From positions 9,985,464 to 10,049,463 of the forward strand of contig CM049320.1 in assembly GCA_026874595.1 (NCBI GenBank): DNA of 64,000 nucleotides. Direction: 5' to 3'. Below are positions 1 through 64,000 of the stretch, one piece after another. Numbering within the stretch: the stretch's first letter is position 1; every line of letters begins with the position of its first letter. This DNA comes from Sipunculus nudus. Lineage: Eukaryota; Annelida; Sipuncula; Golfingiida; Sipunculidae. The notes under the pieces are model-generated. The model was not told the DNA's origin. It did not search any database and worked only from the letters and a program-made list of their open reading frames with translations. The position numbers and the translations under genes are program-made.

Positions 1-2190
1 TGAAACATTTCGTCCATATTAAGCAATTTTCTAAAATTATATTCATTAGGTTCATGGTATGTTATTGGCAAATATTTATTACGCAAATCCGTGTACATAG
101 GACACTCTAGCAAAAAATGTGCTTCATCTTCAATAATATTAAAACCTTTCTTAAAACAATATTCACAGATCCTCTCTTCTCTGTTGATACCCAGTTGACG
201 GCCAACTTCTATAGCTAATTTATGACTAGAACATCTAAATCTGGCCAATGCATTTCTGTAACCTTTGTTTGTAACACATATTAAATATTTTTCAAGTGTA
301 AGCATAGATTTGAAAACTCCATAAGCATATAATTTACTACTAATATTTATATCATTATGCCATTCTTGTACTGCCATATCTTTTAGTCGTTGTTTGATAC
401 ACATGAGAAAACTATTAGAATCTCCAACATGTTGTGCCATCCACACATAACCAAATCCAGTGTGAAATAACAAGGATCTCATATGGGTAGCCCATGTTGT
501 TTTTCCCTTATAATCTAGCTTTACCAACATATTATAAATGTGTTTGGGATACCTACTTTCATCCATATGAAGAAGTCTAAGCCAATATTTCAAACAGCGC
601 TCAGAGGATTTTATAAATAAAGGAAGACGCCTACAGTCTCCTAATACTGCTGCATTTACAGTGCTACTATTTACTTTTAAAATATATTCACAGAATTTAT
701 ATTGAACTCTTTCTATCAACTCAACTCTACTAAAGCCCCAAAGCTCACTTCCATATAAAATAATTGGTACAACCATAATATCGAAGAGCTTAAAAAGCTG
801 ATTGATATTTAGATGCTGGTATTTATAATTAAATTTTTTTATCATACATACTACTTTATTTGCTTGTATTACTTGTTGCTTTTGTGTTTTTGTCCAAGAA
901 AGTTTATTAGTAAAGGTGATTCCAAGGTATTTGTAGTGAGATACAACATCTAGTTTCTTACCTTCAAAAAGCAATTTTCCGATTTTCGTAAAATACCTCC
1001 TCGACGACAAACCATAACTTTAGTTTTATTTAAATTTACTTTCATACCATAATTGCGGCAAAAATTGGCAATATGATCTATTTGTCTCTGAAGTCTTCCC
1101 GTTGTATCTGAAAAATTTACTATATCATCTGCAAACATAAGAGTAACTAAATTTGGAAGGTGTTCATTAATATAAGTTCCCTTACAACCAGAACTATTCA
1201 GTGTCAAATAAAACTCATTTATAAATATAGAAAATAATAACGGACTTACCATACATCCCTGTCTCGTCCCTAAAGTGCAAGAAAAATATCCTGTAGTTCC
1301 ATTATCTGTAAGAATACATGATTGCATTTTGGAGTACATTGACCTGATGACTTTTAAAATTTTTCCATTAATACCCTGTTTTTATAAAATATACCATAAA
1401 ATATCATGTTGGACACAATCAAAAGCCTGAGAAAAATCGATATAAATGCAATAGAATCTCCCCCTTCTTTTACTTAAATATTTTTGTATTAACCCCTGCA
1501 AAACAAAAGCATTATCAATTGTACAATAACCCTTCCTATACCCTGCCTGTGCCTCTGCCAATATATCTGAGTCCTCCACATAAACAAACAATCTATTATT
1601 CAGAATTTTAGTGAATAATTTACCAAATACATTTAATAAAGTTATTCCCCTGTAATTAGCCGGATCGTTTATCTGTCCACTTTTGTACAAAGGATATATA
1701 ATTCCTTTGCTCCATTCATCTGGGAAAAAACCTGTGTATAATATACTATTGTACAATTTTTCTAACAATGGAAGTAAAAATTTGATAATAAATTTTATCA
1801 TATCAAGTGTCAAACCATCTGGACCTGGTGCTTTACCTGTCGCCATCTGCTTAACTGCATATTCAATCTCATGTGTAGTGATATCATTATTAAGATAACC
1901 ACAATGCTTATTTTCATCAAAATGTTCTGCTATATATGCATTCACCATATTGTTTCTATGTCCTTCAATTTCATTTCTACTACCATTCAGCAAATCTTTA
2001 AAATATTTAAACCAGCAATCTGCATCAATACCAGTTGATATTCTTTGTTGTTTAAAGTTCTTTAGATATCTCCATAATTCATTAATATTTTTAGTGTTCA
2101 AAACTCTTGATATGGAATTATTTTCATGTTTTTCTTTCTTTTCAGCACATATATTCTTAAACTTTTGTCTTAATATTCTATAAGCCTTCA
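1..2190 (-). mobile_element. 5'-truncated LINE (non-LTR retrotransposon), 3' end beyond window
   Basis: A LINE fragment read on the minus strand. It starts abruptly near 2190, where sequence matching the LTR-B repeat stops, and runs off the window at position 1. No endonuclease domain is present, so the copy is 5'-truncated, as is usual for target-primed insertion. Its insertion appears to have cut LTR-B copy A, whose distal third is missing; the rest should lie beyond position 1. No poly(A) or 3' UTR is visible. The clade (CR1/Jockey/I-like) is not resolved by eye. Confidence 0.9.
1..2190 (-). pseudogene. LINE reverse transcriptase with C-terminal Cys/His region, broken
   Basis: Reverse transcriptase of a non-LTR element, which would copy its RNA at a nicked chromosomal target. 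Motifs read in order from 2190 downward: GKAPGPDGL, a PANYRGITLLN stretch, YIDFSQAFD with the first catalytic Asp, TRQGCMVSPLLFSIFINE, and FADDIV with the catalytic Asp pair, then NLNKTKVM. The C-terminal part includes MVVPIILYGSELWG and ends with a C-x2-C...H-x4-C cluster (CEYC, HFLLEC). Two lesions are visible: an in-frame TAA at 1382-1384 within the WYIL region, and a one-base frameshift near 985-995 after the CRRGG motif. Beyond the shift the frame stays open to position 1. The first six residues before CLKAYRI come from the neighbouring LTR, so the ATG at 2212 is not the native start. Confidence 0.93.
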
Positions 2191-2754
2191 AGCAACAAGT
2201 CAATACAATCATAGAGAAAATAATGTATGTGCACAGTATCTGGATACCAACGCCATCACAACGATAAGTCCTTTAAAAGTAAACTCTAGGAGAATGACAG
2301 TCCAGTGGAAAGTTCTTGCAACAACCAGAAAGTAAACTGACGTCTAAATGTATAAAATCGGGGAGAAAGTCTTTGAAAATCTATAATTGCCGCATTCTTC
2401 GGATAAGGTCCTGACACACGCTTCTGCGTCTGCTGCAATCTGCTCTGCTGTTCTCTCTGCCTTCCCGTTCTAAAACGCAGCCCCATTATATACCTTCACA
2501 CCTCAAGCCGAGAATTTTCCACTTCTCGAACAGTTTGTAAGGACCCTACTCAACAGTAAACACGCGTTTCAGGAATTCTCTAGAAAACATCGCCGTGCCT
2601 CTACACACCATGGTGTACACGTGATCTCGCCCCAAGCCAGCACAACAACAAGAGTTCAACCAGTACGGAATAACATAGAATGTAATACGCGGCCAGACAC
2701 GAGCGCCACAACAGGGGTTTCGCCCGTCTCACATAATAAAAAGAGCACTGTAAC
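2190..2754 (-). mobile_element. LTR-B copy A, solo and truncated by the LINE
   Basis: In minus orientation it begins TGTTACAG at 2754 and matches LTR-B copies at 15915-16752, 26578-27268 and 27269-28114. Shared landmarks are GACTGTTCGAGAAGTGGAAA-like sequence, a TATA-box region (TATATAATGGGGC), and TTTACTTTCTGG followed by a pyrimidine-rich stretch. The 5' edge abuts a short (TA)n tract at 2755-2765. The distal ~270 bp are absent because the LINE begins at ~2190. Short open frames inside it are not conserved between copies. Confidence 0.82.
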
Positions 2755-4126
2755 AATATATATAAATAGAGGGAAAAACAAAATGCAAGCATGGTCGAGA
2801 ACATAACCTCCGTGGCACAGACAGATTAGGTGAATATCTCGGACCGATTAACCATTTAATATTCCACCCTATGTCCACATTAACTCAGTGGGCTCATATC
2901 AAACAAACGAGTTCTGCAGAATTTGGGACAAAAAATATAAAGTAATTATTCGTATTTGATATGACATTAAAGTCAACATAGAAAAAAAAAACCACAGACA
3001 ATGGCCAAAAATCAACGTTTTTGTCGTGATTTTATTATGCGCTCCAGGTAAACTCATTATACACGTTTCAATTAACTTCATGGTAAATATTCTTTAAATG
3101 TCAACACATTCTGCCATCGCTGTAGTCTGAGAGCTCAATATTATGCAGAATAATTCGTTTGCTATATTTCAGGTTGCTATAGAAAGGAGGTTATTGTAAC
3201 TGATTTGATTAATTTTATTCGGGAAATGAGATTTGTTCACATAATAAATGCCTGTTTGTCAGGTTTATTGCATAAAGGCGTAATTTTATTTCATTTTGTT
3301 ACCGGTCATTACGTTTTCAACAGACAAAATAACGTTAAGCCACATCACACTTTTATTGATAATAACCACATCCAGGGATAGAATAATGCGTCATCTTTTA
3401 CACAGAATCTTTGGGAATCCTAATCATAAAGGTTACCTGGAAAGTGATATAAAAACTGTGAGACTGTTAAGATCAAGTATTCATAGTATATAGCATGGGT
3501 GTGGATTGCATTATTTCCATCCCTACATCCTGCATGGCAATTAGTCTTTCATTAGTTATAAAAACTAGTTGTACAATCCATATAAAATAAAAAAAAATAA
3601 TATGTGTAAGACCCTGTTACAGCGATCGAGAACAGGTGTATTATCATGGTTTTTTCTTATTGAAAAATATATTAGTTTTTATGGGGACGTGGGTTGTCAT
3701 ACCATTAAGTTGAAAAGCATCGTGTGTATGACGTAACTATCAGCCAATAAGATTCTTCCTGTACACAACGCTTCATCAACATCATGCAGCACTCTTTCAA
3801 AGTAGTTCCTCGCAGAGACAGCTTACATTAAGAAATGATTTTTTTCTCAAAGCCACAAAAAACCATACACTTAATCCGTTAATCAGTTACCCGACGACAA
3901 TGGGTGATACGAATTGTCCAACCAGTCGTTTTGACTTCACGTGGCGAATCTAAAAAAATTAGGGCAACACCAACAGCACGAGCGTAACGAGTGTAGCCAA
4001 TACATAACACGACGCACGTTGTTAACATTTTATTACAGTAGCTTCCGCTTATCAGAGATACATTGTTTTTTTGTGAAAGTTGGTAACCAAAATCCTCATC
4101 CAATTTCTTCAAGTCATGATATTTTT
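2755..4126. other. Intergenic AT-rich sequence, no gene seen
   Basis: No splice-bounded or family-recognisable coding sequence was found here. The open frames are short and lie in low-complexity sequence. Nothing else is supported. Confidence 0.55.
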
Positions 4127-4465
4127 TTAATTTTTTTTTTTTGTTTGACGTTACCATCTTAATTAAGCATACGTGCATCTGAAGTATTTTATTCTGGTTT
4201 CGGACCACATGACAGGGCTGTATATCCCGCTTCCTCTCATTTTTTATCCCGGAGTTAACCAGGCCCGGTGACTTCTTCACCTGTTGGCCCTGGGTGTGCC
4301 GTCTCCGTAGCTGGGTCATACCACCGAGTCACCCCGAAAGGCGCACTCGTTTTTAAGTTAAACAAGGCTGCTGGGCATGGCCTTCCCATTAAGCCTGTAG
4401 AGCGCTCACACTAGCTGGAGGTCGACCGTTGCTTTGAGTCCTGTAATCTACCCCTGAGCCACAGA
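4127..4465 (-). mobile_element. tRNA-derived SINE with A-rich tail
   Basis: On the minus strand a tRNA-like head starts near 4465. It has a good Pol III A box (TGGCTCAGGGGTAGA) and a B-box-like GGTCGACCTCC about 34 nt later. A body of ~250 bp follows and ends in an A-rich tail (minus-strand A runs at about 4126-4143). The order head, body, poly(A) is the standard SINE layout. A long open frame on the same strand (3879-4319) crosses the A-tail and is judged fortuitous. Confidence 0.6.
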
Positions 4466-5009
4466 TGCCGGTAAAGCATGAAATCTTATATTTATAATTT
4501 ACATATAAATTGTTTCACTAAGGGAAGCTTCTACAGCACATTGAAAGTTCTAAGAGGAAAATTCCTCTTTCAGGTTTTTTTCCCTCAGAATTTTGTATTT
4601 GTGGGGAAAAGTGTAGTGTTCGAGGTTTTATTAAATTATAATTTATACTACTCTGAAAAATTAACTAATCATTTAAACCTTCAGAAACAATGTATTATTT
4701 GTATAGACAAACCCTTTACTTTATATCAGTTCTGGTAAATAAAGAAAACGAACTTTTTCAAATAAATGAGTTTGAATAAAAGTGATATCGTTTTCTTATG
4801 ACATTTGTTATCATTAAATATAAAATATCTTATATGACCGTGTCTAAGTGTGATCATGTGGCCTTGAAATAAAACACAATTTAAGTTAAGATATACAAAA
4901 ATGATGACCTTTAACGGATGATGAATTATCTATAAGTTGTCGACTTGTCGTTAGAAACATGAGGCACCTAAAACATTTCTACTTCAGATAATTAAAGGTC
5001 AATGCCCGG
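4466..5009. other. AT-rich spacer, no gene seen
   Basis: An 86-codon plus-strand frame at 4478-4738 has AT-driven composition and no recognisable family features. Nothing else is supported. Confidence 0.5.
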
Positions 5010-5212
5010 TGTTACCGGATGCAGATAAAAGCCGACCAAGCTGTCTCGCTGTTGGAGCTTTCTTTTCCAGCGAAGCGGTTGAAATACCGGACATGTGCGC
5101 CCCCGACATGAGTTCGAATCCCGGATCGGTCTGTCACACCCCAGGAAGAAATGGACGACCAGGTTTCTTTAAACGCTAAATCAGGCAGATTGAAACTCTC
5201 AGGTAACACAAA
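5010..5212 (+). mobile_element. tRNA-like short LTR, divergent copy (T1)
   Basis: Starts TGTTACCGG, then ATAAAAGCCGACC, then an A-box-like CAGCGAAGCGGTTG and an intact B box AGTTCGAATCCCGG, with GGATCGG following. This is the order seen in the copies at 15637, 49001, 49277 and 49428. The 3' part differs from those copies; a GTAACA at 5207-5212 is a possible end. It could be a related subfamily or a damaged copy. Confidence 0.6.
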
Positions 5213-5291
5213 AAAATGAAAAAGACATTAGTAAACCAACAATAGGATATGTTAAAATATATTAACATTTCTCTGGAGAGGCCTTCTACAC

Positions 5292-5293
<2 letters not shown>

Positions 5294-5322
<29 letters not shown>
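5294..5322. repeat. (TA)n microsatellite
   Basis: Uninterrupted TA dinucleotides. The flanking sequence (GAGAGGCCTTCTACACAC on the left) recurs before the (TA)n at 11331. Confidence 0.95.
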
Positions 5323-5331
<9 letters not shown>

Positions 5332-5394
5332 AATATAAAAGATGATCACTATAGTCCACATAATTAAAAACTATCACTAAGTTATGTTTACTCC

Positions 5395-5925
5395 TTTGAT
5401 AAACACTCGCAGTTCACTTGTTAACACCTCCCCGGATCACATGATCGACGCGCAAACGTGACATCGGAATGTAACCTATAAGCTCAATCTGCTTACACGT
5501 TGTGTACACAAGGATTCTTCAGCGCTACACGCCACCAATCAACTGTCCTTCGCGAGAGTACGCGCTCGTCCCTCAAAGCAGAGTCCACAAAGCACAGACT
5601 GATAGGCGCACAGCTTATTCTAAATGAACTTAAAAGTAATGTCTTGCACAGCTGGTGATTTCATCCAGCATCAAATACCTGAATATGCCCCCCCCCCGTA
5701 CCTTTATCGTTTAGCGTATAAATAATATCCCGGCCTGTTACTGGAAGTGCTCATGGTAGTTACAGATCGCCGGTTTACCAGTCCTTCGGTTTTTTCAATA
5801 CCCTCTCTGTAGCCCGTTACATAGGTATCTGCGTGGCCGTCCCGAAACAGTGAAGATTTACGCTTACAGCTGTTTAGAATCTGATAAACGCAGACATGCC
5901 TCTGGACTGCAGACAGTCGTCATAC
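5395..5925. repeat. Dispersed repeat R2, copy 1
   Basis: About 530 bp closely matching 16758-17285 in the same orientation. Shared landmarks include CCGGATCACATGATCGACGC, CTTCAGCGCTACAC, GCGCACAGCTTATTCTA, GTAATGTCTTGCACAGCT, CCTGTTACTGGAAG and AATCTGATAAACGCAGACAT. No coding capacity is recognised. It may be an LTR or non-autonomous element; its position 0.4 kb beyond the gypsy polypurine-like tract leaves open that it is part of that element's 3' LTR, but the matching 5' copy was not found. Confidence 0.7.
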
Positions 5926-6360
5926 TACACCCAACTGGTGCGCTGATCAGGCGTTTGTAACGAGGTCTTGTTATCCATGGTTTATATATGTCTATCGATA
6001 TCACACGTCCTGACCGTCATCTGACCAATCATTTCACAGAACTATACGGCATGTCATAAACTGCATAAATCTTTAAATGGACACGTCTCCAAAGATCAAA
6101 TCCTGAGGAAAAAAGCAAAATAAGCCGGTGCGCCGCTTTTGATGTTGCTATAGGAACTGTCGAGACATGAGTCGGTAAACTGTACTGAGAAGTAAACTGT
6201 ACTGAAATAAACATCATATTAGGCACCTGTGTTCTCTAAACTAAGTCCCAATAATCTAAACAAGATACTCCATATTAAGGTACAATAAATAATAAAAAAA
6301 AATCTGGTAATACTTCTTACTTAAATACGCAATAAAATAACTAAGTCACAGTCCTTTGGT

Positions 6361-6388
6361 GACATGACCCCCCCACCCCCACCCTTGA
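6361..6388 (-). other. Probable polypurine tract of the gypsy element
   Basis: The minus strand reads AAGGGTGGGGGTGGGGGGG followed by a TGTCACC that could open a 3' LTR. It lies ~320 bp beyond the RNase H remnant, where a PPT is expected. Confidence 0.5.
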
Positions 6389-6699
6389 AAGAAAATATGT
6401 AGTATTTATTCGATGCGTATAGATCCATTTCAGGTTATATGAAATCATTATGCAATATATCTACTCATCTATATATATACATTGTTCGTTTTAACCAAAG
6501 TCAACAGTATCAAATTCAATACATCACTCTGGTCACCAACTTAAAAAGTCAGGCCCATAAGTAAGTTTGCCAGAAACAGCCTGTATCTCAAATTTAAACT
6601 CTTGTCATGTCCATTTCAGTGTTCTCTTGATTACGCAAATGGCTTTGATAATACACTTGAGGGTGTTGTGGATTGTTTAAATCGTGACCGGTCTACATG

Positions 6700-6990
6700 A
6701 CATGGAAATCTCAAATTTCTAAACTGCCAAAACAATGGCCAAACACTATGGTAATTTCGATCGTAGAGTAATTTCTCTTTCTAGCAAGTAATTTCCTGCT
6801 AGCATAAGCAATCAGATGTAGCATCCATTTTTGCTCCTCCTTAAGGAAACTTCCGATTCCGACATCCGACGCATCGCATTTCAGGTAGAACCGCTTACTA
6901 AAATCTTGCATTCTTAGAATGGTGGGATCAGCTAGCTTAGCTTTAAGGAAGCTGTACACATGCACATGAACCGCTGCCAATCCAGTTTGT
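6700..6990 (-). pseudogene. gypsy RNase H fragment
   Basis: Encodes a recognisable start of the gypsy RNase H domain: a DFSKRFYLKCDASDVGIGSFL stretch with the first catalytic Asp, then IAYASRKLLARKRNYSTIE with the catalytic Glu. The enzyme would remove RNA from RNA:DNA hybrids during reverse transcription. After STIE the frame is lost and the rest of the domain is not readable. It follows RT on the same strand, as in every Ty3/gypsy polyprotein. Confidence 0.88.
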
Positions 6991-7149
6991 TGGCTGCCCT
7001 TTCCTAGTAAGGTACGTTAGCGGAACTGCTATCCTGGCATAGTTCGGTTCGACCTTTCGGGAATAACGGTAAGGCTTTAAACGGCTCGCAAGGTTTTGTT
7101 GGTTTTCGGTCTTTCTGCGCTCTGGATTTTCTTAAGCAGCTAATTATTC

Positions 7150-7690
7150 AGTGCCTACAAGATGGCCCTGATCTTCTAGACTGGGATAATCTACATTGTT
7201 ATTCATTCATTGCATAGATCGCTATTTTAGCCGCAAGGTTGGCTCGTTCTAGTCTGGCTAGCACTTCTCTGAGTGTCCTTACATGCTCGTCCCACCATTC
7301 CGCGTATACAATCACGTCGTTTCGTAGCAGATCACGTTTGACATGCCGCTGAAAAACTTCCACATCATTGCGGATAAACACTGCCCCTGAACTGGTAATG
7401 TCCGTCAGGCGTTACAAAAACCGTTTTGTCTCTAGATACATCAGACAAAGGAATCTGCCAGTAGCCTTTCGTCAGATCGATCCAGATAAAGTACTGGCTT
7501 TTTGCTACTTCCGTGAACAAAATTTCCGGTTCTGGCATCGGTTCTTGATCGCATAGTCTCTCTCAACTCAAACGTAACACGATACGGTTTTGACTTCATG
7601 GGTGTATCGGACGTGAGTCGAATATGACATGCAATGATATCGGTGAGTTTGAGGACATCTGTGAATACTTCCCTGTACTGTTTCAACAGA
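7150..7690 (-). pseudogene. gypsy reverse transcriptase, catalytic box damaged
   Basis: The start matches the pre-RT linker of gypsy pol (QYREVFTDVLKLTD then HIRLTSDTPMKSKPY). A palm motif with the first catalytic Asp (WIDLTKGYWQIPL) is intact in another frame at about 7446-7500. Near 7330-7381 a piece reading SGAVF, then GMSNV and finally VIVYAEWWDEHVRTLREVLARL is split across frames. The usual Tyr-x-Asp-Asp box would fall at about 7315-7335, where the frame shifts and a TGA occurs, so the active site is destroyed. Much of the fingers region between 7500 and 7600 is deleted or garbled. Confidence 0.85.
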
Positions 7691-7741
7691 TCGTGTATCT
7701 CGCGCCGATATCACTTTACAAGCTCGGCATTAACCTGTACG

Positions 7742-8976
7742 TCACGTTGATGGTAACGACACACGGGAGAATTCGTCTACTCCCTCGAGGTTTAGTTCTC
7801 CGACTAAAGGAGATTTAGATTCACAATCCGGATTATTCGGTTCTGGTACAGTTTCGTTCGTACTCAAGGTGACCGCAACTAAGACATGCTGAGGATCAGC
7901 CGTGATCCAATAGCGTTTCAGCATATTCACATGGAAGATCTTGACCTTGTTGTCGACCTTGACCCAATCGCCTAGGCCAACTACTTTACCTACAATGCTG
8001 TAGGGGCCTTTCCACTGAACTAACAGCTTGTTTCCGTCCGTTGGGATGAATAGCAACACTTAAACCCGATCTCAAAGGATTGACTCAAAGCTTCGTTAGA
8101 TAACGCGCCCGTATCGCTCAACTTGTCCTGGCGGTCAAGCACGTATGGATACATAGTCTTTGTTTCCGCATCCGCATCGCGCTCGGTTCACAGATCGCGT
8201 ATAATTCGCATTGGACCTCTTACAACTTGCCAGCAGAGCAACGTGCTCTCGTGTGGTTTTTCTCTATATGCAAAGAGCACTGCGCTCAAATATCGGTCCC
8301 AAACTCATGGTCTCACCGTGCACATCCGCTTTAACATCAGTTTCAGTGTACCGTCGAATCTTTCTACATTCCCGTTGGACATCGGGTGATACGGTGTAGT
8401 AGTAAGCTGCTTACCAGACAGCACACGGCTAACTTCCCTCAAGAGGTCAGATGCGAACAGACTCCCAATGTCTGTGAGTACTTCCGGCGGTACTCCTACA
8501 CATACATAGATGTCGACTTACGCGTCGGCTACGGTCGCGGTGTCTATATTCTTCTAGGCCACTGCCTCAGGTTAACGCGTAGTGTAGTCCATGATGGTAA
8601 GTATGTAACAATGACCCTTGTCGGACGCGGGATGGATAGGCGATCCTACGCCAAGGGTTGTCGATAAGGGGCATCTTTCCTAACGTTGCCCCAGGCACTT
8701 TGCCTTTCGGTGTGGCTTTTTGACATATGGAAAACGACTTGCAGAACGCTGCTTTTCAGCGTGCATCCCCTTCTAGTAGAACTGATCCGATCTACGCTTT
8801 GATGGCCCGCCATAATCTCCCCAAGCCCATCTTCATAACATCAGTCCGTAATGACTAGGGTACCACGATCCCCGATCCATGCGAATCACCTCATGGATCT
8901 CGCGCAATTCGGAATAAGAATTCGTCCTTAACCTTGAAAGTGCTATCATTTCCGATAGCAGACTTCCAGTACGGAG
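7742..8976 (-). pseudogene. gypsy integrase lying upstream of RT, first catalytic Asp lost
   Basis: Integrase would insert element cDNA into the genome. Read downward: VVP at about 8855, a zinc-binding remnant (MAGHQ, then CKSFSICQKATPKG near 8710-8755), GKMPLIDNPWRRI, then PIHPASDKGHCYILTIMDYTTR, GVPPEVLTDIGSLFASDLLR (second catalytic Asp), QLTTTPYHPMSNGNVERFDG (catalytic Glu) and LFAYREKPHES. The C-terminal part at 7742-8059 has FIPTDGNKLLVQWKGP and FHVNMLKRYW. The segment normally carrying the first catalytic Asp, between WRRI and PIHPAS near 8640, is missing. At least six in-frame stops (for example three near 8520-8575) and several frameshifts are visible. Confidence 0.88.
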
Positions 8977-9420
8977 TTAATAACGGATCTTTTCCTTCGC
9001 CTTAAAAAAATCGACCGAACCTACATTAGCGACTGGACTGGCTACATATGAACTTCGCGTTGGCAACTTTCGCTTACATACAGCGGCACGAGTTTCTACC
9101 TCGGACGTAACTTCCGGTGGTGACTCAACGTTACCACTTACTATGTCTGGATTCCGACAAGACTTCCAAGTAGGATTCGGATCGTTCGGAACTGGCATTC
9201 CTGATACGTTTTCTAATGCTAAGCCGCAAACGACATCTCCGACTACTATCGCTTTGATAGTTCCCACAAAATAGGGAAAATCTGTACTCATCATCGCTGT
9301 AGGAAAACGTCTAACTGATCCGTCAAACAACCGACACTCGAAGTTGTGTCCGATGAATTGGTCCGGATCCACGTATGTAACACCTACTTCTGCTGAAGGG
9401 CAACCGGAATCGTGTAACAC
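8977..9420 (-). pseudogene. gypsy protease / gag-pol linker region
   Basis: An open stretch of ~147 codons begins LHDSGCPSAEVG, where DSG suggests a degenerate aspartic-protease active site. It continues VDPDQFIGHNFECRLFDGSVRRFPTA and then FVGTIKAIVVGDVVCGLALENVSG, the pattern seen at the end of retrotransposon proteases just before the NDPNP linker. Tryptic-style charged linker follows (KRKLPTRS). It lies between gag (higher coordinates) and integrase. The assignment rests on motif order and family resemblance, not on a full alignment. Confidence 0.7.
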
Positions 9421-10567
9421 CTTGGCACCATGCCGTTATATAACCCTTCGCAAATTGGTAAAGATCTACCCCCCTCTTCCAGAGCAGTCGAACCGTATAA
9501 TTGACCCTGTTTATCCGAATCCGGATTATCGGAACAGACGGTTTCCGACTCGGACTCCGTAACAACTGTTGACATAGACTCGGACTTACGCTGAGGTAAA
9601 GTCCCCTACCTACTACTCGGCTTAGCCCACGCTGTTCAACAGCTGAGTGCAAGGCTGGTTGGGTAGACCTCGGCACTGGTCTGATTACATTCACGCGCCT
9701 TATGCCGCAACCGTTACATATGAATTAGCCTAAGCCTTGCGATGGCTAACCTGACTGTTCACGTAACTTGTGATCAACATCACTTTTCTCTTGGCTGAGT
9801 TATTTGCTGCCCTGCTCGGGGAGCACTATTACGGGAACTCACCGTAAAACTGTGTAAGTCGTTGGCCTCCGTTTAGCTCTTGGCCATCTCCGCCATGCTA
9901 TCAATATCGTGACCCTGATAAAACACAGAGAGATCCTTGCTTCAAATCTCCAAATACTGTTCACGTATCAGCAAGTCAACTAACTAATTGAAATCATCGC
10001 CTATACCTGCCATCTCGATCCAATGTCAAATGTCCACTAAGCCGTACCACGAACTGACCGGGAGCTTCGCCACATACTGGCCTACAAGTACGAAACTTGT
10101 TACGTAACCTTCCATAGTCATCTGGTAACGCTTTAGAAGAGGTAACTTTAGCTTATCGTAGTACATGGCGTCGCTAACTGCTTACTGCGTGTAAATATTG
10201 AGCGCCTTACCACGCAAAGAAACTGCAGTACAAAGCCCAGCTATCTCGATCGTAGTTACGACACAACGCTCAAATCGCTCTAGAAACACGTCTGGCTTAT
10301 CGTGCTGCACGTCAAACGGAGAAGACTTGAATTTCAGGGCCGATTCCCTACTCGTCTTCTGTTTACTATCACCTTCAACGCTAGACTCTTTACTGATGGC
10401 TGCCTTTAATTGTAGCAATTCTATCTCGTCAGCTCTGGCTACACGTTTCCGTTTTATCGCTCTCTCTTTACGATCTAACCCTCTTTGTCTAGCCCTTTCG
10501 TCGCGCTTGGCGTCTGCCTTTTGCTTGACTTAAAGCCACATTCGTGAATGGACTTCAAAGTTTCCAT
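9421..10567 (-). pseudogene. gypsy gag-like region
   Basis: An ATG at 10565-10567 opens METLKSIHECGFK, then frame slips lead into a highly charged coiled-coil-like stretch (KRDERARQRGLDRKERAIKRKR, 10430-10530). This is followed by the capsid-type stretch PFDVQHDKPDVFLERFERC and SLRGKALNIYTQ (10182-10418), and LLKRYQMTMEGY at about 10100-10140. A knuckle remnant CNGCG occurs near 9705. Stops and shifts fragment all of it. The Lys/Arg/Glu-rich N-terminus and the LERFER...LRGKAL...YTQ order are typical of gypsy gag in animals. Confidence 0.75.
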
Positions 10568-11283
10568 GTTTACGGTTAAACTTACCGACTATGCAAGTGA
10601 ACCGCGTAAAATATACAAAAATATGCAAACGTAAACAATAAACGCTGGCAAAGTGAACTGGTGTTACCCTAACAATCACACGCGGGTTGCACCGAAAATC
10701 AAAAGACGCACGGACCGACGGATAAACAGCAAGTGTGTGATATTAAAGTCTGAGTACACCAATCAAAAGGAAACACCTACCTATCGTATGACTTCTTTCA
10801 AAATATCACCACTTAAATCAATTAATTTAATTAAACTAAACAGTTCTTACTGTCAAAGCTCCACTCTAGTCTGAATGCTTATCAAACGTGTAACAGTGGT
10901 TTACCATATCAGTGAGTAATTGCCGAGCACATAGCAGTGGTCTACCATATCAAAGTATTAATCTGCATAAATTCAGCACTAACTCTCAATTTCAAATATT
11001 ACAAAGCATTCATCAATCCGGAGAAGATATACTGATTACCAATATGAAAAATTTACTAAATACTCAGGAAATAACATGTGTGACATGATGTTAGTTGAGA
11101 AATCCTGGAAACATGCTCGCTATTAAATGTTACACCCGAAGGACTGGACGATAAGGTTCCTTAAAACGGTAGACCAGACTGGCAAAAACTTTCACATACA
11201 CTCCAAAAGATGAAAAAAGCGACGAGTAAACATACAATAATTTATATTAAAATACACTTACATTTCTCTTGAGAGGCGTTCCA
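10568..11283. other. Region expected to hold PBS and 5' LTR; not resolved
   Basis: It lies immediately upstream of gag on the minus strand. No tRNA-complementary site could be read with confidence. 11220-11283 resembles 5195-5293 (TAAACATACAATAATTTATA-type sequence, then CATTTCTCTTGAGAGGC). No other gene was seen. Confidence 0.4.
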
Positions 11284-11317
11284 CACCCACACCAACATAC
11301 ACACACACACACACCCT

Positions 11318-11380
<63 letters not shown>
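11284..11380. repeat. (CA)n then (TA)n microsatellite
   Basis: CA-rich sequence to 11330, then 25 TA units ending exactly where TGTTGTGAGCC begins. Confidence 0.95.
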
Positions 11381-11386
<6 letters not shown>

Positions 11387-11952
11387 GAGCCACTGAAGCA
11401 CTGATGTCCCCTAAAGCCACCATCACACGAGAAGGAGATCTAACCTAGCAGATCGGCGTTGATCGACATGAACATGGGAAAAACCGTCCATGTGTGACGG
11501 CTATGCCGCTGTCAATAGGCTTGCACGACGTGTACAATTGCTATATTCGGCCGTTTAATGCCGTTCCTACCACGTTGTATGGCGCTGCTACACCGTCGCT
11601 TATGATCAAACTGCGTTCCCCTTACGTCCACATGAGGTCCCTACAACCCACTGAAGAGCTCAGTCCACGACAGGGCTGCGATCATGATGATCCCGCAACA
11701 ACCGGCCCCCTGTAGGATTTTTCCCACATATAACAGAAAACAACACAGAATTTTTAAATTACAAAGTTGCCGAAATATCTGTCCTTTATATTTTACTGCC
11801 AATCTGATAGATACACGTGATCAACAGGGAGCTAGCAGGGTCGTGGCAGGCTACTGAACTTCGCCTTATATCGATTATCCTTAGCCCCTTAACACGTCTA
11901 AATGACTAAACCTAGTGCTGACCAGACGTATGCCAGTTGCCCACGTCTGCAT

Positions 11953-12091
11953 CATTCAGGTGCACGCAGAAGAGTGGTCAGGCCTGAACATTCCCGGCTG
12001 TAGGCCAGCAACCTTTACAATAGGGGTGGCCTATAAATGGGCCAGTCCAAATACTGATAGCTGACGGGTAGTAGGCCTGATGTCTTACACT
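11953..12091. repeat. 139-bp direct repeat, copy 1
   Basis: Over 90% identical by eye to 14140-14278. Shared landmarks: CATTCAGGTGCACGCAGAAG, GTGGTCAGGCCTGAACATTC and CTGATAGCTGACGGGTAGTA. It is followed by a C run and an A run. Confidence 0.88.
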
Positions 12092-14139
12092 CCCCCCCCC
12101 CTTATTTAAAAAAAAAAAAAAGTTTGTTTGTGTTAAATAAAGAAGACATCTTGGCCGTATACAGGCAAAAACAATTTTGAACAGACGCACATTACAGCCT
12201 CAACGTAAAAAAAACTGGAGACAGATTCCAGGAAAAACTATGAGCTTGTAATTGTGCTTGGAGATGACAGGTCTGGCAGTATTTATCTTATATAACTGTA
12301 ATATCTTAATCTGTTCCTCCTCCCACAATTTGGTGTATTGGTAAGTTTATTCAAATAAACACATCAGATAGTAATGAAATGATAACAACAAAGAATCGAA
12401 TTGCATGCATCTGTAAAACATTAATGTGAGCAAAATATTTTGCATAATGTCCAAATTGGCAGCACTGTGTCAGCATAGCACGAAATATAAGACAGTCTTA
12501 CTCATAAATCACTAAGCATGTAGCATTCAAAAATGTCTTTCATTTTAACTTTGCACAAGGTGGCAAATCCATAGGCAGATTTTTATTTATTGTATTGCTA
12601 TATATATATATATTTTAATATATATGTTTGGGGCACTGCTGCTGGGCAACATCAACTGTAACCCCCGTGTTGTAACTTGTAGCTGTGCTGAACATACTGG
12701 TGTGTGCAGGAGGCAGAACATGTACGTCTTTCTCCTGCAAAGAAATAAAACAACGCCGCAGTATCTATTCAACACAAATTTTATCACAATATATATCAAT
12801 ATTGAACAACTCTGGCTTAAAAGTCAATGTGATTTTCTTTTTTTAATGACTACCCATTAGAGCTTACAGGTCTGAATTACTCTGACATTGTATACTGATC
12901 TGGTTAATGAAACAATTATCATATACAGGTTGAATGAAGTATATGGTCAGGTCATAACAATACATTACCAGGGTTTATATGTACCTAAATGGATGCAAAC
13001 TTGCACGAATAACAATTAAACTCATAAAGTATAATCAAATGTTTTCATAATCAATTGTTATATTGGTTTATGCAAGTTATGTTATACTAAGAGGAAGAAG
13101 GTAAATACCCTTAAACTGTAAGCTGTAATAACAGAATAGTATATCAGATTGCTAAAAGACCAACAGAACAGTTGGTCGAATTATGAATAAAATATCACAC
13201 TATTTATTATAAATATCACACTATTTATTCAATTCTTCAATGCAAGAGAGTGAACCAGCTAATAACAAGCTAACAGTAATATATTGGGTGTAATTCCCAA
13301 ATCAACATGTCTGTTTTAATAGATGTAATTACTTACATTTTATGTTTTAATCCAGTACTTTAAAATGCGTACTACTAGAAGTAAAAATGACCTGTTAATT
13401 TTAAATGTCCCATGTTGTTCAAATTAAAAAAAAACTGTGTTAAAGGTGGTTAATGGCATCCCCAAATATTACAATTTGTTTCCTGTTTCGTAAATGCCAC
13501 CTTAAACACACTTGACAGTCACCAAACACGCATACTTCTCAGCCAGATATAACTAATCTGGGATTACCAGACTTATCAGTATTTCCTGACACTCGAAAGG
13601 TACACACAGCTACTGCACCTGATAACCTTTTTGACAACTGACTGCTTAATAAAAAGAGACATGACATAAGGCCTGGTGCTTAGCTGATATCAGACTTTAT
13701 ATATACAGGATTATATAGTGTGATTTAGGGACCACTGTTATAAAATAAGCGTTTTGGAGTCACAAAGGCTGACGGCCATTGCGTGTTACATCATCTAATA
13801 CCAGTATTTTGGCTCGACAAATATGCCTGAACTTGTGACCTGTATTATCTGACTGTGAATGCACATGTGACTGGGCATGTGATAGATTCTCACAATATAG
13901 CTATTTACTGACTTTAAAAATATCTCTTTCAGTTGCGTCAGGTGTTAACTAGGGGCTTTATTTTTCTAGGCACAACAGAAATATATTTAATTTGTATCTC
14001 AGAGAGAAGTAGTTACGTTAATTTAATATATATTATTCAGAGGGGAACTCCTGTGTCTGGTTTGTTATTTAGTAATATTTACGACTTAAGAGTTTTCATT
14101 AAAAGTTTAGATGATTGATTTTAACCACACAAAAATACC
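12092..14139. other. AT-rich 2-kb segment between the direct repeats
   Basis: Includes a poly(C)/poly(A) junction at 12091-12121, a short (TA)n at 12600-12613 and several short open frames with no family resemblance. No gene is supported. Confidence 0.5.
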
Positions 14140-14278
14140 CATTCAGGTGCACGCAGAAGAGTGGTCAGGCCTGAACATTCCCGGCTGAAGGCCAGCCTAC
14201 TTTACAATAGGGGTGGCTTATTAAAGGGCCAGTCAAAATACTGATAGCTGACGGGTAGTAGGCCTGATGTCTTACACC
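14140..14278. repeat. 139-bp direct repeat, copy 2
   Basis: Same orientation as 11953-12091 and about 2.19 kb downstream. It is followed by more GC-rich unique sequence (14280-14990) with open frames on both strands but no recognisable protein. Confidence 0.88.
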
Positions 14279-15440
14279 CCGATCAGTCAGCGATCAAGAC
14301 GACGGAACTGCGCGCTGCTTCAGACTGGCAGTCGTTGGTTGCCATGGTCCCCATTGTTGACTAGTACACATAACATGACCGGTGTAAGAAAGATTAGTGA
14401 AGCCACACATGTCAGCATGGACAGAACCGGCCTGTCTGCAAGGCCAACAGATCAGGCTGCTCCACGAACAGCTGGCAGTGGCCAAAAGGAGGCAGCAGGA
14501 GGGAAACGGATAGACCGATGCTACCATGTTAACAGGCGATCGACCTGCGCTGTCAGGAAGCTGGTACTGCGCTGTTAGGAAACTGATGGCGATCGAATTC
14601 CGATCTCACTGCGCTTTTAATCCCAGGCGACCCCACAGCGGAAATTTTGTCCATGTTCAAAACCGGTCGCCACTCATGGCGTTCATGGTGACCATATGAA
14701 GACCCAAGGCGACACTATCTCGCTCCTACGAAGTTCATAAAAACTTAAGGACACTCTGGCTGCGCTCTACGGCGACCTGCCTCAATTCGGTGATCGCAGC
14801 GAGATCGCCTTCTGGTGTGACGGGGGTGTAAGTGGATCTCTCCCTGTCGTTTGAGCGCCTTCCCGGGTCCTCGGTCGTCTTTGTGTTGTCAACCAGTAAT
14901 GACGCACAAACAAACTCGCCATGGAATAAAAGGACTTCACGTAGAAACAATACACGGAACTCAGCAAATAATTTTTACCGCCCTGCAATTCATTAAAAAA
15001 TAGGCTTGACTCGCGAATTCACTTGAGGATTGTAATTATCAACCCTGGATCCTGGTTCCGTGGCCTACGCTGGTCGCTGTTGGTTCCTCCCCACGGATAA
15101 AATGCGGACTTCGTAATATTATTTACGCTTGCCAGCGGATTTACCATGGACTGTCGTTACCCGCTGTAAACTTTTGACAACTGTTTCCAGTGTTGTCTTA
15201 CAAGGAATCCATGAACATAAGGGACTTCAGTTAAGTATTTCATTTATGTTAGAGGACTTACCAGGGACATCGTTAAGCTTTATTATGCGAATATTCTATC
15301 TTTTCGCCTGTTGCTGTATATATTGTGAAGAATATGATTATTTTTGCAATTATTGTCTTCGAGTTTATCTATAAGGATACGTGTCTGAAATTATGTGTTG
15401 CGGTCCGTCGGGTCATGTTTGCCGTGTGAACGACGCCCGT

Positions 15441-15444
<4 letters not shown>

Positions 15445-15487
<43 letters not shown>
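15445..15487. repeat. (TA)n microsatellite
   Basis: Directly follows CCCGTAACA. Beyond it, GATCACTGTAGTAAACATAA matches the sequence next to the (TA)n at 5294, marking the left part of R2 copy 2. Confidence 0.95.
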
Positions 15488-15494
<7 letters not shown>

Positions 15495-15636
15495 TATTTA
15501 TATATCAATGATCACTGTAGTAAACATAATTAAACACATTTACTATATTACTATATTACTATATATTGTTCACGTGCATGTTATAATTTATTAGAAGCAA
15601 GGCTGATCGTATTCGATAACACTTTGTAGTGTAGTT

Positions 15637-15792
15637 TGTTATGAAGACAAATTGTTAAGGGGAAAATTCTTGGCTGATCCGGGAGTCGAACCCATGTCGG
15701 TGGCGAACAAGTCCGGCGTACCAACCGCTTCGCTAGTGCAGCAAGCTTCGCTAGCGAGACAGTTCGGTCCCCTTTTATGTCGCCCCGTAACA
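15637..15792 (-). mobile_element. tRNA-like short LTR, copy T2
   Basis: 156 bp. In minus orientation it runs TGTTACGGGGCGACATAAAA to CTTCATAACA. It carries an A box (TAGCGAAGCGGTTGG) and B box (GGTTCGACTCCC) about 43 nt apart, the spacing of a real tRNA gene. Its 5' edge touches a purine-rich AGAGAGAGTG. It is the 3' member of a structure whose other end is LTR-B copy B. Confidence 0.85.
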
Positions 15793-15914
15793 CACTCTCT
15801 CTTAAGAGCGTTCTGCTATCAGAACAAGACTAATTATCCCAGAAGTCACACTTTGGTGAGCTTATTTCCTGGGCCACAAGGTTTATCGTCATCCCGGACG
15901 AGCCCCCAATTTTA
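15793..15914 (-). other. 120-bp internal region with tRNA-Pro-type primer-binding site
   Basis: On the minus strand, just after the LTR-B end, 15891-15908 reads TGGGGGCTCGTCCGGGAT. This is the 18-nt sequence known as the proline-tRNA primer site of murine leukaemia virus, i.e. the complement of a tRNA-Pro 3' end. The remaining ~100 bp match 49157-49276 (GTGTGACTYCTGG, TTCTGATAGCAGAA). They end in purine-rich AAGAGAGAGTG against T2, a polypurine-tract position. It encodes nothing. Confidence 0.85.
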
Positions 15915-16752
15915 TGTTACGGAACCTAATAGCAACAGATCATGTATGCGTGATGATCAAATATTTTGTCAAGGAGATAAAAAAATCAGATTCTGTTACA
16001 CTAGGCAGCGTGAAATGTCTAGGGCAATGAATAAAGAAGTCAGTGTTTTTTTGTTAACAAATAACTATAATTTATTCTTAAAACAACCCTACATTACAAT
16101 ACACTAAATCAATACAATTACACAGTATAACAGCGGTATAACAACAAAGCAATACAATCACACTGTAAAATAAACAAAGAGCACAGTACCTGAATACCAC
16201 CACTGTCACAACGATAAGTCCTTTTAAATGTATATGCCAGATGAAAAGTCCACGCCAATCCTTTCGGAGAATAACAGTCAAATGTAAAGCTATTGTAACA
16301 ATCAAAAGGAAAGTAAACTTGAGGCAGGCAGCATTAAATTGTTTAGATTTAGTAATAGTAGAATCCCTGAAATTACTGGATAATCGGACAGGTACCACAA
16401 ACTGAAATAAACACGTCCGTGCCCGCCGGAATATTTTCTCACCTCTCTCTCTCGGCTCTCTCACAGCCACCTATTTATAACTTCTTGCCCCGAGCCGAGA
16501 ATTTTCCACTTCTCGAACAGTCTAAAGGATCTAACATAATATCCAGTAAACACGCGTTACAGGAATCATCTAGAAGAACATCGCTGTGTCTCTACATACC
16601 AGGGTAAACACGTGAGTCCGACCCGGCCCGGCCAGGCGAAAAAACCCCAAGCTAGCATGACAACGAGAGTTCAACCAGTACGGATTAAACTGAGAGTGCA
16701 ACTACAACACGAGTTACACCCGCGTCACACAACAAAAAGAGCAACTGTAACA
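15915..16752 (-). mobile_element. LTR-B copy B (838 bp) next to a PBS
   Basis: In minus orientation it opens TGTTACAGTTGCTC at 16752 and closes TTCCGTAACA at 15915. TATAAATAGGTGGCTG at about 16470-16490 is a probable Pol II TATA box, and AATAAATTATAG near 16070 contains a poly(A) signal. The PBS six bases past its 3' end identifies it as a 5' LTR. No gag or pol follows: 120 bp later comes the unrelated short LTR T2. It is inserted inside R2 copy 2. Confidence 0.88.
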
Positions 16753-16757
16753 GCAGC

Positions 16758-17285
16758 ACTCACTGTTAACTTGTTCAAACGTTTCCGGATCACATGATCG
16801 ACGCGCACACGTGACTTCGGAATGTCGCCTTTGAGCTCAGTCCGCTCACACGATGTGTACATACACATGGACTCTTCAGCGCTACACCCCACAGATCAAC
16901 TGTCCTTTGCTGGAGTACGCGCACGTCCCTCAAAGCAAAGTCCACAAAGCAATAACATATAGGCGCACAGCTTATTCTATATGAATCAGAAGTAATGTCT
17001 TGCACAGCTGAGGTCTCCTGGATTTCTTACCTGAATATGCTCTTCCAACCCCCTACCCCGTGACAATATTCAGTACCTCTCTCGTATCGCGTGCATATAA
17101 TGTCCTAACCTGTTACTGGAAGCGCTCACGGTAGATTATAGTCCTAAGGTAATCGCGATACCCTCTATGAAGTCCGTTACAGAGGTATCAGCGTGGCCGT
17201 CTTTAGACAGTGACAACTTGCACTTACAGACATCGTCTCTTAGATATCAAGAATCTGATAAACGCAGACATGCCACTGGACTACA
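16758..17285. repeat. Dispersed repeat R2, copy 2
   Basis: Matches 5395-5925. Its left continuation (GATCACTGTAGTAAACATAA, about 15507-15560) is separated from it by the LTR-B/T2 structure, so R2 was already in place when that structure inserted. Confidence 0.75.
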
Positions 17286-17348
17286 GTCAATTGGGGAATG
17301 GTGGCTTGAAGTAATGGGTTAATTACTGCCACCTAGTTCACCAAAAAG

Positions 17349-17538
17349 TGTGACTACTGGGTAAATTAGTCTTTTTCTGAAGGCAGAACGCTCTAAAGAG
17401 GAGTCGTGTTAATGAATGAATATAAGAGTGGACCGAACTGTCTCGCCTGTAAAGCTTGCCGGACATATACGCCATAGACAGGGGTTTAAATCCCGGATCG
17501 GCTCAATATTTTCCCCTGAGAAAAATGTTTACGTAACA
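17349..17538 (+). mobile_element. Internal fragment plus tRNA-like short LTR, copy T3
   Basis: 17349-17406 matches the internal region of the miniature element and ends in AAAGAGGAGTCG. From 17407 a degenerate short LTR (TGTTAATG, then GTGGACCGAACTGTCTCGCC) ends TTTACGTAACA. The A box is degraded; the B box reads GGTTTAAATCCC. The orientation is opposite to T2. Confidence 0.75.
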
Positions 17539-17977
17539 CCTGTCAGTGTCATTTCTTATTTAATTAGGATGATAGTAACCATATACCAACATTATTATGT
17601 CTTAACTTCTAGATATAGCTAGACTTCTAGATGGACGGGGTTAGGAAAAACCGTAGGATAATAACAAGGCAGAGCAAATCTCTGATGATCTATCGAGATT
17701 TCAACATTTCACCTATGTTACTCTTATAGGGTTCGAATTCAGTGGACAAAAAAACTTTGATTAAAACAATAAATTTGGTACTAAGCTTTATCAGTGGTGT
17801 CATATTACTGCTCACATACACATTCAGTATAAAATCAATGACCATGCCCTCATACCTGCACCTTAAATGATGTAACTCTGCTGACGACATCTGATATCAA
17901 AGTCTTCTCGTGGTACAACGTTATGATTAATCATTTTCCTTTGTGACAGACAATATTGATTAGTCATGAGGTAAGTG

Positions 17978-18027
<50 letters not shown>

Positions 18028-18642
18028 CACACATATATACATCGTATTGTAATTGTTATTGATATTATTATTTTTTTTATCATTGTAATTACTACTATTA
18101 TTATTACTACAACTGAACCCGAATGAGGTCACGATTAACTCTTGAGTAAAATGTCACGTTCTTTCAACATTTGCATTAACCTGTAAAACGTCCTGTATTT
18201 CATTACTCACGTATCTGGAGGAAAAAAATGTACCAATCTCTGTTATATTTAGGAAGCTTATTTTCCAATCATTTTTGTATCTTTGTCTTGATGGCAGTTC
18301 GGGAAGTCCCGCATTCGGATGATGATTTTTTTTTCATCGCAGTGCACTAAAACGGGGAAATAACCTGACTCTTGAGCAAGCTAATTAATCACCTAGGCCG
18401 TAAGGTGCCTTAACTTTTGACTTATAAGTTGTACTGTATTGTAATCAGTCAAGGGCAGTTTTATTTTTATTCTTTGTTCCAATGCACTCATTTTCTGGAG
18501 AAAAAGTTAACGATACTATACGTGATGTTTCCGAAACAATTTGAAATCCTTTTTCTTACTTATTTTGGAAAATTGCAAAAGCGAAGACAGGATTAAGTAA
18601 AAGGGAGAGGGAGGCTGCTAAAGAGATGCCGAGTCGGGAGGC
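17539..18642. other. AT-rich spacer with (TA)n at about 17980-18023
   Basis: Holds a TA microsatellite and an AT-rich interrupted ATT region near 18060-18115. Open frames crossing it are translated microsatellite. Confidence 0.6.
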
Positions 18643-18840
18643 AGGGCGGATCTAGGATTCGGAGTAAGGAGGGGTGCAACCAAGGAGGACTAATGATAAA
18701 ACCTAAAAAAAAGTCAACATGTCCTTGAAAAGGGATCATGCCGCAAATACTCGAGTGAAACCCCTACAAAAAGGTTGCGGCAGCTAAAAAAGAGGTTGAG
18801 GGATCCGAAACCCTGGGGACCCGCATGCGACCTCACAGTG
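18643..18840. mobile_element. MITE-like fragment, CAGGGGCGGAT family
   Basis: Starts CAGGGCGGATCTAGGATTCG and shares GTGCAACCAAGGAGGACTAATGA-like sequence with the copy at 56035-56206, then GATCCGAAACCCTGGGGACC. The far end is degraded. Confidence 0.5.
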
Positions 18841-18959
18841 CTGTCAACCTGGAACAGTTATGCTGACTACTGAGACACAACCTAGGTGGCGCACTTTCAA
18901 TACAAAACTTCCAGGACTTGGCAAATCACATTGCGCAGCCTCGGACGCACGAGAGTAAG

Positions 18960-20300
18960 TTTTAAAGCAGTTAATACAGGTTACAACGTTTGGCGAGTAA
19001 ATGTTTGATTTGGCGAGATATGTGACCACGTTTATACGTCTTTTCAAAATATTAATTAATTATTATATAATTAAAACGGAGCAAAGCTATACATTATTAA
19101 GTGAAATTAATCCAGGAGTAAAAGTATTCTAAATTTAATTCCTGTTGCTGCATAAAATATAATTGAAGGGGTCATGCTGTCGGAATAGAACGGAACACGG
19201 CCTTTACATCGAAGCCCAAGTAAAATGCTGTAACAATTTGTTTTATTGTTTGGTATACGTTTAGGAATCGTGAGTCGATTGGTTGAGTATTGAATGCTCA
19301 GGTCATCAGTAATATATCTATCACTGTACTGGCGTCAGAGTCAAATAAAATCCCTTTTATTCTCATTCGTGGCATGTACATAATGACTGATAATTACATT
19401 ATTTTCTGGAGTCTGAACGTGCCCCATTTAAGTGTTTTTAGTAGTGCTTTCATACTTTATAGTTTCTGTTAATTGAGATAATTTATAATGTTCCCGATAT
19501 ACAATTGCTTTTATATAAATCTAAATCAATAAAACGGCTACAGACGACTCTTAGCAGCCATTAATATACGATTATCACTTCTTGTAAATGTTCCGATTAG
19601 ATTTATAATTTTTAATATCATTAATATAAAAACATGAGCAGAATGGACGAAAGCCAAAATTGGTGTATCCCATGACACAAAATCTGCATTTACTATGTTC
19701 CCTGCCCACGCTATTTTATACAGATACGTTAGGTTATAATTGTGAACACTGGCAGGATATGAATATAATAAAATCGACAAAGCCAATACTAAAAAAGGGA
19801 TGCTTGATAACGAGATGTGTCATATTGTCTTTGTACGAATAGATAGCTAATTATTCAAATATATATTTTTTATATTGTACGCATTTACATTTGAACTAAG
19901 TTTATGTGATCTATTTCATAATCTTGAGGTCACAGGAAATTATATATCTAATTCCTCAAATAAAGCCATCTGTATATTTTACCTGTAATGAGAAGTTTGA
20001 GAAAAACTAACAAGTTTCCATGCCAATGTTCTCCACGATGGACCCCTAAGAATGTCAAGGCTAAGAGCCCTGTTAAATTCCGAAAACATGCTGGTAACCA
20101 TGCGGATTCCAACAAAGAACTATTAAAGAGATTCAAGGCAGAATTGTGCATAAAATCCGTGCTGGTACTACAGTATTCTCTCTACGATTTCTCCGTTAGC
20201 TTGTCCAAAGCTTGCTTTTAGTAGGGATGTTCGTTTTCTCCATCAGGTGGTGTGCACAATGTTAGGGCTGATTGAGGAGATGGGGGGGGGGGGGGGGGGT
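18960..20300. repeat. Tandem segmental duplication, unit 1
   Basis: Aligns collinearly with 20690-22060. Anchors: TTTGGCGAGATATGTGA, GGAATCGTGAGTCGATT, CACTGTACTGGCGTCAGAGTC and the GGACCC...AATGT block at 20040. It ends in a G run (20282-20299) and a CA-rich stretch. Copies are ~75-80% identical by eye. A 77-codon frame at 19988-20221 is not maintained in unit 2, so coding is unlikely. Confidence 0.85.
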
Positions 20301-20689
20301 TAATATCACCGGGCATGAGCGCTCTCCATAGTGCCACACACGCACACACTACCTCACGCACGCACACACACATACACGAACGTGTACGTTACAAATGGAT
20401 GCCCTTCCTGGATGTCGTCCAACTTTGTGGACGGGAATGGTGGTTTGAATTAATGGATAATTACTGCCCACAATTCACCGATCCTTAGAATTGGTGTTCT
20501 ATTATGACTTCCATCATGACTCGCACAGCCCTATCAGTTTATTTTAGAAGGCCTGAGTGTCATGTTGTCTAACTAGCTTATACAATGAAAGAAACGTTTT
20601 TTTACATAGTAAACAACACATATGATCATTATATCACGCTTTTACGCGTACACCAGCAGACGAAAACAATTAAACGAGATAACATGAAA

Positions 20690-22060
20690 ATTTTGACGCA
20701 GGTTTCCGTGGTTTTGCGAGAAAAAAAGTTTGATTTTGCGAGATATGTGAACACGTGTGATTCAGGAATATTACCGCCTTTCCAACATATTAATAAAATA
20801 AGAATTTATAAAGACGAGGCTAGGCTAGGCTTTATTAAGTGAAATTCATCCTGAGAATATATGTATTCGGGTTTAATTTGTTGTTGTATACGAAATGAAT
20901 GAAGGGATTACATTTTTCTTAAGATACATTGTCTGAATAGTATGGAATATGGCCCTTACATTGTGACCGAAATAAAATGCTGTACCAAGTTTTTTTTTAT
21001 TGTTTGGTATATGTTTAGGAATCGTGAGTCGATTAGAGTAATATTGAATGCTGGGTTCATCGGTGATACATCTATCACTGTACTGGCGTCAGAGTCAATT
21101 AAAACCTCTTTTATTCTCATGCGTAGCATGTACACGAAGACTGACAAATACACTATTTTCTGGCGCCTGAAAAAAAAATGAAAAACAGACAAAGCATCCT
21201 GTTTTATATATAGCAAGTATATAAGTATAGCGATTTACTTTATAGAAATTTATATTAATAGAACGTCTACAGATTACTCCAAGCAGCCAGTAATATAAGA
21301 TTGTCAGTTCTAATGCAAATAACGATTAGATTTATTATTTTTAATATCATAAATATAAAAAAGAGCAGAATGATTGAAAGGCAGAACAATTATGTCTAAT
21401 TGAATAAAAATTACCTGCATGTACTAGGCCTATATACCCTGCCCACGCTGTTTTATTTTCTTTTATAACAATATACGTCAGGTTATATTTGTTTGCACTG
21501 GCAGAATAAAGAGTACAATGAGAACGATTAAGGTACTATATAAAGAGAAGGCTAATAACGAGGTGTGCCATATTGTTTGTGTAGAATTCTATATCTTATT
21601 ATTTAATGTTATCTTTTTCATGCTGTACGCATTCACATTTTAACGTTGATCTGATCTATTTTAACGTTCCATGATCGAGAAACCATTATCATCTTGAGTT
21701 CACGGAAAATGATTTATCTTATTCCACAAATAAAGTCATATTTATATTAACTAAAATGAGAAAGTAAAAAAAAACCTAACAGTTTTATATGGAAATTTAA
21801 CCATAATGGACCCATCAGAATGTTATCGCTACGAGCCTTGTTGGATTCCAAAACATGCTAGAACCATGAACATTCTGACAACGAACGATTTTGGAGACTC
21901 TAGGTAGAACCTTGCACGAAATCACTGCGGGTACTACTATATTCCCTGGACGCATTCCCCGTATGCTTTAAAAACTGCTTGCTTTAAAAAGGGATGCTAA
22001 TTTTCCTCACCAGGTGGCGTGCACATTGTAAGGGGTGGTAAATGTGGTGGTGGGGAGTTG
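20690..22060. repeat. Tandem segmental duplication, unit 2
   Basis: Offset from unit 1 by about 1.73 kb in the same orientation. It also ends with a TCTCCATG-type block followed by a CA-rich tract. About 390 bp of non-duplicated sequence (20300-20690) separates the units. Confidence 0.85.
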
Positions 22061-22215
22061 ATGCCCCCGGACATGCCTGCTCTCCATGCAGCAAAGTTAC
22101 ACACCCACACCCCTCCCACACATCCACACCCACCCTGACACACACACACACACATATGATCTCCATGCCGCAAAGTTACACCTACACACACACACACACT
22201 CACACACATATCAGG
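22061..22215. repeat. (CA)n-rich region with internal duplication
   Basis: Two ATGCMGCAAAGTTACAC blocks (about 22085 and 22166), each followed by CA repeats. Confidence 0.85.
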
Positions 22216-23049
22216 GATTGGGTTAAAGCAATATGTAATAGTAATTACGTTTTCTAATAAATAGTAATAATAATAAATAAATGTTTAGGATAATCATTTA
22301 TTTTGTGGTTATTATGAACCTGCCGGAACTGTGATTATACTGTACTGATCATGATCTTGCCGGAAATAAATAATGCTGAAAGCAGCCAATCTTTACGCAT
22401 TAATTGCGAAAGCAAACCAATTACCATATTTCCTTTATCAGACACCGGGCTTAAGTAGTCGCTTGCTTTATTTAATCGCCGGTACAAAACAATGTCTATG
22501 AAAATTTAACACCGGCCTTAAAAAGACGGCGGTCTTGTCATCAGGCCTGGTGTCAGTTTCCGTGTTTGCCGCCGGATGTCTTTTCCTTTACTATAATTGG
22601 CGCGTTTACCGGTCAAATTGACCATAGATTATTGTATGAATTTCGGTTTGTTCTGTATTGATAATATATTTAATTCTTCCATAAACCATTCCATGAGGGA
22701 CACCAGCTATTCCCGATTCGTCCCATCATGATATAGGCAGATCACCGATCCAAATACACGCTACACAAATACGTCAGCAGTGAGAAAGCTTTAACTATCA
22801 CTGCTGTCAAGCTAGGTAAAAATATTACTGCTTGACACAAGCGGAATAACTTGGCGCGATGAAAGACTGCTTCGCGGATGGTTGAACAGAACTGTTCAAA
22901 TTCGTTTTGGCACATGTTTCTTGTGTAGCATGAAGACACCATATGGTTGTTTCAAGAGGTACAATTTGTAGCTACTGCCATGCTCCTTGCTTTCATATTT
23001 GAAGCGCTTTTAAGTGCGTCCCCACTGTTACCAAAACCAATATATAACT
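22216..23049. other. Degenerate repeat sequence, no gene seen
   Basis: 22430-22580 (ACCGGGCTTAAG, TTAATCGCCGG, ACCGGCCTTAAAAAGACGGC) resembles 26400-26500 (AAGCCGGCCTTGTTAAGACG). Nothing coding is supported. Confidence 0.4.
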
Positions 23050-23595
23050 AAATATACCAGGTCGGAAACGCTTGTATACGCTGTGTCAAGCTGAATCAGT
23101 TAAAAGTCGGACGGAAAATGTCATGAAAACGAAATACGCGGTGCCGATATAGGTACCAACGCCCCCCCCCCCCCCCCCCCCCCGGATTTTGATGGAACCA
23201 TTTTTACCAGTTGTACGCGATGCACAGTTTGATGGAAGAGCTAACCGTAATTAGTATATACCAGGTTAGAAACCCTTGTATACGCTGTGTCGAGCTTATC
23301 AGTTTAATATTTGACGGGCGGAAAGTGCCATGAAAATGAATTACGACGCTATGCCGTTATAAGTACCAACCCCCTGTATTCTGTATTTCGACGGTACCTA
23401 TATCACCTGTTGAACGTGGGGAACAGTTAACGAAAGAGCCACCCACGCGTGTTCAGAGGAAACAATGTTACCATCTGCACGCGGTGTAAAATAAATGGAA
23501 TAGCCACATGAAAAACCTTGGTACCTGGATAGAATCTTGTGGACAACTGCAGTCTCTCACTGTGACTCACCGTAGTTGCGTGATTGCAAAATCAG
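23050..23595. repeat. ~204-bp tandem repeat plus block shared with 26020-26250
   Basis: TACCAGGTYRGAAACSCTTG starts at about 23056 and again at about 23260. 23390-23590 then matches 26030-26250 (GTGTTCAGAGG, ATGGAATAGCCACATGAAA, TCTTGTGGACAACTGCA). The first unit holds a C22 run at 23162-23183, a likely sequencing and assembly trouble spot. Confidence 0.78.
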
Positions 23596-23647
23596 GAGCG
23601 GATCCAGGATTTTGCAAGTGGGGAGGCTAGTAGATACTTTGTATAAT

Positions 23648-23696
<49 letters not shown>

Positions 23697-25794
23697 ATCT
23701 TATTATCTATATATATGTACATATATATATATAATATATTGCAGTGTAAACTTCTGATGTTCAAAAGGTTATAATGGGTGAATCGTTGGATACAATTTTT
23801 TTTAATTTCAGTCACATTTTACCTATAAAAGCATAATTCTTTGCCAGTTTTAAAATAAACTAAAACCCGCCCTTTTTCTTTTCTTAAACTTCAGAATAAT
23901 GATTTTACAAAAAAAAAATCAACCGTTATTGATGGATGAGAGAAAGAGGTATTATAGATGACCACTGCCACATTCAATCTCTTGTAAGCATGTAGTCTTA
24001 GTTTCAATCTAACATTAAATAATTTGCAGACTAGAAAGTAACAAGACATGACTCCAGTGCTATAGATATCAAAATATACCTTTTGCATTTTTCCACTTGA
24101 TATACGATCTGACAATCAGTAAATTGTGTAACTATTGTCAATGGGGACAGATGTGCAATTTATTATATTTTCACGAGACACAGTTTACAACCGGAAACTC
24201 ATGAACAAAGTTGAGACAAAACGTAAATGCAGACTTTGAAGTCAGACAATTTCTATTATGGGTATTTTTTAATTTACATTTTGTAGCGCGATGATTATAT
24301 TTATTCATGAGGAATGTGTGACAAGTTCACCAACTCGATTTTGCATAACCGGTCTGATCGCCCCTTTCGGAAATTTATATTCAATTATAGATATACCTAA
24401 AACCAAAAAAAAAAAAAAAAACGGTCTGGTCATCACTTTTTTCACAACAGTAAAGCATCTTTTAAATAAAAATATTATTGTGACCCTGGTAAACTCTAAA
24501 TTATTTTGGATTTTTTTCTGGGTCTCCTCATAAGTCCGTCTATAACTGTTGAGTAGAGCTGCTAACAGACGAACCAACTAACGTCGATAATTAAGTGATA
24601 AACCTTGCTTCGCAGAGGATTATTTACTCTGATAATAAAGACTTCTCTGGAGCAAGCAGTAAGAATGGGGAATTCATATCAAAAGAGTAAATGATCTGGA
24701 CATTATTTTTTTTTTCTATCAACTGATCAAAAAATAAAAATAAGACTTGCGTATATTAATAATCTCTTTTTAAGTTATGGTATAAAGATGAACATGAGAT
24801 GTGAGCACAAGTGCCCAAGAAGTTTAAAAAAAAACCACAACTATATATAAACATTTAAGTGCACTAAAACATCATTAAAAAAGGCAAACGAATAACTCAT
24901 GATTGAATATTATTCTTTAACTACTTTTTAAAATATTACTCACCAGCGTTTATTCTGAATAACTGGTATAGCTTTAATTTCTTTTCCCTGTGTGCAGTTA
25001 CTCCTTTAGTCTATAACTTGCTTTTATATACGTTCAAACGTCAGACCTCGTTGATATATACGTCTGAAGTATAAAATGCATTTCTTTTGGTCACATATTT
25101 ATGCATTATCGTTTAAATATTTAATTGGTAATTTATACATTTGTAATCGATAATAAATCTTCCATAAAACGATGCTATAGGTATTAAACATTGTCAGTTT
25201 ACTAAAGTTTCTTGTACCTTTTTGTAATTTTTTTTCTTTTTAAGAGGACAAGGACAAATAATTTCAAAACAGATTCCCCATTGAGAATTCCAACTGATTA
25301 ATAGGTGAAAAAAGGTGAAAATGCTTGTTTTTGTTTTCATTCAAACGCTTAATCATGTTCACAAGCAAGATGTCCAAGCCCAAGGACAGCTGGAGCATTG
25401 CATGAGAAATGCTTGAGGGAGCCACGGTTGATAGATCCTGTAATTCGAAATTTTTAACGTCTCTAACCAATGATGCCCAATTAATTATTTAAAAATATAA
25501 TAGGACCTAGGGCCACAATGCTCCCCGGCCATATGTTAATCAGGAAAGTGTGACATCAGTGGGGGTGAGGGACGGACGGACGGATTAAAGGAGGGCCTAA
25601 CAGACCCGGACCATTTTAGTAGTCCTCTCACTTAACGGTGGGGAAATAAAAAGATGATTGATCCTGGTGTAGACATGCGTTTCTCCGATTCCTTGGGTAT
25701 TCAACTTTTTCTTTTTTTTTTTTTTGTTAAAGATGTGATATTTGTATGACGGCAACTGAAAAAAAAATCTTCTCTGATAAAAAAATTATTTTCC
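23596..25794. other. AT-rich sequence with (TA)n at 23650-23692, no gene seen
   Basis: A MITE-type end AGGAGCGGATCCAGGATTTT lies at 23597. Several poly(A)/poly(T) runs interrupt 24400-24420 and 25708-25726. The open frames are short and have no family resemblance. Confidence 0.5.
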
Positions 25795-25853
25795 ACCCTG
25801 GAAAGGGGGGGGGGGGGCTTCAGCCCCCAAAGCTCCCCTCTCTGGATCCGCCC
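25795..25853. mobile_element. MITE end, CAGGGGCGGATCCAG family
   Basis: CTCTCTGGATCCGCCCCTGA is the reverse-orientation terminal repeat, preceded by CAGCCCCCAAAGCTCCCC. The opposite end may be the copy at 23597. Confidence 0.45.
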
Positions 25854-25854
25854 C

Positions 25855-26020
25855 TGAAAATATATAATATCATTAAAATATATAAACCCGTTTCATTTAC
25901 AGTCGAGGACAGTCGAGGGGTAAAACGCTTAGCTCTCCACTGGCGATCTGGGTTCGTTCCCCGGTGTGGCTATGAGAGTGGGTTGTAGTTGCCTGTCCAA
26001 GGCCGGTGTTTTTCTGCCGT
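25855..26020 (+). mobile_element. tRNA-derived SINE, second family, copy 1
   Basis: After an ATAATATCATTAAAATATAT leader and TTTACAGTCGAGG, the sequence has an A box (TTAGCTCTCCACTGG) and B box (GGTTCGTTCCCC). It continues GTGTGGCTATGAGAGTGGGTT and GTAGTTGCCTGTCC. The same head and body recur at 28115-28370. Confidence 0.65.
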
Positions 26021-26577
26021 TAAAAGTACCAACCGCCCGTATTTCGATGGTACCAATGTTACCAGTTGTACGTGGAGAACAGTTAATGGAGGAGCCACCC
26101 CGTGTTCAGAGGGAAAAAATGTTTCCAACTGCACGCGGTGAAAAATAAATGGAATAGCCACATGAAACGCCTGGGTACCTTGACAGATTCTTGTGGACAA
26201 CTGCAATCTCTCATCGTGATACCCCGTTGGTGCGTGATTGTGGAGATTGCTTGTGTCCATGTCACTATGACTATAGCATCTAAGGAAATTTCGTAAACAC
26301 AATCCGTGTACCGGCTTCAAATGTGGCCCTAAGTAGTGACCTGCGAGTTTATTTTTCTGGCGTGTTCTACTTTCCTTTGTCTGATGAGCCTGATAATGTA
26401 TTTTTAATAAACGCCTGCCTTAAATATAAGCCGGCCTTGTTAAGACGCCGGATCGAACCAGGGTCTGAAAAAAATAAACGCCCGGGCGTTTAAGGAAATA
26501 CGTTAATAAATAAAGGATTTCAGTTAAATTAGTTTGATTTTTAATTTTAAAAAATATATAATATCATTAAAATATAT
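26021..26577. repeat. Block shared with 23390-23590, then degenerate repeat
   Basis: 26030-26250 matches the block described at 23390-23590. 26540-26577 repeats the leader at 25855-25885 and forms the left flank of the LTR pair. Confidence 0.75.
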
Positions 26578-27268
26578 TGTTACAGATGCCCCTTTTATTG
26601 TGTGCAGCGGTCTTACAGATGATTGTTTTATTGTGCACACGGATGTTCCATGTGTTGTTGGCATTTTGTTTGTAGGCCAAGCGTAGCTCGTGTTCTGGCG
26701 GCCTCGCCTGGCCGGATGTTGCAGGCTCGTTTAATCCGCATTGGTTGAACCCTAGAGACACAGCGTTCCTTGTTCTAGTATGTTCTTTGAAGGTGTGTAC
26801 TGTGTTAGATCCTTAAGATTGTTCGAGCAATGGAAGGTTCTCGGCTGAAGGTGAGAAGTTATAAATAGGGGGCTGTGCTTTAGAGCCGAGAAAGAGGTGA
26901 GAAAATATTCCAGCGGACACATAAGCGTGTATGTCAGTTTGTGGGACCTATTCCGATAAGTGCGGCAGTTATAGATTTTCTTCAGACTTTCTTCTGGATT
27001 TGTGACGAATCTTACTTTGTCTTCAGTTTACTTTCGGGATTGTTACAAGAGCTTTACACTGGACTGTTATTCTCCGAGAGAATTTGTGTGAACTGTTCGT
27101 CCGGCTTATACATTTTAAAGGACTTGTCGCTGTGACAGTGGTGGTATCCAGGTACTGTGCACTTTGATTATTTCACTGCGTGATTGTATTAATTTGTTGT
27201 TATACTGCTGTTATACTGTGTAATTGTATTGATTTAGTGTATTGTAATGTTAGGGTTGTTTTAAGAAT
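26578..27268 (+). mobile_element. LTR-B copy C (3'-truncated)
   Basis: Opens TGTTACAGATGCCCC after AAAATATAT, has TATAAATAGGGGGCTGTG at about 26861 as a probable TATA box, and stops after TTGTTTTAAGAAT where copy D begins. Relative to D it lacks the last ~150 bp, including the poly(A)-signal region and the GTAACA end. Confidence 0.88.
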
Positions 27269-28114
27269 TGTTACAGTTGCTCTTTTTTTTGTGTAACACG
27301 GGCGTAACTCATGTTGTGGCGCCCTCGCCAGGCCGATTGTTTCACTCTATGTGTAATCCGTACTGGTTGAACTCTCTCTGTCATGCTAGCTTGGGGCTTT
27401 CTCGCCTGGCCGAGGTCACGTGTGGACCCTGGTATGTAGAGACACATACAGCGATGTTCTTCTAGATGATTCCTGTAATGCGTGTTTACTGTGTTGTGTA
27501 AGATCCTTTAGACTGTTCGAGAAGTGGAAAATTCTCGGCTTGGGGTGAGAAGTTATAAATAGGGGGCTGTGTTTTAAACCTGGAGAGAGGTTAAAGAAGA
27601 TTCCAGCGGACCCAGACGTGTGTATGTCAGTTTGTGGGACCTGTCCGATTATACAGTAATTGCAGGGATTCTACTGTTACTAACTCTATACAATTTAATG
27701 CTGCCTGCCTCAAGTTTACTTTCTGGATTGTTACAAGAGCTTTACATTGGACTGTTATTCTCCGAGAGGATTGGTGTGGACTTTTCATCCGACGAAGGCA
27801 TTTTAAAGAGCTTGTCTTTGTGACGGTGTTGGTATCTAGGTACTGTGCACATTGTTTACTTTACTGTGTGATTGTATTGATTTGTTGTTATACCGCTGTT
27901 TTACTGTATAATTGTATTGATTTAGTGTATTGTAATGTTAGGGTTGTTTTAAGAATAAATTATAGTTATTTGTTAACAAAAATCCACTGATTTCTTTATT
28001 CATTCCCCTAGACATTTCACGCTGCATAGTGTTACAGAATCTGATTTGTTATCTCCTTGACAAAATTTCTGTTCATCACGCGTAACATGATCTGCTGATA
28101 TTAGGTTCCGTAAA
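27269..28114 (+). mobile_element. LTR-B copy D (essentially full length)
   Basis: About 846 bp, TGTTACAGTTGC to TTCCGTAAAA, differing at the end from the TTCCGTAACA of copy B. A TATA box region (TATAAATAGGGGGC) lies at about 27554 and AATAAATTATAG at about 27954. It sits directly behind copy C with no internal region between them. Several short open frames inside are not conserved among copies A-D. Confidence 0.9.
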
Positions 28115-28370
28115 AATATAAACCCGTTTCATTTAAATATTTGATCCTGTTTCATTTACAGTCGATGACCGTGGAGGGGTAAACCGCTTGGCTCTCTCCG
28201 CTGGCGATCTGAATTCGATCTCCTGTGCGACTATAAGAATAGGTTGTAGTTGCCCGTCTATACAGCCGGTGGTTTTCTCCGGGTCCTACGATTTCCTTTA
28301 CTTCTACAGACTACCGAACGCCATCATCTGAGCCATGGAGAGTGCCTTGATTGGTACTATTTGTACAATC
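28115..28370 (+). mobile_element. tRNA-derived SINE, second family, copy 2
   Basis: Resumes the leader interrupted by the LTRs (ATATAAACCCGTTTCATT), then TTGGCTCTCTCCGCTGG (A box), a degraded B box (AATTCGATCTCC), ACTATAAGAATAGGTTGTAG and GCCGGTGGTTTTCTCCGGGT. Confidence 0.6.
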
Positions 28371-30710
28371 AATTTAAAATAAATAAGTTAATATATGGTG
28401 CTTCTGGATGCAAACAATGTTGTGAAGCCATTAGATGTCATTTAAAATATATTTTATCTTAATTTTAGACAAAAAAATGTGATCATGGTATGTGCAATGC
28501 AAAAAAAAAAGACTTTTTCTTCAACTGTGACGTGGTTATATGTTAAAGCTTAACGATATTAACAAGTTATCCAAGCCGTCCCATCAATCCTTAACTGCAT
28601 GGAAGAGTTTTTGTTCTGAATAAAAATGACCCCTGGCCGAAGACTGATCTCCTGGATTATGAATATATGAAATTAAAACAACTTTCAAGAAATATAGATT
28701 TTTTTCAGTTTCTTCAAAACTGTGTCGGATTCTAGAAAACCTGCTACCTCTCCAAGTTGCACCGGCTGACCCTCACTTCTCCTCACACGCCTTATTAAGA
28801 ACCCAAAAACCTTTGTTGACGCGTATCATGGAACAGCTGGCTGGTCATGCGTAATTACCAGCGCAATATCACTCCGCCCACGACACAGACGACAGTATGA
28901 CTCAAGTACTGCCCACAGAAGCTCGCCCGCTAAATAGCCCCAAGGGAAGGAATATAGTCCTCGCAGTGTTAGCGGAAAAGGGCTCTCTTCATGAATACGG
29001 GCTTTGTGCCGTACGAAACTCTCTTGGTGTTAAACACCTACTAATCCGTGCTCTGGTGGTGTTTTGGAACTAGTCCTTAATAGTGTTTAGTACCACATAT
29101 CCGGAAGCTGTTGACATTGTTACGAGAGCTAACACCCAAAACCAATCACGGGTCGCAAACGACGGTGTTTTATTCACCCTTTTCTCCGGCCTGACGCGTT
29201 TTATAACTTTTGTTAGGAGGACGTTACAAAATGCTCCGGCGTTTCCGCTGCTGGGCATATCATTTGAAACTGAAACTTCGTATTCATTTTTTTTTTCAAA
29301 AAGACTTCCATCTAAACACACAAACGTTTCATGTTATGTAACTTGTTTCAGGGGGACAACTCAATTCCTTAGGAAAATTAAAAGCATAATTATAAATTTC
29401 AAAATAGAGCCATCATCTAGTTTATCGTTTCTTTATTTTTCCTCAATTTGTTTGTTTCATTCTTGAGGCTCGTCTTGAGATAATAAGAGGCATGGCATGG
29501 GTCAAAGCCTCAATGAATATTAGTTCATGGTATGTTATTGAATATTTGTGATCTAAATTAGATAGAAAATCAGTTGCTGAAAACTGAGCGAACTTATATT
29601 CGTATGGCAAAAGTATATAGCCCATTCTGAAAAGTTATGATATTCTGGGCGTGTTTTCTCGGGGTCTTCTGTCCTTAAAAGATTTGTACCCCTCGCAGTT
29701 GTTTATCAAATAAGACCCATGGACTCGCTAAATTTATATAATTAGAAAAGCACTCAGAGAGCGCAGACCTCCGCTAAAGTAACTTATTACCCCCATATAG
29801 CATTGTCAGAATGCAACATTTTCCTTTGAAAATTTCTCAATTTGCAAAATGCTCGATATTTGTGACACATGTGCTTTATAATACAAAGAAAACTTTATGT
29901 ATGGAGATAAACATAAATGGTCAGGAACTCTCGCAGTACAATAACTTTTTTCGATGGCAAGAAATTCAGATGGGGACCTAGTACTGAATATTTTTGCATT
30001 TTCATCAGAAACGACTTAGATGACATAAGTAAACTACAGAAAATGCGGAGTATGTTCTTTCTAATATTTATAAACTTCTACCAAATTCAGGGATCTACCT
30101 CGAAAAATTGTTAATAATCTGTTCAAGTTATATGTGCAGCTTGTTTTATTGAGGTCACATGAGGAACATGAGGTATAAAAGTATGAAGTATATAATTAAT
30201 ACCTATAACACAGGTTTACGTACAGTTTTGAAACTACCCTACAAATACACCTAATCACTGTCAGTCGCCTAAAGTCTTCCATTTAGCCTGCAGATAGAGA
30301 ACAGATTGATCAAAATGAATGATAATATGTATGTGTAGGTCTAAAAATTTAATTGTTCCTTGTGCAGCTCACGGAGAGAGATATGATTTGTCTAGTTTTA
30401 TTGGTAACTATCTAGGTAATGTACATACGATTGAACTGTTAATTTAAAAATTCCCAAGACTGTGGGGGTCGATGTGGAAACGGTCTGAAGCATAGGGTGC
30501 GGTAGGGGTGGGGGTTGTAGCACGACTCAGTTGGCATTTATATTGAGCAGGTAACCCTAATTTGGTAATGTGCAGCGCTCACCTAACCTGTTGCAATAAT
30601 ATTGTAGTAATTAGATTTTCAACAAACATGAAGAGGGCTTGACCGATATGCTGTGTTAAAACGGAATTGTTCTCGCCAGGTAGGGGTTGTTAGAAAGTAT
30701 ACTAAAACAG
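28371..30710. other. Mixed unique sequence, no firm gene
   Basis: 28720-29270 is more GC-balanced and has open frames on both strands (29083-29466 plus, 29070-29321 minus) without recognisable features. At about 29511-29530 an 18-nt string (GTTCATGGTATGTTATTG) also occurs in the LINE 3' region at 51-70, a possible second LINE scrap. Confidence 0.4.
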
Positions 30711-30845
30711 TCACGATTGGTCTGGTTTATGTCAAATGACGAGTCGCCTGCTTTTGAAACGCTCCAAGAGGTTATTAGATGCAACTGTCAGAGTAACTGC
30801 AGCACCATCAGATGCACGTGCAAAAAGACTGTGGTTGATTATCAG
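30711..30845 (+). CDS. Candidate internal exon with CXC-type cysteine cluster
   Basis: A 45-codon open segment bounded by an acceptor-like AAAACAG and a strong donor (TATCAG|GTAGGAAG), both in phase 0. It encodes WFMSNDESPAFETLQEVIRC then C-N-C-x3-C-x4-C-x-C-K-K. The C-x-C...C-x-C spacing resembles the first half of CXC/Tesmin-type zinc-binding regions; uncharacterised invertebrate proteins with a SNDESPAF-like lead into such a cluster are known to me only in general terms. No neighbouring exon was found on either side, so it may be an isolated relic. The function is unknown. Confidence 0.4.
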
Positions 30846-31560
30846 GTAGGAAGCCTTTTATTCATGTCATGAGCCAGCATTCAATAATTTCATACTACGT
30901 TTTTATTTTCCTTTTAATTAAAGTTTTGTTGTGTCTGTAGGTAAAATCTTATTTCCTTTAGATTATTGTAAACACATGTAAGTTGATAATGCAAAGCATT
31001 GATATACAAAATGTATACATGTAGCACCAACCATTAATGCAAGGCCACCTGTTTCTTAACGGTAACAAATAACTAATATATAGTACAAGTAAAACATTTT
31101 ACACAAGGACATAAATCTGCACAGGTCACAAAATACAAAGGCAAAACAGAGTGCAGTTACTTTGATCCACTGAAGTCATTTTTTGTTATTGTGGGATAAA
31201 TTTATACACATGGTATATGCTTGACAACAGAGTGCATGGATCTTTGAATATTATTAATAATTAATTTTGAATTTTCAATTCCAAATTTCTAGTTTCATTT
31301 TGCTTTGCTTTTCAGTTACAATTTTAAAAAAATCGGTTTGCAGTAGAATGACGTTTTTGAGACGAAATTGAATTTGGTGGCTTAGTTTTTTCTTCAAGAA
31401 AACCAGCTGAAAGTCCGGGAATAGTCTAACAAAACGTTTGCTGATCGGGTATTTTCAACATTTGGACGATCTCTTTGGATTGAACTTTCTAATGATGTTA
31501 AATGAAGCGAAAATATTGACGACTTTAATTGAAAATTGAAAACGTACCTTTTTCGACTTA
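30846..31560. other. AT-rich sequence, no gene seen
   Basis: No further exon with matching phase was recognised downstream of the donor at 30846. Confidence 0.45.
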
Positions 31561-31569
31561 GATTTTTAT

Positions 31570-32100
31570 CAAATTTTAACTCTTGTGTCATAATATAATT
31601 TAGTACTTTTGTAAAGCGCCACTAAATAAAAATATTTATAAAAGTAGGCGCTATATTAAATAAATAAAGTTTAAATTTAAAAGTGAGAGATTTTTTATCC
31701 GAGTTGACTGCTGGAAACCCTGTGCGTAACTGACAACAGACACTTTGTGATAAGAATGGACAAGATGACGTCTGATTTAACATGTGCTCATTACATATCT
31801 CCATGATTTTATTGATATGGTGATTAAAAAAAATCTAAAATATAAACTAATAAAGATAACGTCTGAGCGGAAAAGGTAGTATAAGCTAGATATTGGTTGA
31901 TATGATTGATCTGAACTGATAAGTAAGAAAATTGTTGCAAATAATACTTTGTGATCTGACCATGTGTTTTCTAATGGTGAAACTGGAGCATGTGAGCAAT
32001 TTGTAAATATGAGATCTATACCATTTCCATGATCTGTGTTTGACATGTTGATAAGTTGTTGACAGCTCAGTAGTTGGAACGTTTGTTCAATTAAATCCAA
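31570..32100 (-). pseudogene. LINE remnant: endonuclease end joined to 3' tail, RT deleted
   Basis: At 31930-32100 the minus strand encodes QLLSCQQLINMSNTDHGNGI followed by DLIFTN and SPLENTWSDHK. These match the C-terminal part of the apurinic endonuclease of LINEs; the SDHK contains the conserved catalytic Asp-His pair. At 31570-31780 the same strand reads LTFKFKLYLFNIAP and then a GTGGCGCTTTACAAAAGTAC tail resembling CR1-type LINE 3' ends. The reverse transcriptase that should lie between them (about 2.5 kb) is missing. This is a different LINE from the one at 1-2190. Confidence 0.65.
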
Positions 32101-32433
32101 ATCTTTTTTTTTTCATACCATTTTATACAGTTGCCTTATAATTAACGTCCCCAGTCCACAGGTGCAAGGACTTATGGTTGGGGAGGGATTTTGAGGCGCT
32201 GAATAGTGGGAGTTTCAACATCTCTGCATTTACATATGGGATATGAAACTTAATTCAACAGTTCGTACAGGAAAAAAAAGTAGATGCATAATTACTGAAT
32301 ATTTATAAATCAACAGACAGACAGGTAGACGAACAAAAATCTGATCACATTATTTCCCATTCTCCTTGGGCAGGAAATTGATGAACAAAAGTTTGCATTA
32401 GTTCCTCACTTTTTATTTTATCATTTTTTTTTT

Positions 32434-32462
32434 AGCTCAGCTGACTGAAAGTCATCTGAGCT
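32434..32462. repeat. Hairpin at the start of the tandem-array element
   Basis: AGCTCAGCTGACT and AGTCATCTGAGCT pair around a three-base loop, with one mismatch. It is followed by (GTCCGTCT)n at 32478-32512. Confidence 0.75.
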
Positions 32463-32477
32463 ATAGCGACACTCTTT

Positions 32478-34480
32478 GTCCGTCTGTCCGTCTGTCCGTC
32501 TGTCCGTCCGTTAACCAGGCACAAATCGTAACCGCTGGACCTAGAACCTTGTAACTTGGGATTCTGAGAGGTCCATAAAAAATCTCCTTGGAAACCAGAA
32601 ATTAGGTCTCTGTTACCCATATCCTTCGAGCTATGTGGCCCCAAAGTACCCCCCAGAAAAGTCAAAAATTTCATACAAAAACTTCAATATCTCATAAACT
32701 ACTTGACTGATGGTCATGATTTTTGGCATACATATTGATCATGAGATGTTACATCACTTCCTGCAGACTGGTGGCGATACCTGTATTTTTCGATTTTTTA
32801 CGAATTTTTTTCTCTATTTTTGAGACCTTTAAAAATGTGAACATCTGTAAACAAGGCACAAATCATAAAGACTAGACTTAGAATCTTAATTCTTGACACA
32901 CTGAGAGGTCCATGAAAATCTCCTTGGAAACCAGAAATTAGGTCGCTGTTACCCATATCCTTTGAGCTATGGGGCCCCAAAGTACCCCCCAGAATAGTAA
33001 AAAATTTCATACAAAAACTTCAATATCTCAATAACTACATCACTGATGGTCTTCATTTTTGGCATACATATTGATCATGAGATGTTCAATCAGTTCCTGC
33101 AGACTGGTGGCGCCACCTGTACTGTTTGATTTTTTACGATTTTTTCCTCTATTTTTGAGACCTTTGAGGATGCTGTCATCTGTTAGCGTGGCACAAATCG
33201 TAACGACTGGACCTAGAATCTTCATTTTCGACACACTGAGAGACCTATGAAAAGTCTCCATGGAAACCAGAAATTAGGTCTCTGTTACCCATATCCTTCG
33301 AGCTATGGGGCCCAAAATTACCCCCCAGAATAGTCAAAAATTTCATACAAAAACTTCAATATCTCATTAACTACATCACTGGTGGTCATGATTTTCGACA
33401 TACATATTGATCATGAGATGTTTCATCAGTTTGTGCAGACTGGTGGCGCCACCTGTATTTTTCAATGTTCACGAATTGTTTTCTCCATTTTTGAGACCTT
33501 TAAGGATGTAGTTATCTGTCAACAGGGTACAAATCGTAACGACTGGACCTAGAATCTTCGTTCTTGACACACAGGGAGACCCATGATAAGTCTCCATGGA
33601 AACCTGAAATTTGGTCTCTGTTACCCATATCCTTTGAGCTATGGCACTCCAAAGTACAGCTCAGAATAATGGAAAATTTGATACAAAAGCTAAAGTATCT
33701 GAACAACTAATGCAGAGATAACCATAATTGTTTGCATGGATATTGATCATGGAGTGTTTCATAAGTTTCTGCAGACTGGTGGCACCACCTGTATTTGTTC
33801 GGTTTTTATTACGAAATTTTTCTGTATTTTTGAGACCTTTAAAGATATGAACATCTGTTAACAGGGCACAAATCATAAAAACTGGACCAAGAATCTTCAT
33901 TCTTGACACACAGGGAGACCCATGAAAAGTCTCCATGGAAACTTGAAATTAGGTCTCTGTTACCCATATTCTTTAAGCTGTATGGGTCCAAAATTACCCC
34001 CCCCCCCAGAATAATGGAAAATTTGATACAAAAACTGCAGTATTTCAATAACTACAACACTGTGTGTCATGATTTTCGGCATACATATTGATCATGAGCT
34101 GTTCCATGTGTTCCTGCAGACTGGGTGTGCCACCTCTATTTTTTTTTCAAATTTTTACGAATTTTTTTCTTTTTTTTGAGACCTTTAAAGATGTGGTTAT
34201 CTGTCAACAGGGTACAAATCGCAACAACTGGACCTAGAATCTTCATTCTTGTCATGCAAGGAGGCCCATGAAAGGTGCCTGTGGAAACTTGAAATTAGGT
34301 CTCTGTTACCCATATCCTTCAAGCTATAGGACTCCGAAGTATCCCTCAGAATAATGGACAATTTGATACAAAAACTGAAGTATCTGAACAACTAATGCAG
34401 AGATCACCATGATTTTTTGCATGGATATTGACCATTAAGTGTTTTTATTAGTTTCTGCAGACTGGTGGAGCCACCTGTAT
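32478..34480. repeat. ~340-bp tandem array, about six units
   Basis: The phrase TTTTTGAGACCTTT recurs at about 32818, 33155, 33488, 33829 and 34176. Each is followed by GGCACAAATCGTAAC-, CTCTGTTACCCATATCCTT- and CTGCAGACTGGTGGCGCCAC-type blocks. Units are ~332-347 bp and ~80-90% identical by eye. Minus-strand open frames of 64-91 codons recur in several units (METFHRSLSV, DMGNRDLISGF) but break at different points, so coding is doubtful. Confidence 0.9.
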
Positions 34481-34484
34481 TTTT

Positions 34485-34514
34485 GTATCCGCCAAAACAA
34501 AGTTTTGCGGATAC
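34485..34514. repeat. Hairpin separating the two tandem arrays
   Basis: GTATCCGCCAAAAC and GTTTTGCGGATAC pair almost perfectly (one unpaired base) around a short loop. The sequence after it, TATGTTTTTGACC then CGCCGCGGCGGCG, is GC-rich. Confidence 0.8.
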
Positions 34515-34699
34515 TATGTTTTTGACCAAGTTCCTCCGCCGCGGCGGCGTTCGTTTCCAGAGAGCTCCTCGGAGACTAATGGACCGATTTTTCCCAAACT
34601 TACACCTATCATCGGGTCACATGTGAACTGGTGCCTAACCAATTTGCATTGACCTCTGACCTTTACTCTCTATCCAGTGTCCATTTGTGGGTCTGTTTC

Positions 34700-35560
34700 C
34701 ACTCATAAACCCTCATATCTCGGGAACCGTTTGACCGATCAGGAAATAAAATTGATACAAATGTAGCCCTTGGATTGCTTTATAACATACACAAAAAATG
34801 GTGGCGCCACCTGTAACCATGTTTGCACAGTGTCCATCTGTTCATCTGCCTTGGGTTAAAATCACTCATATCTCTGCAGTGAATTGACTAATTCACCTGA
34901 AATTCGTCATGTGTATACATCCAGGATAGCTTTCTTGATTTTATGACAGGTGGCGCCACCTACGTTCACGTTCACGCTGATGACATCCAAGCTTATATCT
35001 CGGGAACCGTTTGACCGATCAGGAAATAAAATTTATACAAATGTAGCCCTTTGATAGCTCTGTAACATACACAAAAAATGGTGGCGCCACCTGTAACAAT
35101 GTTTGCACAGCGTCTGTCTGTTAGTCTGCCGTGGCCTAAAATTACTCACTTCTCTGTAGTGGTTCGACATAACTGCCTAAAATTTTGCAGGTTTATACAT
35201 CGTGGACAGCTTTCTTGATTTTATGACAGGTGGCGCCACCTACATTCTAGTTTACGCTGGACACATCCAAGCTCATATCTCAGGAACCATTTGACCGATT
35301 GGGCCAAAATTGTGCATGTGTTTAGATCTCACATAGGTCTTTATTATACACAAAACTGGAGGGGTTACCTGCAAATTTTTTTGCACAGTGTTTGTCTGTT
35401 TGTCTGCCATGGGCAAAAATTGCTCATATACATGTAGTGGTTTGACTTTTCTGCCTAAAATTTTGCAGGTGTATACAACTTGGACAGCTTTCTGCATTTG
35501 TGGTAGGTGGCACAACCTACATACACATTTAGGCTGCAGACATCCATGCTAATATGCAAC
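34700..35560. repeat. ~282-bp tandem array, about three units
   Basis: CTCGGGAACCGTTTGACCGAT recurs at about 34717, 34998 and (CAGGAACCATTTGACCGATT) 35280. Each unit also carries AGGTGGCGCCACCT, a perfect 14-nt palindrome, and TTTGCACAGYGTC. Confidence 0.88.
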
Positions 35561-36879
35561 ATACCTCACTCTATTTCCCCTTGCCACTCAATCCATGCCT
35601 CACTATCCGATTTTGGCAGATACATGTAGTCACTTGTCGGTTACCCGTATTCTAGTTTTAAAAGTTTACACATTTTTCTCTATTTTTGAGATATATAAAT
35701 ACAGACTAAATCTTGGCCTGTTGGTTAATCTGTTTGATGCTTCAGTTGAATGGGTATATACTACCATTCTGATGATAAAATTTCCTTTTGCGAATCTCTT
35801 CCCAGTCAGCTGAGCGTCATGACCCATGGGTCACTTGTAATTTATAATGTTCATACATTTTAAATATCATATGTATTTGAATATTCATAAATAAGTCAAT
35901 TCGAAATTCTACATATCATCATCATTTATCGCTAATTTTGCTCATATAACATCACATTATGCATACTGATGGATTTAATCTTATTTCGAAATTATTCAAA
36001 AGGAATTAAGAGCCACAATACGACAACATGGCATCTTGTAGATTACATTGGAGATAAAACAGCGTTTCAGTTTTGGAAATACAGTTCAAGCAATAACAAT
36101 TATTCCCTTACACTTTATGTATATTGCTGTGGGGGTAATGGGAGTGATTTGAGAATAACTGTACACCTTCGACAGCTGGGGGGGGGGATTATTGACAATG
36201 CAAATGGATCTTGGCAATGCAAGTGAATACAATAGAGCCCCCCCCCCCAAAGTCAAATTTTACCTCGCCTTGTTTTTGAGCTTTGATTTCAAATTTCATA
36301 TTTTAACCGATTAAATCCTTATGTGTATATACTGTGAAAATCAAATCAGCAGTGCTTACTAGAATAAAATGTGCCATGGTCAAAGTTGGGCAAAATTAAG
36401 TTACTAATTATACACTCATGCCAATAATTTTAAGAATTTACAAAAAATTGATCTAATTTCTTTCATACAATTAAATCTTAATTAAATAGTTGTTAACTTG
36501 AAAAAAAAAATCTCCAACTATAGCAGTTACCATGATAAGACAAAAAAATATATTTCTTTATATTTTGATAAGGTATCTTATTAATGCTTTGGTCCATAAT
36601 TTTTAAAAATTATGTAATATTGACCTAATTTTTGGCCCGTTCATAGGAAATATATAGCGGAAATTTATAAATGGTTATAAATATGAACAAACACAGACGA
36701 GGGTTTTTGATTTTAGGCAGTCATGAGGTGTAACAACAGGTTTCTCCTTAAATTCTCGAAGGACCGAAGTCGCATTAGCCCAATTTTGGGCTTGGTAGGA
36801 GAAGTAAAGGAACTTATGGTTATCGAATTGTATGTCATATTTTCGATTTGTCGGTCTAATCGTTATAAAACGTGCCAGT
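35561..36879. other. Unique sequence within the array element
   Basis: Includes GACCCATGGGTC, a palindrome at about 35821-35832, and a C run at 36239-36248. An 85-codon frame at 35969-36226 has no recognisable family features. Confidence 0.4.
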
Positions 36880-36962
36880 CAAACGGACAGACAGACGGAC
36901 GGACGGATGACAGACAATGGATCACAACTATAGCTCAAATGACTTATAAGCGGCTGAACTAA
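36880..36962. repeat. Inverted counterpart of the 32434 end
   Basis: The reverse complement reads TTCAGCCGCTTATAAGTCAT, TTGAGCTATAG and CTGTCATCCGTCCGTCCGTC, paralleling AGCTCAGCTGACTGAAAGTC, CTGAGCTATAG and (GTCCGTCT)n at 32434-32512. The two ends face each other in inverted orientation ~4.5 kb apart. Confidence 0.65.
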
Positions 36963-39900
36963 AAATCGTAATAAATGTCAACACTTTGGAGATTGATAAT
37001 GTTTTCCGGAGATCTTTGGTTATTGTTGTCATTTTCAGATAGTGTTGCTCATGTCATGATGTCCCTTTAATTCACAGATTGCTGATTTTATATATGTACC
37101 ATAGTGTCTTATAGTTCATGAAATACACTTTATTTAAAAACTACTTGAACAAGAATAAGCAAGAGGTTATAAGACGATAACCAAGAGATTATTCATACAA
37201 CACCGTTTGAACGCTGATGCATATATGGTGAAATAAAAGGTATTTTCTACTTTGTCAAATTTGACGATTTTCCAATTTTCCCCCCACACAATTGCTTAGG
37301 ACTTATTTTCTTACATTAAGGCCATACTAAGGAATCAAAATCAGTTGCGTTTGCTTTTGTTGCAATTTGTGTGAGGTTGACCACTTATTTCGGGTAAAAT
37401 GCCTGTACTAAAGGTCCCTAATTCTTTCTCTGAAAGTATGGTAAAACAAAACTGACTGCACATGTCGCAAGTGTGTCCTTCTTCTCCGTCTTTAATTTTA
37501 AATCCTGCCCAAGTTGCGTTCGAAATGTGACGCCCAGGACCTTTACTTGGATTTCTCGTCAGATGGAGGGCATAGTGTGGGACAAGAGTAGTTTTACAAT
37601 AACTATATATAATTTTTTAAATTTTTTTTTCTGTAGACAGTTTACTGTTCTAAGACCTATAACTGTATCTAGTGTTATGTCTTTATAATGTGGTTCAACG
37701 CCCGCCGCAGAATAGGAACTGCTGTCGGAAAAAGGAACATTACCAGTGTGTGACTAAGAAACATTTGGATATATTTTTTTTGCATTTTCTATAATTCAAG
37801 ATGTGTATTGCGACTTTTTAAAAGACTTGTTACGTTTGCATCTTTGCATTTTAGAGCATGTTTGAATTGCATTTCTATTTGTTCTGATTTCTCAGTAATG
37901 ACTTTTTGTTCTGAATGTTTCATATGGCCTTATGATTTTGTCCGGCGTTTGCGCCAGACTTTTTCATATTTCTGAGTAAAGGCTTCATTGGTTGCACTTT
38001 GATTTTGTATGCCCATTGATGCTACACAGATTAGGTAAGAAAAAATAATAATTATTATTATAATAATAAAATTAATAATAATACTACTACTAATAATAAA
38101 AATAAAAATATACTATGAACATGCCATAATTTAAGCTTGCATTTGTAATTAAAGTTCAAACTAGATTATTTCCTATGAAACTGCAGTTTGATTTCAAAGG
38201 TTTTTCTTCCAATTTTTAATGGTGATAAACACAAGATTTACACTGTATTCGAAATCAAGCTTTTTGTTTTTTGAGTATTTCTGAAAAAAAAATCACAGAT
38301 GCATACACACTCCCGTTATAAAGATAACCGAGTTAATAGTAGTGTTTTATCAATATCTGCAGTATATTATTATCCAGAAGCAAGATTCTGTGGCTCCGTG
38401 ATTACCATTGTAACATTTAGTGCCATCATTATCATCATCCTTCTTCATCTTCTTCTTCTCCATGTTGTTATCACAACTTAATCACAATCACTTATCATTT
38501 ATTAGTAATTATCTGTTTTATGTTTTATTAAATGTCGATTTTCTATTTTTAATATCTGCATAATTGGTATGGTATGGCCTATTTTAATTCTATCAAATGT
38601 CAGTTCTTTCTTATAAAAGCTAACCTTATAACTACAGAAATGATAATAATAAATAAATGACAGACATGTCGTGATCTATCCTTAATTGAACCACGTTATA
38701 TTTACTGACATGGGCACGCGCATATTTACTGATATAATAATGACTAAAGACACATTAACTCAATAAGTCCAGTATGACTGGTCCCTTATTTTCGAAAAGA
38801 AAGAAAAATGTAAATTGGTTGTGCTTCTGTTTTTTTTTTTTTTGTTTTTTTTTTTTTTTTCTAAATGGGCAAACTCAGTCACGCTGTTTTTTGTGACATG
38901 AAGAGGGTTTTCCTGGGGTTTATGGTAGTTAAAATTTTCTCAAGAATTCTCATTAAGCATGGCAGCAGAGTGCATGGGGGATATGCATCGTTAATAGGTA
39001 CAAACTTTTCAATAGACTATTCCCATTATTAACCTTGTAAATATCCTCATACATGTTAACTTTAACTTAATCATATCCGATTATAAGGCCTAAAAACTAG
39101 ACAGGGACATGACAGGCAAACAATCATATTACAGATTATTTATTCATCTATGGCCAATATACTGTTAAGTCACGACCACATGCTTTTACATGAAATAACA
39201 ATTACCTTTGTATGTGACTTCTTTTCTTATAATTTTTGTGAAACATCTATGTATGTGTATATATAAACTAGCACCGTTCTTGAAGATATATTGATATTGG
39301 GAATGCCTGAGCAAATGAGAGTCCATTAATTTATTTGTTCATGCTATAGACATGTTAGGTCACAAAAGTATAGAAATATTTTTATGTCGCAGACATATAA
39401 TCTGGATTTAAGGTTATATAATACTTGATTATTGTTATCAATAATATTATCACATACTATAGTTTTGAAAAGCTGTCACATACCAATTCTAGGTTTAATG
39501 CTTTATACAGCTTTTATTTGATTATGCAGTGTTAATAACATGTTTTGCCTCCAATTTAAAGAATGTTGTGACTAAAACAAAATTAGCACTAACGTTAAAA
39601 TAAATTGCAGTTCTTTTACAATTAAAAGACTATTGAAAAAAAAAGAATGCTGAAGCAAAGAATCGATGCATGTATTTTTTTTGTTTACTTTCGTGTTACT
39701 TTATTGTCTCTATATGTTTGGGCTATTTTGTCATTCTAAAATTCTTTTTAGTAACATTTCCCCTTTAATACACGTATCTATGGTTATCAACTGATTCGTT
39801 TTTTTCAAAGAAATGACTGGGGCTTTATATGAAAAGTAAATCATGTTCCCACTCTTACTAGTTATGAAAAAAATTCACTCTTTGTCGCATGAAAAATTTA

Positions 39901-40312
39901 TTATAATCCATGTGAAAGCATCTTGATGTTAACAGAGAATGAGATAAAATGCCAAATAAATAAGGGATAAGGATAATTTTTTTTTCGGATTGCCTAAAGA
40001 AACAATTAGATGGTCTCCGTTTATCTAAAATTGACTAGAAAATACACTTTGTCGATATTCTATCGCGCTGGCTGCTCTGATGAAGGGCAATACATTACAT
40101 TTTGATAAAACACATAAGCATTAAAACATATTCCATAGTTTACATTACTGTTGACATTATTTCAGTCAAAACAGAGAGATACATACGGCACAATGGTAGC
40201 GAACACAACTACCGGGGTAACCAGGACATCACTGATCACTTGTAAAAAAACTTAATGATAAGAAATATAGCTGTCTCCTGAAACTAAAACACATGGTTTG
40301 GAATCTTAAACA
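36963..40312. other. AT-rich intergenic sequence, no gene seen
   Basis: Contains TAA-rich low complexity (38038-38112), a T-rich run at 38830-38860 and no supported coding sequence. Confidence 0.5.
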
Positions 40313-40524
40313 GTTTAGATTACGCATGCGCACTAGCAGAATTCGATCCGACCTATGGGGATAAAGCGGAGGATATCCACCAACGGAAGGCGGGCATTGT
40401 GAAGGCAAACGTCAGACAGGGAGGGCAATTAAGACTCGTCTTGGTGACAAGGAAACCTACATAAGTCAGTACCAGTGGCTGCAAGAGGACAAGAGAACTG
40501 CCGCAGTCCTAGTGAAGACGAAAC
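40313..40524 (+). promoter_or_regulatory. Putative promoter and 5' UTR of the secreted-protein gene
   Basis: GC content rises sharply relative to both flanks. TACGCATGCGCAC at 40321-40333 fits an NRF-1-type palindrome (GCATGC core with GCGCA). No TATA box is evident, consistent with a TATA-less promoter. The transcription start cannot be set by eye. Confidence 0.4.
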
Positions 40525-40659
40525 ATGGCCAGCATCAGGGAGCTAACCACCGTGCTATGCTTGACCAGTCTATTGGTGCTGCTGACGACGGGCACTGACA
40601 GTGCTGCAATTGAAGATCCAGAGGACTTTGGCTACCAACTTTTACAGAGGCCAAGCAAG
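40525..40659 (+). CDS. Exon 1: signal peptide of a secreted precursor
   Basis: Forty-five codons from an ATG in good context (AACATGG) to a donor AAG|GTAAAC in phase 0. Residues 1-27 form a signal peptide: a short polar start (MASIREL), a hydrophobic core (TTVLCLTSLLVLLTT) and a small-residue cleavage area (GTDSA). The mature start AIEDPEDFGYQLLQRPSK is acidic then basic. Translation past the donor is AT-rich and loses character. The frame joins exactly (phase 0/0) to exon 2 at 62353. Together they look like the N-terminal part of a secreted peptide-hormone-type precursor. I do not recognise the family. Confidence 0.75.
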
Positions 40660-41198
40660 GTAAACAAAATCACTACTCACTTTATCTTCACTCCAAAACG
40701 TAATGTCAACTTTCTTAGTGACTGGTTGCCTTATTTCGGACCTTTAATTCCTTTTGTCTCTCTACATTCGATTCGCATTTTGTTTCTATTAAAAAACTAT
40801 TATTCTTTTCTTGAGAGATTTAACATTTTTTCCAAGATAACCTTGTGTGGAACATCGATCCGATGTACCTATCTTCAACATCAATTGTGTAATTGGTGCA
40901 CTTTGAAGTTTCTATCAGAATATCAATTCTAACATGTATTCACAACCCATCAGGCAAACCATGTTAATAAATAAAAATGGAATGTTCCTAAAAGTAAATA
41001 GAAACCGACACAATAATTTGAGATGCTTATCATTCTTAAGATCTCTTAACATAAACTTTAGGCGCTAGAACAAATCTCTTTTTTTATTTATGGGAATATT
41101 TAAAAAAAAAAACAGCGCGTTCAGCCTGCTGATTTCCAATAAGGTCCCAGTACAACATGCATTTAATTTTGAGCGTTCAGTATATATATTCTTGTAAA

Positions 41199-41200
<2 letters not shown>

Positions 41201-41238
<38 letters not shown>
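41201..41238. repeat. (TA)n microsatellite
   Basis: Uninterrupted TA dinucleotides. A 119-codon minus-strand frame across it is translated microsatellite. Confidence 0.95.
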
Positions 41239-41242
<4 letters not shown>

Positions 41243-42357
41243 TAATATTCCAAATTGCATGCATTGCTGAGACGTGGATTCTGAGCGATTATAAAGTCAT
41301 AATTAATGAAAAATAGTCGTGAGTCAGAAGCAAATTTTGAACGGCATGGAAACCGATTGAAAAAGATTGGACTACACAACAGTATAAACATTGATTTTAC
41401 GCCGTTCTGGCAAAAATAAATCACCTAAACTTTTCTTTCCCTATTACTTTTCTGTCTTACGTGTTATGTTCATAAACAAAATCATTTCCAGAAAAGAATA
41501 GTACTCCAACTAATAAACGTGGTAAAAGGTTTTCATAATAACAATATTTCTCATTACACCAGTGTATGGGCACTGTTAAACATTTATTAGCAGAATGTAT
41601 CTTAGCGTCCTGATATATAAATATAGGAAGAGCTTAATTAATTCTTTATTATTCTGTTTTGAAAGCAAAACACGAATATTAATTATTGTACGAATTTTCT
41701 TTGAATTGTTTTATCATTTGAAATTACTTTGATGCTCATTAATCCATTTAAACGGCATCAACCGTAATGGATAGGATTTGGCCTACAAGTCGTTATCCAA
41801 AAGGAAATATTAAAATTAAAGTAACAAAGGTTTCTATGAGAACTCAGGAACCCTAAAATGTAGAGCTGGCTAAAGAAAGATATGGTTATATATATATATG
41901 TTTTTTGCTATATAGGTTCTGCGATCTGTCACAGGTCAAAATAGCGCTACGGTTTGGAGGAGAATAAAAAACCGTTTAGTTGTGGACACTGAATATCATC
42001 AGAAAATTAGGGAAGATAGATCTGTGTTTTATTATTAGAAAGCCTGTCAAATACATTAAACTTACCACACCTAGACGCAACGTTGCCCCGATCAAGCAAT
42101 AATGTAGAACACGGTAAGAGCATGGTCTTAATGAGGAAAAAGGTTTTCAATTGCACAATATATACATGATTGGGCTGCACGTAATTTCCCTTGAAATATA
42201 TTTTTGTACTCTCATAATGTTTTTGGTATTATTTTCACTGCTGTACACTTTAAAAAAAAATATTTAAAAGCTCGTTTTATTGTTCTAGTAAGTAAAGTTG
42301 ACATCTAATGATTTATTCCGAATTTGTTGAGAGCTGTAGGTGTTCATACCAAGTCCT

Positions 42358-42590
42358 CTTAAGCCGGCGGCTCACTTACCGATTATATCGGACGATTCAT
42401 AGGATCGGCCGACTATGTATCGACGGGGGTACATTGTCGTGTAGTGTGACTACCCAAGCGACGCGATTTTGTCGGCGTCGGCGTGAAAAATCGCCGTCCC
42501 CAAGAGTCTGGTACCGTCAAAGAAAATCGGCCGATTTTATCGGGCGATTAGCGAAATCGTGTAGTGAGCCAATGTTTGCGACAAAGTCGG
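42358..42590. mobile_element. MITE-like element with CGGCCGAT-type internal repeats
   Basis: Opens TTAAGCCGGCGGCTCACTTA and closes near GTGTAGTGAGCC, an inverted GGCTCACTACAC end. The interior repeats CGGCCGATTTT-type half-palindromes (GATCGGCCGAC, ATCGGCCGATTTTATCGG). This resembles MITE families with GGCTCACTACMCGAT ends; the superfamily is not assigned. Confidence 0.65.
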
Positions 42591-43734
42591 CCGATTTTGT
42601 TTATTTGTGTCTGGTCAGAATTCACGTTCTGGAAGTTGTAACTATAAGTCATTATTAGTGTATAATGACATATTTCTGTATTTCAAAAAGAATTAATGAC
42701 CGATTTTGGTATAGAATAAATTTGATGTATTCCTAAAAGACGACCTGCAATTTATTTATCATTGTAAAGGAATATCCATTCATATAATTACAATGTGCGA
42801 ACATTTCTTTAAACATAAGACTGAACGTTAGAGGAAATGAGAGAAGACATGAATGAATAGCCGAAAACTTTTGACTAATACAATATCCAATCCAGCGCAC
42901 GCAGCAATACCTGATGTTTACTGGTAACCCCATAGGCAAAAGCGTTCATGTTAACGGGTCTCTGGAACATTTTTTTTTCACGGAGTCAGCGGCATTTTTT
43001 GGCGATGGTGTACTTTAATTAGTTTTATTATATTTAATCTGACAGATAACAGAGAGTCGCCAGATATATAACTGATCATCACACGTCTACGGCAATTAAT
43101 AATAGAAATTTAAACCTAATCACGCAAAATATCTGCTGCTGTTGGCGTTTGTTGTGTGGAGCAGTCAAATGAAAAAGGATAATAAAGTGTTGGCTGGTTT
43201 ACAAAGGATAAAAAAATACATACAGCATCATTGAATTTCTAGAAACAGGAAATCCTAGAAATCACACAAACATGCAAGTAGAATGTCATTTTCTAAATTA
43301 GAGTTCGTTTCTGCTGAAATAGCCCTTCTGAATGTAATATCCTGATGCTGGATGTTTTGTTTTACCAAATCCTACAGATCACCCCCGCAATCGTCTTAAG
43401 GGTTTAAGACCGATTCTTTTGGACATTTTCCTGACCCGGGGACCTTTCTTTAGGTTTTGTTATTAGTACTCCTGGGTTGGACCCCTCTTTTCCTATATCC
43501 TGGACCCGCCCCTGAGATATGTGGAGAAAACCTTTAATTTGATGTAGGACGGTTAAACCTCCTGTCTCAGTTCGCATACAAGTGTATTGTTTAAATGCCC
43601 CTAATTCCTCCCCTTCTCTCAAGCCAAGGTTTCACCCACTAGTCACTCTTCCGACACATCATATTTCTTTTGATAAGCCACAAAGCGAACAAATATTTCC
43701 TTTTGTTTTTTTCTCCTAGAAAGCTCAGTATATC

Positions 43735-43919
43735 AGATCGCCATTATAAGACTTCTTCGGCGATAATCGAGAGGTGGGAACACGCGCGTCGGTAAATGTG
43801 ACACTGAAAATCGGCCAACTAAACCGAACCGATTTTCAGCCGATTTTGAGAAAATCTGCCCAAAATATCGCCCGACAATGTCGCTTGATAAGATCGGGTA
43901 GTGAGCACCCGGCTTTAGA
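43735..43919 (-). mobile_element. Second copy of the CGGCCGAT MITE, one end intact
   Basis: In minus orientation it begins TAAAGCCGGGTGCTCACTAC at about 43918 and continues with GTCGGGCGAT and AAAATCGGCTGAAAATCGG. The far end is degraded. It lies inverted relative to 42358, so 42358-43919 could also be one 1.56-kb element with ~25-bp imperfect inverted ends. Confidence 0.6.
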
Positions 43920-44072
43920 GGTAAAGCTACCCTGCGGATTATCACCAGAGCCGTCGGAAATCCTACCGGTCTTCTCGCATTCAGCAATATATGGTTTCAC
44001 AGTCCCAGCCCTGCACATTTCATCTACAACTGCTAATTTAATTCCTACATTCAAATTGTCGGGGGTTTTAGT
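43920..44072 (-). CDS. Candidate exon interrupted by a MITE
   Basis: The minus strand has an acceptor TTTTTATTACAG ending at 44073, then 51 open codons in phase 0. They include LNVGIKLAVVDEMCRAGTVK, PYIAECEKTGRISDGSGDNP and QGSFTS. Composition is protein-like and unlike the surrounding AT-rich translation. The open frame runs straight into the MITE end at 43919; no donor precedes it. It could be a host exon or pseudogene cut by the MITE, or part of an unrecognised transposon. I do not recognise the family. Confidence 0.35.
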
Positions 44073-45064
44073 CTGTAATAAAAATGGCAGCCCTATTTGG
44101 AAATCTTTAAGAGGTCAGGGTTGTATATGTTATATATTTTTTTCAGAACATGCCCAGATTTAAGGAAACTGAAAATGATCAATAAATCAGCGTCATTTCG
44201 GGATCATCATCAAAGCCATCATATTTAAAAGGACAACTCACCTTTTGATGCTCCACCTAATAAATTAATCAACTGCTCCTTTAACAATGCCATGAAAAAG
44301 TATCACCCTGATTCAATGAGAAACCTATGAGTTCATAATTCCTTTAATTCAGGACAGGCATTTCTTTATCAACCAGATCGGCGCTATTATCACCTGTAAT
44401 TCAACAGCTCTCTTTTATCACTGAAATATTCTGTTTCTTAAAAGCATCTCATGATTGGATTTAAACATTACCGAGTGAGTTATTTAATACACTAGATTAA
44501 AACTTTCTTATAATCATATTCTTCATTAACTGTGATGCAACAAGAGCGCATTGCAATTAAATAACCTAAAAAGTTAATCAAAAGGTATGGCTTATTATAC
44601 CGTTATTTTGATTAATTTCGACTGCTTAGGTAGAGATAGTTGGAAAACCTCTTGCAAAAATATAATTATCTGATTTTTTCCTTTTAACGCTATAATATGT
44701 GCTTTTAGGTATAATTATCGGTAAAATATGCATATTTATTATCATCCCTGGTTAAACGATCGATTATCGATTAAATACAATTGGACGAAAAGATGTTCTG
44801 TAAATTTGCTTTATTCCCACAGCGTGTAATTAAATTTTAGCTGGATAGACTCTGTATTCTGATGTTTTCTATGCTATACAAATACACTAAGACATGATAA
44901 TGTCAATCCATCAGTGTGGATTGATATATGAATATCGATAGTTATACACCGTACAACCCACTGTCTTTTTACTGGAAATAATAATAGTTACGATAACACA
45001 CTTGACTGTAAACACTTCCATCCACTTATAACCTTGATATAAGTATGGGTAAAGTATATATAAG

Positions 45065-45125
45065 TGGGTTCGATTCCTATACGACTTTTTCTTTGTATTC
45101 ATGTTATGTATCTCTGTACAATAAA
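45065..45125 (+). mobile_element. SINE fragment (first tRNA-SINE family)
   Basis: B box GTGGGTTCGATTCC followed by the family tail ACGACTTTTTCTTTGTATTC and ATCTCTGTACA. It is a 5'-truncated copy of the element at 45303. Confidence 0.6.
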
Positions 45126-45302
45126 CAAGCATGTCTATACATAAATCTCATTAATATATGCTGCACACCTAAAAAGGTCATCAGTTCTCACTGCTGCATG
45201 CAAAGTCGCTTGACATTTAGTATGTAATACCATGATGGCACAACTGTGACGTCACTTCGCTGATTCCTATAATAGTTTGCTGATACACATTGGGGTTGAG
45301 GA

Positions 45303-45425
45303 TCCCCTTAGCTCAGTTTTAGAGCAAACGACCGGCAATCGGAAGGTCTTGGGTTCGATTTCCATACGGACTGATCTGACTTTTTGCTGTGTATGCATGT
45401 TCTATATCTCTATACAGTGAATCAA
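45303..45425 (+). mobile_element. tRNA-derived SINE, near-complete head
   Basis: A box region TTAGCTCAGTTTTAGAGC with a pairing D-arm, an anticodon-arm-like GACCGGCAATCGGAAGGTC, and B box GGGTTCGATTTCC. The tail CTGACTTTTTGCTGTGTATG and ATATCTCTATACAG recurs at 45065 and 61952-62064. The acceptor ends do not pair, so it is not a functional tRNA gene. Confidence 0.72.
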
Positions 45426-46397
45426 CATTATAAATTATAACTTTAGATACCAGGCCGGCGCTCATATTGAAATCTGGGTTTCAAGGCAGGTTACTGCCTC
45501 AAGTTTCATATTCCATAGTCGCTTGATAGCACGGGTGTCGCATGTTAATTTTCACAAATGTCTTTGTTTTAATCCGACTGATTTTATGCATGTGGTGAAC
45601 ATTGTTAGATTTCTAGAATATGTATATACAAATATCCAGGTGTAGGTGTACAAATTTCCTCCTTCCGTTAACACCTACTCCAACAAAATATAAAAAGAAT
45701 ATACACTGAAATATTTATATTATGAAAATTCAGGTACATGCGCCAATTCTTGTAAACGTTGACAGAGGCTTTTGTAAAAGTTATATTCTGCATGAGTTAA
45801 TTCCACTCATATGAAATATAATCATTATGGCCGAGTTTTCCCTTAGGGTTTTCTTCAAAGGCACGCTTAAAGGGCAGTCAGCAATGCTTCGTGATCAAAT
45901 AGGATAAGACAGAAACACCAATAATATTTATTTTTCTTTTGTTAAAGGGTTCCATCCCCCTGTTCTTTGTATCTTTGGCGTTTTCAGAGCTTTCTATACA
46001 ATTCTGAGCACAATGTAAGCTTTGTTGTAATTTTCTTGCAATGAAAGATGGCTGATCAAATGCCAGCCTTTTTAGTACGTGACATGACGACGCCAAGCTT
46101 GTAAAGGGGACGCTTATATTTCATAGCCACGGGTACATCTACAATAGATATATAATGTTAATTACAAACTCCCGAGAAACATATGAAATATTATTGTAAG
46201 AAGTATTAGTTTAGGAATTCATGTTTCATGAATTCTAAAACGTTTCCAAGAGATTGGATATCATAAGCTTGAAACCCCTTTTAAAGGATGTGCCGTGGCA
46301 GTGCGAATAAAATATACACATAAACAAGTGCAAATAACAAATTCAGTGTAAAATACTTTGATAATACATTCGTGATAATTGTAATTTCCTTGTATAA

Positions 46398-46544
46398 TAT
46401 ATATATATATAAATATATATATATAAATATATATATATATGTATATATATATATGTATATATACCACGGGTGGTATATTCTTTTTATAATTTATTGGAGT
46501 AGAAAACATTTGTACACCGACACTGATATATATTTGTTCATATT

Positions 46545-46592
<48 letters not shown>
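46398..46592. repeat. Two (TA)n-rich tracts
   Basis: Interrupted TA repeats at 46398-46463 (with ATAAATATAT and ATGTATAT variants) and pure TA at about 46551-46592. Confidence 0.93.
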
Positions 46593-46593
<1 letters not shown>

Positions 46594-47048
46594 TTTGTTA
46601 CACCTGTCCCATAACTAGGAGACGAAAAATGGAAAATATGTATTGTTTTTTAAAGTAGAAAATCTATATTTGGAAACATAGTTATGACGTTTTAATGACG
46701 TAATGGGGCCAACGCAAATACTCTAGCTAGTGTCGGAATGCCTGTGAGACCTAAATTCGTGGGCTGTTTATAAATATTAGAGTCTGATCTTTCTTACAAG
46801 ACAATAACTCATTAAAGGGGCCTAATAACTTATAAAGCATGTTGAACTGAAACTAAAAATAGCTTCTCCCCTTTAAATAACTTTGCATCTGGCAAAATAT
46901 TGCCCTGAAACCGTTTGCTTACTCCTGTAAACAAGTGTTAATAACAGTGCACCGGGCGCGATCAATTTTGTCAACATAAACAGCGCGTGTATCGTCCGGG
47001 CAAACACGTGTCATTCAGGAGATGCTCTGACTGACTTTACCCATAAAA

Positions 47049-47163
47049 ATGAAATACATGTTCCTGCTGGCTGAAACTTCGCGTGTTGCGGCTCACAGAC
47101 ACACGTGGACTATGTTCACCAACAAGCAGAGCTATAAGAAAGTGTTTAACAGCCGTATGCGAG
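47049..47163 (+). CDS. Weak candidate first exon
   Basis: An ATG at 47049 opens MKYMFLLAETSRVAAHRHTW and continues to a donor-like GCGAG|GTAATG. Local GC and CpG content is higher than in the surroundings (46960-47170). The frame stays open only to 47228 beyond the donor. No partner exon or family was recognised. Confidence 0.2.
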
Positions 47164-47489
47164 GTAATGGGACTGCGTGTTGGGCTGGTTTTCCTGGGAA
47201 ACTTTTGTATAAAACAAAACTGAACTGATAGTTTTAAAGGAAAAGGGCATAATATTGTCCCTGATTGTGACCCTTTAAGTTTATTTTACATGTTATTTTA
47301 TAACGTGAATCCTAGGAAATCACTGCAAAATGTGGGATTATATGATAAGTTTTTAGGGACGGAGTATACGAAAACGGTACGACTAAGTACGACCCAGTTA
47401 AATAAAATATATTTAATGTCTCATAGTTGTCGGATAAATGGGATCTTATTAAATAGTGATTTATTTTTATGGGCCTTATTGGCCACGGT

Positions 47490-47885
47490 AACAACTGGGA
47501 TACGGTCGCCGTACGGCGGTTTGGGCTATTCCTACCGGTTGAAGTACGGCAACTGTGCGTTTTTCAAAGGCCGTGTTTAACACCTACTCGGCTACCCGAG
47601 AGACGTACTGTGTACCTGCAGCTGTCGTAAAGGGATCTTTACGGCTTCCGCAAAGTTAGCTTGCGGCGTCTGCAGGGTTAGCTTACTATACCGTGCGAAG
47701 TGAGAATGAGGAAGACGCCTTGCCGTTTCCGCACATCGGTCGAATAGGTATTCCTGCGGTTTAAAAGAACGATCTACGTTGCGGTGACCGCAGCGGTTTG
47801 TGACCGAGGCTTAAGTATTCCTGCGGTATAAAAACTGTCCGGTACTCGGTGTGCGGTGACCGCAGCTTTACGTTAACGTTTAGGA
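47490..47885. repeat. GC-rich repeat block with TGCGGTGACCGCA palindromes
   Basis: An island of GC-rich, CpG-containing sequence in AT-rich DNA. The odd palindrome TGCGGTGACCGCA occurs at about 47780 and 47852, each ~45 nt after ATTCCTGCGGT(T/A)TAAAA, giving a ~75-bp degenerate tandem unit. It is probably a MITE or foldback fragment; no coding is recognised. Confidence 0.6.
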
Positions 47886-48858
47886 AAATTAAAATAATTC
47901 TGGATTCAAATTCCAACCTCCATGATATGGCTGTAACTTTCTATGATCTTTTTTTTTAATGTAGACAAGATTCAAGCCCGAGTTATAAAAAATATATTTC
48001 ACCGGGATCGAATACCATATGAAAATAGATAATTTTGCAACTACGCCTTAACTTGCTTTAATTCCTAAAAAAAATTGTCAGTTTTGTTAAAAATAATACG
48101 AAATATTGTATAAAGACCTCGTTATATATCAAACGAGTGTTTTTTTTTTTTATTAAAAAATGGTGCATACTGTCGTGTCTTTTCTGGAAGCTGAATAAAT
48201 TGCAGATATTTAGTCTTCTTGGCAAATGTAACCGAAATATTCACTCTCTCAATTTCTATATATTATATTTATATACAGTATATTCATTGTCATAGAGTCC
48301 ATTTGAGATTTCCTTCCTTATGCTGTGTTGTGGGCCACACAAACTGTCCTGCCTCACAATTGTAAGGAATCAACTAATTAAAACATATAATTGCAATCCA
48401 GATTATTATAGAAATTCAAGTTATGTTCATGAGGAGTTGCCCTAGTCAAACATAATATTTCATCAACTTCCATTGATTCCATTAATTACTTCATTTATAG
48501 GGTCTATTCTGATATATGACGTCCAGTAACTGAAGAATCTTAATCTGTTTGACATAGGCTAGAAAATAGGCTAGAAAACGCTGGTCCATCCGCACAATAT
48601 TTGTTCGTTTTAATTATATTCAAATGTTTATAACTTTGAGGGGACAAGGACATCTGGTAGCACGTCAGACGAGACAGTATTGCAAACAGTGTTATGCAAC
48701 TATTATTCTCTCAGCTTCTGCATATGGCTGCTATTTTTGGTCACCTTTGCTTTGTATAGCAACAGTTTGTATATAGTAGGGATAACATTTTTTCTTAACA
48801 TGAATAAGATAGAGTTCATTAATTTGTACGCAGCGAAAGCCAGAAATCACATAAATTC

Positions 48859-48950
48859 AGAGGCATATACAGGATTTATGAAAGGGGTGTACTGCAGTCG
48901 GCTTGGGTTACGGGGGCGGGGGTGTGCAGCGAATCCGCTGACCAACATAT
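48859..48950. mobile_element. MITE end, CAGGGGCGGAT family, degraded
   Basis: CAGAGGCATATACAGGATTT followed by AAAGGGGTGTAC resembles the family terminus. The far end is not seen. Confidence 0.35.
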
Positions 48951-48956
48951 ATGTAC

Positions 48957-48958
<2 letters not shown>

Positions 48959-49000
<42 letters not shown>
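48959..49000. repeat. (TA)n microsatellite, left flank of miniature LTR element
   Basis: Pure TA ending exactly at TGTTACG. Confidence 0.95.
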
Positions 49001-49004
<4 letters not shown>

Positions 49005-49156
49005 ACGAAGACAAATTATTCAGGGGAAAATACTGGGCCGATCCGGGAGTCGAATCCATGTCGGTGGCGCACAAGCCCGGCGTACCAACCGCTTCGCTAG
49101 AAAAGCAAGCTTCACTAGCTCGACAGTTCGGTCCGCTTTTATGTCACCCCGTAACA
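49001..49156 (-). repeat. tRNA-like LTR, copy T4
   Basis: Complete copy: TGTTACGGGGTGACATAAAA ... GTCTTCGTAACA. A box TAGCGAAGCGGTTGG, B box GATTCGACTCCC and GGATCGGCC are present. The purine-rich AAGAGGGAGTG lies against its 5' edge. Confidence 0.88.
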
Positions 49157-49276
49157 CACTCCCTCTTAAGACCTTTCTGCTATCAGAACAAAACTAATTA
49201 TTCCAGGAGTCACACTTTAGTGAGCTTATTCCCTGGACCATAAAAGTTTACCGTCACGTTGGACGAGCCCCCATTT
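49157..49276 (-). other. Internal region of the miniature element: PBS to polypurine tract
   Basis: 120 bp. PBS TGGGGGCTCGTCC at 49261-49273 (minus), then GTTTTGTTCTGATAGCAGAA-type sequence shared with 15793-15914 and 17349-17406, then TCTTAAGAGGGAGTG. Confidence 0.85.
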
Positions 49277-49382
49277 TGTTACGAAGACAAATTATTCAGG
49301 GGTAAATATTGGGCCGATCCGGGATTCGAACCCATGTCGGCGGCGCACATGTCCGGCATACCAACCGCTCCGCTATAAAAGC
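49277..49382 (-). repeat. tRNA-like LTR, copy T5, 5'-truncated
   Basis: Retains AGCGGTTGGTATGCC, an intact B box (GGTTCGAATCCC) and the CGTAACA end. The first ~50 bp of the LTR and the distal part of the adjoining internal region are deleted together at 49382/49383. Confidence 0.85.
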
Positions 49383-49427
49383 CTGGGCCACGATGTTTTT
49401 TACCCTCACCTTGGACGAGCCCCCATT

Positions 49428-49578
49428 TGTAACAAAGACAAGTTATTCAGGGGAAAATACTGTGCCGATCCGGGAGTCGAGGCATGTCGATGGCGCACAA
49501 GTCCGGCGTACCAACCGCTTCGCTAGAAAAGCAAGCTTCACCGGCGAGACAGTTCGGTCCGCTTTTATTTCACCCCGT

Positions 49579-49582
<4 letters not shown>
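49428..49582 (-). repeat. tRNA-like LTR, copy T6
   Basis: 155 bp, 5' LTR of the array (PBS at 49413-49425 on its 3' side). A box intact; B box degraded (GCCTCGACTCCC). Its 5' end TGTTACGGGG abuts (TA)n at 49583. Confidence 0.87.

Positions 49583-49658
<76 letters not shown>
49583..49658. repeat. (TA)n microsatellite, right flank of miniature LTR element
   Basis: Pure TA starting immediately after CCCCGTAACA. Overlapping open frames of TyrIle repeats are artefacts. Confidence 0.95.
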
Positions 49659-49660
<2 letters not shown>

Positions 49661-50235
49661 TTATGCTTATAACAAGCAGCAGAGTACTTCGATATCCTTG
49701 TAACATTTAATGACTCAAAACAAGGGAAAATGTTTTTCATGTTTTTATATTATTTCATATCATAATTTTCTAAGCAGCTATTTAGAATCTTGAAAGTTAT
49801 TCTGCAATATAACATAGAATGTAGGAGCTGGGGACGGTGGGCGTGGTCCCCTGGTTATCATAGAAAATGGCAATGAATAACTGGCTTTAAGAAATGCTGC
49901 TAACAGATAAGCCAAATTGCCAATGGAGGCATAAGCAAATTTCCCCACGTGGACGTAAACTCAAATAGCCCTATTTACATCTGCCCACGCCTTCTGACGA
50001 CTATAATCACTGATTGTGCTTCTGCCAAGGACCACATTTTTTAAGACCCAGTTCTGAATTTAATACTAGGTGTAGTATTTACTATGTTGTTCTCTCGTGT
50101 GCTCTAAACATTTAGAGGGTTATTAACACGACGCTAAGTAATATAAACCCGCAATCAGTGCAAGGTTTGGGTTTTGCATTCTGCCGTCATTATTGACATT
50201 AATCATCTCCGCGTATCGTGACGTACAGATATACC

Positions 50236-50239
<4 letters not shown>

Positions 50240-50284
<45 letters not shown>
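50240..50284. repeat. (TA)n microsatellite
   Basis: Pure TA tract. Confidence 0.95.
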
Positions 50285-50288
<4 letters not shown>

Positions 50289-51708
50289 AATTGCTGAATA
50301 TCGAACACAGTTGAGATATTTTAGTAGTAAACATCCATTGCAAGTTTCATAAAATTTTATTAATTACTATTACGTCATCGCGGCGACACCACAAAGAATT
50401 CTGGTGACCTGTGAGCTCATTATACATGTACGGCTTTTAATCAGATCATCCCACTCAGGCGGGCTAATTAATTGGCAAATATTCATTGACTTAAAATTTT
50501 CATAAAACCTTTCAAAATTCCAGTAAGTTTTCCCGTCCACAGCAAAGGTGAACGGGCATTCAGACGCAAGCATACAGACGGACGGGCAGCGGTTATTTCC
50601 GAACCCCCTCACAGACTCGATTATTTCAAAGACAACAACACTGTATTTAGATTATATAGGTTTCTGTCTACTACACGTTGGATATCGTTGTTAATCGTAG
50701 GGAATCTGTCATTTTTACAAACTCATCGAAGGCTATATCGTAGCACCATTTCGACCCCAGCGTCAGAGTGCCTTTACATAATATGACGATGACCCTACTG
50801 TAACACTAAACAAGGACACAATAATTTTCCTTACTTTGGACAAAACTTTTTTTCTCTCGCGAAATAATAGAGAGTTTCGAAAGTGAAGCCAAGCAGTTTC
50901 TTTAGCCCAATGTTTTGCTGTATTTTGCTGAATTTTGCGTATGCGTTTCCATGCGTTGCTTTTTTTTTCATGTTCCCCCTCGATTATACGAACAATTGTT
51001 ATTGTAATGTCCAAAATTTTTCAACGCGGTTACGCCCACAACGCGAACGAAAACGCGAGGGTGGAAAACGCTATAGAGTGTCGGCCGATACTCACTTTTG
51101 CATCTAATCGATACTAAAGGGCCTAATGAGATAGGATATCGCAGGAAAACAATTGCATTACATGTGGGGCGTGTTTCAAAGACCTTCCATGAAAAACATT
51201 TTCCCTGGAAGCCACATTGTCATTTACCTGATACTGGGTAAAGAAAGGGTATCCTGCTTCAATAACTAATATTTCCCACAAATAAATGTTACTTACCTGT
51301 CTTATTATAAGGTCACCCAGATTTGACGCGTGAGAAGAGTGTTTCTTGTTCAGGCTGATGTAGGCGACACATCTATAGACCTTTTAATCCATTTTGACGA
51401 TTAAAAAATAGACACCTCAACAGAAGTTGACAAAATTGTTGAAAATACAAAAAAAAAAACTTAGCAAAATATTCTTTGTAATCTACATGTAATGAGTCAA
51501 CATTTGTACAAATGAAAAATTAACATGGATGGTTGAGTTTATCTATGGTGGCAAAACATAAATGAAATGATTATCACTGTATTTATGTAGGATTTAAACA
51601 CGGATATGTGTAGACGCGGCTGCACTATGTATTAGGCCAAAAGGGGTGACGAATGGTGTCTAGTAATATAACAGAGTTGAACTCATAATTTACCAATTAT
51701 TTTGATTA

Positions 51709-51858
51709 TTTATTCTTTGTATAAAAAAGATGTGTGATTATTTAACTTACAAATTTCACAATTGCATGAGGAGGTTTTGTTAATTTATTCTTTGTATAAA
51801 AAGCAATACGATTCTTTTGCTTACAAATTCCACATTGATTTGTATGAGGGCGTTTTGA
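51709..51858. repeat. 75-bp tandem duplication
   Basis: TTTATTCTTTGTATAAAA at 51709 and 51784, each followed by CTTACAAATTYCACA and TGAGGRSGTTTTG. Confidence 0.85.
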
Positions 51859-52092
51859 CCATATTAAGATCTTTGCAAACACCAATTATTAAAGCGTGTT
51901 CAATCCGCATACACTGACTTCTTGTATATACTGTTAATATAGCGTTTATATAAAGAGAGTCTACTTTGAAGTCCAGCCGATGTTGCTGACGATCTTACTA
52001 AGTAACTTCCGACCAAAGTGAGTGTGAAAACTCTTTGGTCTTATTTTAACCTATTATCCACCTGTTTTCTGTATCCGTGAAAGAATAGATCG

Positions 52093-52124
52093 AGGAGGTT
52101 AAAATTAATCTAATTTAACCTCCT
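52093..52124. repeat. Inverted repeat (14-bp stem)
   Basis: AGGAGGTTAAAATTA pairs with TAATTTAACCTCCT around ATC, with one unpaired base. Confidence 0.8.
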
Positions 52125-52510
52125 TAGTTTGAAGAAAGTTTAAGTATTTATTAAGAAACGTCGTAGAAAGATTCGTTTAGTCCCACCGTAAGAGTGGAAG
52201 GAACAATGGTATAAATCACCACAGACGTTTCCGGACAATAAGGGATTTGTTTGCTTACTGCAGGTTTGCAGTAAGAACTTTATTGTATACAATGAAATAT
52301 TTTTTTTAATCTTCCAGTTCTGCTATATGCGAAGTTACTTACATGTTAGAAATAAGTCGCTTTTCTTTTTATATTGGGGGGGGGGGGGCAGTTTATATGT
52401 GTTGTGCCGCATGCGTCAGCCAGAAAATCATTAGCAGATAATTCCATTTATTTATGATAGCCTACGACAGTTAAAATAAGCGGCACCAGGGATCTTAATA
52501 CGAATTACAG

Positions 52511-52570
52511 TATAATTAAAGTAAATAATGTTTAACTAAGTATAATTAAAGTAAATAATGTTTAACTAAG
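52511..52570. repeat. Perfect 30-bp tandem duplication
   Basis: TATAATTAAAGTAAATAATG plus TTTAACTAAG, twice without a mismatch, suggesting a recent slip or copy-number polymorphism. Confidence 0.95.
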
Positions 52571-52810
52571 AATAATCTATAAAACCCCAAGGTTAATGGG
52601 TTCAAACATTTTTATGAATCGTCAGGAATATGTTTTTAATTGCCCTTGGTTGGTAGGTCGGTTCGTCATTTGGTCCGATTGTGAACTTTATTCAAAGAGA
52701 TATGAACGGATGTTTCCCACATTTTGTAGAGGGTTGCGTAACATCAAAAACACTCCACTTAAATTGTAGAAGTAATCTGGTTCTTTTTCCATGTTCTTAA
52801 CTGGTCCAAG

Positions 52811-52852
52811 ATCAGTTTATGATGTCCGAGATCTGTTTATGATGTCCGAGTT
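52811..52852. repeat. ~20-bp tandem duplication
   Basis: GATCAGTTTATGATGTCCGA followed at once by GATCTGTTTATGATGTCCGA; one mismatch. Confidence 0.9.
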
Positions 52853-53803
52853 CTGGTAACAGGGCCCTTCTTTGTATTCTGGCGGGAAGAGCTGACCAGT
52901 TATGCAACCATCGAAACGATGAATGGGCGCACATTTCTCTGGACTCTTTTTTACCTGTTTACTCCCATGTCTTTGAACAAGCCGAACTTTGTTTAGGATT
53001 CTGGTTATGTTTTGGATCTGGTGATCCATAAAATTGGCGGAGGTTTGTATGCGGTTTCATACTGCTTCTTAAAGATTTTTAAAAATTTTACCTTCATTGA
53101 AGTATGTTTACAGGAGGGGCAATCTCTTCTTTCTGTTGTTTCGTCCCGTTGTCCTTGAATAAAAGAATTAGCAGATTATGTCTGTGAGACACGGTTTTTC
53201 GAACTTAATCCGGATACTATGTTATAACCGACCGTAATGAAAGGGGCCGATCCGAAACTGACGCCAATGAACTAAAGATAATTACAAGAACCTTTATAAA
53301 TCTATGGCAGAAAACGCCAATCTCAACGCACAGAGTCTGTTAGTTTTGTTTATATCCGTGTGTTTATAACATGTGGGGGCCCGCGAAAATTATTCGACAC
53401 ATTCAACACGGGTATCCGGCGCCATTTCAGACGAAGCAGAATTTTTTCAAAGGGCTTTCTGCAACTAGTGACCTTTCAATTTCCACACATATGTAACACA
53501 TTCGTAACTTCTTTAATTAGGGTTTCGGAAGAGAAAGGTCTATGGCGTAAATGTGGCCCTGTTCGTTTTTTTCTATGAGGATGAAGAATCTTCATAAAGC
53601 TGTTATACCCACGGTGCTAGAAACAAGTCACTCGTCACAAAATTTAGTTGATATGTGGGTTGTCTTAGGACTTTAATTCTTTATCTTGGAGTCTTCCGAG
53701 GGGATTGAACCAGGGACTATCAGTTCTGTAGTCCAATCGGTTTCATGTCTCAACGTCGGGAGAGTTCGACTCCCAGCCGAGATCGGTTAAAAAGTCACGA
53801 TTG

Positions 53804-53819
53804 CCCCCCCCCCCCCCCC
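53804..53819. repeat. Poly(C) run
   Basis: 16 C residues. Comparable runs lie at 20282-20299 (G18), 23162-23183 (C22) and 52376-52388 (G13). Lengths are likely unreliable. Confidence 0.9.
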
Positions 53820-55262
53820 TCCAGGATGAGCGCTTTGCAAGCTTTATTTCAAGGCTGTGTCCCGCAGCCGTTTATAAATGACAAACACGTCCAACTTGGG
53901 GGGGGGGGGTCCATCAAGGTTATGAGTCAGCAAAGGGGATGGTTCTACACACCCATAAGCCGAGGCCGCTGTAGATTCCGGGCAGGAGCGACACCAGGAA
54001 AGACATGAGACAGCTTGATTTATATACTACTTTTTTTAAAATTAAAATTGTATTCTTTAATTTGAAAATTGTCATGAAGTGTCCGTAGAAATCTTATTTT
54101 ATTTGTTCAATATTCAGCAGTATATAAGCAAATTATATTTATTTATTTTTAAATTGTCAAAAATTGTCCAAATAAATCTGATATAATTTGTTTGATATTC
54201 AAGAATATTTAAATATATTAAGAAAATAGTTGAAAACTGAAATCGTAATCTCAACCAAAGTGCCAGTTACTTTTTACCTCTGACAAAGCAATGTCAATTA
54301 GCAACCTTAGACAGCTAGAGTACGTACATTAAGATGATGTGAGCCGCATTTGAACTCAACATTGCACCGACATATGTTGCGTAGCCACGTTGCAATCCTA
54401 CCTTACACAAGCAGTTTAACCAGGTTAATATTATCACGAACTCCAGTATAATTGGACAGGTCTTCAGCTATTTAACAAAGATAATAGCCCTGGAGTTCGT
54501 GTAGTGGATGATGCATGATGAAACGAGAAAACAACACAATGATATCCCTTAATTTTCCGCCGATGCCCAGGTTTTAATTAACGCCTCGACAATAATCTGA
54601 CCAATTAAAATGTTAGAGCGGTCAGGCGTCCATCTTTGGCTTGTCACAAATCATTAATTTACTCCCGAGCAAGAGGCTTCAATTACCCAACACTCAAGCC
54701 ACGTTCAATTGACCATACGTACATCACGCGCCAGCATTTGGCCATTCAGTGTAGGCCAAACTATATCTTGCCGAATCTTTTGGTGAAAGACAATGCTAAC
54801 TGGTGGATCCATTTTACGACAATGCTATTTTCAAATGTGAAGCAAATAGGAGAAATTCTAATCATGTTAGTCATCGTTAGCAAATACAAAATAACATAAA
54901 TTACATAATTAACAGAATATTAAATTATTTTCGGGAAATTCTGTTATGATTTTATCATTGATGTGTGGATTATTGCACATTTATTGTTTCATGTGTTTTG
55001 TTCATTTATCACACTTTAAAATGATTTGTCTGTTATGTATCCTATATAAGTTATGAATTATGTATTCTGTGATTGCCGCTTTAGTCCAGGACCCTACAAA
55101 AACATTCATGCTGAATAAATCTTTTTGGTGAATACATATTATAAAGAAGTAAATAAATAAAGATTACTTGTAAATACATTAGGCAATGTTCTATTACTGC
55201 TATACTACCACCAAGAACTAGTTTAACCAATCCTGCAACTATTATTACCACTACAACTGCCT

Positions 55263-55263
55263 T

Positions 55264-55298
<35 letters not shown>

Positions 55299-55450
55299 AA
55301 ACTACTACTATTACTTTTACTACTACTGCTACTACTACTACAACTACTGCTACTTCTACAAATACTACTTCTACTAGTACTACTGTTAGTCCTGCTACTA
55401 CTATAACTACTACCACTACTACTTCTACTACTACTACTTCTACTACTACT
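55263..55450. repeat. (TAC)n microsatellite, interrupted
   Basis: About 190 bp of ACT/TAC triplets with TTC, TGC and GTC variants. The poly-Val, poly-Ser and similar frames over it are artefacts. Confidence 0.95.
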
Positions 55451-56034
55451 ATACACTACTTACACAGCGGTTATACACTACAGTCGTTCCATAACACGGT
55501 CGTTTTAACCGTTGCTTTGTTTAGCAAGATTTTCGGGGACTCGACATCTGGACTGGTACAGGAACATTTTATGTTTGCAACGTAAGACTCGGGTTTGACT
55601 CTCTTACTAAGAATTCCCTGTAATGTCCAATACTTGTCCATAGCTTATCAACAAACTAGCTTATGGCAGCAGTGATAATCGAAGAAACATTCGTGCACTG
55701 TGATATGTATAAGGGAGGTCGGAAAAATAAAATATGTATTTGCTTTGTACTTTCTGGTTATATAAATACATATATTTCTGACGTGGCATATGTTTTTCTG
55801 TTCTTTGGGATGAATTCTTCATATAAATTTTCGCTGTATTTCAGCGGGAAAAATCCCTTAAACTGAAAATGTACTTTCGCCAGATAAACTAAATACGATG
55901 TACTCATTGTTTTTAATGTCACCTTGTACCGCAGCATCTATCTAATATCAAGGCTGTTGCACGTGATTAAGCCGAAATCATTTTTGCCAAACTGATCCAA
56001 ATCATACCAAAATCAACAGTCCACAGTAGTCAAA

Positions 56035-56206
56035 AGCACGATCGGATCCAGGGTTTAGGAAAAAGAGGGGTCTAACCAAGGAGCACTGATGACAACACGT
56101 AAAAAAGGTCCCTTGGGCTGGAAAAGGGGAGGGGCAGGCAACAGAAATTGGTCTGAAACCCTTAAAAAGTTTACACCCCCTGTACCCTCTCTGGATCCGC
56201 TTCTCG
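56035..56206. mobile_element. MITE, CAGGGGCGGATCCAGG family, both ends
   Basis: GCACGATCGGATCCAGGGTT at the left, CTCTCTGGATCCGCTTCTCG at the right: imperfect inverted ends around ~130 bp. The interior shares ACCAAGGAGCACTGATGA with the copy at 18643. Confidence 0.65.
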
Positions 56207-56980
56207 AAACTGTTCACACGCCGTCTGAACAAGAACACGTGCCCAAAATACGGTATAAGTTTGCAAGCCCTTATTTGATTGGTCAAATAACCAATATCCT
56301 TATGACAATGCTATACGTTTCATTTAAAATAAAAGCTCATGTGTTTCGGCTTCACGGGTATTATACGGGTGTCATTAGACAGACTCCTTTGTGTGATTTA
56401 TTCGCAATGAAATAGACATGAGTGTGGTTTAAAAAGAAAGGTGTCTGACAGCGAAGCTGCCGGAGCCTTGTTGATAGGATGATATACCTTTGTTCCAAAA
56501 CTAGTAATCTGGCCGCCTATAAAACCTTTGGGTTTTGCTACGCATATGGAAAAAAAACAAGGTCCTTGAATCTAAAATGCTTCCAAGTTGATTAAAACGC
56601 CTCGATAGTAGCAGTCGATCAAACTCAGGCCATAGTTGATGATATGATAGCTTCGAGACTTGGAGCCTGTAAGATTTTGTTTCTCAGTGTACTTTCATCT
56701 TGGTGAAATATTTCACATGGCGAAAAACTTGTAGTTTTCCACACCCAGTCATCCTGATAGTAATATTCTTCTCTCTACACAAATTCTATAAGAAGTTGAA
56801 TTATAAATAACATTAAAATACGATTTGTTTGTTATTACAGTCAACATTACAATTAAAATTAATATGACGAATTTCGATTTATCGTTAAATAATAATCTCA
56901 AAATTTTAGATTTTTATGATGCAAGGAAAAAGTTGAGAAAGCATTCTGCAGTATCCGTTACGGAGCCACTGTAGAAACAT

Positions 56981-57241
56981 GGATGCTAGATTTATTTTGC
57001 GTTCCCTCGCGATCATTTCGCATCCCCTCGCGATCTCTTCGGGTTCCCTCGCAATCTTTTTCCTCGCGATCTTCATATCTCAATATCTCGTTGAAGTAAT
57101 AGGTTAATTGGTATTGTAAGGGAACGCTAGGGAACACGAAAAGATGGCGAGGGAAAGCGGAAAGATCAAGAGGGATTGCGAACAGATCGCGAGGGAAAGC
57201 GAAAAAAATCGCGATATTAACCAAAATAATTCTAGCACCCA
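56981..57241. mobile_element. Foldback (hairpin) element built of TTCCCTCGCGATC units
   Basis: Ends GGATGCTAGATTTATTTTG and (reverse) GGGTGCTAGAATTATTTTG are inverted. Each arm carries three or four ~20-25-bp subrepeats with TCCCTCGCGATC in the left arm and GATCGCGAGGGAAAGCG in the right. The centre (57080-57112) is unique AT-rich sequence. The 94-codon open frame across it reads the subrepeats and is not taken as a gene. Confidence 0.85.
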
Positions 57242-59920
57242 TATCCGTTCAGGGGATCCGTAAGCAGTAATTACGATTGGCTTGCTAAAGTATTTACAAC
57301 AAGAGTGTGCCCCCTCCGCACAGTGGTAAATGAGTAAAAATGCAAGGGGGCGACAGGAAGCAGTGTAATGAAAATCCTTCTATTGTGGCTAGCGCTGCCT
57401 GGTTTGTGTGCGTCCTATGGACCTAAATAAGTCAAAAGAATGATGGCCCGAAGGACCAGAAAGGCAAAGTATATAGTCAGAGGAGACTGACATTGCAAGT
57501 GGAATGAGGATATTAACCCAATCTTTTTTCTTCTATTCCCGACGTAAATATTTGGTCTAGAAGTCTTGAAAGGGTGTATGGCCTTCGTTTAGAATTTGTT
57601 GCTCAAATATAAATTCTGTTAAACAGAAGTGAAGCTTTCATGTTTTACACATCGGACGGTAGGCACCAGCACATTGCAAAAAATAAACAAATCCTGTCAC
57701 GCTCTCAGCAGTGGGAGACAATCACAGACGATTTGTCGTTTTCTTGTGGTTTCTTTAAACTACTTCTTTGGTAAATAGGTCGCACCCGTCAAATTGTCCA
57801 AAGGTTGCCCGAGCGAAAGTATTGAGACTTTACATTGTCTGAATGGAGATTTTATTGGGTTAAAAGTCTGTACTCGAAAGGGAGAACCTCTTAAGTTTGA
57901 CGGTCGTCCATAACTTGCTCACTAGGCGTTTACAGCCTTAATGTGTCGCCTATACGGCGCTTGGGGATGGAACCGTCACAAAATGGGGTTGCGGGCTTAG
58001 GAGGTGATTTTGTTGGTTGTGAAACCGTCTTCAGGTGCGGTTTATCCCTGACAACCTTGTAGTTATAGTTATAGCACGTTCTTTTGTTTCGTGTTATAAC
58101 TCGTGTTGTTCCGAGCGTCTACACTGCCAACTTAACACGCCGATGGGGTCTTGCCATCGGGTGCAACAGTAAGTACCCAGAAAAGCCAAGCTATGCAATT
58201 CTCCAAGGAGCGCTACATAGGTGAAATGTGCACACTACCAATCGATTCAGCTTTTATATTATACAAGCTTGACGGGTATACGATCGTTTCTACTCAACTG
58301 GCAACATCTTATGCTCGCCCAGGGAGGGTAGCCAACATTTTGTCACACATTGTGTTTCTAAAGTATTGCTGACAAATAGCCGTGGCTTTTAAAAAGCCGG
58401 CCCTATCGTGTTAAAACTGGAGGATATTGCCCCGTAAGTAAGTGGATGACTGCTTTAAAATGACATTACTTCAAACATCAGAACTCCCGTAACGTTATCA
58501 TTCTTTTCTGTTAATATTAAAGCATGGCTATTGCATGATTGCGAGCATTATGCTCTCTTTATACATGTATGTTAACATATAGGTGTGTGTGGCATTCCAG
58601 ATTGAAAAACACGAAAAATAATTTTATTCTGCCAAGAATCAATCAATAACTTCAATATTCTTTAATGTCACTTTAAAACTAGGGAAACGGTCGCCTTTAA
58701 GAGAGCGAAAAAAGAATCTGGGTAGAAAATATACCGATCCACCCTGAATTTTACCTGACTCTCTCATTTTTTTTTAAAGTTTGCTTTTATTGCCTCTTCT
58801 TTAAATATATTAATATTTATGTATTACGGGACTTTCTTGACAGTTTTCTATTTGTATAACCAAATAACAAGATTGTTTGTGCAACATGTAAATTAAAACG
58901 TAATATCATCTTATTATATGTAGATTGAAACAAAATCCAATTAATCGCATTAAAGTGTCCCCAAACGTATCCCCGTAAAACTGTTCACATAAGCACTCAT
59001 ATGCAAGTGGCCTTTTTCATTCGGGTTTAAAAATGAAAATGACATTGTTTAACAAGGAGTTTCTTACCGGAAATCAGACTTGTAATAATGTAATATTTAA
59101 GGTGTCTAAAAACACATTTAAAGGAAACATTTAAAATAAGACACATTGCGTCATAGTCTAAAATAACCTGGATAACAAAGACTGGTTGTGAGAGACTTTT
59201 TGTCACTTGGTCACTTGCACGTAAAAAATAACCTTTATTATAAACAGTCATCAGAGAAGGTGAAGTATGCCGGTGGAAGTACTGCGTGATATGCGAGACC
59301 TGATTGTCAATGGCGTCAATTTATCTTCCAGGAAGGATGCGGGGTTGACACACACACACATATATACCTTTATGGATGATACATTTCGAATATTTATACT
59401 TAATCATATTTCAAATATATCAAAATTAAGTATAAGGTTTTAGAAAATATGATATTATGTTTTCAGTAGAAGTAAATTCTGAACCAGGTTTAGATATAAC
59501 ATTTCACTGAAAAATCATAAAGGGAACCAAAGTTCCATTTGTTTGGTGGGGGATAACAATTACGAACCCTCCCCCCCCCCTTTGCCAATACGTGGGATAT
59601 TTACCCCCCCCCCCCCTTATATTAACGCCCCTGCTGATTGTCATATGAGAGTGAATTGTTTTTAAACTTTCGGTATTTTTTTAAAGAAACAATCTTTTAG
59701 AAGCTATGATATATAACATTCAATAATAGGTTCATAACAAAGACGAAGCAACAACAACAAAAACATGATTTTGTTGAATGTCGAGGAGTTTGCATATGGC
59801 AGATTTAACGGCCCTCCACCAAAATGGACGGCATATCCCGCTATTTGGATAAGGCGAACCATTGCGTTTACGAACAACTCATTCAGACTTTTTCACCGAG
59901 AAAGACAGGCATTCTTGTAT

Positions 59921-59924
<4 letters not shown>
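57242..59924. other. Unique sequence, no gene recognised
   Basis: 57780-58440 is GC-balanced with open frames but no features I recognise. C runs at 59569-59580 and 59605-59617 and a short (CA)n at 59350 are present. Confidence 0.4.
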
Positions 59925-59973
<49 letters not shown>

Positions 59974-59991
59974 CATAGAGAGAGAGAGAGA
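59925..59991. repeat. (GA)n microsatellite
   Basis: GA dinucleotides interrupted once by TACATA. Confidence 0.95.
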
Positions 59992-61853
59992 GACGGAGGA
60001 AATGGTGTGGCCTGGTAATGTACCGTGATATTTTTCTCTTCTCCTATTCAATCAGTAGGTCAGGTGATCAATTAACTTGGCAGTCAGTTTGACCATATTT
60101 TATTTTATTTTTATATTGTATTATTTTCGTGATTTTCGTAAAATGAGTTCTGTGAAAGAAAACCATGATAAAGACATACCCATTATAAAGATACTGTGAG
60201 TCGTCCGATAGTCAAACTCCTAGAAAAGCATATTTTAATCCTTAGGTTTTTGCAGGAACTTTTGTCATTTGTTTCACTTATATGGTATAAAAATAGCTTC
60301 TGCTGGAATTCTCCAGGAACACCTTCCCCAAAAATATCAACATAGAAATAAAAAAAAAATACTCTTTTCCAGAATTCACCAAAAAAAATGGGGAAAGAGG
60401 CCTGAGGCAAATACAGGGTGTACGAATTTATAAGTGAGAAATTTTTTTCGATAAACACCATAGGTCCGACAGCTTCATTGCTTGGGAAATATCGTAAATA
60501 TAATTATTGTATTAAGAAGCATTCTACCGTGACATTATATGAAAGATGCTTTGTATTAGTTAAAGCTTAGGCGACATTGTGAAACACGATGTTTATTCAG
60601 TGTAATCAGTTGAAGGAATACACTAAGGCATGTTAACAGACACATGCTTTATTTGTATACTTATGCATGTATCGTTGAAGTCTCTTGTACGCGAAACGTA
60701 AAGCTGCCAATGTGAAAAAGATAGGCCCAGAAAAATGTATTCCAATAGTATTAAATATTTGGTTTGGGTATTGTAAATTGTCATGGAATGAAAAGCTTGT
60801 CTGATGCAAAATTGACAACTCTCCCAGAAAAAAAAAGAAAGCAGTTGATATATTTCGATGAAAGCATTTAGCAAAGAAACCACTTCAGCCTTGGTTCATT
60901 GCATTGTCTTAACGCAAAATTTAATATACAGATTTTACTGACAATTTGTAGAGGGGTAAAGTAAAACTGCATCCGTAATCCATTACATTTTTGGAGGTTA
61001 TCATAATCACCATAATATTTTTTTTCTTAAGTGTCATAGTCACAATTCCACAAAGGAATAATTATAAGGGGCTATTCCTTTGTCCCGAGTAGAAGCTGCC
61101 CATTCGTATGCAGTTGTTCTGCCAATCGCCTGGTGAACCCGTGTTTCTGAACCATGACAATGTTTTACATGAAACGTGCACCTATGAACGAACGACTGAT
61201 TCTGGCGAGGGTTCCAAAGTCCCCAAGAGACTGAGGACCCATATAAGTGTGTGCAATCCCCCCCCCCCCCCCCTCGGGCTTCCTGTTGAACATTTTTTTT
61301 TTCAAAGAACTCATAAATCTACCAAACTATTAAAATCATCGTTATCATGGCAAGATACTTCTGAATGTATACAAATCAACATACCTGTAAACCTATAAAA
61401 CGGTGATCGTGTATATGGATATAGTGGACCCGCGTGACCGCTTATTGCACGAAAATTCATTTTGGGCAGGATATGCGCTCTGGCCATGCACGATCTTAAC
61501 AGGCCAGTGAAAATCCCGGAGGCGCCTCCTGAAAAAGCGTCACAGGCATTGAGGACCTTACAGCATAAAAGAAATAGGAGCACCTGATGGGGAAATATTA
61601 AAATTAATTATTCGGCTTAATAAGGCAAAATCCCTCAAAATAAAACAAATTTGTCTTAGAAAAGCACACAACTGATACGTCTGCCGAATTTGGAGAGTCA
61701 AATCAGAACGGAAGCAGGTTAACCGTGGTCTAGAGAAAACCCAACTCCGTTTTAATATTAATTATATAGATTATTTGTTTCGAAACTTTCGGGACCCTGC
61801 TCACTGACATGTAACAAAAGGACGCACTGAATCGTGCTAGGGAATGAATATAT

Positions 61854-61857
<4 letters not shown>

Positions 61858-61908
<51 letters not shown>
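61858..61908. repeat. (GA)n microsatellite
   Basis: Pure GA tract next to the tail of the minus-strand SINE copy. Confidence 0.95.
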
Positions 61909-61910
<2 letters not shown>

Positions 61911-61951
61911 TATGGTAAGCCATGCCCGTTCATTTTATATAGAGATGGAAC

Positions 61952-62064
61952 TAGAATACACAGAAAAGTCGGTTCACTGCCGATGGGAATCGAACCAATG
62001 ATCTTCCGATATCCAGATGGGTTCGATTCCCATCGGCAGTGAACCGACTTTTCTGTGTATTCTA
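61952..62064. repeat. Perfect 45-bp inverted repeat made of two head-to-head SINE fragments
   Basis: The left arm 61952-61996 and right arm 62020-62064 are exact reverse complements, with a 23-nt spacer. Each arm contains the B box GGTTCGATTCCC and the tail CGACTTTTCTGTGTATTC of the SINE seen at 45303. A transcript through it would form a long perfect hairpin. Confidence 0.95.
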
Positions 62065-62087
62065 CTATCATGTGTATACTATATATA

Positions 62088-62107
62088 TGTGTGTGTGTGT
62101 GTGTGTT

Positions 62108-62138
<31 letters not shown>

Positions 62139-62240
62139 GTGTGTGTGTGTGTGTGTACATATATTTAAGTAGTTGGCTTAGAAATAGTGATAAATCTTCA
62201 AATAAAGTTATATATATATATATATATATATACATATATA
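62088..62240. repeat. (TG)n and (TA)n tracts
   Basis: (TG)n at 62089-62105 and about 62139-62155, with (TA)n between them and again at 62207-62232. Confidence 0.92.
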
Positions 62241-62352
62241 TTCTAAGATATGGATGTAGATACGGTAATAGATGCATATTATACAGATACCTGTATAATA
62301 AATATACTGCCAGCTTGCCATATTTTAATTGTTTATATATTTGTTGCTACAG

Positions 62353-62518
62353 ACGCTGCAGCCTGTTAACCTTCGCTCCCCCCGGGATCCTGATCCTCTT
62401 GAACATTACTTGGAACTAGCTTACCGGTCGGCGGTCAGTTGGCGAAACCGGGTTAATTCTGCACTAAATGACCTTAAGACGTCCCGATTGGCATCCAAGA
62501 GACAACAGTCTAGCTCAG
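62353..62518 (+). CDS. Exon 2: propeptide with Lys-Arg cleavage site
   Basis: Acceptor TTTGTTGCTACAG|, then 166 nt open in phase 0, ending at a strong donor (CTCAG|GTAAGAA) in phase 1. It encodes TLQPVNLRSPRDPDP, then LEHYLELAYRSAVSWRNRVN, SALNDLKTSRLASKR and QQSSSG. The middle is an amphipathic helix-like segment. The dibasic KR followed by a possible N-terminal Gln is a classic prohormone-convertase site. It joins exon 1 in frame to give ~100 residues: signal peptide, spacer, helix, KR. Propeptides of calcitonin/DH31-type hormones have a comparable helix-then-KR layout, but I cannot assign that family; the next exon, outside the window, would decide. Confidence 0.68.
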
Positions 62519-62946
62519 GTAAGAACAACTCTTAAAGTGTTAGGAGTAGATTGATAAATTATATTCGAAAATAAAAACATGGATCATTGATCGAATTTTT
62601 AATCTATCAGCACCAGTTGTCATTTTTTCCAACATTGGGAGACGCATTGCTTTTCTGATAACACAAAAGCATTCTTTAGCATTTCGTAATTCTGCCGATA
62701 AAAATCAATCGGAAACAGTAATAATTTAAAAATAGTTCTTCAGCTGTCACTGTCAATGAGGAATTATAAGACTGTTTTTACGCTATTTAGGGGATACCTA
62801 TAATATTGTGTTAGAACTGTAATAAAATATGTCTACGTCAGGCAGTTAGCCTGAACCATCTTTTCAAAATCTTTTTTTCATTTTCGATTGATACCGGATT
62901 TACATGCTTTTACATGTAAATTTATATATATTTATCAGTGAACTTA
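62519..62946. other. Intron 2 sequence, no exon seen
   Basis: AT-rich with no supported exon. Confidence 0.5.
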
Positions 62947-63145
62947 CAAGGGCGGATAAAGGGGCGCAATCCTCCAGCCCTGTGCCCTTTCAACACAATA
63001 AAAATCTGAAAAAAAATCGCTTAATGCGGAAAAACAGTGCTTAATGATACTTTTAAGACAACTCTTAATAAAAAAAGTTTCAACACTGGGACGGGGTGCC
63101 CACTTCTTTACACCCTTTTTTTCTCAAATCCTGTATCCGCCCTTG
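62947..63145. mobile_element. Complete MITE, CAAGGGCGGATA ends
   Basis: CAAGGGCGGATAAAGGGG at the left and TCAAATCCTGTATCCGCCCTTG at the right form ~13-bp inverted ends around 175 bp. CTTA on both flanks is a possible target duplication. It is the youngest-looking member of the family in this window. Confidence 0.7.
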
Positions 63146-64000
63146 CCTTATGACTATATATGCTTATGGGTGTGGCGCCGACGCATAAACTGGCTGCCGA
63201 CAGACCATGTCACCCTCTTGCGGCGATTAGCTACAACTGGTCACGCTAGTAACTCTTTACCCTTAAGTACATATTCTTTCCCCCGCACGTCTTTGGCTCA
63301 TTACCTCCAATGCTGGTTCGTAGCTTCAGTAAATGTTATCATCACATTACCAGGCAGGCACATATACACATTATGTATCCAACGGACCGTGGTTACGTCT
63401 CGCGTGGCCAATTATAATGGGAATAAGATCACTACCATGTGATGAAATGGATGAGATAAACCCATACTTTCTGCTTTGTTACTGTACTGTGTTAAGTTGA
63501 TACCACCGCCAAGGAGGCGATGTTAACTCCAAAGTATGTTTGATTTATTTGTCTTAGCAGGATTAGGGAAAAAAAACCTGCTGAAGTGATTTCCACGAAA
63601 TACTGTGTAAGGAACATGGCCCAGAAAATGTCAAGATAAATTGCGAGTCCCAATATAGAGATGGATCCATTGTTTTTTTTGTCCACCTCGTTGTGGTATG
63701 CCCCTTGCGTTTTAAATTAAGCCTACTGGCCCACTCCTTAATAGGGTTCAGATATTTTGAATTTTTTTTAAACGGCTCTAACGTTTTTCACTATTTGTTT
63801 CTTATAAATGAATAATATTATGAATTAACATATCTAAGCGTCTGGTACCTATAGCGTACGTCTCCGTTAAGTGATGACCATCATCATTATCCAGGAGGTA
63901 CACCAAACAGGCACGAATACCCCGTTAAAAAAGTTCATATTTTCAATATGTTACAAAATATAATTAATAAAAAACAAGATATAAACCTTTGAGCATCGAG
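63146..64000. other. No further exon recognised
   Basis: 63149-63440 has moderate GC and a plus-strand frame ending RVANYNGNKITTM, preceded by a weak acceptor at about 63353. The coding case is poor. The rest is AT-rich. Confidence 0.35.

Follow-up and report, generated by a model that had tools for sequence, protein, structure and literature searches.

What kind of element lies at positions 49001-49582 of the stretch of Sipunculus nudus DNA considered here (64 kb in all, hereafter the window), and how could so short a unit have been transcribed, copied and inserted? The reading favored here, to which a probability of roughly 80% is given, is that of an old Helenus-type TRIM of about 430 bp (LTR of 156 bp, internal part of about 118 bp), non-coding and dependent for its movement on proteins from a larger LTR retrotransposon, whose life cycle would include a Pol III start, priming by tRNA-Pro, occasional fold-backs and switches to a partner template.

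The A and B boxes of this copy run in the same sense as its PBS and PPT, all on the minus strand, a point that the earlier note leaves unsaid, and along which the order is full LTR, truncated internal part, 5'-truncated LTR, full internal part and full LTR, with three LTR copies within 49001-49582 (Table 1). The earlier note had described a simple LTR-PBS-internal-PPT-LTR layout with an A and a B box in each LTR: the direct repeats, the PBS (TGGGGGCTCGTCC, present twice), the PPT and the boxes are indeed real, but with a third LTR copy and truncated parts this is not one clean unit, and while all three LTRs hold an A box and a B-like site, the B box of the 5'-most LTR is damaged, with 2 mismatches. 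The outer repeats (49001-49156 and 49427-49582) are 91.1% identical over 157 columns, so that the copy is old. Its flanks read ATAT on each side, and because they sit inside an (AT)n run, the target duplication of this particular copy is uninformative. Besides the features of Table 1, the window holds two adjoining pieces of reverse transcriptase frames (Pfam RVT_1) at 950-2272 on the minus strand, likely a degraded retroelement.

Table 1. Features of the TRIM family and of its putative partner in the window; the parts of the copy at 49001-49582 are given first, 5' to 3' on the minus strand.
Feature	Positions	Strand	Sites and remarks
5'-most LTR	49427-49582	-	A box 49525-49515; degraded B-like site 49483-49472; T4 49457-49454
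Truncated internal part, about the first 45 nt only	49383-49426	-	PBS 49425-49413
Middle LTR, without about the first 50 bases	49276-49382	-	A box 49375-49365; B box 49333-49321
Full internal part	49157-49275	-	PBS 49273-49261 (13 nt, tRNA-Pro type); PPT TTAAGAGGGAGTG 49169-49157
3' LTR	49001-49156	-	A box 49099-49089; B-like site 49057-49045; T4 49030-49027
LTR of second TRIM copy, 3' LTR of chimera	15636-15792	-	
Internal part of second TRIM copy	15793-15914	-	18-nt PBS TGGGGGCTCGTCCGGGAT; PPT-like end
Putative partner LTR (838 bp)	15915-16752	-	TGTTACAG..CCGTAACA; TATA-like near 16480; AATAAA near 16076
TRIM LTR fragment, without PBS	5010-5129	+	A and B boxes, one mismatch each
TRIM degraded internal part and LTR	17345-17538	+	
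Second partner LTR copy, without PBS behind	27269-28113	+	

Is this arrangement peculiar to one damaged copy, or that of a family? In the genome (1,426,538,692 bases in 153 contigs), the exact junction between LTR end and PBS occurs at 521 places, against none for a reversed control. The sample studied consists of the first 91, in genome order, among 100 of these places (L009-L098), of which 86 loci were grouped into 90 clusters, leaving out L011, L013, L016 and L026 for overlap or duplication. LTR-internal-LTR copies make up 57 of the clusters and tandem or complex copies another 18, followed by 6 with one LTR and an internal part, 4 inverted ones, 3 single LTRs and 2 pairs of LTRs without an internal part between them; as the sample was chosen by the PBS, the share of solo LTRs cannot be read from these counts. 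The single units listed are mostly 398-444 bp long, and tandem copies are spaced 275 bp. Exact 4-bp target duplications flank 35 of the 56 testable copies (29 of 48 once eight likely segmental duplicates, L069-L074, L076 and L077, are removed), compared to a mean of 6.6 and a maximum of 12 after shuffling, and 15 of the 35 contain a G or a C. The PBS is present in 53 of 57 internal parts, in places that were themselves chosen for it, while the PPT TTAAGAGGGGGTG is exact in 5 of the 14 internal ends shown and altered in the others (by eye); the form of the window copies, AAGAG[AG]GAG, was found in 0 of 57 internal parts. Across 48 neighboring LTR pairs, identity has a median of 0.91 and reaches 0.955 at best, and no young copy was seen among them. 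The earlier note had named single units devoid of PBS and target duplications as the outcome that would speak against it, and in this junction-selected sample the 57 LTR-internal-LTR clusters and 35 duplications mostly go the other way.

The tRNA-like promoter is a more delicate matter. A and B boxes paired with at most two mismatches in all occur five times in the window, always inside TRIM family copies, whereas 60 simulated windows contain 0.03 such pairs on average. Among 106 near-full LTRs taken from L009-L078 (L013 and L026 being left out for overlap), 69 have an exact A box and 57 the B box GGTTCGANNCC; both follow each other in the expected order in 38 when one B position is relaxed, and the spacing between them is 32 nt in 32 of the 39 LTRs measured. 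The ten LTR pairs of highest identity each keep the A box and the core of the B box in at least one LTR. Conservation of the A-box columns was rejected as support, because the mean pairwise identity of the A box (0.893, against 0.86 for the whole LTR) is reached by 31 of 143 LTR windows, so that no special conservation was found in the 106 LTRs. Nor was a tRNA fold detected: ARAGORN (bacterial code) reported no tRNA in the window, no Rfam match reached the gathering level there, and tRNA covariance searches of 20 loci gave no match up to an E-value of 10; on these three results a functional tRNA was set aside. The earlier note was right in placing a tRNA-like promoter motif in the LTR of a TRIM.

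In 84 of the 106 LTRs a T4 run follows the B box at a distance of about 14 nt, and in 51 a further one directly precedes the A box, so that each LTR looks like a transcription unit of the tRNA type, about 85 nt long. Pol III would most likely start 12-18 nt upstream of the LTR A box, pass the weak T4 that follows the B box of the 5' LTR, and stop at the T4 of the 3' LTR. Since a T4 follows the B box, any full-length Pol III transcript must read through a terminator-like site before it reaches the PBS, and this site could stop Pol III there; nowhere is the model weaker than at this read-through. Some retroviruses likewise read through a poly(A) site in their 5' LTR. A depletion of T4 in the internal part was considered as support and rejected, as 46 of 57 internal parts are free of it where a fraction of 0.73 is expected.

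Could the boxes be idle instead? A conventional, Pol II-transcribed TRIM, with CATAAAAG near the LTR start as its TATA box and with boxes that are the remnant of a SINE or tRNA once taken up by the LTR and now without a role in transcription, appears unlikely without being negligible. It would account for the column identity of 0.935 of this TATA-like motif at LTR positions 14-21 (10 of 150 windows are as high), as well as for an A box without special conservation and for the T4 after the B box; however, it sits poorly with the order and spacing in which the two boxes are kept, with their retention in the ten most similar LTR pairs, and with AATAAA being present in only 4 of 106 LTRs. Hardly any credit is given to a tRNA-derived SINE whose repeats would be tandem SINE units: the boxes and the tandem arrays are what such an element would leave, but properly placed PBS and PPT, TG..CA ends, 4-bp duplications and joins with the partner at the PBS are not, and the SINE was rejected on the PBS, the PPT and the duplications. 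Pol III remains the putative polymerase of the TRIM.

How would such a transcript be copied? The 13-nt PBS is of the tRNA-Pro type, as the earlier note had said; we take it to be a match to a tRNA-Pro primer after the model of the murine leukemia virus type of PBS. One locus (L054) consists of an LTR, an insert of about 62 nt and LTR positions 84-157, with ATAC as the duplication on either side (by eye). The insert is presumably the complement of tRNA-Pro as far as the D loop with a few changes, and although an Rfam search of it gave no tRNA match, this copy seems to carry some 62 nt of its primer. Behind the first 13 nt of the PBS, with one mismatch allowed, AACGT follows in 40 of 62 internal parts and GGGAT in 16, the latter being what the tRNA would template up to its nucleotide 18. 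On a tree of the 62 copies, built to look for repeated change between these two forms and with the 6 rows of other states left out of the count, the PBS form changes 11 times, where shuffling gives about 14; values as low came up in 10 and 14 of 500 shuffles, and only 1 change is forced by starred branches.

With tRNA-Pro annealed to the PBS, minus-strand DNA would be made, and the PPT would then prime a plus-strand strong-stop DNA that ends once 18 nt of the tRNA have been copied. According to a review (PMC13191261), plus-strand strong-stop DNA of retroviruses halts at the 18-nt primer sequence through tRNA modification, and synthesis passes A58 when the methylating enzyme is mutated. Normal completion would yield the LTR-internal-LTR copies and their 4-bp duplications. 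Some strands, however, may have taken another path, as the final 8 nt of this strong-stop DNA (TCCGGGAT) form the complement of ATCCCGGA at the LTR B box, so that these strands could fold back, prime on themselves, and give copies made of LTR, PBS and inverted LTR that integrase would still insert. Alternatively, copying into the T arm of the tRNA before a switch would produce nearly the same junction.

Such copies do exist. The junction from PBS to antisense B box is found at 41 places in the genome with at most one mismatch, and at none for the control; at 33 of them the 26-nt signature alone was seen. With one mismatch, this signature is equally what a simple copy of the tRNA-Pro T arm would give, so the true fold-backs of that pattern number 41 at most. 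The other eight places (L015, L016, L025, L041, L089, L099, L100 and L101) were read, and an inverted LTR is present in all eight, to which L068, with two mismatches and most of its first arm absent, adds a ninth fold-back outside the 41. Three simple fold-backs with both ends present bear 4-bp duplications (by eye): TGGC at L015, AGGA at L089, where the LTR start is altered to TGAT and the inner part deleted, and CCTT at L099. At L041, the inverted TRIM LTR continues into an inverted partner LTR between AT-run flanks, L025 is complex, and L100 and L101 were seen without their left ends. BLAST places the end of the inverted arm at LTR base 115 for L015, L025 and L068, which is where ATCCCGGA ends (register by eye), and TCCGGGAT, its complement, is the expected end of the 18-nt strong-stop DNA. 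Other joins were also observed. At L100 (minus strand, 1-320), internal part, PPT and LTR are followed by PBS and inverted LTR, as in a fold-back starting from a longer plus strand, and L012 shows a third type of switch, from PBS to sense LTR, with tandem units of about 60 bp (minus strand, about 1439-1570) that contain LTR 109-157 and the PBS, are joined at CGGGATCGG, and look like a sense-strand template switch.

Did these copies instead take shape in genomic DNA once inserted, through recombination, microhomology repair or the nesting of one insertion in another, rather than during reverse transcription? Several observations would suit such an origin, which is judged improbable for the fold-backs and chimeras taken together. 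The chimera in the window lacks a target duplication, L025 is complex, and some of the loci belong to duplicated regions: several among L069-L077 are alike, and L015 and L016 are near-identical neighbors, 2.85 kb apart in one satellite array. At L089, moreover, 6 of 30 other LTRs resemble the second arm more than the first arm does, in a comparison over 47 bases only. On the opposite side, the three simple fold-backs stand in unrelated places, each with its own 4-bp duplication at the outer ends, which suggests a single insertion of a finished fold-back, and the junction falls where the strong-stop end is predicted. At L015, the first arm is at least as near to the second arm as any of 93 other LTRs, the best of which equals it at 0.939. 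The satellite around L015 and L016 has units that contain AGCTGGCAGACACCAG. The fold-back copies are read here as self-primed strong-stop DNA, the self-priming step being inferred. A wider proposal, for and against which the odds appear even, is that the captured tRNA-like promoter has an unintended side effect: as its B box corresponds to the T arm in the priming tRNA, plus-strand strong-stop DNA could prime on its own LTR and the hairpins would be integrated by their two U3 ends, fold-backs then being a predictable by-product of LTRs with a tRNA promoter, to which the common PBS form that leaves the tRNA sequence after 13 nt may be linked.

Which element could have supplied the proteins? In the window, an 838-bp LTR is joined via the PBS to the internal part of the second TRIM copy, and no target duplication was found by eye around this chimera of 15636-16752 (CTGC and AACT). 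The junction of this LTR with its PBS occurs at 289 genome places with at most one mismatch, and at none for the control, and the two elements have in common the ends TGTTAC/GTAACA and the PBS. Behind the partner PBS, L031 shows a leader and then a putative gag-like start (283 nt were read behind the LTR). At 26753-27268 and 5404-5915 the window holds further repeats, 78% and 74% alike, with kinship either to the region of the partner LTR or to what precedes it. Four chimeras of TRIM and partner were seen, that of the window, L101, L041 and L027, the last with 160 columns of partner leader (90.6%) between the PBS and internal part of the TRIM, flanked by AT runs. These joins are observed and would result from template switching with the partner; those at the PBS fit a switch within one particle, the shared particle and the moment of the switch being deduced. 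The element with the 838-bp LTR is the likely helper of the TRIM, and the suggestion of the earlier note that a partner acts in trans was apparently right.

Taken together, these features bring the family close to a known system. The available text of the Helenus paper (Kojima 2024, PMC10886601), the only one found among papers naming Helenus from 2023 on, describes TRIMs with tRNA-like LTRs, records them from six animal phyla, molluscs among them, and gives 4-bp duplications for those of animals. By the features compared, the element is Helenus-type: it is TRIM-sized with two LTRs and no proteins, and has A and B boxes in the LTR, a PBS, a PPT and 4-bp duplications, the likeness being one of described features. 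The same text gives tRNA-Pro among bivalve primers, which recalls the tRNA-Pro-type PBS found here, predicts the tRNA to be mostly non-functional and notes tandem arrays for one family, in both of which the present TRIM is alike. The distinct design that the earlier note had announced was therefore already in print. Other TRIMs are more distant, as far as the accessible portions of their descriptions go: plant Cassandra (PMC7215508) shares tandem arrays and LTRs that carry a Pol III promoter sequence, but its promoter derives from 5S rRNA; biv-TRIM of bivalves (PMC6934838) also forms tandem arrays, but has TDRs of 202-218 bp, an internal part of 77-80 bp, no clear PBS and a PPT that is mostly GGGGAGA; and PbTRIM of the harvester ant (PMC3532108) is, as here, an animal TRIM.

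What looks new, no earlier description having been found in the literature searched, is the record of the tRNA primer in the copies, the likely helper and the fold-backs tied to the B box; in particular, no report of fold-back or self-primed TRIM copies was found in that literature, which covers few subscription journals. In the part of the Helenus paper at hand (PMC10886601), no complementarity is given between the tRNA-like part and the PBS, whereas here 8 nt of the end of the 18-nt PBS pair with the LTR B box and fold-backs occur. These fold-backs, and the apparent insert of primer tRNA, look like genomic traces of reverse-transcription steps, and they could be counted wherever a genome harbors elements of this type. 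The partners of animal Helenus elements are, in the same available text (PMC10886601), proposed from PBS similarity, while that of the present TRIM is drawn from chimeric copies, which with one partner LTR provide a concrete candidate in the same genome.
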